A stretch of 64,000 nucleotides of DNA from Amphirosellinia nigrospora (Eukaryota > Ascomycota > Sordariomycetes > Xylariales > Xylariaceae), in contig SCHM01000003.1 in assembly GCA_004123355.1 (NCBI GenBank), positions 1,922,001 to 1,986,000 of the forward strand, read 5' to 3'. A model generated the notes under the pieces. The model was given only the letters and a program-made list of their open reading frames with translations, searched no databases and had not been told where the DNA came from. Shown one piece after another: positions 1-64,000 of this stretch. The first letter of the stretch is position 1, and every line of letters starts with the position of its first letter. The position numbers and the translations under genes were made by a program.

Positions 1-1656
1 TGTGGTTCGACGGCGACAGATGACCAGGCCAGTGCCGCTACTGTTCTTTCTGGATACTGCAACCAAAATTCTATTACATCGTTTCCATCACCAAGCCATA
101 CTGTCTCGCAGTATGTCGTCGATCTACCCGCCTATCACGATCTTGCGCCCTGCGCGCAAAGCGGCGTTGGGGGGATCGTTTTGTAAGTTTGCATCTTGCT
201 CCAACCCCAAAATAATTAATCATGTTGCAAAGTGCTGATTTTTCTAGGGGCATGGTGAGTTTGATCTTCACCACATTTGGGGACCTTTCACTAATGGCGC
301 AACGAGACCTATGATCGATGCCAAACAGACGCCAGCCTTCTTGCATCATGTGCCTGCCACAAGAACCAAAACTCCGCATGGGCTAGCGCCCAGATTAGTT
401 CGTCGGTTAAGGAGAACTGCTACGGCCACACGGCGGATGTATTGTCAGCTCAAGCAATATTCGCTGGCTATTGCGGACTGGTGGACGGAACAACTTCGTT
501 CCCAGAAACTACAGACCCGCCGGGACATAGTTGGTGGCCTTATATTCCGGGTTATGTGCGACATGAGACTGACGGGCTTTGCTTGCAGTGACTTACTACA
601 TCACGGCTTTGAAAGAGTTCAAAGCATTGCCTTCTTGTGCTCAAAGTGCTCTGTCATACAATGTCCTACATGTAAGTATGGAAGCATGAAAGCTAGGGAT
701 GAAGCTAATAATTGCTTGGGTAGCAAACCTCAGATCTCTGTCCCTCCGGGCCAAAGGCCTTGGCCTCATGTGCATGCCTCAGGAGCGAGATGGTGGCAAG
801 CATCAGTAGTTCCATCACTTCAGACGCACGATATGAATGTAGTTCCTCAGCCGACGACATCTCGTCAGCGCTTAATGTTTGGGATCTATATTGCAGTGCT
901 GCAAAGGGTTTAACGACTCCGGCTGGAATCACAGAATCAAGTAAGTCAATGAATGTCTGGGTTCCATGAAGACGCCCGAGAGGCTGACTGACTCTCCTTA
1001 GTATCTCAATCACAAGAGACCTCTTCCCTCAAACTCGGACGAACGGGGCACAGCAGACGGGCAAACCCAGCTCCGGAGCCAGCGGCAATAGTAACACCAA
1101 CGGGACGACGACGACGATGAATGATGGTGCAATGTCAAACACCGCTGTGATAGCCGGGGCCGTAGTAGGTGCAGTAGTAGGCACGGCCATCATTGCAGTG
1201 ATTGCATTCCTGCTATATCGCCGCTCGAAAAAGGCGCAACAGGCGGCAGCTCTTGCGCCGGTTGATTCAGACAATGGAAAGGCTGAGCTTGACAGCACGC
1301 CCCTAACGGCTGGAAGCCACAGTCCTAGTGTAGCGAAGCATCGGATGGAAACTTCATCTCCTGTGTCGGCAGTATCCGCCGCCTACGCGCCTCATCCCAT
1401 GTCAGAACTACATAACCAGCCTCCTCGAACGCCAGAACTTCAGGGGCATGAAGCTATATCCCCACAGACGCCCCAGGAAGCACACGGTAGGCAATTACAC
1501 GAGGCACCAGGCCAGTATCAACCGCAGGTAGCCGAGGCACATGGCCAACCAAGGTCTGAGCTTCAGGGGATGGGATGGCAGTCTGGACCAGTACCACACG
1601 CGTACGAGATGGATGCGAGTGGTGGCAGAAGCCATTCACCACCGCATGCGCAATAG
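1..1656 (+). CDS. Cell-surface protein with tandem CFEM-like Cys units and one TM helix (5' partial)
   Basis: The gene enters from the left edge, so its start is missing. The ectodomain carries at least three related cysteine units. Unit 1 (1-182) reads CGSTATDDQ, then GYCNQN and LPAYHDLAPCAQSG. Unit 2 (about 320-670) has LASCACHKNQNS, GYCGL and LKEFKALPSCAQSALSY. Unit 3 (about 733-940) has CPSGPKALASCACLRSEM, YECSSSADD and DLYCSAA. Introns near 183-247 (perhaps longer), 671-732 and 941-1001 fit GT-AG rules, though the last joint is out of phase by one base. A Thr/Asn-rich stalk follows, then a Gly/Ala/Val-rich helix (about 1144-1215), a basic stop-transfer RRSKK and a 140-residue Pro/Gln/His-rich cytoplasmic tail. 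The layout resembles fungal CFEM-type surface proteins and sensors. CFEM domains can bind haem or act in adhesion or signalling; function here is unknown. Confidence 0.72.
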
Positions 1657-2260
1657 AAAGATCAGAGGGGCTGTAGAGTTATGAATAATTCAGAATAGTT
1701 TGGTGTTCATTGGGCAGGTTTAATGGCTTGACGCCTTGTATATAGAATAAACACTCGACTGACCAATACATGGCGGGCTAGCGACCTCGTAATTATATCT
1801 AATCATACCTCTGTATTGCTCTTTGAGGATCTTATGTCGCTACAAATGTTAAGACGGAAACACCTCAAATTAACATACTTACCTAAGGCACCTCTAGATA
1901 CGGTAGGCAAGTAAGTACCAATTTGTCTTGTGATAAGAGCACCTCTGTTCTCCGATAGGGACATGCACGTGATTTCGCGTCGCTTTACTAATTCTGTACT
2001 GACGTCATGTGGCTGCTCAGTAGCATCTACATCACGCCCTCAATCTAGGATAAACATTGAAATCCATGAAGCTGCGATAGACTCAAAAGCGCTAATGTAC
2101 CAGATCTCACGTCTTTTTGCCATTAGTATTATACTTTAAATCCTGGACACAGATAGCTCGCCCTGGCACGGACGGGCTATCATCCCTACGCATTGTAGGC
2201 TCCGCGCCTCAGTAGGAGCGGTTATCTTAAACACCAAAACAAAACATCAGCTATCTCACA
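1657..2260. other. Intergenic: 3' end of the surface-protein gene and promoter of CSC1
   Basis: About 600 bases without a supportable gene. An AT-rich stretch after the stop (about 1675-1800) is the likely 3' UTR. The last 60 bases before 2261 are C/A-rich (caaaacaaaacatcag), typical of a fungal 5' leader. No other element was seen. Confidence 0.5.
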
Positions 2261-5200
2261 ATGGCCTCGATAATGCTGGAAGCAGTGAGAAGCAATACTG
2301 CGGACACGAATCCAAAGGTATTTATTCAATATTAGTCCTTTGCATTGGAGCCAGTCGCATGTTTTGCCATAATACGCTTGTCAATTCTACACAATAAATA
2401 GCCCCCCGCGTGCTCGTTGATAACTGATCTTGTTCTTCCTAGCCGAAAGGGTCTGCCTCTCTTGCAGCCGTGGTCTCAGCTTTCGTCCCAACTTGGGTGA
2501 GCATGATTACCCCAACTCTTAGGTTTATGTTTCAACTCATCAAGTGAAGATTGTCGCTCTGGTATTCGTCGGAATATTCGTCCTGATTCGCCAGAGATTT
2601 CCGACCATCTACGCCCCTCGTACCTTCTTAGGGACCGTGCCGGAGAAGTGAGCCCTCTCCTTGATTACTTTCATGCAATCTAGACTAATTGGAATAGAGA
2701 TCAAACCCCTTCATCGGGCCAAGGATACTTCGATTGGCTGCGAACCTTGCGCAGGCTACCGGACAAGTTTTGCTTTACCACGAGTCATTGGACTCTTATC
2801 TCTATCTTCGCTTCTTACGTACGATAATCTTCATTTGTGTTGTAGGATGTGTCCTCACATGGCCAATTTTGATGCCGGTGAATGCGGCCGGTGGCGGATC
2901 ATCTACTGAGCTTGATAGAATTACCATCAGTAATGTTGCGAAGACAAACTATCTATACGCTCACGCGTTAATGGCATGGGTGTTTCTCGGGTTCGTCATG
3001 TTCACTGTCGCCAGAGAGAGGCTCTGGCTTATTGGTCTTCGTCAGGCTTGGACCCTCTCAACCCCGAACGTTAAACGCCTCTCTTCAAAACCGTGCTTTT
3101 TCTATCAGCTCCCAAAGAGGCCTTAGAACAAACCAACATGACTCGGTTCTTCGGCGATGGTGCTATACGTATATGGCCTATTACTAAGCCGGAGACGTTG
3201 CAAGCACTGATTTCACAGCGAGACAGTCTGGTGGAGAAGCTCGAGTCCGCGGAAGCCGTCCTCATCCATAAAGCCAATTCCAAGAAAGCCCGCAGGACCA
3301 TTGATGGTCGTGACAGGTATCGGTTTAGCTATTCTGACCTCCCTGACTTGGTGAAGAGATTGATACGCCTACGATCTAAGCCTAAAGTATTCCCTTTCGG
3401 TTCGCTTCTCGATTTCCGGTACAGCAAGAAGGAGGATACAATAAAGTCGCTTCGAGATCAGATAAAGGAGAAAGGAGAGCTTATAGAAGAGATGAGGAGG
3501 AGCCATGAGATCGGAGAACCGCATGGCGCAGGAGCTGTCTTCGTTCAGTTCAAGACACAAGCCGAAGCTCAACGGGCCTCTCAACAAGTCGCCTCGTCGA
3601 ACCCTCTCGCCTTAATGCCGAGGTATATTGATGTCAAGCCAAACGAAATCATCTGGGACAACTTAACTATCCCGCCCGTGAGACGTGTCTCCCAGGAAGG
3701 CATTGCCAATACCCTAATTGTTTTGACTATTGTGTTTTGGTCAATTCCAAGCGGGCTTGTTGGCACTTTATCCAACATTAGCTACCTCGCAGAAAACTTC
3801 GAGTGGCTGAGCTTCCTCAACGAGCTGCCTGATCCTGTCATCGGTCTTCTTTCCGGTCTTCTCCCTCCGCTTCTAACTAGTCTTCTGAGCAAAGATCTCC
3901 CTATCCTTTTCAGAAGTAAGTAGCCCTTGCGAGTGCTTCCCTCTAGCTATTAACCATCATTCGCCAGAGTTGTTCAAATCATTTGGTGGTCCGACGAACA
4001 CGGCAAACGAATTGAAGGTCCAGAAATGGTACTACGTTTTTCAAGTGACGCAGGTATAGACTATGTTCCGTGTTGGTAGCGATGACTGGGTTGACTAACA
4101 CGGCCGGGTTAGGTGTTCCTAGTTACAGCTGTATTTTCTGGGCGGCGACAGTGGCTTCGCAACTGGCTAACACCTTCAAGACCCGACTGCTATACCAATT
4201 TTATTGGCAAAACAGCTTCCTAAGTCCTCCAACTACTACCTCACCTACTTCATCGTTCAAGGTACCACTTCTGCTGCGGATAACCTTCTCAATTACACGA
4301 CCTTGCTTGATTATCTATTTTTCAACTATCTAGTTGACGAGACGCCTCGTCAGAAGTTCAACCGATACACAAACATGAAAGGGATTGCTTGGGTAAAGTT
4401 TTCCCCAAGGTAAGATCCCTAGTAACAACACTTAGAATATTGCAAACTAACACGCTAACATAGTTCGCCAACTTCGCCATCATTGGTAAGACTCCCATGT
4501 CACAAAGAAACTCTGTAGCTGACGCTATGTAGCTATTGCTTATTCGTGCATCGCGCCCCTCGTTCTCGGCGTCGCCGCAGCGGGACTTTCGTTATACTAT
4601 TTCTCTTACCGATATAACCTATTCTATGTTATACAACCGAAGATAGACACTAAAGGCCAGGCATATACCCTGGCTTTACAACACCTACTAACCGGTGTTT
4701 ACATATCCGAGTTGGTACTGATTGGTTTCTTCGGTCTACGTCAAGCCAAGGGTCCGAGCATCATGACTGGGGTGTTGTTTATTGTTACAATTGTGTACAA
4801 TGTGCTGATGAACAGGTACATGTCACCCTTGGAGAAGTTCCTGCCAGCCGACTTGGTGTCCTTGGAGGAGAGAAATGACGAGACAACACCGCTTCTTTCC
4901 GAGGTAGAGGAGGGACGGGGTATTCGATCGGTGCTTGTCCCTTCGCCCGTTGCGGAACATGTCGTCAAGCCTACGGCGCGGTTCTTCGATCCGCACGCCT
5001 TTACCTCTTACAACTACATGAAGTCCTGGATACGAGATGAAGAAGACTACGACATGGAAGAGCACGAGGTCCCGGAATACACCGAGGAGGAGTTAGAACG
5101 GGCATATCTTCACCCAGCTTTAACATCAAAGACTCCGATCATATGGATGCCCCGCGATCCTATGGATGCGAGCAAAAACGAGGTCCAGGAGACCGAAGAG

Positions 5201-5314
5201 TGCGGGTTGAAAGCAACTGATGAGGGTGCCTGGCTGGATGAGAAACGGATAGTCCACTGGGATGTGCGCGACTTTGAGAAAGTACCTATCTGGAAGAAGG
5301 CGCCGAAATATTGA
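2261..5314 (+). CDS. Calcium-permeable stress-gated cation channel, CSC1/DUF221 (OSCA/TMEM63) family
   Basis: Multi-pass membrane channel of the OSCA/TMEM63/yeast Csc1 family, which opens on hyperosmotic or mechanical stress and passes Ca2+. The start MASIMLEAVRSN is followed by intron 2318-2442, then the first helix (WIVALVFVGIFVLIRQRFP) and the family signature PRTFLG. The second and third helices are near 2800-2870 and 2950-3010. The long cytosolic loop (about 3060-3690) has the RRM-like segment GAVFVQFKTQAEAQRA and the conserved IIWDNLTIPPVRR. Further helices run to about 4810 and an acidic tail ends in WKKAPKY. Introns are inferred near 2499-2550, 2650-2700, 3915-3965, 4055-4110, 4410-4460 and 4486-4532. 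The frame slips five times, by homology one base missing each time (2767-2771 T run, 3087-3090 A run, 4140-4142 G run, 4180, 4399-4402 T run). I read these as sequencing errors in an intact gene. The family is clear; which yeast paralogue it matches (Csc1, Rsn1, Phm7) is not. Confidence 0.9.
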
Positions 5315-6327
5315 TTCCCTTTTCAAGGTTGTTGTATCAATCTCTCTCTCTTTAGACTACTCGTTTGGTGTAATTAGTTGGCTATATTCTGGCACATTGA
5401 CTGAAACGTGGCTCAGTAGATTCGAGCTACTTTCAGGTATCGGGGCTGGTTGCGGCTGTTCTAGGTAGTAATAATTCCAATTATTTCCCATGGGCAAAAT
5501 TAAACTCAGCAGTTCAAATAGCCTTATCTTTTTATGAAGTGGTGTGTAAAGATGTCATAAGATCTAGGATTGATATCTGGGTTTGATGGGCTTGAAGTAT
5601 ACCTCTCCCGAGGTCCTTTAAGTAGGTACTTAGGTACCTAATTGGTAATAGCTAATTGGGCGCCGAGAACACTCAACTAGGTATTCAGTGTGATCGTATT
5701 AAGCCACAACAGCCACTTTCCACGCCACAGTAGGTACTACTTGTACCTACACAGTACGTAAGGAACGAGGTTAAGGTTTTAGCGCTCTTACCCACATTAT
5801 AGTGGATCTGCTCAGTAGTAGATGGTCCAAGCTCCATTTGCTGTCGCCTGAGCTGCAGTTAGCAGCAGCAAGTACCAACCAGCCTCGTCGCGCCTTCTAC
5901 CGAAAACAGTACTGCGGTCGAAGTTTTGGTTTTGTAAAAGAAACCAAATCGCAACCTTCCCAGCGCCTTGCCTTCCCTCTCTTCACCACAAGTTGACCGA
6001 CGGTCACCTATACGTCCGTCGTTTTCTTTTTCCACGGCCGAATCCGCCGTGCCTGCTATTCGCGACGCGGTGGGTTTTCTCGGCTGCCCGTCCTAAATTT
6101 CATTCGCTCACCGTCAATCAAGGGAGCGGTGCAAGCTGCATCGACAAAGACACTATCACGACAATTTGACAGCGCACCATCACCATCATTACGCTGCAAC
6201 ATATTCTACCACGCACAGCGCCCATGTGTGCCTGATTTCCCATTCCTCATTCCTCATCTCTCGCATCTACCAGTAGATCGGCCGCGGACACTGATGAGGC
6301 ATCGGCTGCCGACTTGCACCTAACACG
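5315..6327. other. Intergenic, with promoter and leader of the nucleoporin gene
   Basis: About 1 kb between CSC1 and the nucleoporin. The first 200 bases are AT-rich and probably hold the CSC1 3' end. At 5620-5634 lies the 15-mer AAGTAGGTACTTAGG, which recurs at 53706-53720. From about 5940 the DNA turns C/T-rich (tttctttttcc; catcaccatcattacg), usual for a fungal housekeeping promoter and long 5' leader. No gene was seen. Confidence 0.5.
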
Positions 6328-9300
6328 ATGGCGGCTGCGGGTGTGGACGTCGGCTACCTCGCTACCCATCTGGGTATGCCCCAGGAGAATCTTGCGACTG
6401 CCACTTCAGAACCTACTGTCGACCTGGTTCATGCTATTCTTGCCGCCGTAGCAACAAAGTCTCACGAATTTGACGTCCTATTCTCTCAGAAGCTTCAATT
6501 AGAAGTTGAGCTCGAGACTTGCGTCCGCGGTGCCGAAGCACGACGCGATGCCGGTAACGATACCGTGAAGAAGGCCTTGAAGGATGTTGAGGACCTTCGC
6601 CAAAAACTCAACCAAGAAGGTATTGTCAACTCCAGTTCCCTACTGCACGGCTTCTCACACGCTGCCAGAGACGAAGCGACAAACTCTCGAGAACGAGCTA
6701 CAATCACTGAAGTCATCCAGCTCGACCTCACAATCCGACATCGACAGTCTGCGCGCGCGAATTGCTTCTCTCGAGACCTCGAACCGCGAATCCCTGGCCA
6801 TCATCGATACCAAGAATGCCACAAACGAAGCGCTCTCCCAGGAACTGCAAGCCCAGCACCAGAAAAACCTGAAGCTCAGCCAAGAGGCCACGGCCCTCCA
6901 ACAAGCTGTGCAAAGTGCTAATGCTGCAGCCAGCTCGGCCAAGATACGAGAGCAAGGTCTGCAGCGGCAGTTGGAGGCGGCCAAGCGCGATGCCGAGTGG
7001 ACGGACCAGGAGCTCAAGAAGAAGACGGCCGAAGCCCTCAGTTATCGAAAAGAGAAGGGTGCTCGCATTGCGGAACTGCAGCGTCAGAACGACGATGCTG
7101 CATCAACTCTTGAGTCACTTAAGCGTGGCGAACAACAGCTTCGCCAACGCCTTCAAGACGCCCAGAGAAAGGCGGATGATGCTTTGGCCAAGATCCAACA
7201 GCTGGAGGAAGCTGCTGCACGTCGAGAAGAGGATTTCCAGCAGCAGGTGGATCGCCTTCAACGACTCCATGAGTTGACGGAGCAGCAAAATACTACCCAG
7301 AAGAATCGACTACAGGCTATGGAGGATCGAGAAGCTCAGGTGAAACGAGAATGTGAAGACAAGGTCCAGCAGATCAGTAAAGAACTAGCAAGCATAAATA
7401 TGGATAAGGAATCACTCACGCAAGCCAACGAATCATTGGAAGCTGAAGTTGGCCGCCTGGAGGCCATGATCGCCGGTGGCTCTGGTGGTTCACCTGGACA
7501 TCCCGGATCTGTCCCTCAGACTCCTCGACCCCTCAATGGTTCTGTGTATCGCCCCAGCTCACCGTTCGCAACGCCAGGGTCCATACGCAGGTCTGTTTCG
7601 GCCACTCAAGCCTTGGACGAATACTACAAGGTGAAGGGGCAGTTAAATGTTGAGAAGCAGCGAAGCAGCAATCTTGCAAAGGAACTTGAGGATGTGCTCG
7701 AGCAACTGCAAGCCAAAGCGCCGGAGCTCGAGGAGCTGTATGCAGAAAATGAGCGCCTCCAGTCTGAGATCAAGAACATGTCACACCTGTCAGATGAAAG
7801 CTTCCATGAACGAGATGTGGCTAAAAAGGCAGCGAGGAGGGCAGAGAGTGCTGCCTCACAAGCTCAGGCCGAAATTGCCATTTTGCGGAACCAGCTAAGA
7901 GATCTTGGCGCCCAAATCCAAATGCTCCTATTCAATATGCATTGTCAAGAGAAGGGTCTCGACGAGTTATCGATTGAGGAGACGTTACATTTCCAGAAGC
8001 TTGAAAGAGGTCAGGTCGAGGGCAATGCGGACAGCTCAACAGTATGATCCTTCAACGTCTGGTTGTGTTCAAGGATATTCAAGAACTTCAAGAAAAGAAT
8101 GAGAAGCTTCTTCAAGTCACACATGAACTCGGTCAGAATATGGAAAGTGAAGAGGCTATTGCTGCCAAGAACCAAGCTGTCGAAGATCACAAAGAACGCA
8201 TTCGACTTCAACAGGAGTTGGACGTTTTTAGAGACACTCTTAGGGGCTTTCAGGTCAAGACAGAGAGCATCACTAAAGAGCGGGATATGTTCCGTCGTAT
8301 AGTCGAGTCGCGTGTGGCAGGCGACGAGCTAGCCTCCGCACTAGGACGTAACACCCAGGATGGTGTCCTCGCAAGTATCGAACAGAATCCCGCTATGGGT
8401 GGTGACGGGTTCGACTATGCAACCCTGCTTGAAGACATCCGGAAAGAGTTTGACGACTACCGAAAGGAACAGACAACGGATCGGAAGACCCTAAAAGACC
8501 AAATCGAGAGACTATCAGCCGAGCGAAACAAGCTACAGAGTGACGTTTCTCGGATAAATAGCCAGCTGTCACTAGCGTCGGAACGATTCGAGATGCTTAA
8601 GTCTAACTATGCTGCCCTGGAGAACGAAAATAAAGAACTGCAGAGGAGAAACCAGACTATGTCTGAGTCTGCAGCGAAGCAAGATATCAGGACACAAAAT
8701 GTGGCTGAGGAGCTCGTTGAAGCTAGAGCAGTGGTGGAAAGCATGCGCAGCGAAAATGCGAATCTCAAGGCTGAAAAGAATCTCTGGCAGGATATTCAAG
8801 ATCGGCTAAGTCGGGATAATGAGAACCTAATACAAGAGAAATCTCGACTTAATAGTTTGCTAGCGACTCATCAAACTCTCCAGAATGAGCGAGAACACGC
8901 GGATGCTGAGACCAAGCGTCGTCTACAAGCCACCATCGATAGCCTGGAAGCCGAACTGACTAGCACGAAGCGAAAACTTGCTGAGGAGGTGGAGGAAGCA
9001 AAGAAAGCACAACTGCGGAAAGAATTCGATGCCCAGCAGTCGCAGAAACGAATCGACGAACTTACTGGTAAACTCGGGCAAATCCGGGAAGAGTTGGTGG
9101 CAGTAAAGACAAGCAGGGATCACCTCCAGAGTAGGGTTGACGAATTGACAATACAGCTGCGGAGTGCAGAGGAGCGAGCTGAACGCCTCCAGCCCAGACC
9201 AACGCCACGGCCAGGCTCAATGCTCTCTACATTCGACGAGAATGCCGCTCAACTAGGTAGCGATGAGCGCATCCAAGAGCTGATCCACGAGGCAACAGAC

Positions 9301-12300
9301 CTAAAGCGAGAGTTGGAGATGACGAAGTCTCAACTGGAGAATGCTGAAGGACAGGTCCAGCAGTATAGAGAGTTAAACCAGGCTTCCGAAGAAGAACTTG
9401 AAAAGCTCGGCTCGGCCCAAGAGCAATATGTTCAAGAGATGGAAAATGCACTGTCTACTAAAGATCTGACCCTTAAGGAACTGGAACAACGAGTGGAGGA
9501 CTTGTCCTCCGAATTGAGTAGATCGAATAGCGAGCTATCTGCCCTACATGACTCACAGGCGGATGTTACTCGTCGCTTCGAAGAGGAGAAGGGCATACTT
9601 GAGGAGGAAGTCAAGCGACTCAAGGAGGCGGAAGATCATTATAGATCATCGTCTCAATTTCATCAACAGGACATCCGGGCCCAGGCTGAAATTGCGACTA
9701 CTGCGCAACAAGCTTACGAAAACGAGGTTATGAAGCATGGAGAAACTGCCAAGGCGCTATCTAATGTTCGAGGCGAGTACAACCAGCTCAAGACCTCGGT
9801 GGCTAAATATAAGGCTGAGACTGAATCCGCAAAGGCTACTCTAATGCAGAGCGAAAGTTCTTGGGATGACCGCAGACAAAGGCTTGAGCAAGAAATTTCC
9901 GAGATTCGTACACGCTGGGATGATGCAAACGAACAAAACAAACTGTTGCACCAGCAGCTCGAGGCTGTTCATACACAGATTACAACATTGCAGAGAAGCC
10001 GCACTGCAAGCGACGAATCACTTGAGACAATATCCGCGCAACCAAGTGACGTCGGCGCCGATAAATACCGCGAATTGAGCAACTATCTTCGCCGCGAGAA
10101 GGATATTCTCGAGGTCCAGTTTGAGCTTAAGGTGCAAGATGCCAAGAGATTACAACAACAGCTGGATCATACTCAGTCACAGCTCGACGAAGCCAGACTC
10201 AAGCTTGAGCAAGAGCGTCGCTCCCAGAGTGACAACGACCGAAACACCATGGCTCACAAGGATCTCATGAGCAAGCTAGAAGAACTGAACCTTTTCCGTG
10301 AAAGCAGCGTGACTCTCCGGACTGAGGCTCGACAGGCACAGGCCCAAGTGACCGAAAAAATTGCGAAGATTGCTGAGCTAGAGTCTACGATCCAGCCCCT
10401 TGAAGCCCAGATTGAAGAATTGCAGAGTCAGCAAACCTTTAAGGAGGCTGAGATGAAACAACTCCAAGAGGACCGTGACCGCTGGCAAAAGCGTACGGAG
10501 GATATTCTCTCAAAACATGGCAGGACAGACCCAGCAGAGGTGGAGGAACTGAAACAGAAGGTGACCAGCCTCGAAACCGAAAAGAATGTATTGCAAGAAG
10601 CAGAGACCTCCCTCCGAGAGAAGATCGGGGAATTGGAGAAATCAATTGCGACAAAGGAAGCTGATTGGTCTGTGACTCGAAAAAACTAATAATCTCAGCC
10701 AAAGAACGATCTCGACAACTTACGACAGTCAAGAACCAAGTTGTTGCTGAGAAAGAGCAACTCCAAAAGAACTTTGAAGAGGTCACCAATGAACTTACCA
10801 GTACAAAAGAGGAGCTTGAAGTTTTCAAGAAGGCCAAATTAGAGCTGGAAGAACAGGTCTTGGAGTTCAAGAAGCAAGTGGATTCATTACAGGCTACAGT
10901 GGAGAACAATGTTGCTCTTGCAGCATCCTCCCAGTCGCCCGACTCCCAGTCCGCCTTGTCTGATCTCCAAAGCCAACTCACCTCGATACGCTCAGAACTC
11001 GAGACTGTCTCATCGCAGAAAGCCAGTATCGAGCAAGAGCTTCAAAACACGCGCGAACAGCTCGACTCTGCAATCTCAGGAAAACAGCCTGCTACCGAAG
11101 CTCATACACAAACTAATGGTGACACATTCATGGAGAATAGTGCAGAAGCTGGACAAAATGGCTCAATGGAGAAAATAACATCCTCCGTACCATTGTCAGA
11201 TGATGAGCGCAAACAGCTTGAAGAACAAATAGCTGCCTCGGAAGGTCGGGCTGCCGAATGGGAAGCGAAGGCCAAAGATCTGGAGCAGAATCAAGATACC
11301 ATCGTTAAGCATCGAAGTGATAAGATGAAAGAAGCACTTAATAAACGCCTCAGCGAGTTCAAAGCTTCAATGGAAAGTGAACGGATGCAGCTTCAGCAGG
11401 ACAAGGAGAGGCTAGAGGCTGACTTCAAGTTACGCATGGAGCAAGAAAGGAAGATTTGGGAAACTGAACAGGCCACTGGACAGAGCGAAACCAAGGTTCC
11501 CAGCACACCACAACAGCCAAGGCCAGAGACGTTAGTAGCAACCCCCAACACGCCGGTCACGGATCTGAACAATCTCGGCGACCAAGAAATCCGGGAACTG
11601 GTTTCTAAGAACGCGACCGTTCGAAGCATTGTGCAAATAATATTAAAAACAAGCTCGCGGTTGAAGCAAAGAAGTTGAAAGAGGAGCACGAGGCATCCAT
11701 CAAGGCAGAATGGGAGCAGAAGCTCGTGCAAGCCAAGGAATCGGCCACCCAGCTGGTGACGTCCAAGATGAACCTTAAGTTGAACATGACGGAGAACCGG
11801 GCTCGAATGGCGAATGCGAAGATAGAGGTGGTCCAAACCGCAGCGAAGGAAACGCCGCAGCGGCCTGTGGGAGAGTTTGGCAAATCGCCAAAAGATGCAA
11901 AGCCACCACCTGTGCCCAAACAACCGGCACCCGCAGCTACGCCAGCCACACCATCTACACCAGCAGGCCCCGCCACATCCATTACCACTACAGGATTGCT
12001 TTCTCCAAACCTTTACCTCGTAATTTGAAGCTAATAAATTGAAATAGGCCCCACTAGTCAACTCACACCGTCTAAGCCAGCTCCTGTTTCTCAGGAAGCT
12101 CGGTCTACACCATCCTCGATCCCACCGAAGCCTGTGGCTCCTAATACTCCACAGCTAGCCAACAATCCTTTTGGTGCTAGCCAGCAAAACCAAACGCCGC
12201 AAGTAGCAGTGGCAGCTAACCCATTCGGACAAACTAGTATACCGGCACCCCAACAGACAGCGCCCTCGGGGATCCCACAGCCTGCGCAGTCTTCTATATC

Positions 12301-12541
12301 GCAGATTCCTAAGGCATCCAACCTTCCTGTTCCCGGAGTACGGAAACCAAGCGGTCCACAAATACCACGTGGAGGTGCACGTGGAGGGGGACCGCAGCGC
12401 GGGCGTGGTGGATATCAAGGGAGAGCAAGTCTTAATCCTTCGGCTGACAACTTTCAGCCTGGAGCGAAACGGCCCAGAGGTGATTCAGAAGTTGGGAACG
12501 GTCCAAAGAGAGCACGAGGTGGTGGTGGTCCTGGTTCGTAG
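6328..12541 (+). CDS. Nuclear-basket nucleoporin, Mlp1/Mlp2/TPR family
   Basis: About 2,000-residue coiled-coil protein of the nuclear pore basket; the family tethers mRNA-export, quality-control and spindle-checkpoint factors. It starts MAAAGVDVGYLATHLGMP. A 49-nt intron (6620-6668) restores DLRQKLNQEETKRQTLENEL. Near-continuous heptads follow, with the TPR/MLP1 landmarks LGAQIQMLLFNMHCQEKGLD (about 7905), QRLVVFKDIQELQEKNEKLL (about 8050) and LVSKNATVRSIVANNIKNKL (about 11600). The C-terminus is a low-complexity Pro/Thr/Gln tail with RGGARGGGPQRGRGGYQGR and basic PKRARGGGG, as expected for the nucleoplasmic end. The frame breaks just before 8044, in the A run at 10679-10684 and near 11633; each fits one missing base. 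Near 11996 the expected GT donor reads GGATTG, although the branch-like GCTAATAA and acceptor AAATAG (end 12047) are intact, so one T may be missing there too. The antisense reading frames over this gene are shadows of the repeats. Confidence 0.93.
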
Positions 12542-13293
12542 GGAGTAACGGCGCAATCCTCGCTATACTGAGGCTCACGGTCTGTGCTATAACACATTGT
12601 ACATTAGTGCATGGTTGGCTCTATACGGAAAATAATATCTATCGCTTGGGGTGGAAGAAATCGAGAATGAGTGAGGATACACCTCTACCTAGACGGTGCG
12701 TCTTGTCTGCTCGAATGGCGTTCAGACTACAAATGAAATATTATATCTTTTTTGTTCAAGGAGGGCAATTTTATAGTTGCGTATGTGTAGTTTGCTGTTT
12801 GAATGTCTTAAGTCTCGGTCCTTGAGTGGAGTGAAAAAAATAGAAGGTCAGAGGTGGGCAAACATTTCGCCGTCATGCCTAGGCAAATGCCTATCAGCGA
12901 TGTTTGTTTATGAAGGCGAGAGAAAGAAGATCAGGTGGCGGATGAGGAATTATGAAACCGATTCGATCAATCCAGATTCCAGGTGTTGATAATCTTCTCT
13001 AATATCTTTTACACCCTATCATCCTCGCTTCACGTATCAATCATCGTGCTCCGCCATCATCGGAATGGAACTCAAACCAGTCTACATAATCACATTGCCT
13101 TTGGCATCGGTAACTGCCATCCCGCCGGCAATTCCGATAACCCTGGGATTGATAGTTCTATTAGCTTCTCTCAACTAGCGCTAATATACAACGAGAACGA
13201 CGAGAACGGAACGGGGAAAGATAACATGATATTAACGGAGAGGCAGGGACGGAAGAATAGGGATGAAATGGGAAGCTTGAGAATATGGGATAT
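12542..13293. other. Intergenic between two convergent genes
   Basis: About 750 bases between the stop of the nucleoporin and the approximate end of the opposite-strand DUF1996 gene. It should hold both 3' UTRs. AT-rich patches occur at 12720-12850. No gene or repeat was recognised. Confidence 0.45.
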
Positions 13294-14765
13294 CTATACG
13301 TACACCCGTCTAAGTCCTCGTCGACAGACGGCTTCTTGGTACATGCGTTGCCTTTCTTGATAGCTGGTACCCGAGCCCGTTGCAGCGATCGCCGTTGCAA
13401 TTCATGTCCATGGCGGCCTGCATGTAGTACTGGTATGAGCGATGCCCGCTAAGAGTTTCTAGAGACTCGGGGCTTGAGGAGTAGGGAGAGTGGAATACCC
13501 CCAGGTAGCCCTTGTAGCTGAGTTATGATGAAGGAGGGGAATGAAAAGCTCTATCAACTAACCTGTAGGGCATTGCCTCGCCATCCGAAGACGTAATCGC
13601 CGTGGTTACCAAGGCCCGTGGCTGCATTTCAAGATGTAAGTATGCTATAATCATCGTTGTGGTGGGTGGAAGGGATGTAGCGGCCTAGGGGGACGTACCA
13701 TCACCGTAGCTCCAGACGAAAGGCTGCGACCCGTCCGCCGGCCAATCCGCCGGGTTGTTGAAGGCCGTTGTGTCCCAGACGATCTCGTAGAACAACTGCG
13801 GAATAGGGACTGGGTGGCTTGCGGGGCAGGGGGCCCGTCCTCGAAGGTGCCTCCTTCGGGGTATGATACGTGGCTGCTGTGGTCGGCGCTGTCGAGGTTC
13901 ACGCCATCCCAGCATCTATATGGGTTAGTTGGTGAATAATCCAGAGAGGAGAGAGGAGTCTTACGTTGGGAAACGCAGTTTGCCATGATTCCTGCTTTGC
14001 AGGGCTTTTAGGCATGTCGAGTGTTTCGCCTGTTCGCGTCATTGTCTGGGTCTTCGAGGCAGGTACTGAGAGAGTCAGCAATGTTTGCCAATTCCATGGA
14101 TATAGACTCTCCGGATCTTGGGACAAGTCGATAAAAAACGTACTAGGTCAGCTGTCGATACTTGGCCCTCTTCCTTGGTACGAATCGTCGGGTCGCCGGT
14201 GATCATTCGGAATCCCTATTACGCGCATCTCAGCATCATAGAGTTCAGTTTCATTTTCGCTCTTGAAAAGCCACTCACGGGCTTGAACGCCGTCACTTTC
14301 TTGTTCTGATAGCTCGGGATATAATAGATCGTCATGCCACCGAGCGACTCCTCGAAATACACATTGCCCTTTTGCGGAACACGATGATATGTGCCGTTTC
14401 GTGCGCGGAAGAAGAGGACTGCGGTCCAATAATTGCTGAAGTCATCCGCAAACGTACACGTCGTGCATGTCGCGGCGTCGGGGATGCTGAGTGTATCGGG
14501 GTCCATGGATGCGTTGAAGGTATTCTATTCTCATGTTTACTTTAGTTTAGTTTACGCCGAGACGAAGATATAAGTGAAGAGTGAAGAGATAAGTCACTAA
14601 CACCGCCGATAATCTGGTGCAGGTGAGGAGAGCCGACGACTCCCGGCGACTAGGGGTAGAGGCGTGGCGCTCTGTGACGAGTTGCGAACATGAGAATCGG
14701 AGGAGCGCAGATGCTGGCGTGAAAAGCCAGGCGAGCGCAAACCCGTGATGCCAGTTTCGAAACAT
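13294..14765 (-). CDS. Secreted DUF1996-domain protein
   Basis: The start MFRNWHHGFALAWLFTPASALLRFSCSQLV is a signal peptide running into the usual DUF1996 opening, LLRFSCSQLV. Further family landmarks appear in order: SPGVVGSPHLHQIIGGV (about 14600), FNASMDP, CTTCTFADDFSNYWTAVLFF (about 14440), GGMTIYYIPSY, GFRMITGDP (about 14215), RCWDGVNLDSADHSSHVSYP (about 13890), QLFYEIVWDT, DGSQPFVWSYGDGT (about 13710), GNHGDYVFGW (about 13600) and a Cys-rich end with NCNGDRCNGLG and NACTKKPSVDEDLDG. At least four short introns separate these blocks. DUF1996 proteins are secreted or wall-associated and common in ascomycetes; their biochemical role is not settled. The frame slips in the signal-peptide exon, near 13820 and in the last exon, so the stop is approximate. 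Family assignment is firm. Confidence 0.85.
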
Positions 14766-15440
14766 TTTGAATAGTTTTTGCGATCTTAACTCTGGAGTAG
14801 CTGATCGGCTTCTGGGCGAGATAGCTCTTAGGTACTTGGGGTCCTCGGATTGATATAACGGTCCTTAAGCTACCTTACCGCCCGAACTGTGTATGCGACA
14901 GAATAGTACCTATATAGAATCACACTATAACTTGTTTCGAAAACTATCTCTATGTACTTATATTCGTCCGTTTGCGAGTGTAAAGGGTGCGACGTACATT
15001 GATATTTATCCGGCTAAATCAAGTACGGATATTGGCCAGTTATGTTGACCAATCTCATAAGCTTCATTTATTATTTACATTTGACACACCCTATAGGCCA
15101 CGAAAAGACTCGGTATTCAAGGCGACCGTATCATTTGATTCATGGTATCAACTCTATCAATAGTATCAATCGGCTGGGTTTCACACACTCAAGAAATATT
15201 GCCCACTTATCACCGAACCGTCTTAAAACACATTGCATTCCGGCACCGAACATTTAAATAGTCGACGATCAATGAGTTGCCTATTGGATAGGTACCGATG
15301 TAGTTTTGAACACAATATGAATACGGTGATTGATTGGAGTTTTCGTACGTCCGTGAAACCCCCTTTTCCACCATGATGTTTCCATAGACTCCAACGCTAG
15401 GATCAATTGCCATCTTAAGTAAGCATTCTGGCAGTACCTT
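14766..15440. other. Intergenic, AT-rich
   Basis: Upstream region of the DUF1996 gene and 3' region of the next minus-strand gene. It is AT-rich around 14880-15250. Short frames here match no family I recognise. Confidence 0.4.
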
Positions 15441-16126
15441 TCAAGTGAACATCTCCCGCCGCATACCCGTTCTCGGCCGTCGCAACTCCTCATTCTCTAC
15501 CTCGGCGCGTATCCGGCTCTCCCGCTGCCCACTCGCCCTGCGTTCGTGATGTCGGCGATCCGCCTCCGCCCTCTCAAGCTTACGGCGAAGGTCACGGCGA
15601 TCGTCCGCGAGTGTTTTGATCTTATCCGCCCAGATGTCCAAATCCCTCTCTGCCCTTTGAACCCTGTGTCTCTCATCTATGGTCTTTTTCGCCCAGCACC
15701 TGTTGGCCGCCATCAGCTGCGCGTTCTGTTGCTGCAAGCCCTCGATTTCTCGCTTGACGGTGAGAATCTTTTCATGTTCTGCGCTGTTGCCGTCGCGGGC
15801 GAGACGCAGCTCTGTTTCGAGCGAGCGGATCTCGGCACGTCGGCTGGTTTCCTGCGCCTCGGCTGCGCGTAGGAAATACATGCATCGCTCAAGCTCTGCC
15901 TCTAACTCAGCTCTTTGCTCGCATGCCTTGCTCTGCACGGCATTCTTGGTTTGGGTTTCAATAGTTCATTGAGTTGCCCTCGAAGCCTTGCACAACCATT
16001 ACAGTCGGCTGTCTGCGTTGTGCGATCCTGATGCGATTTCGTCCGCGCTTCCATCAATAGCTGCCACGCGGTATATATCCCAAGGCAACAGCCCATTATA
16101 AATGCGCCTATCGATGGAAAACACAT
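15441..16126 (-). CDS. Small membrane-anchored coiled-coil protein
   Basis: The start MCFPSIGAFIMGCCLGIYTAWQLL gives an N-terminal hydrophobic segment of about 20 residues, either a signal anchor or a signal peptide. It is followed by a CxxC (DCNGCARL) and about 170 residues rich in Glu, Arg, Lys and Leu with clear heptads (QRAELEAELERCMYFLRAAE; ERDLDIWADKIKTLADDRRD). The two parts lie in different frames, meeting near 15940, where one missing base would continue the helix as ETQTKNAVQSKACEQ. The last residues (RRPRTGMRREMFT) are basic. I do not recognise the family. It stands alone on the minus strand in a gene-poor stretch. A real gene is likely because hydrophobic anchor and long helix combine, but no conserved domain supports it. 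Confidence 0.55.
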
Positions 16127-17085
16127 ATTGTGTTAGTGCTTCCAGATTGCTACTCAATTTGGGAAGATAGAATGACGGCGACAATTTGAAGAAGGTTTTG
16201 CATGGAGTACAAATTGAACTCAGATATCAAGTATCAAAACATCTAAGAAGACTGCGATTGATTTGAAAAGCGATCACTCTGCAGCTATGGTTGAACCATG
16301 CTGCAGAGTACCTCAATGCCCATTTGAGCTCATGGAGATGCATTATCTATCTTAGTCTTTCTTCTATCGGCGATTCTAAGAGCTGTTGTAGTTGCCTAGA
16401 CATATGTTTGTCAGAAATTGAGCCAGGCCGACAAAGAAAGTCTTGGAATCTTGGGCTTTCTGAATTTTGTATGTGGTGCAGATCCAGTATCAAGAATCTA
16501 GGCGTGATATTGATTTGTCACGAGTTGTGAAAGGCATTCTTTTGTGTTTGATATCTGGATAGGCTCCAAACTAAAGATCAGCCCGAATGTTAATCGCCCA
16601 CGAACGAATAGGACCAACTAGCGAAGCATACTAGCTGAGCCTTCAACTAGGAGTTTTGAACGAGGGGAGTGAACTATAAAGTTGCCTTGTAATATCAACA
16701 AACTGTCATACACTCAAAGCAGAAGACCAGCCAACACATGTACTTTCACACGCGCACAATGACATCGCTGTAGTCTAGAATTGCAAGAAAAGGAAGTTTA
16801 CGATCGAAATGTGTGATGCTGTCAGCTTGCGCATTGTCCTTTCAGTGTGTGTTAAGTTGGATAAAGCATGGTGGGTAAGTTCACGATTGGTGATGATTTG
16901 GGGTTTCCAAACATGGCGAAGTGGAGCGTACTAGTCCAACATCCGGGTTGCGTCGGCAATTGTGTGTTTCCTAGTGGAATTGGCTCATCCGTAATCGGCC
17001 TGTTCGTAGTTTATAATACAATGTAAGAATCCTTGGAATTAATCACGGACTGAACGCAATTCTATTGTTGCCATATTATCGAATC
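16127..17085. other. Intergenic between divergent genes
   Basis: About 950 bases between the coiled-coil gene (minus strand) and the flavin-reductase-like gene (plus strand), so it should hold both promoters. No clear motif or repeat, and no gene. Confidence 0.4.
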
Positions 17086-18146
17086 ATGATAACGAGGACT
17101 GGGAATATTGGCCGGGCCCTAAGAAATAGGTAAGGCACTTTCAGATCCATATGTCTCGTCCGCCCTCTAACATATAGCAGACTTGGGCGTCGGCCAACGT
17201 TCCGAACATTCCAAAAGCGATGTTCAACGATTCCGAGCCAGAAGTCATCCATTAAGCCCAAGGCAGAGGCCTCTGGTCCAGCTGAGAATCCGATATTGCT
17301 CAAAGTCGGCAATTTCAAAGAAACGGAGTCTAAAAGGCCGAATTTCGACCACAGCAATACCCCTATTCCAATTACGAAATCGCCAAATCCGAACTGGACG
17401 TATGGAGATGGCGTAGCAATCAACGCTCCAACTAAATCTCTCAGTCACGAGGAGATTGATCCGTATGCTCCGGATCGATCCATGGTCCACAATTACCGTC
17501 TTCTAGTTTCAGGAATTGCACCTCGGCCCATAGGATTCGTGAGCACGGTTTCGGCAGATGGAAAGACTGAGAACTTGGCACCTTTTAGCTACTTCCAGGT
17601 CGTAGAACACGATCCGCCTATGTTCATTGTCAGCTTCTCGTCGCGACCGGGAAGGATGAAGGACACTTACCAGAACCTCAAAGACACCCGCGAGTGTGTC
17701 ATCAATACAGTCTCCGAGGATATGATCGAAGCAGTCAACGCTACATCCATTGATGCACCGAGACACATCTCAGAATGGGATATCTCAGGACTACACAAGG
17801 CGCCAACCTCGACAGTCAAGCAAAGCGCGTGCAAGAATCTATCTTTTCAATTGAAGGCAAGGTAGTGGATATCAAGGAATTCAAGTCTCATGTGACGGAA
17901 GGCAAAAGTCTTGCCGGTTTGGTACTCATCAAAGCAACCCGGTTTTGGGTCCGAGAAGATGCCGCCAACGAAGAATTTAGTCACATCGACCTCAATAAAC
18001 TTCGGCCAGTGGGACAGCTTGGAGGAATGGCATACGGTCGGATTACCTCTACGTTTGACCTCCCTCGGCCGAGGTGGGATGATGAGCAGCCCAAGAGCGG
18101 ATTGCTAACCCGATTAGCAACTCAGACTAACGACGATAGAGAATAA
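17086..18146 (+). CDS. Flavin-reductase-like FMN-binding protein, probably mitochondrial
   Basis: Flavin_reduct-like domain of the flavoredoxin/DIM6-NTAB type, which binds FMN in a split barrel. I place the start at 17086: exon 1 (17086-17129) encodes MITRTGNIGRALRN and joins across a 48-nt intron (17130-17177) to SRLGRRPTFRTFQKRCS. This gives an Arg/Ser-rich, acid-free N-terminus typical of a mitochondrial presequence. The core follows at about 17480: VSGIAPRPIGFVSTVSADGK, then ENLAPFSYFQ, the flavin-contact region of the family, and MFIVSFSSRPGRMKDTYQN, ECVINTVSEDM. The second half (about 17830-18146) has ESIFSIEGKVVDIKEF, GLVLIKATRFWV and LRPVGQLGGMAYGRI, again typical. One base appears missing near 17822. 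Substrate is unknown; it lies next to the secondary-metabolite region but nothing ties it to that pathway. Confidence 0.87.
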
Positions 18147-18675
18147 AACATAGAAAGTTGGTAGAGAGTATATTTAGACTGGGGGCTGCTGCACCTGGTT
18201 CTTAACGTGCTCTAAAGACAGGCTCAAGCCTTCGGCTTAAAATAGACAACTATCGTCGTGTATTTATGTGCCACCATTTCGCAAAGCGACATGACAGCGG
18301 AAAGGTCACGTCGTATTTGACAAGCAGCGTCTTGCTACCTTGCGTCATTTATTGCCTCACGAGACGCTAAGAGGGCTCAAGTGCCTACACTAATCTCACA
18401 TTCCACAGGGGTCTAAACCATTTGTGTCTAAGAGGCATCTGGACATATTCTCTATCATTGCTGAAACTCTCAGGAACCTAGCCAGTACTGCGATCCCCAA
18501 CATACTTATGTTTATATTTCAACTTCACCTCGGTCAGAAATGCAAGTGATATGAAGAGAGTTGTCTCGAATCATATCTCTTTCCGTCATAGAGTCAAAGC
18601 AATTACTGCCTAGCGGCACGTCCCAATTTCCCCGCACTTTCTTCTTTGATCGCCTCATCTCCCTCAAGATTGAAA
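18147..18675. other. Intergenic / promoter of methyltransferase A
   Basis: About 530 bases between two plus-strand genes; presumed terminator of the flavin-reductase-like gene and promoter of the methyltransferase. No motif stands out. Confidence 0.4.
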
Positions 18676-19575
18676 ATGGAGAGTGACACGAAACCCGCCA
18701 AGTTCTATGACCCGGAGGTCTATTGGCGTACCCCGGCTCGGAATTTCAGAACTTCGGCACGTCTGCACCTTCAACACACGCTCTTCCAGAACACACTGGG
18801 GTTTCTCTTAGAGAAGCACGTTGAACAGGGTATTCCTACGGCAACATCTAGCGTATTCAAGGTTGCCGATCTTGCTTGTGGTAATGGTGCCTGGTTGGTG
18901 GGATTGAGTGACGAACTTACCAATAGGGGCATCTCGGCGAGTCTAGATGGTTTTGACATCAACGAGATCCTCTTCCCTGCGTCAGCCTTTCTCCCGCCGT
19001 CGGTCTCTTTGAAAAGGCTCGACGTTCTCGCCAAGCCCCTTCCCCAGGAACTAATCGGCACCTACGATGTAGTTCACGTGCGGGCATTCGTGGGCCTAAT
19101 TCTGAACGCCGAGACGGCACCTTTGCTGTCCACTGTCCTCACTATGCTCAAGCCAGGCGGCTGGTTGCAGTGGAAGAAATCAATCCCGATATTCTTGTCG
19201 AGCCGGCTACACCGAGCCTGGAAAAGTCTGCGTGCGAAGCTCTGAAACGGGGGTGCGGGCCAGTAGCGAAGCAGACGGTCTTAAACTTGAGTTTATTGCC
19301 GAGTTAGATCAACATCTCATTAAGCATGGATTTAATGATGTTTACATGACCAAGACGGCAAAACGAAGGCAGGATTATAAAGCCTGGACGGATATTTTCT
19401 CATGGCTTGGGAAGAATGCGCTGGTTATTTTCCATCTAAGATCGTCGAGCCTCAGGCGCCTACTACCAGAGAGTTCTGGGCTGAAAACCTAGTCAAAGCC
19501 GTGGAGGAGACCGAGAAGGGAGTCACGTTGCATGCAGGTGTCGTAAATGTGGCTGTGGGACGCAAGACGATATGA
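18676..19575 (+). CDS. SAM-dependent methyltransferase A (UMTA/GliN-like)
   Basis: Class I SAM-dependent methyltransferase of the type common in fungal secondary-metabolite clusters. From MESDTKPAKFYDPEVYWRTP the protein runs through ARNFRTSARLHLQHTLFQNT, a family-typical N-terminal helix, to the SAM-binding motif I VADLACGNGAWLVGL (about 18860). DGFDIN (about 18950) supplies the acidic residue that usually holds the ribose, then YDVVHVRAF (motif IV region) and MLKPGGWLQW (about 19145). The C-terminal part is LIKHGFNDVYMTKTAKRRQD, then MAWEECAGYFPSKI and VKAVEETEKGVTLHAGV, ending GRKTI. Frame shifts near 19173, 19280 and 19397 fit missing bases or an unmarked intron. A closely related gene lies at 31521-32560 on the other strand, so the pair brackets the cluster. 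Substrate (O-, N- or C-methylation) cannot be told from sequence. Confidence 0.87.
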
Positions 19576-19818
19576 GGTAATCCTACATACAGAGTTACCC
19601 AAATTAATAGTCGCTGGTTGATCTATTCTATTCTATTTATGATTGTCTAAGATGACGTATACCTTAATATTGTGATGCTAGTTTTTGAAATTGCAATCCA
19701 TTGTAATACACAAGGAGTGTCGATTTTACCAAGAAAAACAAGATTTTGGGAGTCAAGGGATAATTGCGTATATTAATAAGGGGTACAAGGCCTAGCCCTT
19801 ATAGAGCAATACCAGTCT

Positions 19819-21914
19819 CTAGTCGAAGTGTATTCTCCACAGCTCACGATCACTTCCGCCCGTGAAATCGCTTCTTGTATGCATGGATAGAATGTTATCG
19901 CTTACTAGCATGTCCCCTTCTCCCACGTATGATAGTACGTAATCCGGCGGTCATGTAGGAGGTTGTCCAGTGTCTCACAGATCGAGTCACTACTCCAGTC
20001 GTCGTTGGTATTCTCGATCGTCAACTGTAGTTGGGTCGAAATAGTCTTGGATTGTGGCCACGGCTCATGATACCGTAAGCAAGGCACTTCTGTTTGAGGT
20101 GATTCACAACTAAGGGCAGGCCTCGAATAGTAGTTTGCTCAAAGGATGGGTCGACACCGTCCATCTGAGCTTGCGGAGGTACTCAAGCGGCAAATCCCTG
20201 GGTAAGTTGTTGAAGAGAACGGTAGAGCTTGTAAAAAGAGTGAAGCCCGTGTTTTTCGGCGAAGGAGTTACTGCTGTGAAAAATTGAAATCTGGACAAAG
20301 ATAAGCCAAAGTTAAACAGAACAGAGCCTTTGATCGAAGATATGTGGTATACATACCGTGGCGGAATAGACTATTCTCTTCTGTGCCATCCCCCTTTATA
20401 AGTTTCTTAGTCTTGAATAACCCGTCGTAGTGGAAAGGCATCCATTCTCCCGAGAGGACGTTGTTCAATCCACGTGTGTCTACACCACGGTCCTTAACTT
20501 CTAGCAGAAGGCCAAATTTCCACCCTACCGGAGTGCCAAAATCATGAGCTTTCTTAACGAAATTCTCTCGATTCGTAGTTCCAGAGAAATTTCTAAGGAT
20601 AACCGGTGAAGCCTTTTCCGCAAGTTGTCTGACTTTCTCAGCCTCCACGTCAGCGATTGTCAACGTCCCAGCTCCCGCCACTGGTTTAATCAACCAGCCC
20701 GCGGGGTATAGCGGCGCACAAGATACTTTCCCACTAGCCCATGAGAAAAGGTCTGATTTTTCTCTGAAGTAGCTAGGTCTACCATTTTCGTACACTAGCT
20801 CATAGTTTTTATCGGCTTCGAATTCTGCCCTCTGCCCCGTTGTGGTCTCGCCATCCAACCGGACAGCTAAACAGCAGTGCCACGGTGTAGTAAAGGAGGT
20901 TTTGGTAGGCAGCAGTCCGATAGGGAATTTCGTTTCCCCGGTAGATGGATGTATAGAGAGCCTGATATAGTCATGGAACCTGTTCCTCACAGCGCTAGCA
21001 AAAGCCTTGCAAATCGTAGTTAGTATGGTCTTTATTATAGCTGTGGGACACAATCAATAGCAATAATTACGTACATCACCTCGCGCAAGCATCTGCTTGG
21101 CTATATACTCAATTCCTTGTTTGTATTTTGACTTGGTTCGCTTCTCCGATAGTGGATAGACAGTATGTAAATCTGTTGTTAGAAATTTGATATAGCCCTT
21201 GTAGGTCTGGCAGACATCCTCATTCTCGCGGACCTTTGCAGAAGCATCAAACTTAGGGTTACCGTGCTGGGTGAGGAGGGCAAAGCGAAAGTTAGTGGCG
21301 TTAGCCACATAAGTGATCTCGTCTAAGTCCTTTGGAAGGTCGATGTTCACTAGGTGACTGAGTCGGCAGAACTCGATATGGTCGAAGCTCTTATCATGTG
21401 CTAGCTGACGGAGAGCTTCCCCATATGCCCAAACCTGCTTATCTGGGACACTAAGCAGATCTAGAGGTGTCATAACTGTCAGAAAGAAACTATCAAGGAT
21501 ATATACCAGAGAGTAATACCATTATAGACGAGCCCATCGGATATAATGGTGAGTTTTGCACCAGGGGGTATATATCAGCGATAGCTGCGCACATCCCGTT
21601 AAGATGGGCAAGTGCAATCTCCTCTGCTTTATCTGGGAGGCATCCCAGGACCTTCCAGTGGAATTTGGGGATTTGAAAGGGAATGCAGGAAGGCATAAGC
21701 GTATAGGAGCACGGGTCGAGGTTTGGGAGTATATCTGAGAAAGAATCCTAAAAACCCCTTCTAAAGACGTCTTAGGTGTCGTACGCCTGGGAAGCCGATA
21801 TCGCGAGAGAACGGCAAGTATGCGCGACGAGATCTCAAGATGCGATGCTTCTAAACTTCCCAAGTCTGCCGCAGAGGGCGTTGAGGGTGGTTTCATGCCG
21901 TTATTATTAATCAT
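19819..21914 (-). CDS. Isocyanide synthase fused to a TauD dioxygenase (PvcA/DIT1-TauD)
   Basis: Two-domain enzyme. The N-terminal half is a Pyoverdine/dityrosine biosynthesis (DIT1_PvcA) domain, which converts an amino-acid amine into an isonitrile. Visible landmarks: ISSRILAVLSRYRLP, PIRLCLPAFPFKSPNS (about 21670), KVLGCLPDKAEEIALAHLNG, PGAKLTIISDGLVYN (about 21540), then across an intron DLLSVPDKQVWAYGEALRQL, FDHIEFCRL, and after another intron DYIRLSIHPSTGETKFPIGL (about 20960), TPWHCCLAV and NGRPSYFREKSDLFSW. The C-terminal half is a TauD-type Fe(II)/2-oxoglutarate dioxygenase: PVILRNFSGTTNRENF, SGEWMPFHYDGLF with the iron-binding HxD (about 20440), and the distal WEKGDMLVSDNILSMHTRSD with RELWRIHFD at the end. 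Such fusions are known in fungal isocyanide clusters. The reading frame is also open upstream to an ATG at 22079; I prefer MINNNGMKPP. One C is missing from the C run near 21568, and other slips occur. Confidence 0.92.
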
Positions 21915-24032
21915 AATTGGCTGTATCTGTGCCCGTGCTGAGTTTCTCTCATTCAAGACAACTAAACCTGTGAAGTAATTACAGGTCTGAGCAAGTGCAG
22001 CATGAGATGTGATAAAGGCTTCCAAAGTTTCGTCGTTTGGCAGCCATGTTGAAACCCGAATCTGAGAAAAACATGTCATAAATTAAGACCAATTCTTTTC
22101 GAGGCTAGCGGGCTGCATGGTAGCCAAGGACAATCCTGCTTTTGTGATGCTGGTGTTACATCAAGAGCATTGAGACACATAAAGCCTCATGTGCAAGGCA
22201 GGTGATATTCAACGGCTGCGGGGCCTGTAACCGTTTCGAGTTCATTAAAGCCTTCGTCAACGATCACCTCGACTTGATTTCAAATTCAACAACCTTCAAC
22301 AACAAAGTTCAGTCATCGAGCCTAAACTAGTATACCTTGGCTTCAGTATTCGGGGCCGTCTTTTAGAGCGGCGTATAACTAAGTTACCTTTGTACTAGGA
22401 TACGTAGAGAATCCTTTGTCTTATATTATAGCTCAACTGCATCACATGCTAGCTATACCACGCGGATGTAAGGGCTTACATTCCCGTTTCTTTTGGATCT
22501 CCTGAACCGTGTGACTGACCCCTATTTTGTGCTACTCCATGGTGGTGAGGCTATAATGGGCTTGAGACATTTAAAGATGCGATACAACGTCATAATCGTG
22601 TAGCTTAACTACGTACTAATCAGCCGCAAGCAGAGTAATTAGCATACGGCTCGGCAAGTGCCTAGTAAAAATTTCTTCGACTCATTACTAATTTACTTTC
22701 GGTCCTATTACAAAAGATATAATAACATGTTACAATGGACACATGATAACGTGCTTTCGGATTCCGTAATCTATAGTTGTATTAGAAACCCCAATGAGCC
22801 ATCGTTCAATGAAGCCTTCACACCCGAGACAAATATTCAGGTAAAGCCCCCTGCTATCATAGCACCTTGCCGTTGCAGGCAGGAGGCCCCCCTGTGTAGA
22901 CTAAGTCTAGGACGCGTCTAGTTCCTCTTCGATGCTAAACGGCCCATTCGGCTGCCTAAACCGGTCCAACTAACTCCTGCCTATGTCCGGCATCGTGATC
23001 ACCTGTGGAAATAGCCTCGGCAGACAGGGGTCTCTGGTGTATGGGGCGCGCAAGATTTCCGCCAATCCACACATTTTTGGACGCGTAGGCAAGTCTTGGC
23101 AACACCCCGCCATAACTACCTACTTTTGAATCTACTACTATGTACATACAACTGCAGCGTAGTTTTAGGTCTACTAAAATTACGGCATACCCGATTTAGT
23201 GATAGTATGAGCGAATGTAGGATTAATATACACTATAAAAGTGAGAGACTAAGTGACTCGGAAGTCTCCGTGAGGGTCATGTCTTTATACATGTGACCCG
23301 TGCCTTTCCCTAACAGTATGGTGTTATGGAATATTATATTTTAGGCTTTGGTGTCTAGTAAGGATGCGGCTGAAAATATGCAGAGTAAATGGTGCCAAGT
23401 ACCTGCTAAAGGACTACGCAGTATCCACTTAAACAGCCACTTGTGCAATGAGTAAGTACCCAGTTGTATACTCACAGGATACGAATCTCCAAACAACAAT
23501 CAGCAACATTTAAATTAACTTAGCTGCTATGTACGCTTACTTTATGCTCGAAGGGTAGTATATATAGCTGCAGATCGGTTTCTGGCGATACAAAACCTGA
23601 TAATGGAAAATCGGGAGAGTCCTTCTTCTTCTGAACTTAATTTCATCCATCACGCCTAGTTTCATAGTAAGTGCCAAAGAAATCAACAAAGAGCTCAAAA
23701 CTAGCGTTGTTCTTTAATTTTAAGTTCAAGGTTTAGAATTAGTCAATACGGTCCGACTACTGTACCCAGTAATCGTCTCGGCGGTTATGCAGACTGTCAT
23801 TCTTACTGGAAATATATCATGTATGTGACTCGTTGCCCTAAATAGGTAGGAGCTTAACCCGGCAGTAGTCATCCCAAGTGCCCCATGGTCAACATAGCAA
23901 CTCGATCATATCCCAAAATATGAGGATGTCTTGTTGTCTTTGAATACTTGTTTGATGATAATCGCAAGCAAAGGTTTGGAGAGACGCAGAATCTTCAGCG
24001 CCACGGCTGATCAGAAGCGCACCAAACCCCAA
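21915..24032. promoter_or_regulatory. 2.1 kb divergent intergenic region between isocyanide synthase and FAD monooxygenase
   Basis: The isocyanide synthase reads left and the FAD monooxygenase reads right, so this shared upstream region should hold the promoters of the cluster core. It is AT-rich in parts (22640-22760, 23500-23740) and includes tatatag near 23560. I see no convincing coding frame and no repeated transcription-factor site that I can name. Confidence 0.4.
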
Positions 24033-25966
24033 ATGCCCAGCAATCCAAGAAATAATATGGAGGAGATAGTTGATCTGGCAATCATAGGAGGTTCATACAA
24101 ACCATATTGTCTGATTACCTCAACACTAGTAGCTGACCTTTTCTAGGTGGCCCTACTGGGCTTCTCTCGGCGATGCTTGCCCGTCGCCAAGGGCTATCAG
24201 TATGCGTAATTGGTATGTAAATGATTATACTGACATCGTGGGTTTCTTCTAACGGAACCAGACGCAAAACCCGGTGCCCTCGATCTAGGCCGTGCTGATG
24301 CCTTAAATGCCCGAACGCAGCAGTACTTTGAGGTAGCTGGTGTCCTTGACGAGCTTCTCCCCTAGGGCTCAAATGCAATAGTGAGTGATTATAAGACTTC
24401 ACCCTCCAATATCATGTGAACTAACGTCAGTCAGCGAGCTCGACCTTCGCAGAAGGAGAGTTCAAATCCCGCCAAAATCAATGGTGGACTAGCCTTGAAT
24501 ACTGCGCTCATCCCAACTTCCTGATGATTGGACAGCCACAAATTGAGAAAACTCTCCTAGGCCACCTGGACACCCCGGTTCATTACGATGAGCGGGTTGT
24601 GTCGATATCAGAGACTCAAGATGGGGTATCAATATTGACAGATCGGCAACGAAAAGTGCAGAGCAAATTCGCAATTGCCGCTGATGGTGCTCGATCAACT
24701 ATTCGGGAAGCCCTTGGTATCGGGTTCACTGGTACGAAGCCGGAGATGGTGTGGGCGGTACTCGATACCTTCATCGATACCGATTTTCCTCAATGTCCCG
24801 AGATAGTAACGTTCCAGCTCAACGAACAGTCTCGTGTTTCGTGGATCCCAAGAGAACGGGGCATGGCCCGGTTCTACATCCTGTTAGACGGCGAGATCAC
24901 TCAACAGCGGGCAGAGGATTCCATCCGCCAACACATGGCCCCATATCAAATCAACTTTGTTAAAACCGAGTGGTTTAGTACATTTGAAGGTTAGATAAGG
25001 CAATCCTCCCTACATGATCCGGGGGCCCGAGGGAAATAATCGCTGACCGTGTCCATAATGCCCTAGTCAAGGAACGGCTTGCGTCCACTTTCATCTCAAA
25101 AGAAGCAGGCCGTATATTTTTAGCTGGAGATGCGAGCCACGTGCATTCCGTAAATGGAGGACAAGGTCTAAACACTGGTGTCGCAGATGCATTCGCTCTT
25201 AGCTGGCGATTGGCAATGACAATCAATCATCCTTTATTGACACCTGCTGACAGGACTAAGCTACTCCAGAGCTACGATACCGAGCGGCGATTAGTGGCGA
25301 AGGAGGTAATTGACGTTGCGGCCAGACTAGTCAGGGACACGAAGACGACTGCCAAGCAATATGTCGGAACGATCGAGAAGAATGCTGGTTATATTACAGG
25401 TAAATCAAGTCACCTCAACACTTCAAATTCATTCTACAGGCCTCAAACCTATAAGTCGCCGCGCTAATACTACGCTATAGGGATGGGTGTTTCATATCAT
25501 GATTTGGGCTCATCCCTGGTTATCGAATCTCACCAAGGGATCTGGAAGGCTGGAAAGCGTTGCCCAGATATTCTCATATCAAGACTGGAAAGTGATGGCG
25601 ATGAGCAACGGCTATATTCCCGCATTACGGAAAGCTTTTGATCTTGCAGCTTGGGACAATTTCCACACCCCTTGCTCATTTCGATGAAGAAGTTGTTCAC
25701 TTTATTCTACTACCTCGAGGTGTACGACGCACAGGAACTGAGGACCTGAAAGAGGTATGGCTCTCAGATGAGGCAGTATTTCCCCAGAACGTGATATCTG
25801 GGAAGACACCCTTTTGATCATTGTTCGGCCGGATATGTACATCGCATATGTTGGCAATGGAGACTTGATGAAAATGTCCAAGAACAGTCTCATTCAAGGT
25901 TTATTGGAAGAATCTAACACCACAACGTTACCTTCACCGACGGAAAAGCCAACAACGGGAGCATAG
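24033..25966 (+). CDS. FAD-dependent monooxygenase, phenol-hydroxylase type
   Basis: Aromatic-ring-type FAD monooxygenase (FAD_binding_3) with a C-terminal thioredoxin-like dimerisation domain. The dinucleotide-binding motif is VDLAIIGGGPTGLLSAMLAR, assembled across an intron (about 24089-24147). Then come VIDAKPGALDLGRADALNAR, FLMIGQPQIEKTLL, AADGARSTIREALG (about 24680; the DG motif) and GRIFLAGDASHVHSVNGGQG (about 25108; the GD motif, which contacts ribose and flavin phosphate). The C-terminal domain ends in WEDTLLIIVRPDMYIAYV. Introns near 24209, 24380, 24993 and 25399 fit GT-AG. Codon TAG at 24363-24365 interrupts LLP-GSNA in frame, and a one-base slip lies near 25632. The slip fits sequencing error; the TAG could be error or a real CAG-to-TAG change, so the gene may be inactive. 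It likely hydroxylates a product of the neighbouring isocyanide synthase (inference). Start may be 24057 instead. Confidence 0.85.
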
Positions 25967-27264
25967 CGAGATCCGACCCCACTTCAAGGCCATGGCTTCA
26001 GATTTTGGGCTCCTTTTTTCTCTATTTCAACACATGGGGTAAATAGACGTTTCATATTGAATAAATACTTTCGGGGAATTACCGAAATCTGGCTGATTGT
26101 CATAGGCCTCATCTCCAGCTATGGAAGTTTCCAGGCTTTCTACGAGGTAGATTTGTTGCGGACCAAGACACCATTTGTGATATCAATTATCGGCTCACTC
26201 CAGACATTCTTGATGGTGTTCCTAGGCTTCATTACCGGTCCAATATATGATTCGGGCTACTTTCGATATCTCCTAATCATAGGCTCATTTTTCGTCACTC
26301 TTGGTACTCTGAGTCAGAGTTTTTGTACTCAATATTGGCAGTTACTCCTGGCTCAGGGAGTAGCCGTAGGTATTGGGTGTGGTTGCTTTATAATCTTAAG
26401 CGTTGCAATCCCATCTCTTTGGTTTACCGACAAGTTACCACTTGCTAATGCATTGCGGCATCCGGCAGTGGTGTTGGAGGGTGAGTCTTCTCCAAAGCCA
26501 CGTGCTTCGATTCTAGGTATTAATTCGTCGCTAGGGTTACCTTCCCATCTTGATCCGAAACTTACTTCCTAAAATTGGCTTTGGTTGGACTGTTCGCGTT
26601 ATAACCCTTATCATAATTGTGACACTCATGTATCAGTAACATAATCCTACGCGGGCCACCAGTTTCAAAACAACGACGGAAGCTAATACATCGGAGTTCC
26701 CTGAGCGATTGGCCATACGTCACATTCGTGATAGGTTGCTGCTGCGTCTTCCTTGGAATTTACACTCCTTTTTTCTACATCCAGAGTTATGCAATCCAAA
26801 GCAATCTTGCATCCGCCAATACGTCATTCTACATTGTAGCCGCGATGAATCTTTCATCCATATTTGGCCGTATCATTCCAAACTTCTTCACACATATCGT
26901 GGGGCCATTAATAATGATCACAGCAACCAGCGTCACACTTCTAGCTACCGCTTTTGGTTTCATTGGCGCGCAGAGCATCGCAACTATTTTCGTGGTTGCC
27001 ATAGTCTATGGCTTCTTTACAGGAACTTTTTTTGCCCTTCAACCGACGGTGTTCGTGCGGCTCACAAAAGATATGCGCTTTATGGGAACGAGGTTCGGAA
27101 TGGCCTTTTCTGTTATGTCCATTGCCCTTCTATTTGGACCACCAATTTCTGGAGCTTTACAAAGGGTATTTGGATACAATGGCTCGTGGGTCTGGGCTGG
27201 TGCGACAATTCTACTCGGAACTGGAATGTTCGCGGTATCTTTCCATCTCTCTCAACGGAAATGA
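25930..27264 (+). CDS. MFS transporter, monocarboxylate-transporter-like
   Basis: Multi-pass major facilitator of the fungal MCT-like type. The first helix reads WLQILGSFFLYFNTWG and continues across an intron (about 26038-26106) as LISSYGSFQAFYEVDLLRTK. The next helices contain SIIGSLQTFLMVFLGFITGP, YLLIIGSFFVTLGTLSQSF and LLLAQGVAVGIGCGCFIILS. The second half (from 26728) has GCCCVFLGIYTPFFYIQSYA, PLIMITATSVTLLATAFGFI, YGFFTGTFFALQPTVFVRLT and FGYNGSWVWAGATILLGTGM, stopping after HLSQRK. The frame slips near 26450 and 26640. The start is unclear: the N-terminal frame is open over the last codons of the FAD monooxygenase, so the two genes abut or one end is misplaced by a sequence error. Its place between two tailoring genes suggests export of the cluster product or self-protection. 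Confidence 0.82.
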
Positions 27265-28064
27265 GATACACTCAAGCTCTAGCGAGGTGTGCACTTTTAT
27301 ATCCACTTGCAAGGCATTTATTTCCAAATGGCACGGGTCAACCCCTAGGACACCAGGATTTAGCGTCTCCCGATGGAGATGTCACTATATAGATAGGGGT
27401 CTTTTTCCCCTACGGTATCATGGTCTATACTAAACATGCTAGTAACAAGACTTAGGACACAAATAAAGGATGGGGGCAGCCGGGCTCGGTCCTGTGCACA
27501 TTGTGTCAGAAGCGTGCAATGATAGTAATAGCGACTAATAGCAAAGTCGGTCTGAACAAATTTATGAGAGTACCTGTGTCACACGGATTTTCAGCCCTCG
27601 GCTGCAGCTCGTTTATTTGTTCCATTTTGGGTTATATTGGCTACACAGGCCAACTGAGGTCCGTTGGAATAGCCCGAAATCTGTGTATATAGGCTAGTCA
27701 GGTCCCGAGCCCTCTGGAAAGGAATCTAGAGAGTAAGAGGTCCTTTGACGCCATAGCCAATTATTAGATCTGAAGGAATGAAGCTATTCCCAAGCCCTCA
27801 AACAGAGCCCTTGTGACAACCTGTAAATGTCTTATTCTCGTATTAGCGCTCCTTAGGTTGACTTATCTTGGGCTTCGAAACAGTTATGTTCTTTACCGAC
27901 TGGTACTTATTAATGTGTTTCTTTCTGATGTTTACTCATAACTTTTGTGAAACATGTTGGGAATATAGGGGCAACTCTCGGAGTGCAGTATAGGAAAAAC
28001 TAAGAGGAAGCCCATTAACAAAAATTCTGTTAATTATATAAAAATAACCGCACTACGACGTTTT
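27265..28064. other. Intergenic between convergent MFS and GH78 genes
   Basis: About 800 bases with no supportable gene, AT-rich towards 28000-28060. It presumably contains both 3' ends. Confidence 0.4.
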
Positions 28065-30266
28065 TTATGCCAACGTCACAACCGTCTTTCGCCCACCTTG
28101 AACCTGCACCTCCTTTGTCCCAACAGCTTGGCCCCCTACGGTCCCAGTCGTGCCACCAGGCGCATTGACAGTAACAACGATGTCACCTGTCTCATTTCGG
28201 TTCCAGCTAACTTCTAGTGGCCCGTGAGGCGTAGGCACGACGCCCTTCGCCCAAGAGATATCATCTGTAGCAATTGGGTTCACAGCCCACTCCGAGAACC
28301 CGGGTTTCGTAGGCTTGACGCCCAGAACATACGTACTCAAAAGGGGCGTAACGCCCGTCGACCATCCATGGGCTAGACTAGTATCGGCAGCCTCATACTT
28401 GCTACCGTTTGCGCCGATGCCCTCCCAATGCGTGATACCTGGGTCCTGACTCGCCATCCAACCCCACGTCCGCCGGATCATGTCGATAGCACCAGCTGCA
28501 TCGCCGCTCTCAAAGCGCGCCGCACCCTCGAAATATGATATAAACGCGTATACGCGATCTGAGAAGCCACTCTGCAGGGCCTCGCCGCCGGCATCGTAGA
28601 AGGCGTTTCCGTAGGACCGGGCGGTATGTCCAGATAGGTACTGAAGGGCTGCTGACGCTGTGGTGGCGTTTGCTATCCCAGCCAAGATGGCCAAGCTGTT
28701 CCCATCCTGGGCGTGCGCCGTGCACCCATCGCATTTGCGGTCAAAGTACGCCGATACAGAGGAGTCCCAGAGTGTATTCTGGAAACCCTGTGAGACGGCG
28801 ACCGCGCGCTCTTTCCAGCGTGTCGCGTCTGCATCTTTGCCAGATATCTCCGCAAGGGATGCCGCTTTATTCAAAGCTAGCACGTACAAGGCGCTGTAAT
28901 ATGCAGCCGATCCTGGCGCGGCAAAAATGCGAAGTCGCCGTATCCGTCTGGGCGGATGAGTAGTTGCGTCGTGTTATCCGTATGTGCGGGGTAATAGGTA
29001 TCTAGAGTTTTGACCATGACAGGGTAGTACGCGTCGAGATACGATGTGTTACCGGTATAGAATACATAGTCCCAGCTGCATGTAATCCAATATAAGGGAT
29101 AATCGAAAAGCGTGAGCCCGTAGTTGACGATGCTGGCAGGTGGGATCCAACCGTCAGCGCGCTGGTGTGCGGCCAAGTCTTCAAGGACGTTCAGAGAGGC
29201 CGCCGAGGTGTCATGAGAGAGGTAGCTCGTCAGTGACGAAACGGCCAGGTCTCCTATATATGGGTCACGATCCCGCTTCGCGCCGTCCTGAAGAACGAGT
29301 TTGCCTAGCAACGAGGGGCTGGCTGCACCCCGTGGCTCTGTGTTGTTTGCGCTGAAAATATCCGTTCCCATATCAAGTGTGTACACCCCGTCGTACCACC
29401 ATTGCGTCAGCTCCGCATCAGAACACTCAAACCATCCTGTGAAGGTGTCTGCTGTGCCTAGGTATCCAGACCAACGTAACGCTACAGAGGAAATGCTTAC
29501 TTGGCCATCTGGGGACGCATAGGGCGCATCCGTTGTCAGAGCATCTAGGGAGATCCGGACATAACGGAAGCCATGTAGGCCGTCCGAGCAGACGCGACCG
29601 TCGTACTCACAGCCCCATTGGTCCTCCCAGGTATACTGACCATTCTTGACGGCGACCTAGGATACACAACTGTGAGCCTTTGTTCGGTTCCCTGCTATTA
29701 CTGTGAGGTATTGTTTGTTTTCTTACCTGGTCGGTTCCCGTAGTAACGATTTGGGTGGATCCTGATGTGGAAGATATTAGTCCCAGGGCCTCTAGATCAA
29801 CTTTAACAGCAATTGACCGTCATAGCCCGAAGCTTTAGCATGAAAACGACGTACCCCGCTGGCCCTGTCCGAGCGCGTGTAGTCACTACGATCAGTGAGA
29901 TACTCAAGGGCCTCCGAAAACGCCAAATCGAATTCCAGGAAAGCCCTGAGTTGTCCCATTCGCCGACCCGGCAAACTCGAGCAGCAGTTGGCCCACCACG
30001 TTCTGTCCAAAGTCAACGACTAGTATCGGGGTTTCATCTGAACCAGAGGCTCTCGTGAGCACAGTCGTAGCAGCGCCCGTGATTATTCCATCGGCATCCT
30101 TAACATCGCCCTTGGTGTAATTTGACAGTATCGTCTTCGGACGCACAATATTGCTGCTTGGGGAGCGCACATACTGTTGCCAAGTCGGTGTGTCTTGTGC
30201 GAGTGTTAGGAAACACGACGCGAAAGCCACTAGCCAGGAGGCTGATATGAGCGACGCTGCCTGCAT
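28065..30266 (-). CDS. Secreted GH78 alpha-L-rhamnosidase-like glycoside hydrolase
   Basis: The start MQAASLISASWLVAFASCFLTLAQDTP is a signal peptide with a likely cut after Ala; an in-frame ATG 16 codons upstream is less likely. The N-terminal part has ILVVDFGQNVVGQLLLEF, then SEALEYLTDRSDYTRSD. The catalytic six-hairpin domain follows: RDRDPYIGDLAVSSLTSYLS, HQRADGWIPPAS (about 29160), DYPLYWITCSWDYVFYTGN, YPVMVKTLDTYY, RPDGYGDFAF, then YVLALNKAASLAEISGKD and HWEGIGANGSKYEAADTSLA (about 28420). It closes with the C-terminal beta-sandwich (GPLEVSWNRNETGDIVVTVN) and stops at 28065. These are the features of GH78 enzymes, which cut terminal rhamnose by inversion using acidic residues. Frame slips lie near 28885 and 29930, and an intron is inferred at about 29660-29730. 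It could digest plant glycosides or act on a glycosylated metabolite of the neighbouring cluster. Confidence 0.85.
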
Positions 30267-31520
30267 GATGTTTTTTCTAGAAGCAGGTACGAAAGAAGCA
30301 CGGGGGGTGACCACCAGGGGTCACGGCAAATATATCGTGCATAGGAATCCTGCATCTTTGTGTCATCCCGCCTGGTATTATATCATAAGAGGGCCTTTAC
30401 ACCGACATTAGAAAATTTCAACTGTACACAAGTAAACAATCACCTCCACTCGGCAGAATGCTACCCGAGCCCTTAAAACTGCAGGTTATGATATGCTGTT
30501 CGGGGAGCAGAACAACCGAAGGTAGCTGTAGGATCCTAGAAGATGAATTGACAATTCTCTGACGGTACAAGGTACCTGCTTAGTTGGGTCTAGATCACAA
30601 ACCATCTATCCCCACATCACCAACACCTGGCCGATCGATCATGTACTTTCCCCGCATTGTACGTCGTGTTAAGCACGGCTTAACTCGATCAGAAGACCGT
30701 GGCCAGGGCTACTCAACCGCCTCGGTCCCAAAACCCCGGGTTTTCGGTGCAGTTGAGAAACCATTCATTTTCGGTTGCGTAACTTAAAGGCATGGCCTAA
30801 TCTATATGTGCCATTGTTTAACTTTTCGTAAACATTAGACAGGGGTATTATGACCAATAAGATTAGATTGTCCATTTTTTACATCTGGACAAGCAACAAA
30901 TAGAGTAGCAAGACCCCCCCGACTAGCGCTATCGAATTGTGAAACGGTCTCCCTTTCCTTCAGGTCGCCACCAGACGCTACTAAGATACTGGTTTTTTCA
31001 ATATTTTTCGCGATGACCTTCGTTACCTCCTACTGAAAAATCAAGATATTATTTCGAGATCAAACGACGTGACTATTCGAACACGAATACAAGTACTTCC
31101 CTGGTAAACAAGTGCCCTGAAGCGTGCCGTCGATGGACGTGTAGGCGGCGAAAATGAAACGCCCTGGGCCGCGAGTCATATTGCGCGCGTGCTCCGTTGC
31201 TCGACACGCTCTTGCTAGTCAAGCCCCCAGCGACTTCGAGTCTATGAGATGAAGCACCGCATCCCTCTTAGAGAGGAAGCGTAGTCATGTTGCCAAATAT
31301 AATCCTGAACTAGTGACCCTGGGAGAGGTTTTCCACAACTTGCCCTAATTACATCATGTTAGACTGTGAAGATTGATTAGACACCAGGCTTGTCACAGTA
31401 CGTATATAGGAGCTGCGGACGGTCACGTATTCAACTTGACTATGTTATGCCTTTTGGTAGTGTTGTAGTTTAGTGCTGCAGTTCTGTTCCATGACAGGGA
31501 CCTACTAGAAAGGTATTAAG
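30267..31520. other. Intergenic, about 1.25 kb
   Basis: Upstream region of the GH78 gene and 3' region of methyltransferase B. No coding frame or repeat is convincing. Confidence 0.4.
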
Positions 31521-32560
31521 TTATAGAGGTTTCTGGCCAACACCACTAAAGAGCTTTCCTTGATGGACCACAACGCCTTCTTCAGTCTCCTTGACAGCTT
31601 TGGCAAATAGTTCAATCCATCCTTCGCGAGTCATTGGTGCATTTGGGTCCTTCAATTTCGAGGGGAAAAACACGGCAAGTTCCTCCCAGACCATCAAGTA
31701 ATCCTCAGTCCACTGCAATACTCGGAGTTAGTTATTCCTGTTTATAGAGTGAATTGTGAGTGTATCAGAAGCTTCGAGACAATATTTCCAAAAAGGAACA
31801 CTGGTGCTCTAAAAGTTGCTTAAATCAGTAGAGAATGAGTCCGAGAATTACGTACGCCTTTGAAGTCTTGCTTTCTCTTCTCCTGCTCATTCAAACGCAC
31901 ATCCTGAAAGCCAAACTTGCTGAAATGTGTGTCCATAACATTCGCCCATTCCTTCACACCTCTGGCCTGACCGGCTGCCTCGAGCATCTGCACAATAGTG
32001 TCACAGGCAACTTTAGATACCTCAGGTGAAGGCGATTCCGCGATGAATCTGTCGCCTTGGGTTTCGTCCCATTGTATGTATCCACCAGGTTTCAGTAGCT
32101 CTGATGCAACAGAGAGCACAGGTGTTAGATCTGCATTGGCGATGGTACTATGGAAAGCTCGAATGTGGACGACATCATAGACTCCAACAAGTTCAGCCGG
32201 CAGCGGTTTCGCAAGGATATCTAGCTTCTTGAAAGAGACATTGGCCGGAAGATAGGCAGGATGCGGAAAGAGGAGGGGGTTGTAGTCAAAGCCGTCCAGC
32301 TGGGCGGAAATTTGATTCTTGGCAAAGTGAGAGTGAAGCTCAGTTAGCCATACACCATTGCCGCAGGCAAGATCGGCGATCTTCAGCGGTTGGGAGTTAG
32401 CGATAGACTTCTCGATTGCTGGCTCTAGAAGGTAGCCGAGAGTGTTTTGCATGAGGAAATGCTGCAGGTGCAGGCGCGCAGAAGTTCTGAAATTTCTGGC
32501 CGGGGCAACCCAGAACGTTGACGGGTCATAAACCTCGGCATCGCCAGATGAAGTCGTCAT
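31521..32560 (-). CDS. SAM-dependent methyltransferase B (UMTA/GliN-like), paralogue of A
   Basis: Class I SAM methyltransferase starting MTTSSGDAEVYDPSTFWVAP. It shares ARNFRTSARLHLQH exactly with methyltransferase A (18676-19575), as well as NTLGYLLE, the SAM motif IADLACGNGVWL (about 32370), DGFDYN, LDILAKPLPAELVGVYDVVH and LLKPGGYIQWDETQGDRF. Further on are FSKFGFQDVRLNEQEKRKQDF and, after an intron of roughly 140 nt (about 31713-31852), DYLMVWEELAVFFPSKL and AKAVKETEEGVVVHQGKLFS. Unlike most genes in the window, its main exon (about 230 codons) has no frame slip. It and copy A probably arose by duplication; they are divergent enough not to be a recent copy. It is the outermost recognisable member of the putative isocyanide cluster on this side. 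Confidence 0.9.
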
Positions 32561-33795
32561 CTTGTTTGCAGCAGGGGATTTGAAGGCGTTGAAAGAGGAC
32601 TGATGAAAGTTGATAGCGCTGAACAGTATGCAGTGGTCGGCTCAATTGAGGCGAACGGAGCGGTGCAATCCGATAGCAATATCAACATGAGTTGCTAACT
32701 CAACATCGACAAGGCTCGGTAGGTATGATGTTCGGGTTTTTGACGAGAAGGCAAAATTCAAAAGATCGAAAGCGCGAGGACAACATTCAAGAGCCGGGCT
32801 AGCCGACGTAAGCGTTGACTAGAGCCGCCCTAAGACGTTAGACACAGGAAGGTGGGCCACTCGACCTACTAAGGTCCAATGGGCGCCTCTAGAAAGAAAC
32901 TCTTTGCTTGTCTAAATAAGGGTTGAAACATAGGAGCATAGGTGGCACGACTACGATTAATAGGTATAGAAGGTCATTCTGCGCTGTCTCATCCATAGAA
33001 GGCTACTTGCTTATTTTGCTTCATAACTGTCAAAAATAGTGGATACGTATACGTATAATATAGCAATAAATAGATTGTATCAAATCAAAGTAATTAAAAA
33101 AAGATCCAGGTCCAAAAGACTCAGAGCATATATACGATATATATAAAGTAGAGTATATCACACCTCACTTAATTCAACAATGACGCACCAGTCTCAGCTT
33201 AGACCTCGCAACATGAACCTGATTCTTTTTTGAGCAAAAAAAGGACCCGAACGGAATGATGCCAGGCGACTTAGAAGAAATACTTGAAGCCGATCACCAG
33301 GCTAAGAAAGGTGACGAAGTAACTGGATTATCTTCATTTATTGATTATGGGTTCAACATTTGCCCAAAGCCACAGGTAAACAATGCTGACAACGTCATGG
33401 TGACCGTATAGATGAATGCGGGACTGAGAATGCTTCCCCAACAACGGTAAGGATAATATTACCTGTGACAAGAAAGAATGTACCTGTCAAAACGACTTTC
33501 TTCCACGCCAAGTATCTCGAGTGATAGCTAGAGGTCTTGTGAAAAATAACGTGAGACTACTCCAAGGTTGCTTTTAGCACTGAAGGTAGCAGTGCTTTTC
33601 GATGAGTTCCTATTCCTGCCCCCTCGCCCACCGCACTGTCTTCGACATGAATATCTTCCCAGAAAGAGTGCATATACAGCGGTAAATCTTTGTAACTTGC
33701 CAGGTCTTTCGAGCAAAGGACTTGAAAAGTGGAAATGCCACGGGCATACATGAACACAGTATACCAATGTTGAGTTCCGCCATGCTTTGAATAGG
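32561..33795. other. Intergenic, AT-rich, about 1.2 kb
   Basis: The region upstream of methyltransferase B. It is strongly AT-rich at 33000-33180, with alternating TA runs (cgtatacgtataata; atatacgatatatata). The last 250 bases may hold the 3' exon of the rhodopsin-like gene, but I cannot define it. Confidence 0.4.
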
Positions 33796-34942
33796 TTAAC
33801 TTTGTTTCGGGATGCAGCATGATATTTCATATGTACCTGATTGCTTGAAATTTGACTGAAAGCCATGTGCGGTCGTTTTAGCAGCCTGGGATAAGACCTG
33901 GTAGCGATAAACTGATCCAATTGTTGAGATTATACATGGCCTATCTTCTATTAGAAAATGGTTCAAACGGAAAGGCTTCGGAGCCCGTACAATAGACCTG
34001 TGAGAAACACACAAGCGACACCTATTCTCCTTTTAAGAGGCATTTGGAGCCCAAAGACCATATAGACGGGGATTGCGAGGACGTAGAAGTCAGACAGAGC
34101 GCTGCCTAGTCCTATGACAAAGTTGACGATTTGAATAGGGTAGATACTTCTTGCAGTATTCTTTCGCGAACCCCACCCCCCATCACCAGCTCGTGGGACG
34201 AAGTAGTAGATGAAGGTCGCTGACAACGTGACATGAAATAACGAGATGGCAATAATTCCCGTTCGTATGAAGACCACGGCTCGACGCGATGAATGGAAGA
34301 TGCGAATGCATAGTACTAATACAGATGCCTTAATCAAGATAGCGCTTACGCTGTAGAGAATGGTTTCCGTTAAAGAGCACTATGGCCACCAATTTCAGAA
34401 TCATTTTCTGTTTCTTTCTAGAGGGATTATTTGACATGTCTTACCTCAAAGAACACGGGAGTAAGGGCAGAGACTGGGATATTCCACGAATGTCGTCCAG
34501 CACGTCATTGAGAACTATTTCAATCAGTGCTTTACGTCCTTCAAAGGGCAAATATTACAAGACTTACATGTTGGCAACAAAGTGCCACAAGTAGCAGAGG
34601 TGGTCACCTAGTACATTTAGTGTATAATTCAATTTTATTTGTGCAATTGAGCTAACAGTAGCTGCAAGTAGTAAATCTAGTCAACGAAATCAGTCTTAGG
34701 ATTGTAAGGGGCAACCGACCCAGTTACCACATACAATCGTCGACTCCCAGCTGGCGGTTTTGTATGCGAACATATGCGCGCAGAGCAACTGCTACCAGGG
34801 AAAATGGTAGAGTCAGAAATATAGCCAATCTTCCGCTCCAGGAATAGGAAACTGAGTTGACGAAGTTGCTCACCTCTCCTGGAGGAGGATGGCTGAGCGG
34901 AACGGTTGACAGATCCAACCTTGGCAACGAAACGGGACTCAT
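33796..34942 (-). CDS. Rhodopsin-like (Pth11/SAT4-type, Fung_rhodopsin) seven-TM protein
   Basis: Fragmented but recognisable member of the Fung_rhodopsin family of seven-TM proteins, to which Pth11-related receptors belong. The start MSPVSLPRLDLSTVPLSHPP leads into the first helix, LAIFLTLPFSLVAVALRAYV, and the family signature RIQNRQLGVDDCMW (about 34735). An exon near 34470-34520 reads HSWNIPVSALTPVFFE. The block at 34337-33963 has IKASVLVLCIRIFHSSRRAV, ISLFHVTLSATFIYYFVPRA, YPIQIVNFVIGLGSALSDFY and VLAIPVYMVFGLQMPLKRRI, the last being the conserved D-P-helix plus cytosolic RR region. Beyond that, ISTIGSVYRYQVLSQ continues. Several introns and probable one-base slips prevent a clean model and the C-terminus is uncertain. 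Roles of this family range from surface sensing in pathogens to unknown; it may be decaying. Confidence 0.7.
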
Positions 34943-37019
34943 TATGGATGTAGTTAGGTACCTCTCCAGGCCGTGTCGGAAGACATACACAATTCTTGAT
35001 ACGTGAAGGCGAGAATAGTATAAATATAACGGGAATACAACTACTTTAATAATCATTGGGCACTCTTCGCTAGTGTCCGTGTGAGGACTTCTGTACCAGA
35101 ATTGGGCCAGCCTCGAGGTCATACCAGAATGCCAATTAAGTATGTCAGCGAAGATAGAAAGAGCGAGGCCCATAGCCTCATGACACAGTTTTCTTAGTTT
35201 GGTATTCTGCCTCCACTCCTCTATTCTCTAAACGCCTAGCATGTTGCTCGTAAGGAAGCATCGAACCCGGCATCCTCGCGGTGCGGCGCAGGGGGCTTAC
35301 GTTTACAATGGGTTTCAAAATTTGCAGAAACGTACATTTTACTCAAAAGCCTCTGCAAGTCTATGCCAATGGCTGGCTACAAGGCTTCCATAAGTAGAAT
35401 CATATAGCTATCCTTGACAGGTGACCTACAATACCTCGAATGGGCTTGTGTGCGATAGTACAATGGATATGAATTATACACTTATAAATCTCAGAAATTG
35501 GAGTTGTGCACTACAAGCAAGATTTGCATTTGGTAATAAACATAATCGTGAGGTAATATGCTGTCCTACCCCAACTAACCCTTCTTTATTGATATACACA
35601 GCCCCAACTGCTGCCTAACAGCCGGAAAGGGCAGTGCTTCGGAATTCTATTCAACTGATACAAGTGCAGGCGATATGTTGGTCTTGGGGAAATTCACACT
35701 TCGCCGACAAGTCAATTAAGATTCGCGCCTTAGCTGTGGTACTGGAAAAACCTATATTCGCGAAAAATCAATTGAGTCATCATACCCCTGATCTTTTTAT
35801 AGTAAGTCTCAGATGTAAAGCAGAGTGCAAGCCTAATCTGGCCTAGTAGAGGTTGTCCATGTCTATCTATAGTTATGTGAAAGTTTCCCCAAGATGTTTG
35901 TTTGATGTTTCCTCTCAACCCTTGGCCCTATCAACAATGTGCCTTACCTAATGTGAACTTGGCCTCATGTGCGATGTCCTACTACTTAAAATGCAGAGCG
36001 CCACGGCAATTAAGCTCGCGCTTATTCCCGGAATGCTAGCCTAGTCGCTAACTAAAAAGAGCCGCGACACTAAGACCTCCTTCGCGGCAGTCTATTCAAC
36101 TACGACATTTCAGGCCAATTCCTAACGCCTTTGCTTTGACGCGTATTGCTAACCACGGAAGTCGACCGGATTCCTCAGTTACTATTACGGATAAGTAATT
36201 GATGTTCAAGACGGTTTCGCGACAGCGCGTAAGCGTTATCAGTCATATCGAATTCTTGAACTCAGCTCTCATTTCAGGGCGGTTGCCAGCTACATCAGTT
36301 CACATAGCATTGCCTACCTTCCCAAAAAGGAAACCAAAAATCCCCGAAGTCGTGACGCCAGCTGTAAGACAATTAGATAATTACCGAGCTATCCGAGGGT
36401 CTTACTATTAGTCATCAACTACTTAGTAGCATACAAGGCAATAAATATCCTTGTAGGTGGCCTTCGATGGTGAATATGCAGTTGTCAGGATTATTTTCAT
36501 ATATAATAAGTACATAAACTCTGAAACATAGTTCCATTATAACGCTTTCTAAAGAGAGCTAGTTTAACGCTGCAATCCAACGTAAGTCGCCAATCCCTTC
36601 ACTTCTTTATAAATAACGATATTTTATTGGAAAGCATTTTATATGAGGATGTGGTATACTACTGGATAATGCTCACTCGGCCGATCCGGATGGGTCATTG
36701 GGCCGTAATTTGGAATCTCTCGTTTGGGCTAACCCGTTATGTATCGACAGATATCTTGCAGACTCGATGTCGCGCGATTCTGATCAACATCCCCTTCATC
36801 CTACATACAATATTCTGTTGAAACGCAGCATATTTTATTGTGTTTAGATAGAACTTATTGCTTCTATGCTGTGTGGTCCTTCTCAGCTACTTACGACTTA
36901 ACTTCACATGGTTAGACTTATTTGAGGGAACTTTTCGTTGATACTCGCCAAGGAAGAACGCATCGATAAACTACGCGTTCTCGGCGCCTATACATCGCGG
37001 GTGAAATATCATCTTTGTC
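34943..37019. other. Intergenic, 2.1 kb, AT-rich
   Basis: I find no supportable gene between the rhodopsin-like gene and the small membrane protein. Frames stay below about 70 codons and match nothing known to me. AT-rich around 36430-36660. No repeat or mobile element recognised. Confidence 0.4.
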
Positions 37020-37875
37020 ATGACATGGAAAACGAACCCTCTCTTTATACCAGGGAAACATGATGAGAAGGTCACCACCGACATTGAGGCCCAGCTTCAA
37101 CTTGACAACGGGATACTCCGACTTGACGGCTCCGAAGCCTGAAGAGTGGGCATTCCAGCCCCGACTGATCATCTCACCCGTCGGCAGGCTGTCTACATTT
37201 TCATCCTCGATGGTCTTGTCGCCGGTCTCATCGGTGCGGGAATCAACACCGGGATAGCTTATGGTACGTAACCTCTCCCTACCCAGTCTGCTCAATCTAA
37301 AATGCTGCTCTATTAACTCAGCAACAGCCACATATCATACGCAAGATGCAGTCCGTCTGTTCATCTTGCCTAATGCGCTCGCTGCAGATGCTGGTTTCAC
37401 GCTTCTCGCCCAATTCATTATAACGTGGGCCGTCGAGTGTTTCGTCGTTGGATTCCACTTGAGGAAAGGCTTAGTACCACCAATTGGCTTCCTTCGCGAA
37501 CCGAAAAACAGGTTCATGCGATGGTATTTCATCCTAGACCAAAAGCAGGCGCAAGAGTTAGAAGGTTTCAAGCCTTGGCTCAGTCTGTTCTACGCAAATG
37601 CTATTAGGTCGCTTATTCTGCTTGCCGTCTTCTTCCCCGTCGTATTCGGCGCGAGCATCGGCTTTCTTACCCTAGTTGGAACGCGTAGGGGTGCGGATTG
37701 GTACTATGGTGTCGTGTGGGCACCCCAGATCTTCAAACTCATCTTCGGCGTAGTCGTGGGAGCAGCGTGTACACCGCTAATGGCTGCTTATTGGCTTGTG
37801 AGATGCGGCTGGGTCTTGAAAGCTAGAGAGGGTGCAGATGTAACGCAGTCTGTTGAAGAAACAACGAGTGCTTAG
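37020..37875 (+). CDS. Conserved fungal multi-pass membrane protein of unknown function (perhaps DUF2456-like)
   Basis: The start MTWKTNPLFIPGKHDEKVTT is followed by DIEAQLQLDNGILRLDGSEA and, after a break, RVGIPAPTDHLTRRQAVYIF. Four hydrophobic segments follow: VYIFILDGLVAGLIGAGINT, then across an intron (about 37264-37320) ILPNALAADAGFTLLAQFII, then NAIRSLILLAVFFPVVFGAS and WAPQIFKLIFGVVVGAACTP, with an acidic C-terminus ending EETTSA. The family link to DUF2456 is from memory and tentative. Codon TGA at 37140-37142 interrupts SEA-RVG in frame; it may be an error, a CGA-to-TGA mutation or part of a misread. The rest of the gene reads cleanly, so it is probably functional or only recently damaged. 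Location is probably an internal membrane, by analogy to small four-TM fungal proteins. Confidence 0.6.
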
Positions 37876-39655
37876 AATTTACTCCTGAGGTTTACCACGA
37901 AAGTGGCGGGCCTCACATACACGTAGACAATCAAGTGTAATGGTACACGCTGAGAGATGATTGATGATACGTCGTTATGACTTTGAGGATAGCATAATTC
38001 ATAGCGCATTTAAACAGGAAATTGTAGTTCCAGTCTCGGAGCTACAGGCATATTATTTAGAAGCAAACTGGACCTTGCTACCCCCAAAAGCATTCGATGC
38101 AGTACCATTGCCGTACTGAATTGTATGAGTGTGGATGGATAGGGTCGAGAAATTGAGGTCATTACGTTACAAGCTTCCACCTCCACATTAGAGAGACAGG
38201 GCACAAGGCATACATGCCCTACTCTCTAGAATATGTCAAAAGTGTCACGCAGTAGAAGGGACTGACCACCAAACAGCCTTGTCTCTCATAGTTATTTTGC
38301 CCACAGAGACAGGGTCTCGGCTACCTATAGGTGACGACCCATGCTTTACACAACTTTCAATGACCGAGGACTAGAACACTCCTGTAACTTTAAGATGCAC
38401 GTAACCCGAATGTTCTCTAAACCGGGTGTTAAGGATACTGCTTTGATAGATAGTTTCTACAGGTTAAAAGGCAGGGCAACGTGCAATTGTGAAGTCTACT
38501 GTTTGACCTTTTGGAATGCTTCGAATAGGTCAGACTACCAATTTAACTTCAATATATGTTTTATGAAGGCTCAGGTTGTGTTGAGGGCGAGATGTAGATA
38601 ATTCACTCCAACAGGAACTCAGCGACAATCTCGCCGCTATATCTCCCTCCTTTTGAATTAATGACTAGCATGGCCATTAGCACGAGCGTTATTGTAAAAA
38701 TTTCCTGTGCGAAACCTACACATATGTCTTCGGGTTCACATATCTAAGATCGTCGCTTCGTGCTTGTGCCTCAGCCTACGGTAATGCCTGGAGAGTAATC
38801 GGCGAGCCGGAACCTGCGTCACTCTGGGGTTAAACTCCTGTGCTCGTCCGTATGACACTTCGAGGAAATGTTCAGAAACGTTTAAAGTGTAGCAGTATTA
38901 GTATGAATAGTGCCTATCCTATCGTCGAGCGTCTACACATCCGATTTTCCGATAGTATGGAGCACTGACTAATGCGTTCATGGTTTGGACGTTGAATTCG
39001 AACATAAAAATCCGGGCAAAGTCGTCGGGCTAACACCGAGCGCACAAAGTATCATTGGGGTTTGGGTTTTCAAGTGTGCTATTAAATAGAATTAAGAAAT
39101 TAGAGACCATGATATCCTTATCGTACTGCGAAGTAAAACACATATTTGGGTTAGTTAGTTTACGTTGTGATGTTTGACAGAAGCATACACAATATGTAAT
39201 TCGCATCTTGCGAGATCTTTTTTATCGCTTGGAGGTAGGGTCCCCCTTTTGCCATCGGGCAGCCCGCTCTTAATGGCGCTGTGCTATTCGCGGCGCTGGA
39301 TTTCTCGCTTCTTCAATTCCTCTTTTCAACAGTTTTTTATTCCATTAGCCCGCAAAGCAGACCTCCGGCCATGGAGACGCACGAAGACGTGATTTTAAGC
39401 TTGGCTAGGAGCCCGGCCCTGTCGACGGAGGCTAGTCCGTCCTACCCGATCGGGACGAGAGAACTTGAGGGTGGATGTTTCATTCGCGGGAAATTCACAA
39501 CGCAACCTCCACTTAACCCACTACATCACGGAGGCCATGAGCGCCAAACCGGGGATTCGGGCAGCCTCAAGTGATCAGGAGATTCCTAGAGTATGCTCGC
39601 CCAGCCCGAATTTCCGCTGTAATGCTAGCTTGGCTCTGCATCCGGTGGTAGATCG
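37876..39655. other. Intergenic, 1.8 kb, upstream of the GH74 gene
   Basis: No gene is supported. Short frames at 38341-38601 and 39281-39574 look like chance openings. The distal part presumably carries carbon-source regulation of the xyloglucanase gene, but I did not identify a convincing activator or CreA pair. Confidence 0.4.
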
Positions 39656-39659
39656 GTTC

Positions 39660-39671
39660 TATATATAAATA
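39660..39671 (+). promoter_or_regulatory. TATA box of the GH74 xyloglucanase gene
   Basis: The sequence tatatataaata lies about 90 bases before the start codon at 39756, a normal distance for a TATA element in a strongly regulated fungal enzyme gene. Confidence 0.6.
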
Positions 39672-39755
39672 GGATGCATCATTAGGGTTGTGATCAGCAG
39701 CGAACGTTGATCATCTCAGAGCCTCAGCCACTAGAGTCAACGACTAGTCTGGGCG

Positions 39756-42607
39756 ATGAAGCTATCACAGCGACCGAGCTGCTCTTGGCAGCCGCGGCTC
39801 CTATACAAGCTGCCTATACGTGGCAGAACGTCAAGATTGGAGGTGGAGGTGGCTTTGTACCAGGCTTTGTATTCCATCCTAAAACTAAGGGTGTCGCCTA
39901 TGCGCGCACTGATATCGGTGGTCTTTATCGGCTCAACAGTGACGATTCATGGACTGCCGTAACCGATAGCATCGCCGACAATGCCAATTGGAGCAAATGG
40001 GGTGTTGACGCTGTTGCGCTAGACCCCAGGATGCCAAGAAGGTTTATGCGGCGGTAGGATCGTACACTAATAGCTGGTTGGCCTCACACTGAATCTCTGA
40101 ACGTGAGCTATTCTAACACATTGGTAGGGATCCCAATAACGGTGCCATCATTCGCAGCAGTGATCAAGGCGCAACATGGTCATCGACTACTCTCTCTTTC
40201 AAAGTCGGCGGCAACATGCCTGGCCGTGGAACGGGTGAACGCCTAGCCGTTGACCCTGCGAACTCCAATATCCTTTATTTCGGAGCACGTAGCGGTAATG
40301 GGTTATGGAAGAGTACCGACGGGGGCGTGACCTTTACTAAGGTTTCCAGCTTCACCGCTAAGGGGTCGTTCGCTCCGGACCCAAGTGATACCAATGGCTA
40401 CAATAGCGACCCGCAGGGCCTCACGTTCGTAACTTTCGACTCTACGAGTGGAACTACAAGTGGTGCGACCTCGAGGATCTTCGTCGGCACAGCAGATAAC
40501 ACTACATCTAGCGTCTGGGTGACACAAGATGCTGGGGCGACAGTACGCCCCCCTGATCCTATTGATATGAAAAAGGTACTGATAGACCACAGTGGAGCGC
40601 AGTATCAGGCCAACCGGGACTTACTTTCCTCATAAAGGCGTCCTGCAACCAACCGAGAAGGCTTTGTACCTCACTTACAGCGACGGCACGGGACCTTACG
40701 ACGGCACGTTGGGAGCCGTGTATCGGTACGATATAACCGCCGGCACCTGGGCGAACATCACCCCAGTGTCAGGCAGTGACCTTTACTTTGGATTTGGCGG
40801 CATTGGCGTGGATATGCTCAAGCCCGGAACTATCGTCGTGGCGAGTTTGAACTCTTGGTGGCCTGATGCGCAGCTCTTCCGCTCTACGGACAGCGGAGCC
40901 ACCTGGTCGCGGATCTGGGAATGGACTAGCTATCCCGACATGAACCTCTATTACAGCCAATCGGTGAGTTTGACGCGGCCGTGACAATGGTAATTGCTAT
41001 TCTAACTCTGAGAACTCAAGGCCACAAAAGCGCCTTGGATTAAGACCGGATTCTTGGATACGGATACCAAGGATCTAGGCTGGATGATCGAGTCCCTTGT
41101 CATTGATCCCTTTGATAGCGACCACTGGCTTTATGCCACCGGTCTCACAGTCTTTGGCGGCCATGATCTCACCAAGTGGGATACCACGCACAACATCACG
41201 ATTCAGGTACTAGCAGACGGCATTGAAGAATTCGCCGTTCTCGGGCTCGCCTCAGCACCCGGCGGAAGCGAGCTTCTCGCCGCCGTGGGCGACGACAGCG
41301 GCTTCACCTTCGCATCATCTAGCGCGCTAAAGACATCGCCCCAGACACCGTGGATGGATCCTATCTTCTCGTCCTCCACCAGTGTCGACTACGCCGGGGC
41401 TTCCGTCAAGAACGTCGTGCGCGTTGGTAACACCGCCGGCACACAGCAAGTGGCAGTGTCCGGTGACGGCGGCGCAAGCTGGAGCATCTACTACGGCGCC
41501 GATACAAGCATGACAGGGGGCACAGTCGCGTACTCGGCAAACGCAGACACCATTCTCTGGTCGACGTCAGCGAACGGCGTCCAGCGCTCCCAATACACCA
41601 GCTCCTTCGCCAGTGTCTCCTCCCTGCCCGCCACAGCCGTGATCGCGGCCGACAAGCAGAATAACACGGTGTTCTATGGTGGTTATTCCTCGACCTTTTA
41701 CGTAAGCAAGGACACGGGATCAACTTTCGCATCAGCCGGTGCTCTCACCGGCGCCACCTCCGTCCGCGACATCGTAGCGCACCCAAAGACTGCCGGCGAG
41801 GTCTGGGTCTCGACTGACGTCGGCATCTTCCGATCGACCGACTACGGCGCTTCCTTCACAAAGGTGTCGACGGCGCTCACCAACACCTACCAGATCGCAC
41901 TTGGTCTGGGATCGGGTAGTAACTGGAACGTATATGCGTTTGGTACCGGGTCTGCGGGGGCTAGGCTCTACGGCAGCGGCGATACAGGCGCGACGTGGAC
42001 TGATATCCAAGGCGCCAGTCAGGGCTTTGGAGCTATCGATAGCTGCAAGCTCGCTGGTAGCAGCAACACGGCCGGTCAAGTTTTCGTCGGCACAAATGGT
42101 CGTGGTGTTTTGTATGCCTCTGGGACTCTCTCTAGTGGTGGTAGCGGAGGATCGACAACCGCGACTACTGCCACGTCCAAAACAACTTCGTCGACAACCA
42201 CTACCAAGGTCACCACCACTACTACTACGAAAGCCTCTACTACCACCACGAACGGTACCACTACCATTACGACTAAGACAACGACAACGACCTCTTCAGG
42301 TTCGACACCTACCGGGACTGTACCGGTGAGTGATCGTCCTATTTCCTCGCCCCTAAATCACATGTCATGAGTTTGAGAAACTTACTGACTTTTACACGCA
42401 GCAATTCGGAGTAAGCAGATAATTCTTCAGACTTCAGACAACAGTAAACGGCTTTTGAAGCTGAAATTCCCAAACCAAGCTACGATGCCATACTGACTAA
42501 TGTTTCTCTTCTAATGCAATGTGGAGGAAGTGGTTACACTGGACCGACCACCTGCGTGTCCCTACACATGCCAGGTTCAAAACCCCTATTACTCTCAATG
42601 CGTGTAA
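39756..42607 (+). CDS. Secreted GH74 xyloglucanase (endo-beta-1,4-glucanase) with C-terminal CBM1
   Basis: GH74 twin seven-bladed beta-propeller enzyme that cuts xyloglucan backbones. MKLSQR begins a signal peptide (LLLAAAAPIQA), then the mature start AYTWQNVKIGGGGGFVPG. GVAYARTDIGGLYR holds the Asp usually assigned as one catalytic residue. Propeller motifs follow: IIRSSDQGATWSS, GGNMPGRGTGERLAVDP, FRSTDSGATWSRIWEW, IDPFDSDHWLYATGLTVFGG, and AAVGDDSGF, where the second catalytic Asp is expected. Bnr/Asp-box repeats recur (VSGDGGASWS, VSKDTGSTFA, FRSTDYGASFT, GSGDTGATWT). After GQVFVGTNGRGVLYASGTL comes a Ser/Thr-rich linker of about 60 residues and, beyond an intron, a CBM1 cellulose-binding module: QCGGSGYTGPTTC, YTCQVQNPYYSQCV. 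Introns lie near 40075-40127, 40963-41022 and 42320-42530. Frame slips occur in the signal peptide, near 40030, near 40548, and in a C run near 42560, where two bases seem missing. Confidence 0.93.
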
Positions 42608-42855
42608 ATATGCTACTATGTCCTGAATCAACCAGGCTCGTATATCTTGAATCATATTGAATTACCTAGCCGCCTGTTATTTTCTTTTCCTTAACAAACA
42701 ATTTGCCGGCCTCGCTCAAAGATGACTATGCGTTAAACATAAAATGAGACTTAAATACGTAGCATCATCATGATAGATACCAAGATCCAGAAGGCCAAGT
42801 CAAGAAGCGCCCATCCCATTCCCCCCCTCATTCCCACATCCGTACTTCCCCTCTC

Positions 42856-44116
42856 CTAACTCGCACCACCATTCGCAGCGGCAGTCTTAGGCGGCGGGGT
42901 AAAGACCCCGAAAACTCCATACCTCTCATTCAAGCCCCACGCCGTAGGCGAATCGTCATGAACAGTCGTCCTCCTAGGATCGCGGATATATTTCCCCGCA
43001 AGTACCGGCCGGGGCCCGCGCGATGCAGGACGGCGCGATTGTCCCAGATCACCAAATCCGAGGGATGCCTGCAGCGCACGGCGACGACATATTTGTCCTG
43101 CGTGCGCGTGGGCGTTGAGTGATTTGACCAGGGCCAGGAATCCTCTACCTCTCTCCCCTCGGCCCCTCTCTCTGCGTCTAGGGACGGCGAGGGAGGTTCT
43201 TCGACATGGTGTAGGTGCGCCCCGACGTATAAATTCATCCGCCGCTCGGCTCGTGACGCTGCAGGATGCGGTGCCCGCGTCATCGGGACTCGGTCGGGTC
43301 GAGGTCCGCGAAGAACGCCGGGGATCCGAGCTTGCGCGAGTGCGCCATCGAGTGCGCGCCTACCAGTCCCCCTTCTCCGAGAGGAGTGCCGATACATCCG
43401 CGTCCAGCTCCTCGGCCGCGTCCGCGAGTCCGCGAAGAGCGTGTCTCCTCCCGTCTCGGGGGGCGGTAGCTGCGCGGCGCGGAGCAGCGAGAACGACGCG
43501 CGTCGCGGGTTGAACGACGAGTCGGCGTGGAAGAGGCCGTTGCCGCGATTCGCGTTCGCGTGCGCCCGCGCGCTCGTCGGATCGAGCGGTGTCGGCTTCT
43601 CCCCGCCGCGATGGGCTCGAGGGAGACGTTCCCGCGCGTCGAACAGCTCGTAGTGCGCGTATCGTGGCTTTCGCCCGTTTGTGAGGTATCGCTTGATATT
43701 GTCTAGCTCGCCGAAGCGTGCTGAGAAGGATACGGTGCGCGGCGTCTGAGAGGCCTGTGTTGCGGAAGACGCAGACGCCGTACTAGGTGCGGTGTTGGTT
43801 AGTAATACCTCTGTAAAAGAATATTGGTATTCGTAGGTTTATGGGGTTGGTTGACATGAGTGGTAATGTGTACATAAGTGAATTGGGTGCTTTGTGGATA
43901 CAAAGAGGTGAGCGAGGGGTGTAGAGCGTGATGGATAGACGTCAATTAAACGTGTATCCTCCTCACCTTTGCCATCGCGGCCACGATCTCAGAGAACTGC
44001 TCCTCGGACACATCGTCAAAGTTGACGCCCGAGACCTCAGCCGCGAAAGTCGGATGCAGCTCCTTGATCTCGATGGTCTTGAACTGTGGTTCCTCTTGCT
44101 TTAGGAGGCCCGGCAT
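42856..44116 (-). CDS. TauD/TfdA-family Fe(II)/2-oxoglutarate dioxygenase
   Basis: Stand-alone 2-oxoglutarate-dependent dioxygenase, fungal TfdA-like subgroup. It starts MPGLLKQEEPQFKTIEIKEL, continues HPTFAAEVSGVNFDDVSEEQ and EIVAAMAK, then an intron (about 43964-43800). The central part (43750-43150) is very GC-rich and its frame is broken in several places, so the HxD iron site cannot be placed with certainty, although NLYVGAHLHHVEE (about 43230) is near it. The C-terminal region is clean: WSNHSTPTRTQDKYVVAVRC, HPSDLVIWDNRAVLHRAGPG (about 43040; distal His of the 2-His-1-carboxylate triad) and the Arg-containing RDPRRTTVHDDSPTAWGLNE, stopping TAAANGGAS. Such enzymes act on sulfonates, aryloxyacids or small amino or fatty acids; substrate is unknown. 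It is unrelated in sequence to the dioxygenase half of the isocyanide synthase beyond the shared fold. Confidence 0.82.
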
Positions 44117-44844
44117 CTTCAATTCCTTTCTCTTATTCCTCTCTTCCTTTATTGCCGTCTTATATTCTCTTGTCTCGACCGTCCCTCACCACCTTTGTCT
44201 CAGTGCTTCGTAACACTTGTCATCAATCTTCGAAACCCTATGTTAGTAGCTCTCCGGTCGTCGAGCTGTTTTGCCAGGTAAAATTCCCAAGGTACGAGAA
44301 ACACCTCTACACCAACACGGGGAGAGCTTTCGAGATGTGCAGTCAGACGCATTTTATTCCCCGCTTGGCACCATCTGTGGAACAAGTGATAATAAACAAC
44401 GGTCATCTTCGCCGAATCACACATTTGCCGTGCGGGGTAGTCAAGACATTTGCCGGCATAAGGGACAACAACATACCAGGGATTCACGAATCTCTCTGGT
44501 TAGGATCGTTACCTCTCTGCCTATTGAACGGGCACGGGTAATACCGGGCACCCCGGGTCTCAATTGCTTAATCTGACTTCGAGCTAGGAGCTGACCAGGG
44601 ATCCCCGGACGAGATTCGAGTATTCGTGGATACTAGACAAGCAATGTCTGACAGAGTATGATCAATTCGTTATATCCCAGGTTTGTCCAATTAGGTTCGC
44701 CAATTGGCGTACATGGAACAACTATACACAACGCCTCTCTGGCCAGAAAATGTATCGATAATGATGTTATCCCATCTGAGTAGTTCATATAATACACTCT
44801 TCTCATAGCCAGTCATGTTTCTCATCCATATCCATAACGGCGCT
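44117..44844. other. Intergenic, about 730 bases
   Basis: Between two minus-strand genes. Open frames at 44086-44541 on both strands do not resemble any family. Presumed promoter of the dioxygenase and 3' end of the GPI-protein gene. Confidence 0.4.
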
Positions 44845-45610
44845 TCACAGCACAGCAGCAACCCCTAAAATACCAGCCGCGGCAGCAGCAGCCCGAAAGC
44901 CCCCGTCTCATGTGCCGCGCCCGGCGACTCCGTAGATGCGAAGTCTGAGGCCCCAGTAGTGGTAGACGTCACCGTCTCCGTGTCCGCCGTGCCCGTACCC
45001 GTACTCGTAGCGTCCGTGCTCGTGCTCGTGCTTGTGCTCGTGCTTGTAGTCGCACTAGCACTAGCGGATGTAATCTGTGCAACAACCTGCGGACACGTCT
45101 CGTACGCCTCGACAGTCTTCACAAGCCCACTAGCATCGGAGCACTTCGTAACGATACTGGCAATGCGGTCCGAGTAGCGGTTGTACCACGAGTACCAAGT
45201 CGGGAGGAAGCTCGTAAAGGTGTCGCCCACGGAGCCCGTGATGGAGAATTCGCAGACATCCTTAAGCTCGCGCGTCGTCTGCGTCAGAGCCTGCGACACG
45301 GCATCGCCCGCGATGAGCGCCGGCGGGATCTTGGGCAGCACCGTGACGAGCGGTATGGCGGCCGGGATGCATGCGCGCAGGTCGAAGGCGTTGGCGAGTT
45401 GGTAGAGCGAGCCCAGTAAGTTCGGCGCCGTCTGGCGCGCTTTGACCTGCTGTGTCGTTTTTGTCGGGACGGAATCTGGCGTCGTATCGGGCTTGGCTTC
45501 CGCGTTGGCGCCGGCGCCGGCGCCGGCGCTGCGCTGACGAGGGCTAGGGGGCTCGATGAGGCGAGGAGGAGCGCCGTTACGGCGGAGAGTGAGAAGCGCA
45601 TTGGGAGCAC
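44845..45610 (-). CDS. GPI-anchored Ser/Thr-rich cell-wall protein
   Basis: The start MLPMRFSLSAVTALLLASSS is a signal peptide running to PLALVSAAPAPA. The ectodomain (45470-45080) has paired cysteines in a helical pattern: AFDLRACIPAAIPLVTVLPK, ELKDVCEFSITGSVGDTFTS, FLPTWYSWYNRYSDRIASIV, TKCSDASGLVKTVEAYETCP. A Ser/Thr repeat region (TSTSTSTSTSTDATSTGTGT) follows, as in O-mannosylated wall proteins. The end, read one base out of frame from the main ORF, is hydrophobic and short (AAAAAAGILGVAAVL, stop at 44845), which suits a GPI-attachment signal. Two slips are inferred: one in the GCCGGC repeat near 45520 and one near 44890. In the signal-peptide frame alone the gene would end early. The fold resembles a widespread but unnamed class of ascomycete GPI proteins; function unknown. 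Confidence 0.75.
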
Positions 45611-46791
45611 CCGATCTGGTCGCCCGTTTTCGATTTGGTAATTGCTCCAAGTACTTAAGTAGGTAATCGGGATGCCTTGCGCGACCCGGTCAATAAATAG
45701 GAAAACCGCCGTTCAAGCGAAACGCGGACTTCAAAGCGAATAGGTGGGTATGATATTTGGCGCTAGCACGGTTTAAAGCAACCTGGAAGTGAACAAGTAA
45801 GATAACTTGGTTCGAGCCGCGACAGTGTTTTATTCACAACATATCACTCCCATTGCTGGGCCAGCTCGCTGAGGTCGACCAGATAAGACATTTGACTGCG
45901 GGAGATTTCCAGCACATTTCCCTATCAGGGGTGTCGTGACGTATAGTAGAAGCTTCTCTCCACAGTTATCAAGATCTAGCCGCTCCATTGGCGCTAGAAA
46001 TTGAATGGGGTTTGTGCCGAGAGATTTGTCCTAAAACAGATCTAACGGTCAGCTTACTTGGAATAGCATACGCTCAATCTATTTCCCAAACAAGGGAAAT
46101 AGGTAAAATAAGTCGCTTCTAATTCGCCGCTTGTTGTAGTCCCGAAAGTCTGCCAAGAGTTGGAACTTTTACATACACAGATCTGCATAGATGTTAAACC
46201 TATACAATACAATGAATATCTGGAGCTTCATACTATGCTTTTTTGCGCTTAAGAAATTAGTTCTTGACAAGTCTTTAGGTTCCGAGATATATTTCTAGGC
46301 ACCAGAAGCCAGACATGGACATAGCCTACCGCAATTCCGAAAAAGTTTCAGCTTATCCCGGGAATTCTCACAACGCTCTTAATTAGGAGTAAATAGGTTC
46401 TTTAATTGTAGTACCTACGCTCACGTAACAACTGCTACAAAGAACCAACGTCTCTATGAAATGATTCTGACCTTGCTCCAGCAAAGCCGATGATACACAT
46501 AGCAAAAATTACCATATCTTGCAACGCCACCAGGACCACCAGCTGCTCTCTGCTGCTCGTTGTCTAATTCTCAAAGGGCGAGGATCGACATTCCCTTCGT
46601 CATTCAATTGCATTCGTCCAACATGGACGGACGCCGCCTAGCCTTCCGAGATTGGCCTGGATACAAGGGCGAGCGAAACGTTAGGCAAAGCTGGTTGGCA
46701 TAAAACTTTTGCCTATTCACAGTCAGCTCACTTCGTTAAATAATCAGCCAGCGACGTGAAGGCAGCCGGCCAAGGCAATGCTATCTTCACT
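45611..46791. other. Intergenic, about 1.2 kb
   Basis: Upstream of the GPI-protein gene and downstream of the mannosyltransferase gene. AT-rich around 46130-46260. No gene, RNA or repeat recognised. The block gtacttaagtaggta at 45649-45663 resembles the 15-mer seen in other promoters here. Confidence 0.4.
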
Positions 46792-48739
46792 TCACCCTTG
46801 TTCGCGGGAGATGCTGGCTACGAAGGGGTTGCTCTCCAGACCGTCAAGGACGTAGCCTCCAGAACCATCTCGGCCTGCGGCTATTTCTGCTTCTTGGTCC
46901 CAGTCTGCCCTCTTGTCAAGCCATTTACCGCCAAGGTAGAGTCGGATACATGCGTGGGCTGGCTTGTGTTGTTTCGACTCAAATGGTACGAGCTTGGCAT
47001 TGTTGTGGTCGATCGCGCTCGTAGTGCAACCGCAGGATAAGCCTGGTATACCCCCTTGTCGAATGACATCGTGGGACATAGCCTCCCAGCGCCGATGTTT
47101 CTCCGAAATACTCGCACTGATAGCGAGGTCACGCGCGTGGGTATCATGCTGCGGTTCCGAATCAACGGTGAGCCTGACCTGATGAGGAGGACATTGCTCA
47201 CACAGGCCATGCGCATATCCGATGTCGCGAAAATACCAGATGCGGCTCTTGGGCAAGAATAAACTAACGCTTAGAGTATGAATAGGGGCATCGCCAAAGC
47301 GCTCGTAGTAGAATCCGCCGGTCTTGTCAAGATGCTCAAAATACGCTCTATGCTCCTTGCTGCGGAAGAAGGCGAGAGACCCGACCTCGAAGTTGGAGTA
47401 GAATTGACAGTTATTGTATTCAAGGTGGTCGAGATCTTGGTTGTCCTTGTCATTGGGTAGCCGGGATGCACGCAAAACGTCATCGCCTTGAAGAGGGTCG
47501 TGGAGCAACCAGTCATAGTCGGCATCGGTATGGATCATATCTTTATTATTCTTAATGAATGTCTTGGTCCTATCCCACAGCGAAGGAAAAGAGCGGGCAT
47601 CATCGAGGATGGCCATATTGAATCCGTACGCCATATTGTTGTCGCGCATGAACCGGAAGACGTCGTAGTTAATGTTGCAACTGAAATCAACCTGTGGAAT
47701 CTCAAATTAGATTTGAGGTGTAAGTTATTTTCATAAAGGACTTACACCAGGCTCGACTCGCCAGAAGAATTGGTAGGAAGCGAGGCGCTGTTCCAGAGCA
47801 AATAGACCAGCATTCCATCGACACATGTGGTGGTAACTCTGAAGCCACGCCTTGCCGACACCGATACTGCCCATGAATTGACGGCCGACGTCAAACCGAG
47901 TAGCATCAATCCAAGAGGGATGCTCCAGTGCTCGTGGGTATGATCTCAAAATAGCACTGGGAGTTGGTCGCATTTCTAACACTCAGCATGAACTCCTGGC
48001 TAAAGTCTTCGTCGTTGAAGAAGACCCAATCATATTGATGGGTAAGGCGGCTGTTGAATCGAGCCTCGAGCTGGACCATGCTGTAAACCATTTCCTCAAC
48101 CTCGGAGTTGCGAACCAACGCGATGAAGGCGGCCTTGGGCGAGTTTCCAAAAGCGACTGTTGGTACTGCGAGGGGATCTCATCGACGTTGAGGATAGTGT
48201 TGCGCCGAAGCCACTGAAGAGGGTCGGCTTGGGCGGAAGTTCCCTGGTTAGACAACTGTGCAATTGGAGGGAGGTATGTATCAATGGTGGCAGCCTCTTG
48301 AGCGATGCGTTTGGCATGGTTTCTGCGGATCATCCAGGCGCTGCCGAAGAGGACAAAGGCAAGGCATAGAAAAACGAGGACCTTGCGAATAGAGAACGGT
48401 CTAACATTGATTTCCAGTACCATTAATATTGGCAAGACTGAGAGAAATGGTGGTGAATGTAGAACGGGAGGCTCACCGAATACGTCGCGCAAGGGAAGAC
48501 CAGCCAGGCACCCGCTGCTTGCGACGTGGATTGTCGAGCAACGAAGTTGTAGCGCCTGCTAGGTTATCATCGGAAGGGGTGATGTGCATAGGGTTCGGAC
48601 CAAGGCCATCGTCACTCGAGGCTGACCAAGCGGCAACATGGTCACGACTTTCAGTCGATCGATGAACAACGCGTGCACCCGATGCCGCCGCAGAACTCGC
48701 GGGGCTAGCTGCATGACGATGGTATGCGACAGGCATCAT
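46792..48739 (-). CDS. Golgi alpha-1,2-mannosyltransferase, KRE2/MNT1/KTR family (GT15)
   Basis: Type II membrane GDP-mannose-dependent mannosyltransferase acting on N- and O-glycans in the Golgi. Exon 1 (48739 down to 48477) encodes a roughly 87-residue cytosolic tail from MMPVAYHRHAASPAS to SLARRI. A 76-nt intron (48401-48476) joins it in phase to RPFSIRKVLVFLCLAFVLFG, the transmembrane anchor. The luminal domain has EEMVYSMVQLEARFNSRLTH, YDWVFFNDEDFSQEF, WIDATRFDVGRQFMGSIGVG, SYHHMCRWNAGLF, and after an intron (about 47696-47745) VDFSCNINYDVFRFMRDNNM. YNNCQFYSNFEVGSLAFFRS (about 47400) includes the conserved Glu region of GT15; then GGFYYERFGDAPIHTLSVSL. The C-terminus extends beyond the usual end with a basic stretch (LDKRADWDQEAEIAAG). 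Frame slips lie near 48110 and 47950. A shorter start at 48423 is possible but lacks the in-phase intron. Confidence 0.92.
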
Positions 48740-50034
48740 CGATGTAGTGGCTGGCTACCTTGTATGGTATCAGTGCTCAGACATCACAAAACCATGAAAG
48801 GAGAAAGAGGGACAAAACAAGATAATATCGAAAGGCGAGAACAAATCTGGGAGTCACTCACAGGTTGCTTACTCTTGATCAGCCGTAGGTCCTAGGCTCA
48901 ATGTTTGGGGTGTCTGATGTCCGGTGCAAAGTTTGTCGTTTCGTGATACAATCACCAAGATTGCCGGAACACTGACGTGGGTACTAGAGGCTTGTCTGAT
49001 GCGGGACCCTTGGGCCTCGCCTGGTTGAAAGCTCAAGGAAAGTAGGCGAAGGTGTAAACAATATTGAGTGTAAAGGAATGGACAGATTCCACGCACAATT
49101 GGGAAGAATCAAAGCCAGTGAGCTGGCAAGCAATAGTTGTTGTGGGAAGTAGGTGTAGGTGTGTAGGTGTAGGTGTAATACGTGCAATAGGTATGGGACG
49201 GATTGAGTGGTGTTGGGAAGAAGGACAGTCGAATACCTAGTATGGCTTCACTGCATGCCCTGGTGTACCTGTACCTACTTAGCAGGTATGCGGGTGGAGA
49301 TTATTTATCGGTTCTTGGTTTCAAGTCTGGTGAATCGACAGCACTACCTACTTCCTAGGTAGGGGACGTCGATGGTTGAGCAGGAAGGAACTCGGGATCG
49401 TGGTAAAAGGCAAGAAGGATAGCAGGCCTCGGTGAATACCTCACTACCTACCTAAGCAAACATGCCACTGCCGATAAGCAATCATAGCAATATACCAAAC
49501 CACAAGTGCATGACGTCCATCACGAAAACAACAACATTAGGTAGGTAGTAGGGTTATCCAGTCGTTATCCGATACACAACACTAGTTAATCTTGGTAGAC
49601 ATTAACACACAACTTTTAAACCGGACTGCCACCAGTCTGATAGCCTTGTATCACATACTCAAAGGAACACTCACCGCCAGAAAGCAGCTTTGGAAGTCGT
49701 TAGAATGATAATAACCCTGCAGCCGTAGTCTGACATCAACCATTGTTCAGACTGGCCTTGCTGTGGACTGACTAGTTTCATCGAACAAACATCCACGAAC
49801 GCGACACAGCATAGCATGTAACGCCGCCAATTGTACATCGCAGAGCAAGCTTATCGCCCGGCCTATAATACATCGACGTTAAGATGAGCTAAAAAAAAAA
49901 AGTAGACAATATCTGCTCGTCCGGCCGTCGTTATCAACAACAAATACAATTTTAAACAAAAATACCTATGATAGATACCCGTGCCACTCGAACGCCGGAT
50001 GGCGTCGTGCCCCGGATCTGTTATAATGATCCCG
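48740..50034. other. Intergenic, 1.3 kb, upstream of the mannosyltransferase
   Basis: Contains the likely promoter and long 5' leader of the mannosyltransferase gene and the 3' end of HIR1. Short G/T repeats with period about six lie at 49149-49176, and several TACCTA/TAGGTA words at 49261-49560. No gene was supported. Confidence 0.45.
49149..49176. repeat. Short tandem repeat (GTAGGT)n
   Basis: About four imperfect copies of a GTAGGT-like unit (aggtgtaggtgtgtaggtgt). It lies in the leader or promoter of the mannosyltransferase gene. Confidence 0.7.
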
Positions 50035-53000
50035 TCACGGCTCTTCGACAACCATTGCTTCTCCAGTTGTGATGTCGTCCTCGAAAGTGAGATCGAGCAC
50101 TCGAGCGTACTGTACCGTGAGCCGCTGCAATTCTCTAAATTTGCCTGTGTAACCGTGTCAGTATCCGCCGTCACCAGCCATTTGGTCAAGACCCGCTAAC
50201 AAACATACCTAATATCATGACCACTCCTTTCAGCAGTTCTTTTCTGTCCCAACCACAAATATCGCTTTCTGTGCTGTTCCAACCCCGGCCCTTATCACCT
50301 CTTTCTCCGACTTTATCTTGTAATACGCCACCGAGTAGACTATTGAGAAGCTCTTCTACTTTCCCACGGTGGCCCTCCGCGCCGATACGCTTGGCATACA
50401 TCAGCAGATAAAGTCGAAACTCTTCCTTAGAGCCTAGCTGAAGCGCCCCAGCAATACGATTTTCCAGATGGGCAATGCTCACACTAGATTCGAAAGCTTC
50501 AAACCCGTCTTTGGACAGCAAGGCCTTGATGAGCCTCTGTAATGTGTATGCTCGTCCCTTCAGTAGAAATTCGTTTGTAGTGTGCCGCTCTAAAAAGGGA
50601 ATGATGCCGGTTGAGACTATGTTTTCGTCGCTCTCGTCGTCTTTGGGTGTTGTAGAACCCACCGCAGTGGTCTGCAAGGACCCGACGGAGGAATCGTTGC
50701 TGTTCCAGTATTGGCTCCCCACCGCCCACCAAGACTCGACAGACGTTGCCAGGTGTGCATTGTGGGGGAATAATGGTAGCCGTCGCCATTTGTGAGTGTG
50801 ACGATGATATGGCCATTGGAGTTCAAGTGTGCCGAGGTAACCCCAGGCGCGGGCATAGCCCCGTGGGGCTGAAGCGAACTGATAGCAATCTCCAGGATAG
50901 GCCCCAGGGAGACGGGAGGATGAGGCGAAGAGAGAGTATGGATGTTCCAGACGTAGCACATGCCAGCTGCCGTAATGCAGAGTAACCACCAGCCACGGCA
51001 TTCCAAAATAACGGGCTGAGCCTCAAGCACCATTGCATTGACCAAGCGGCGGCCGGCTGGAGTCCATGTATACAGACTACCGTCTTCACAAGCGGCAGCC
51101 CAAAACTTCTTGCTGCCTGTTACTAGGATAATCGCTCTGGGAAGGTAATCCTGCCAAAGTACTGTACCACGCTTGGTGGCAGTAATATGTGACGGATCTC
51201 GGAGAGACGTAGGATTTCGAGCCTCCAAGATGATATTTTCTGCCACTTTTGAGGCCTCTTCCAGTGTAGTTTCCTCGAGAAGTACCCCGCGTTCGAGTGG
51301 CCGAAGGATATGGGACCTTACTTTAGGCACCGCGAGCCGAACTTGTGATACAGCAATGGCAGGGTTGAGCACTGCCGGTCGAAGATATTCCGGAGTGGGG
51401 ACTAACCCATGCCTAGGCGGCTCCGGCGTCGCATTCTCTAAACCATCCACGCCATTTCGTAGAATCGGCCTGGGGCCGGTTGCTGGTCGCTTGGTTTGAT
51501 GCTCTTCGTCATCTTCTCCCTCCATCGCGACCGCTTTTCGCTTATTGCCGAGAAGCATCGCCGCCAAACCACCCTCTGGAAGTCCGTCATATGGTTTCGA
51601 CAGGTCTAATATGGTTTGTGGCGCATCATTCTGTGTAGTTTTAGATGTACTCGACCCAACCAGTTGCGTTTGGGGAAGCGAAGATTGGCCAGTGCCAGAT
51701 GATGATATCAACATCGGGGCAACTCTCTTCTTGCCATCTTTAGTGATTGTAACCCGCGATTTCAATACATTTATTCGTTGCGCTGTTTTATCTGCAGCTT
51801 CCTGTGCTGCGCCTGCTTGATCTTTTTCTTTCTCCAGCTCAGCCTCGGTCTGCCCATTAGTAGAAGGCGGCGCCGTAGGCGTGGCAGTACCAGTCTTCAC
51901 GCCATTCGTACTTGGTGCCGCATCCTTGGGCAGAGGGTGAAAATCGCCCATCAACGCACCCATCCTAGACTCGGCGCCCTTTCTCTCGCCCTCTTTGCTA
52001 TGATTCTCCAATCGAAGGCCGTCGACATCTTCAGCGATACCCATCGCTTTGCGGGAAGCACCATACTTAGACAGTGCTTTGTCAGTCTCCTCAAGATTTG
52101 CGACCCATCCCAGCTCACCAGTCTCAAATTTCGCGGTTACAATGCTGCCATCAAGGCTGGCTGCAAATAACGTTTGTCCATCAGGCGTCCAGGCTAAGTC
52201 AGATATGGATTTCGAAGCTAAGTCTTGCAGAATCACTACCGGCCTCGACGTGTTCGTGTTCCAGATACTCAATGTTTTATCCTGGCCGGCAGACGCGATT
52301 ACGGTTACGAGCGCACCACCAGCTGACTGGCCATTCGTGGCACCGTTTTCCACAGGCTTTTTGGTGTGGAATAATCGCGGAGAGAACATGCAAACCTCGG
52401 TAGGGCCTTCGTGACCAACGAGGTTTATTTCGCTATCCCACCTAGAACGTTCTATTATAGCGACAGAACTAACGGGTCCATTGACAGCATTAGCAGCGGC
52501 GATGTGGTTGCCGTCTGGTGACCACGAACACCGCCTGAAGTATGTGGTCAAGGGGAGGATTTGAAAGGCGCACTAATCGTGGTCTCGAGCTGAAAGTTAT
52601 TAACCATGTCATGCTGAGTAGCATTAGGGGCAGGTGAAGTAAAACGGAATATCTTGATGGACCGGTCGTCGCTTGCGGTGGCAAAGAATTTGTTGGCGGG
52701 ATCAAAGGTTATACCCTTCACATGACTCTGGTGGAGGGAAAGAATCTTGAGTTTCTCGAAAGTGTGGCCCGACCAAACAACGACCTTGGAGTCGAGACCG
52801 ACAGACACCAAGATGGAGCCGTCGTGGGACCAGGCCAGGTCTTGAACATCATTGTCGTGTCCTATCAGTCGTTTCGATGTCTTCCAGTTCTCGACGGGGG
52901 GTGGGCCACTGGTGCCGAAAGGCGCGATGGCGGGCGGACCGCTCTCGAGCTGATATATGCAGATAATCTTGTCGTCGGCGCCGGAAGCGAGGTATCGGCC

Positions 53001-53404
53001 GCTGGGAGAGAAGCGCACGGAGTGGATGGTGCCCAGATGGTGGCTCATATGGCACAGCTGACGGGGACCGCTGAAGGAGGGATCGTCGGCCTTGTAAATG
53101 GCTTCGGTTGACCAGACGCGAACATGGCCGTCTTCATACTCAGCATTAGAGGATATGTATGATACGATGGTAGCTCATGGCAGCATGACAGACTCGGGGA
53201 ACGGGCACATACCACCTCCTGCAGTCGCGAGACGCTTCCCATCGGGCGACACATGGCAACTATACACCTCGAAGTCCTTCTGTTCGCCTATCGCAAAATT
53301 AGCCGCCTATCTCCCCCATATTCCATAGTCTCTAGTCCCTGATCGTTTCGCGACGGCATGACGGTACCTTTGTGGCTCAGCCATGATGGCTTGATGATGC
53401 GCAT
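50035..53404 (-). CDS. HIR1: Histone chaperone HIR1/HIRA
   Basis: WD40-repeat subunit of the HIR complex, which deposits H3-H4 independently of replication and represses histone genes. The start MRIIKPSWLSHK is split by an intron of about 80 nt, then GEQKDFEVYSCHVSPDGKRL. WD repeats run through HLGTIHSVRFSPSGRYLASG, IGHDNDVQDLAWSHDGSILV, HQSHVKGITFDPANKFFATA, CSWSPDGNHIAAANAVNG and ISDLAWTPDGQTLFAASLDG. Between them and the C-terminus lies the B motif, RVTITKDGKKRVAPMLISSS (about 51750), the Asf1-binding element of HIRA. The C-terminal Hira domain has KKFWAAACEDGSLYTWTPAG, RRLVNAMVLEAQPVILECRG, then FLLKGRAYTLQRLIKALLSK and, past a last intron (about 50145-50208), KFRELQRLTVQYARVLDLTF. The stop is at 50035. 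One base seems missing near 50725, between LATS and ESWWAV. It is single-copy and well conserved, so the assignment is firm. Confidence 0.95.
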
Positions 53405-54134
53405 TGTGCAGGTGACTTGGAGTCTATTCTTGTAATTCGCATATCGTCATGGGCGTATGATGTTGCTTCAGTGGTAGACGAGGCGTGAGTCGCAATGAGA
53501 GCAGTACCAAGGTAGGATGTTGGGATGGGCGATCGACATGCCCGTTGGGCGTGGACGTGGGCGTCTCGGGGTCTGCAGGGAACAACGAACGAGCTTTACT
53601 TTTACAATCAATTGACAATCAGTTGAAGTCACTGGCGCAATTCAGAAAAGCGCTTTCCAGTCGCGCGACGCGGCCCGAAGCTGAGAAAGCGGGCCCCTTC
53701 AATGTAAGTAGGTACTTAGGTCATTCCTGGTCATTCCTTAGGGGAGGACGTGGGGCCAACGAGGAACTCTGGCGACATGGTTGCTGATGTAATTCATGCA
53801 CGGACCTTCAGGAACCCATACCGATCCCCCATCGCTAAGTACCTACTTAGTTCATTTAGCTAATTTAGGGTACCCATAAGCCAGGCGCAGACCACTTTAG
53901 GTAAAGGTACCTGTAAATAGCAACCATCGCAACTTTCTTTCCCAACCTCATTTCGTTCCGTCAAACAGTCATACACACTCTTCTAACTCTCGCCAGCTGC
54001 GGCCAGGCAGATTATACAATCTTTACTCTATGACTTGAGCTGGCTAAGAGCTCATCCGGGACACTTGTCCCCGTCCGGCATCAGATAGCTATTATTTACT
54101 TCATCACAATACCCCTTCATACCCCTTCATCGTC
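53405..54134. promoter_or_regulatory. Bidirectional promoter between HIR1 and the LAMTOR1-like gene
   Basis: HIR1 reads left and the LAMTOR1-like gene reads right from these 730 bases. They include the 15-mer AAGTAGGTACTTAGG at 53706-53720 and its near-exact reverse complement (ctaagtacctactt) at 53835-53848. Further TACCT words lie near 53870-53910. The plus frame at 53485-53787 is likely a chance opening. Confidence 0.55.
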
Positions 54135-54724
54135 ATGGGTATTTGCGCTTCTTGTCTCGGTCGTCGACGGAATGACTCCATTGACGAGGTACGTGCAAAT
54201 CACCACACGAACCCACCCCGTTTGCTAACTTTCCGGGCCCTCCAGGATGACGTTTCGCGTCTGCTCTTCGACGACCCCAACAACTTGCACTATGGCAGCT
54301 TCGGCGAACACAACTCACAAGGTGATCCTCTGGAGTCGCAACGTGAAGTTGAGGCTCTACAGAGAGTTGTTGCGCGAACATCCAAGTATGCGACCCGCAT
54401 CCCTCGCACTTCGATAGGTCTGGGTATTAATGGGCTTGCCAGTAATCTAGTCGATGTTTTCGAGATCACTCCTCAAGAGTCGCACAGGGTGCCACCCGCC
54501 GTGTTCCCCGGACAAGACGCCCGGCTTGCACGATACCAAAATATCCTATCAAAGCTTTCTTCCGATGATGGCACAACGGCCGCAGATGGTTCTCGGGTGC
54601 TGTCACCTGGTTAGTGAGCGACGAAGACACTGCAGACGGAGCCGAACATAAAATTACCATCAAGGGGGCCTCATCCGGTCCATTGGTGGGCACCTTTGCC
54701 GATGCAGTCGCTGCGGTTACATGA
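54135..54724 (+). CDS. LAMTOR1/Meh1-like vacuolar membrane anchor of the EGO/Ragulator complex
   Basis: Small lipid-anchored scaffold that recruits Rag-family GTPases and TORC1 to the vacuole. MGICASC at the start has Gly2 for N-myristoylation and Cys4/Cys7 for palmitoylation. The first exon ends after RRRNDSIDE (intron about 54189-54245), then DDVSRLLFDDPNNLHYGSFG, QREVEALQRVVARTSKYATR and NGLASNLVDVFEI, the residues conserved in the LAMTOR domain. The tail reads FPGQDARLARYQNILSKLSS, and, past a one-base slip near 54597, AVTWLVSDEDTADGAEHKIT and PLVGTFADAVAAVT, stopping at 54724. Length (about 175 residues) fits the family. Confidence 0.88.
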
Positions 54725-55251
54725 GGCTACGACTGATGAATGACCATTGAGTAATGAAGTACCGCCAAGAGCTGGAGTAGAGTTTTGGACAGCTTCAGGT
54801 CTAAAACCCGCGCTGGGAAACTCGACATCTTTCATGTTTTTCTTTTTGTTTCTTGCAGCTCTGGACATGGCAGCTTTATTCCAGTTTGATCTATCGGTAC
54901 GCAGAGCGAAACGTGACGCAGCGTAGATATCCCGGCCAAGAAATGAGAAGCCCTTGGTCTACATGCCAACCAGTCACCAGATACGGACGTTTCGATTCTT
55001 TGTTTGCTTCGTGGCCAAACCACATTAGGCCTAATCGAGGGCGCACATCCTAAATATATTAATGCGGCTCCCCCGAAAGTCTGACGTATATATCAGATGA
55101 CGGACACGTATTAATTGCCTGCCGTTTACTCATGGTGGAGTCTCGATCATTCTCGGCAGTAGTCTCAACATTTGCTCATTAGCTGGGACTGCGTGGGTCT
55201 CGTGAACGACTGTCACGGTCGTAAAAGGTATATCAGAACATCAAACAAGAT

Positions 55252-55611
55252 TTACCTTGAATCAACCATAACATCACCTTTATTGATTTCCCACCTCAGC
55301 ATAGCTTGGCGCTCGTGTTTTGAACCGTGGGTGTATGCAAGCACTGCATACACTACAACACCAACGACGACAACAACAACGACAACAACAACAACAACAA
55401 CAAACAACAGAACTAGCCCAGCTCTTCTCGGTTTGTCGACGGCCATATGGGTCTCGGTTGTACCTCCCCACATCATATGCGTCCTGTCGGCGTTAGATGC
55501 GCTTCGAATTCGGAATCTCAATCCAATAGTGTCAGTCAGTGGAGACAATGCGGGCGGAATGGGTCGCCCCATACCGCTGAACCTAAATATCTCCTCTTGG
55601 CCGGCCTTCAA
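55252..55611 (-). CDS. Possible small single-TM protein encoded across a trinucleotide repeat
   Basis: A 119-residue frame, MKAGQEEIFRFSGMGRP onward, holds a hydrophobic run of about 20 residues, mostly Val, created by the CAA/TTG repeat read in the GTT frame (55352-55410). Flanks are basic (DKPRRAGL before; THGSKHERQ after), which would suit a helix. No family match known to me, and the opposite strand is also open over much of the same region. It may be an artefact of the repeat. Confidence 0.25.
   Translation of the reverse strand: MKAGQEEIFRFSGMGRPIPPALSPLTDTIGLRFRIRSASNADRTHMMWGGTTETHMAVDKPRRAGLVLLFVVVVVVVVVVVVVGVVVYAVLAYTHGSKHERQAMLRWEINKGDVMVDSR
55352..55410. repeat. Microsatellite (CAA)n with CGA interruptions
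   Basis: About 18 trinucleotide units of CAA with some CGA and CCA variants. Confidence 0.85.
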
Positions 55612-55980
55612 CCACGAGTGACATTTTTTTCTTCATGTCTTCTGCATCGTTGAGTCGTTACTAGTCGACTGCATTAAGTCCTGTCCCCCACTTCTTTCCA
55701 AAAATCCTTGAAGATGGGTCTCTAAGATAGTACCGCGTTTACCCCATGTCTCAATTGTCTTTGATTTTCCAGCTTGTCTACTCAATTGGCTTAGCTATTG
55801 CAAATGTTTTGTGACCTGCCCAATTATGTCTCCAATTTCTACCCAAACGCCAGTTTCCAGCAATGGCTCAGGCCGATACAGTGGCGTTTATTTCCACCAT
55901 CAACTCAATGATGCCTAATCAACGCGTAGTTTTGTCCCGGTGGCCCCAAAACAAGTGTATCTAACACCGATCAACCAAAA

Positions 55981-56031
55981 GAAGATGAAGAAGAAGAAGA
56001 AGAAGAAAAAGATGAAGGGAAGAAGAAGAAA
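55981..56031. repeat. Purine-only tract (GAA)n
   Basis: About 50 bases, nearly all A and G (gaagatgaagaagaagaaga and similar). A long homopurine run such as this can form unusual DNA structure. It lies downstream of the small Cys-rich gene, close to its 3' end. Confidence 0.85.
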
Positions 56032-56279
56032 CCGACAAGAAAAGGTACAACATGACCAGTTTCATAACATGGTGTTTGAGCGCCTCCGAAACCATCTTTG
56101 AAAGCCTAAACCCCTTTAATAGAACTACCATAACCTGTTTTGCCAACATAAGAAATACCCGCTCTTTGTGGGACAATTGAACCTGAGCCCGTCTGTAAGG
56201 TACATGTATCCCTCTCTCGTTCTTTCTATAGTATCTCTCTGCGGTCTCGCCACGGCCCGATCCACGGGCATCGATGGGT

Positions 56280-56612
56280 CTATACCGTGCCCCACGCTCG
56301 TGTCTGATGCTGCAGCGTCATGCTGTCGATGGCCCGCTGGACATCGATCAGGTCCCCGTGGGCCTTCTCTATCGAGGCGCTACGGTTCGTCTCTCTGCGC
56401 CATCGCGTGATGTCGCTGTGCAGTTTGTTGTACTTGCGGCGCTTCTTCTCGATGTCCTTGCATAGCTTGCAGTCGTCCGGCTCGCTTATCGTATCATAGA
56501 CAAACTTGAGACCGCATGTCTCGCCCGTCCGGTACTCCTTGTTGCACTGCTCTCGGAAGTGGCCCCACCGCCAGTAACCACAGTTCCAACGTGTCTGGTC
56601 GAAGAAGCACAT
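56280..56612 (-). CDS. Small conserved Cys-rich fungal protein of unknown function
   Basis: The start MCFFDQTRWNCGYWRWGHFR is followed by EQCNKEYRTGETCGLKFVYD, DDCKLCKDIEKKRRKYNKLH and a basic helical tail (DITRWRRETNRSASIEKAHG). Cysteines are at positions 2, 11, 23, 33 and, as CKLC, near 48-51. I recall similar short proteins in other Sordariomycetes with the same opening (MCFFDQ.RW.CG.W.WG.F) and the same CKLC-basic helix layout, but know no described role. The Cys and His pattern could bind zinc. An upstream ATG at 56687 is in frame; I prefer 56612 because the conserved part begins there. The 110-residue size is normal for the family. Confidence 0.7.
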   Translation of the reverse strand: MCFFDQTRWNCGYWRWGHFREQCNKEYRTGETCGLKFVYDTISEPDDCKLCKDIEKKRRKYNKLHSDITRWRRETNRSASIEKAHGDLIDVQRAIDSMTLQHQTRAWGTV

Positions 56613-59600
56613 TGTTGTCGTGTGTCGTGTGTCGTTCGGTGGCGATGTGGAGGTGAGGGGGATTCTATGGTGGCAACACGGGGCCACAGATGAAGGGTCA
56701 AGCGGAGTGCTCGAAGGTGGCTAGTGATGGACGGCCTAGCTCTCCAGGAAAGTAATCGACAGCACCGGCGAGTATGCTAATGGGAAACCGGCGAAGACGG
56801 ACAGTAGGGGGGATGTTCGAAAGTGAATACGTCGTCTGCGGGTTGCTGGTTGACTCAATGTAATCGATCTCTGGCTTCGAGATACAGGCGATTGGACTGG
56901 TGCAGTAACAATGGTAGTTCGGTCTTCTTTGCGTACAATAATGATGATGATATTGGTATGGTCGTTTCTCTTGGTATATAGTCTAGTCTTCTTGGGAAAT
57001 CCGGCGATGCCTAGAGGTTGCAACCGATACTTATAGTCCTGCTCTCTCGTCGTCCTCGAGCGAACCGTGCTCGGGCCATATTGGGAATCAATATACCCAA
57101 ACCAGCACAGATAGCCACCAAATAGTCGTTGTATGACAACTCACGCTCCTATGATGGAGGTTGCATGGCCACCTCGCATCGTCCCTTTTTAGAAGTGCTC
57201 ATTCGAGCGCTGTATGAATGCCACGTTGGCTGCCGGTTCAACCTATGCCGGTTTCCCCACCACCAAGGGGCGTGCGGACGGTCCCCCTCTACAGAAGCCC
57301 GTTGACGTCGAGCGAATTCTACCTAATAAGGTACGCGGGTCTAGCTTCAGTGGAAAATTCCCAGGCACAACCAACGTGGTTTCCTCTCCCCCTCGCTTCC
57401 GCCGTCTCCCCATTGGCCCGATTTTTGTTGAGCGAGTCCTAACAGACGAGATCCCTTCGCGGACGCTACCAACATGCATGGGAAGGGGAACCACACACCA
57501 CTCAGCCTCGATTGACGAAGGGAGGGGCCTGTAACACATTTTCTGTCTTTCTCTGTATACTGTTTCCCTATCCCGGGATTCGATCGTTTCCGCGCATGCA
57601 GACAGACCAGGATGGTCTTATCCACATGGGCCCCGATATATGCAGGCCAACATCCGGCCCACACACGGCTAGGTGACCCAACCTTTGCCGTTTCAGGCAA
57701 CATACTCTTCGAGACAGGCATATTCGGGCGATCACTGGAACGTGATTCAATGTTTAGATCCTTGTCCAAGACTAGGACAGGAGGACCCGAAGTCTTGTAC
57801 TAACGAGGCTTGGCGACGGGACGCGCTTTGCGGATATTACGGATTTATTCCGGATGAACGTCCCCTAATAGGATATCTAAAGTAGCCCCCCAAATTCTTA
57901 TAGGACGTCACGGTCCCTCACGATTGGATCGCTACTTTTTTCAATTCAATCAGGCGCGGGTCGCAGTTCTCGCAGAGTATCAACCTCAATACATCATCGA
58001 ACCCGTGAATAGGGGGGACGGTGTCGCCCACGGTTTCATCTACGTAGTCGGGAGAGGGATAATACAGTAAGCCTATACCGACATTTCGATGGAAACTGGC
58101 ATTGTAGCACCACATATCTTCACTATGGTCGTGTTAAGATCTATACCCAGTCATTGTTAGATGTAGTGCGTCGTCGAGTACCGAAGTTTAGTATTCATTG
58201 GACTCGCGTGGGTATTCTCGCGAAAGTGAATCAAATCCATCGTTTCGAAGAGCCAATAGCAATGATGATGAGGGATGGCCATATCACAAAACTTGTATTC
58301 GGCCGATTCGGTACTAGTCGTAGAAGGCCACGAATTGCCTCTTCATGCGAAGGGAGCAGCGCCAGATCACATGAGTGCCAGCAAAGTACCTCTGTGCTGT
58401 TTCACACATAGGAATCCCATCCAGGTATTACTATCTAGACATCGCACGATTGTAGCGGTCCCGATCAGCAAAGCCACGTTGTCAAAAAAGGTGGTGAAGT
58501 CAACACTAGATATTATGACTCGAGGGTTCGAATACTTGGGCCTATCGATACAGATGGCGGCAGAGTTCCGGAGAGCCTTAATTTGGTCCTGCATGGTGAC
58601 CGCACAGGTTGATAGTGGTCCGCATATACGGACGGTTGGGAAATGGTGAGAGACGTAGTCGATGTGTGACTGTATTTTTTATTTTGACGACACTTGTTTA
58701 TGGTGCCCCGGGTCCCAGGAACTCGGGGCCTAAAAGTCAACACCAGCTGTCCGTAGAGACTGACAGATATCGCGCTTGTATCGAAGCCTCTCACAGCCCG
58801 AGAATAACAGTACAAGGCGGGCCGTGTACCTCTACCAAGGGATGGTTGGGCCAGCGGCGGTAGGCGGCGACGTGGCAATAGTTTTATGGCCTGTTTATGG
58901 CCCACCGCCACGATCTCTACCCTAGTTCAGGGAATCTCGAGTCGGGCAACCATCAGAGATATTTCTGTACTCTTTCGTTTTTTCCATCGCTCCTCGCGGT
59001 TGAATAGATGGCTACCGCAACGGCCACAACTTCACCCATCGGTTTGGCCCTGTCAACAGAGTGGAAAAGAAACTCAAATAAATCCCGGACAAGTCATGGA
59101 AAACATATTATATCGAAGTGTCAGATAGGAGAGAGAACTTATTTTCCGGATAATGCCTCAAATGGGTGCCAGTGTATGTCACTCTGGTTCTACATACCAA
59201 TATCGAATAACGATGAGTCAAGCTTTCTTGAGTCATGAACTTTTTCTTTTTCCCGCTCGGCTCCGTCATATAGGGCGTTACATTGCCACTGACGTATGAA
59301 CAGATCCCTGCCGTCTTATTCCTCGAAGCCCGTATTCTTACTAATATCAATGTATGGCCAGAGAGATTCGCGGATTTCGTAAGGAAGGATGCATATCAAG
59401 AGGCGAATTTCTGCATCAGGGTTGCAGTTCGAATCATGACGCAGAATAACCGAATGTGTCACGGATGATCCTAAAAAGTCAATTTGAGGGAGCTTCTAAC
59501 GAGGTAGTACTGTGGATGCAAAACTCCTCTCCTCGAAATGAGAGAGTGCCCAAAAACCTGATGCCACTGTCACGGTTTGTTTTATTTTCAAAACATGTTT

Positions 59601-61258
59601 ACAGTGGGGTATCATACCACTCTGATTCTACGTTGACCGGTTTTAGTCGCGTCGAACAGGCCGTTAGCGGAGGCCAAGCGTTGGTAGACCGGCAGAGAAA
59701 AGAACTTGGGGGAAGTCTGGCTACGGCATGCCCAGCCGATTTCGTCACACGCATTATCTCTCTTACATGGAGATATTCGTGGGTCTTGTTTTTGAGAAAG
59801 AGATTCATCAGGCAAAAGAAACAGACTAATTTAGCCCCTGGTCCCAGGATGGTAGAGTCTGCCACTTAGGTATCACATATACAAGTCTGCCGACTTGACT
59901 TCATTATACCCCTTGAATGTGTCGTCGGTACCATGCCGAGGAATTAGACGTCCTGGCCACATCACAAATAGTCATGTGTTATTCACAATATGCGCAGCCT
60001 AGGCAGCTGAATTAGGAACGCCATAGTACCGTGCCTTTGATATAACCCAACGATCCCACCTCCCTATGCCTCTAACAGACACGTGCATCCACATTACCTC
60101 TACGCCGGTAAAACAGCATGCTCATGGGGGTGGAGAAATCAACCTAATGACTGGGCATTTGGGAATTCTTGGCAGTATGCAATGCCCTCGCAAACTAATG
60201 GTCAGGCCCAGGGGTCGGAGAAGCAGATCATGTTTTGTTCTAAGCCGCAACGGTTATAGCATTACCAGTCCATTGGTTGGGGGCTATCGCATAATATGGC
60301 CACTACCACGGATCTTGCCTCTGACCTGTTCCGACGCCATCCTCTCGGACGCAGGTAAGTCGCTCCTACTTTAGTAACGTCAACAACCGGTGTAAGAGGA
60401 TAGCCAAACAACGAAGTCGTGGAGTTTTCGACGCACAAGCTAACACCACATATTCCGCATCCAGATTCTCAGAGCCCTTTACGCTGCCGTGTAACCCTTG
60501 GTGGTACATGTTCAACTGGCCATATTGAAAATCGATTCGTTCGATTCAATGATAAAGGGAGCAGCCACATTGAGTACTGCAAGCCCTGCTTACGCCGTTT
60601 CCCTCACCGTCTTTCTCTAAAACTCGAACCGAGAGAGCTAGGCTTGTAACTGGATAGATTTCTAAACTCCGGCTATTTTTCCTCCCTGTAGTCGCCGTGG
60701 GTTGAACGAGTGATGTGTTGGCAGGGGCACTTGTGCGTCTGATCTCGATGTGTCAAGTGTCAGTCATTGACACAATCTCCTGGGGAGGAATCGATCCTAA
60801 CGATAATATTTCCCAATCCTGTCAGATGTAAACGAACGGGTGTAATCGAACCGTCGAACGGATTCAAGCGTCTACTCTTTGGCTGTTAGAGTGCATTATC
60901 ACAGCTTGGCGACCCGCAACCATGTAGTGACTGTAGCAATTAGTCTAATTGCTCGTTATTTTCATATAGACTTACGTGGCCACATATTTAGGCCAGTTCG
61001 TGGGGCCCGGCAGCCTCGTCGTGGATGAGACGCCTTGCGCTTATGAACACTTGAAGTGTATTGACGGTTTGATTCAGCTCTCGCACTAAGTCGCGCACTG
61101 GCGCCCGAGAGCCTAATTGGCTAGTACAACGGTGCCAGGGGTTGGTCGTGCGAGTCATTGGGCACCGATCGTGGGCCGGGGCAACAACAAAGCGTGCTTC
61201 TAATCGGCGGCCGGGATTACGGCCTGGGTGACCGGGGTTCCCGGCCCAAAATGCGGCC

Positions 61259-61282
61259 ACCGGTGTCTGCGCAGACACCGGT
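61259..61282. repeat. 24-bp perfect palindrome
   Basis: Reading from 61259, ACCGGTGTCTGC is followed directly by its own reverse complement GCAGACACCGGT, with no spacer. The flanks do not extend it. It is long for chance and could be a dimer-binding site or the tip of a cruciform. Confidence 0.9.
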
Positions 61283-63164
61283 CAAGTATGGGGGCCAAAC
61301 TCCGCCGCCCATGCCAAGTTATTCTTCTCGGGGTAGCGGCCACTGATAGATACGACTTTACTTTTGTTTTCTTCCCGCCTTGCTCCCGCCCGCCCTCGCG
61401 CGGTCCTACATAGACATTCCACATGGACACATCTCTGGCACCATCTCGATCGATGGCCGGGAAGGTAACATTGCTAACATGCTCTCATCCCTACCATCAG
61501 TGCCGTCTTTCCGAGATGTCTAAGCAGGGTAGGTGCCGGGAGCACCATCTTATGGAGGATACCTAGCGGCGATGGTACTCTGACATGCTGTCTGACTACA
61601 CGGCACGAATAAACACACACATGACGAACGGCGCGAGATTTACCGTGGGGCCGAGCTGTATAATTTTCAGGGACTTAGGCTAGATGCTTGCTTACTTGCT
61701 CCTGCTGATGCTGATATACAGCTAACTCGCGTGGGCCAGTCCCCACGTTTCGGTTCCTGTCAGGAACGCCTAACGCGCAAGCGGGTCCGATCTCGAGTCT
61801 CTACATGGGGGCGGAACGAGAGAACGGGAAAAATACGATATCTCCAATGACAGGCCAGTGAAGATGCATCTAATGTGGGTAAAACAATAGGTACTGATTA
61901 GGCACTGGTTAGGTCGAACATGAAACTTATGACCTTGAAAATGTACCAAACATGGCCCTTGGTCGACGTGTATGAATTACACTGTTGAATATACTTGAAA
62001 CGAGGATTGATAAAAGAGTTCATTTGGTAGGCAGTTCGATAACAAAGCGACTTCACCTGCACCTCTGTAGATTTGAGCCATTGGACGTAAGTACCTACAG
62101 TATCCGGGCAGAGGGGGAAAAGCCTTCCCCGCTCTGCGTAGCCCCACTAAAAGGTAGTGGTTCGAAATGATTTGCAGCTCCCCAATAATAAAGTGGATCG
62201 GTACACCAACGCTACATGGTTGCATTGCATCATTCCTTGCATGCAAAGAGCTTCTTCTAGTCTAACACTTGAAGGGAGCTTAGTTGTTCTTCAAGCTTTT
62301 TCCATTATGCGTTGGACAGTTATAATTATGGCATGTGATGGGCTCTGCAATTTGCCAGACTGCTACATTCAGACTGGCATAATTAGTTACATGTACCCAG
62401 AAGGTGCTGGTGTCTAGCAGCCAGCACTTACTTTATATAGGTGGCAGGCAGGTGCACATGTCTCCCCGAATACATGTGCTTAGAGCATTAGAATTTAGCG
62501 CTTGTTGCCTTATGAAAATCTAGAATGTTTTAATTTTCAACTGTTCAAAATTCTATAGATGAGAAGAACTGTACGATACGTTAGGTACTTAACTACCAAG
62601 TCTAAATACAGCCTCGTCACATTGTGCACTGTATTGTAATGGCTTCCTAAGAGGTTCTCCCTATATGCAGTTGCCTATATACAGTGTGGTTTAAAATCCG
62701 CTCACGGAGTAGTATAGTCGGGGCAAGTATCAAACTCACCCCCAGATGTCGCCTATAGCCTATAGCCTACCTCTAGGCCGATTCATGTAGCAGAAGCTCT
62801 GCCCGCTGATGCAGCGACTTGTCTCACCACTGCCCGGCACGCCGTTTCAAAGTCTATTATGACAGCCCGTGTTCATCTATTTTCTGTGCTCTCTCGCATA
62901 GAATCCACGTGCATCCATTTGTTCCCATATTATTACTGACTCCGGGCTTCATGTATGTCATCACCTGACCTTAACCTTGATGAGATTCTGTCGTCCATGG
63001 CGCTTTCACGCGGCCCAGGAGATTGACTGTAGCCTGCATCCCTCCGAGAATACCGAAACCACCTGATCAACCTGGCCAACCCAATCTTTCGCCTCAATTG
63101 TCTGGTGATAGTTTAACCTGCTACTGCTACTGGCTTAGACGGAGGCAGACGCGATTGTCTATAT

Positions 63165-63194
63165 CTTATCTTACCTTACCTTACCTTACCTTAT
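63165..63194. repeat. Short pentanucleotide repeat (CTTAC)n
   Basis: About five copies of CTTAC (ttaccttaccttaccttacc) inside the C/T-rich right-hand stretch. Confidence 0.8.
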
Positions 63195-64000
63195 TGCCCT
63201 ACCCTGTCTATCCTCCGCCTCACCTTGCCTTACCATCCACCCGTTCGTGTACTAATGGTGTCTGGTGTCGTGTGATATCTACCTACCTAATACCTATCTA
63301 TCCTGCACATCAGGCTCGTGCTCCGATCGACAGGACCAACGCCGTGTTTTGGCCTTGTTGATGCCGCAGCTGTCCTGCCCCGCGCCTTGAGGGGAACCAT
63401 TGTCTCCAGGCCTCTCCGTCGTCCCGTGTTCCTGGCCGCGATATATCCCTATCTCATCTAATACCTACACGTGTGAACCGCGCCAATCTACCTCCTCTCG
63501 TGTCTCTAGCATGGCACGTACATGACGCGACGATTCAATTGCTCTATCTGGAACATCCGACATAAGTCCACTCATTCTGTAGCTGACGCACAAACCCCCG
63601 AACCCCTTCCTTGGCTGCCGCTCGGCACGCCTCGTCCATCTTTACCTCAGCACCTACCAACCTGCCTGGGTCGTCGGTCCATCCGCCCCCAGGTATCATT
63701 TACACACATTTACCCCGTACGGCGCGTACCCCCAACCATTCCACTCTCCGCCGTTGTCCGTTACGATAACACATCACCTCCCTCGCTTCTTCTCTCGTAA
63801 GGTGAATCTGCCTTTTCTGCCACGCACCCTTGTTGGATCCTGCCTGCCGTGGACCACTCGGGGAGTACGGATTCCTTCCAGTTGGATGGCAGGCTAGATA
63901 CTTACCACCACGTCTTCATCTGCTCCTAGACCCTGTTGATTCGCACATGCGCACCACAGATTCTACCTACACTAGACACTAAACAAGCCAAGGGAGTCTT

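Follow-up and report, generated by a model that had tools for sequence, protein, structure and literature searches.

An isocyanide synthase–TauD fusion gene beside an NF005531-type FAD monooxygenase in Amphirosellinia nigrospora: a putative route to ring-oxygenated vinyl isonitriles

A 64,000-nucleotide stretch of the Amphirosellinia nigrospora genome (hereafter the window) carries a fused isocyanide synthase (ICS)–TauD gene close to genes for an FAD monooxygenase, an MFS transporter, a GH78 enzyme and two methyltransferases. The locus raises the question of which of these genes belong to one pathway, and of what such a pathway might make. Comparison with bacterial sequences and with the remainder of the same genome supports a partnership of the ICS–TauD gene with a family-specific FAD oxygenase, for which the bacteria supply independent support, the case for a larger cluster being weaker.

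Organization of the locus

The assembly comprises 48.1 Mb in 11 contigs, and the window sits on contig C5. Pfam domain matches place all of the genes named in the initial annotation within 14 kb (Table 1), including the phenol-hydroxylase-type FAD monooxygenase, the MFS transporter, the GH78 enzyme and two class-I methyltransferases (MT1 and MT2) that share 53% identity over 196 aa. The frame changes described below, the flavin-reductase gene, the rhodopsin gene and the repeat between the MFS and GH78 genes had gone unmentioned there. The locus is flanked on the left by PHM7-like and TPR/MLP1-like genes and on the right by DUF2456, mannosyltransferase and HIR1 genes. Inferred introns are short (44-81 bp), and the sole match seen for the gap between the divergent ICS–TauD and FAD genes is one of 24 aa to the ICS region on contig C8.

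Table 1. Features of the locus, in window coordinates.
Feature	Position	Strand	Evidence and remarks
Flavin-reductase-domain gene, left of MT1	~17134-18146	+	PF01613 in piece 1; piece 2 without family match; limits uncertain
Methyltransferase MT1	18676-19572	+	Methyltransf_25 E 3.8e-5, under its cut-off; MT2 paralogue
ICS–TauD (Fe/2OG oxygenase) fusion gene	~19820-22079	-	PF05141 + PF02668; matches to 7tcl, 3eat and 3e59; start codon uncertain
TauD part of fusion gene	~19820-20690	-	
ICS part of fusion gene	~20770-21735	-	
Gap (~2 kb) separating the divergent ICS–TauD and FAD genes	22080-24056	.	
Group-A FAD monooxygenase, NF005531/PRK07190 type, divergent from ICS–TauD	24057-25966	+	PF01494
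MFS transporter, downstream of FAD gene	25967-27264	+	PF07690, two pieces (25967-27261)
High-copy short repeat copy with inverted ends, between MFS and GH78	27577-27818	.	
GH78-type alpha-L-rhamnosidase	28065-30266	-	PF17389/PF17390 in 28068-29656; solved structure 8iwd
Methyltransferase MT2	31524-32560	-	Domain search; class I
Fungal-rhodopsin-domain gene, MT2 partner, right of MT2	33613-35227	-	PF20684

Frame breaks and assembly quality

By our own reading, frame changes with no fitting intron interrupt at least the ICS–TauD, FAD, MT1 and GH78 genes, with five clear breaks and one doubtful one, read by eye, in ICS–TauD; the frame shifts in the MFS and flavin-reductase genes fit either an intron or a break. 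The genes were therefore analysed piece by piece. As a control, two housekeeping families, HSP70 and TCP1, were searched in the same genome. The HSP70 genes on contigs C8 and C7 consist of abutting frames that cover contiguous profile positions, with two breaks each, and the C5 HSP70 gene has one; a repeat search recovered the two C7 breaks and one of those on C8, but not the one on C5. Several TCP1 genes are likewise split, and within the window the TPR gene and the HIR1 gene are in pieces that lie in different frames and overlap. Since housekeeping genes are broken too, insertion/deletion error in the assembly is the likely cause of the frame breaks, and apparent pseudogenes in this assembly are not to be trusted.

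The ICS–TauD fusion gene

The ICS half is marked by a PF05141 match at 20796-21734 on the minus strand. A single open frame (20271-21053) contains the end of ICS and the beginning of TauD; it spans the junction, matches PvcA (3e59), PvcB (3eat) and PIsnB (7tcl), and bears out the fusion proposed initially. For the later TauD pieces the match is to PF02668, in one case at E 0.12 only. Three introns were inferred (21476-21519, 21006-21074 and 20291-20356), of which the third alone does not preserve the frame; a TGA within the ICS sequence falls inside the second, 69 bp long. Solved-structure searches with one further TauD piece and one ICS piece from the window, and with one TauD piece from contig C1, returned no useful match. 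According to the text available of a preprint survey, ICS–TauD proteins account for 36.2% of the ICS proteins of fungi, and ~60% of ICS clusters contain an MFS gene (PMC10153163), so that the fusion and the MFS gene are ordinary parts of such loci.

Aligned with 7tcl, the window TauD retains the HxD motif, W74, G104 and K107 of PIsnB (HYDGLFK), and its piece at 19908-20138 reads RYHEP, which places H at the position of PIsnB N188. In the portion of the work of Kim et al. (2022, PMC9467999) available to us, vinyl-isonitrile formers are described as carrying K/R at 107 and N/H at 188, and isocyanoacrylate formers L and C, with single changes at 107 or 188 leaving the product unaltered. With K at 107 and H at 188, the window TauD shows the PIsnB-type residues and fits a vinyl-isonitrile-forming enzyme; we give this prediction moderate weight, because the two residues match the rule, yet single changes do not switch the product. 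In alignments of 23 bacterial TauDs the equivalent of PIsnB 188 is N in 17 and C in 2, with the motif unrecognised in 4, and the N188 rule is not clean among them.

The FAD monooxygenase

The FAD gene, with five inferred introns, gives PF01494 matches at 24425-24991 and 25018-25464. For both pieces the best NCBIfam model is NF005531 (PRK07190, 'FAD-binding protein'), with E 3.3e-51 and 2.5e-34, the next-best models reaching E 1.7e-16 (phenol 2-monooxygenase) and 1.2e-24. The NF005531 scores of 174 and 119 bits belong to 189- and 149-aa pieces of a broken gene and stand beside a cut-off of 530 bits. The NF005531/PRK07190 entry itself names no function.

VibO is the best solved-structure relative of both pieces. 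As set out in the available text on that enzyme (PMC10257657), D54, I279 and Y289 of phenol hydroxylase are common to VibO, and R97 and R287 are required. I279, R287 and Y289 are present in the first window piece and in all 23 FAD proteins of the bacterial gene rows described below (hereafter operon FADs), and a GRAD motif is found in a second window piece; at the Y289 position, seven other group-A enzymes have a different letter (6/7) or a gap (1/7). Judged by alignment, the phenol-hydroxylase/VibO active-site residues are kept in the window enzyme.

Gene rows in bacteria

An ICS/TauD alignment scan of genome contigs yielded seven bacterial loci. In three of them (L055, L056 and L057) the next gene matches the window FAD pieces at 38-55% identity; in L051 the same FAD gene begins and is cut by the contig end, and the other three (L052, L053 and L054) are without such a gene. 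A search with the L057 FAD protein through 368 genomes of its phylum (E <= 1e-60) gave matches in 29 genomes, at 30 places. Twenty of these places were fetched, and ICS and TauD lie directly upstream of FAD in 18 of them, with TauD only in one and an FAD fragment only in another; the remaining 10 are L056, L057 and eight others outside the fetched set. The three genes are also consecutive in L055, L056, L057 and L064, and the hosts of gene rows beyond the fetched set are two Bdellovibrionales MAGs, a Legionella MAG and Burkholderia stagnalis, the last from a plasmid collection and again with ICS, TauD and FAD in a row. In bacteria, relatives of the window FAD enzyme thus come immediately after ICS and TauD genes, and the link between ICS–TauD and FAD is supported for that reason; the presence of the same enzyme set in rows in unrelated bacteria suggests a shared pathway.

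ICS and TauD are separate genes, in different frames or with an intervening stop, in 25 of the 26 bacterial loci that have both, L053 being ambiguous. A candidate bacterial ICS–TauD fusion in B. stagnalis (a 639-aa open frame) was rejected on finding its ICS match in another frame; this leaves the case intact, because the case rests on the gene row. Hymenobacter sp. DG01 also has ICS, TauD and an FAD oxidoreductase in a row, but this oxidoreductase is not detectably of the NF005531-type family, and the stretch shown for Streptomyces sp. NBC_00060 has ICS and a P450, with no TauD or FAD. A LysR-type family lies nearby in 15 of 23 loci (confirmed with Pfam for L057 and L055), and an ATP-grasp gene comes next after the row in L055 and L084. 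At E <= 1e-10, a search of 28 bacterial loci gave no relatives of the window MFS, methyltransferase, GH78 or flavin-reductase proteins.

The window FAD pieces share 37-44% identity (over 183-188 aa) and 46-54% identity (over ~142 aa) with the 23 operon FADs; the corresponding values for seven other FAD enzymes, drawn from Kutzneria and from the window's own genome, are 12-22% and 27-41%, some over short stretches. In a tree of the first piece, from which one short row was dropped, these other enzymes split from the window and operon FADs with a support of 0.98; in the tree of the second piece the window's place is within the operon FADs, weakly supported. The second piece has six other matches in its own genome, the best at E 2.2e-11. 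Because the FAD pieces are set apart from other FAD enzymes and lie nearer to the operon FADs, it appears unlikely that the FAD gene came to lie beside one of the five ICS genes by chance.

Origin of the pair

The seven ICS–TauD pieces were compared with the ICS loci of their own genome and with the 23 operon loci and seven other bacterial loci. Each of the seven finds its best match in an own-genome ICS locus on contig C1, C8 or C6, which places the window ICS–TauD closest to fungal ICS proteins in a comparison whose fungal side is one genome. The pair looks mosaic, since ICS–TauD is nearest to own-genome ICS genes and the FAD gene to the bacterial operon family. Complete transfer of a bacterial operon is unsupported, the ICS–TauD pieces being nearer to own-genome ICS genes; judging from these affinities, a fungal ICS–TauD gene may have acquired the FAD gene as a partner, or the two may be an ancient pair that survived here, with FAD lost elsewhere. 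On contig C6, two ICS matches are accompanied by MFS and P450 genes; the C8 ICS has a P450 and an MFS piece no more than 10 kb away, and AMP-binding and reductase domains lie near the ICS–TauD of C1. No FAD_binding_3 match was found among 30 ORFs scanned around these loci.

Outer genes and regulation

The pair formed by MT2 and the rhodopsin gene is repeated on contig C1, with order and orientation alike (tblastn protein matches; 73% DNA identity for the methyltransferase). No ICS was detected near that pair in the readable part of 20 kb, and a genome-wide ICS search puts the nearest C1 ICS ~88 kb off. Because the rhodopsin–methyltransferase pair recurs on C1 without a detected ICS, MT2 is probably outside the pathway unit. 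The GH78 query found no second match within the genome, and there is no evidence that this gene is a member: it is a neighbour with nothing linking it to ICS. A rhamnosylated isonitrile, considered by way of byelyankacin and the GH78 gene, was dropped after a literature search found nothing linking GH78 to such a compound. The flavin-reductase gene, too, is probably a neighbour and not a pathway gene. The MFS gene may be a member, and MT1 could methylate the product.

No 8-10-mer is common to at least four of the five promoter regions, in a comparison of low power (five promoters, with null draws that included repeats). Taking the copper-regulator box to be TGTGCTCA, we found copper-type boxes in the window only at 636 and 30056, and none in the five promoters. 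Copper regulation as in crm and xan is without support, both boxes lying outside the cluster promoters. The box was not found in the available text of the xan paper (PMC5974471).

Proposed pathway and alternative explanations

We consider it reasonably probable that the core of the locus is a two-gene, three-activity isonitrile pathway leading from a tyrosine isonitrile through a vinyl-isonitrile phenol to a ring-oxygenated product. The ICS half would convert an aromatic amino acid, probably L-tyrosine, into an isonitrile. The TauD half, to judge from its two diagnostic residues, would then bring about decarboxylation and desaturation to the vinyl isonitrile 4-(2-isocyanovinyl)phenol. The FAD enzyme would oxygenate the phenol ring, most simply by ortho-hydroxylation to a catechol, possibly by a VibO-like ring expansion, and the MFS protein may export what results. 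The pair of ICS–TauD and FAD genes thereby predicts a new type of isonitrile.

A broader reading is more tentative, and we lean slightly towards doubting it: NF005531/PRK07190 would be the phenol oxygenase of isonitrile pathways, and a fungal ICS–TauD and a bacterial-type FAD gene, joined by gene transfer or surviving as an ancient pair, would define a class of pathway separate from those of xan, crm and dit, making monomeric, ring-oxygenated vinyl isonitriles (catechol or ring-expanded). It would provide a testable function for a family that has no named one.

Three other explanations of the locus were weighed. The initial annotation had all six genes (ICS–TauD, FAD, MFS, both methyltransferases and GH78) jointly making an exported, hydroxylated, methylated isocyanide. 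Their packing within 14 kb speaks for this, as do the frequency of MFS genes in ICS clusters (in the text available of PMC10153163) and the putative methyltransferase XanE of xan (likewise for PMC5974471). MT2, however, belongs to a separate pair with the rhodopsin gene that recurs without a detected ICS, the MFS, methyltransferase and GH78 genes have no relatives in the 28 bacterial loci, and the promoters have no common motif; a six-gene unit is not supported, and we regard it as unlikely. The genes may instead be decaying, their frame breaks genuine and no product made. Decay of this kind would leave reading frames that shift where an intron has no room, as seen in ICS–TauD (five clear cases and one doubtful), FAD, MT1 and GH78, but breaks of the same type occur in HSP70 (C8 and C7), in several TCP1 genes and in the HIR1 and TPR pieces of the window, and the catalytic residues are kept. 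Breaks look denser in ICS–TauD than in the HSP70 genes (2, 2 and 1 in three genes), and the housekeeping genes at C6:4018175-4019656, C6:181474-182850 and C5:4071527-4072810 are unbroken over most of the profile; with the control and this density both weighed, decay is an improbable reading.

The FAD, MFS, flavin-reductase and GH78 genes could also form a set for degrading plant phenolics that merely adjoins an ICS gene. An organism using phenolic glycosides would be well served by a rhamnosidase together with a transporter and an enzyme of the phenol-hydroxylase type; a literature search, covering its sources in part, found no such cluster with an ICS gene. The FAD enzyme, however, is of the family found alongside bacterial ICS and TauD genes and not of the catabolic phenol hydroxylases. 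We hold this explanation to be very unlikely.

Comparison with known systems

Nickles et al. (PMC10153163, preprint) list xan, crm and dit as the only ICS clusters of fungi to have been characterised, and the available main text of that work is without the words 'FAD', 'flavin' and 'monooxygenase'. A limited literature search, covering titles and abstract beginnings of the papers listed, found no ICS cluster with an FAD or flavin monooxygenase, and the parts available of PMC12139152 and PMC11457142 describe none. The earlier statement that no described cluster joins an ICS to a phenol-hydroxylase-type FAD enzyme is consistent with this limited search, but the combination occurs in bacteria. 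For the cyclopentyl isonitriles of Trichoderma, the sources covered by the literature search gave, by title and abstract beginning, no account of biosynthetic genes.

The xan cluster of Aspergillus fumigatus resembles the window in its fused ICS–TauD protein (XanB) and in a xanthocillin-type core built from tyrosine, the predicted substrate in the window, and also, in the available text of PMC5974471, in a putative methyltransferase (XanE). It differs in having the P450 XanG, for which a role in dimerising the product has been proposed, and the isocyanide hydratase homologue XanA, and 'FAD' is absent from the main text available (PMC5974471). Domains of the XanA hydratase and XanG P450 kinds were not found in 20 ORFs scanned at 15.4-37.9 kb, a scan that short or broken genes may escape.

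The pvcABCD genes of Pseudomonas aeruginosa, which specify paerucumarin, likewise combine an ICS with an Fe/2OG oxygenase, accompanied by further tailoring genes that lead to an isonitrile coumarin (available text of PMC3639982). At the two diagnostic positions PvcB, unlike the window TauD, carries L and C. PvcC is an HpaB-type flavoenzyme, outside group A. The oxepinone-forming flavin monooxygenase VibO shares I279, R287, Y289 and GRAD with the window FAD enzyme in a similarity at family level only, and its substrate is a prenylated phenol of the vibralactone pathway (PMC10257657, in the text available). The bacterial rows, whose genes run in one direction, differ from the window in keeping ICS and TauD in separate frames, in ICS and TauD sequences that are not closest to the fungal ones and in the LysR-type family often found near them, and they share with it the same three activities encoded side by side, with an FAD enzyme of the same family.

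Related and repeated sequences elsewhere in the genome

A genome-wide search for isocyanide synthase (ICS) returned no ICS match adjoining the separate TauD-family gene of the window, and identified on contig C6 (fetched stretches L010/L011) two ICS matches separated by ~7 kb. Genes for MFS and P450 proteins lie close to these two matches. Within the window, the segment 22472-22600, located between the ICS–TauD and FAD genes, contains a 24-aa match to the ICS region of contig C8.

The pair formed by the fungal-rhodopsin and methyltransferase genes is present in two copies in the genome, one in the window and the other on contig C1 (L041/L042), with identical gene order and orientation. The short repeat between the MFS and GH78 genes has at least 40 matches across the genome (80-97% identity); it carries inverted ends, TGTCACAMGG, and resembles a short inverted-repeat element. 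Breaks between abutting frames interrupt conserved HSP70 and TCP1 genes in the assembly as a whole (e.g. in L043 and L044); this pattern suggests that the assembly contains insertion/deletion errors.

Coordinates of the additional window features
Feature	Position	Length	Remark
Repeat copy	27577-27818	~242 bp	genome-wide matches
Methyltransferase gene	31524-32560
Fungal-rhodopsin gene	33613-35227
Separate TauD-family gene	42930-43838

Comparison with a bacterial gene row

A plasmid of Hymenobacter sp. DG01 (L104) harbors a row of ICS, TauD and FAD oxidoreductase genes. The family of this oxidoreductase appears to differ from that of the FAD enzyme in the window, and the Hymenobacter row possibly represents a second route to the ICS/TauD/FAD arrangement.
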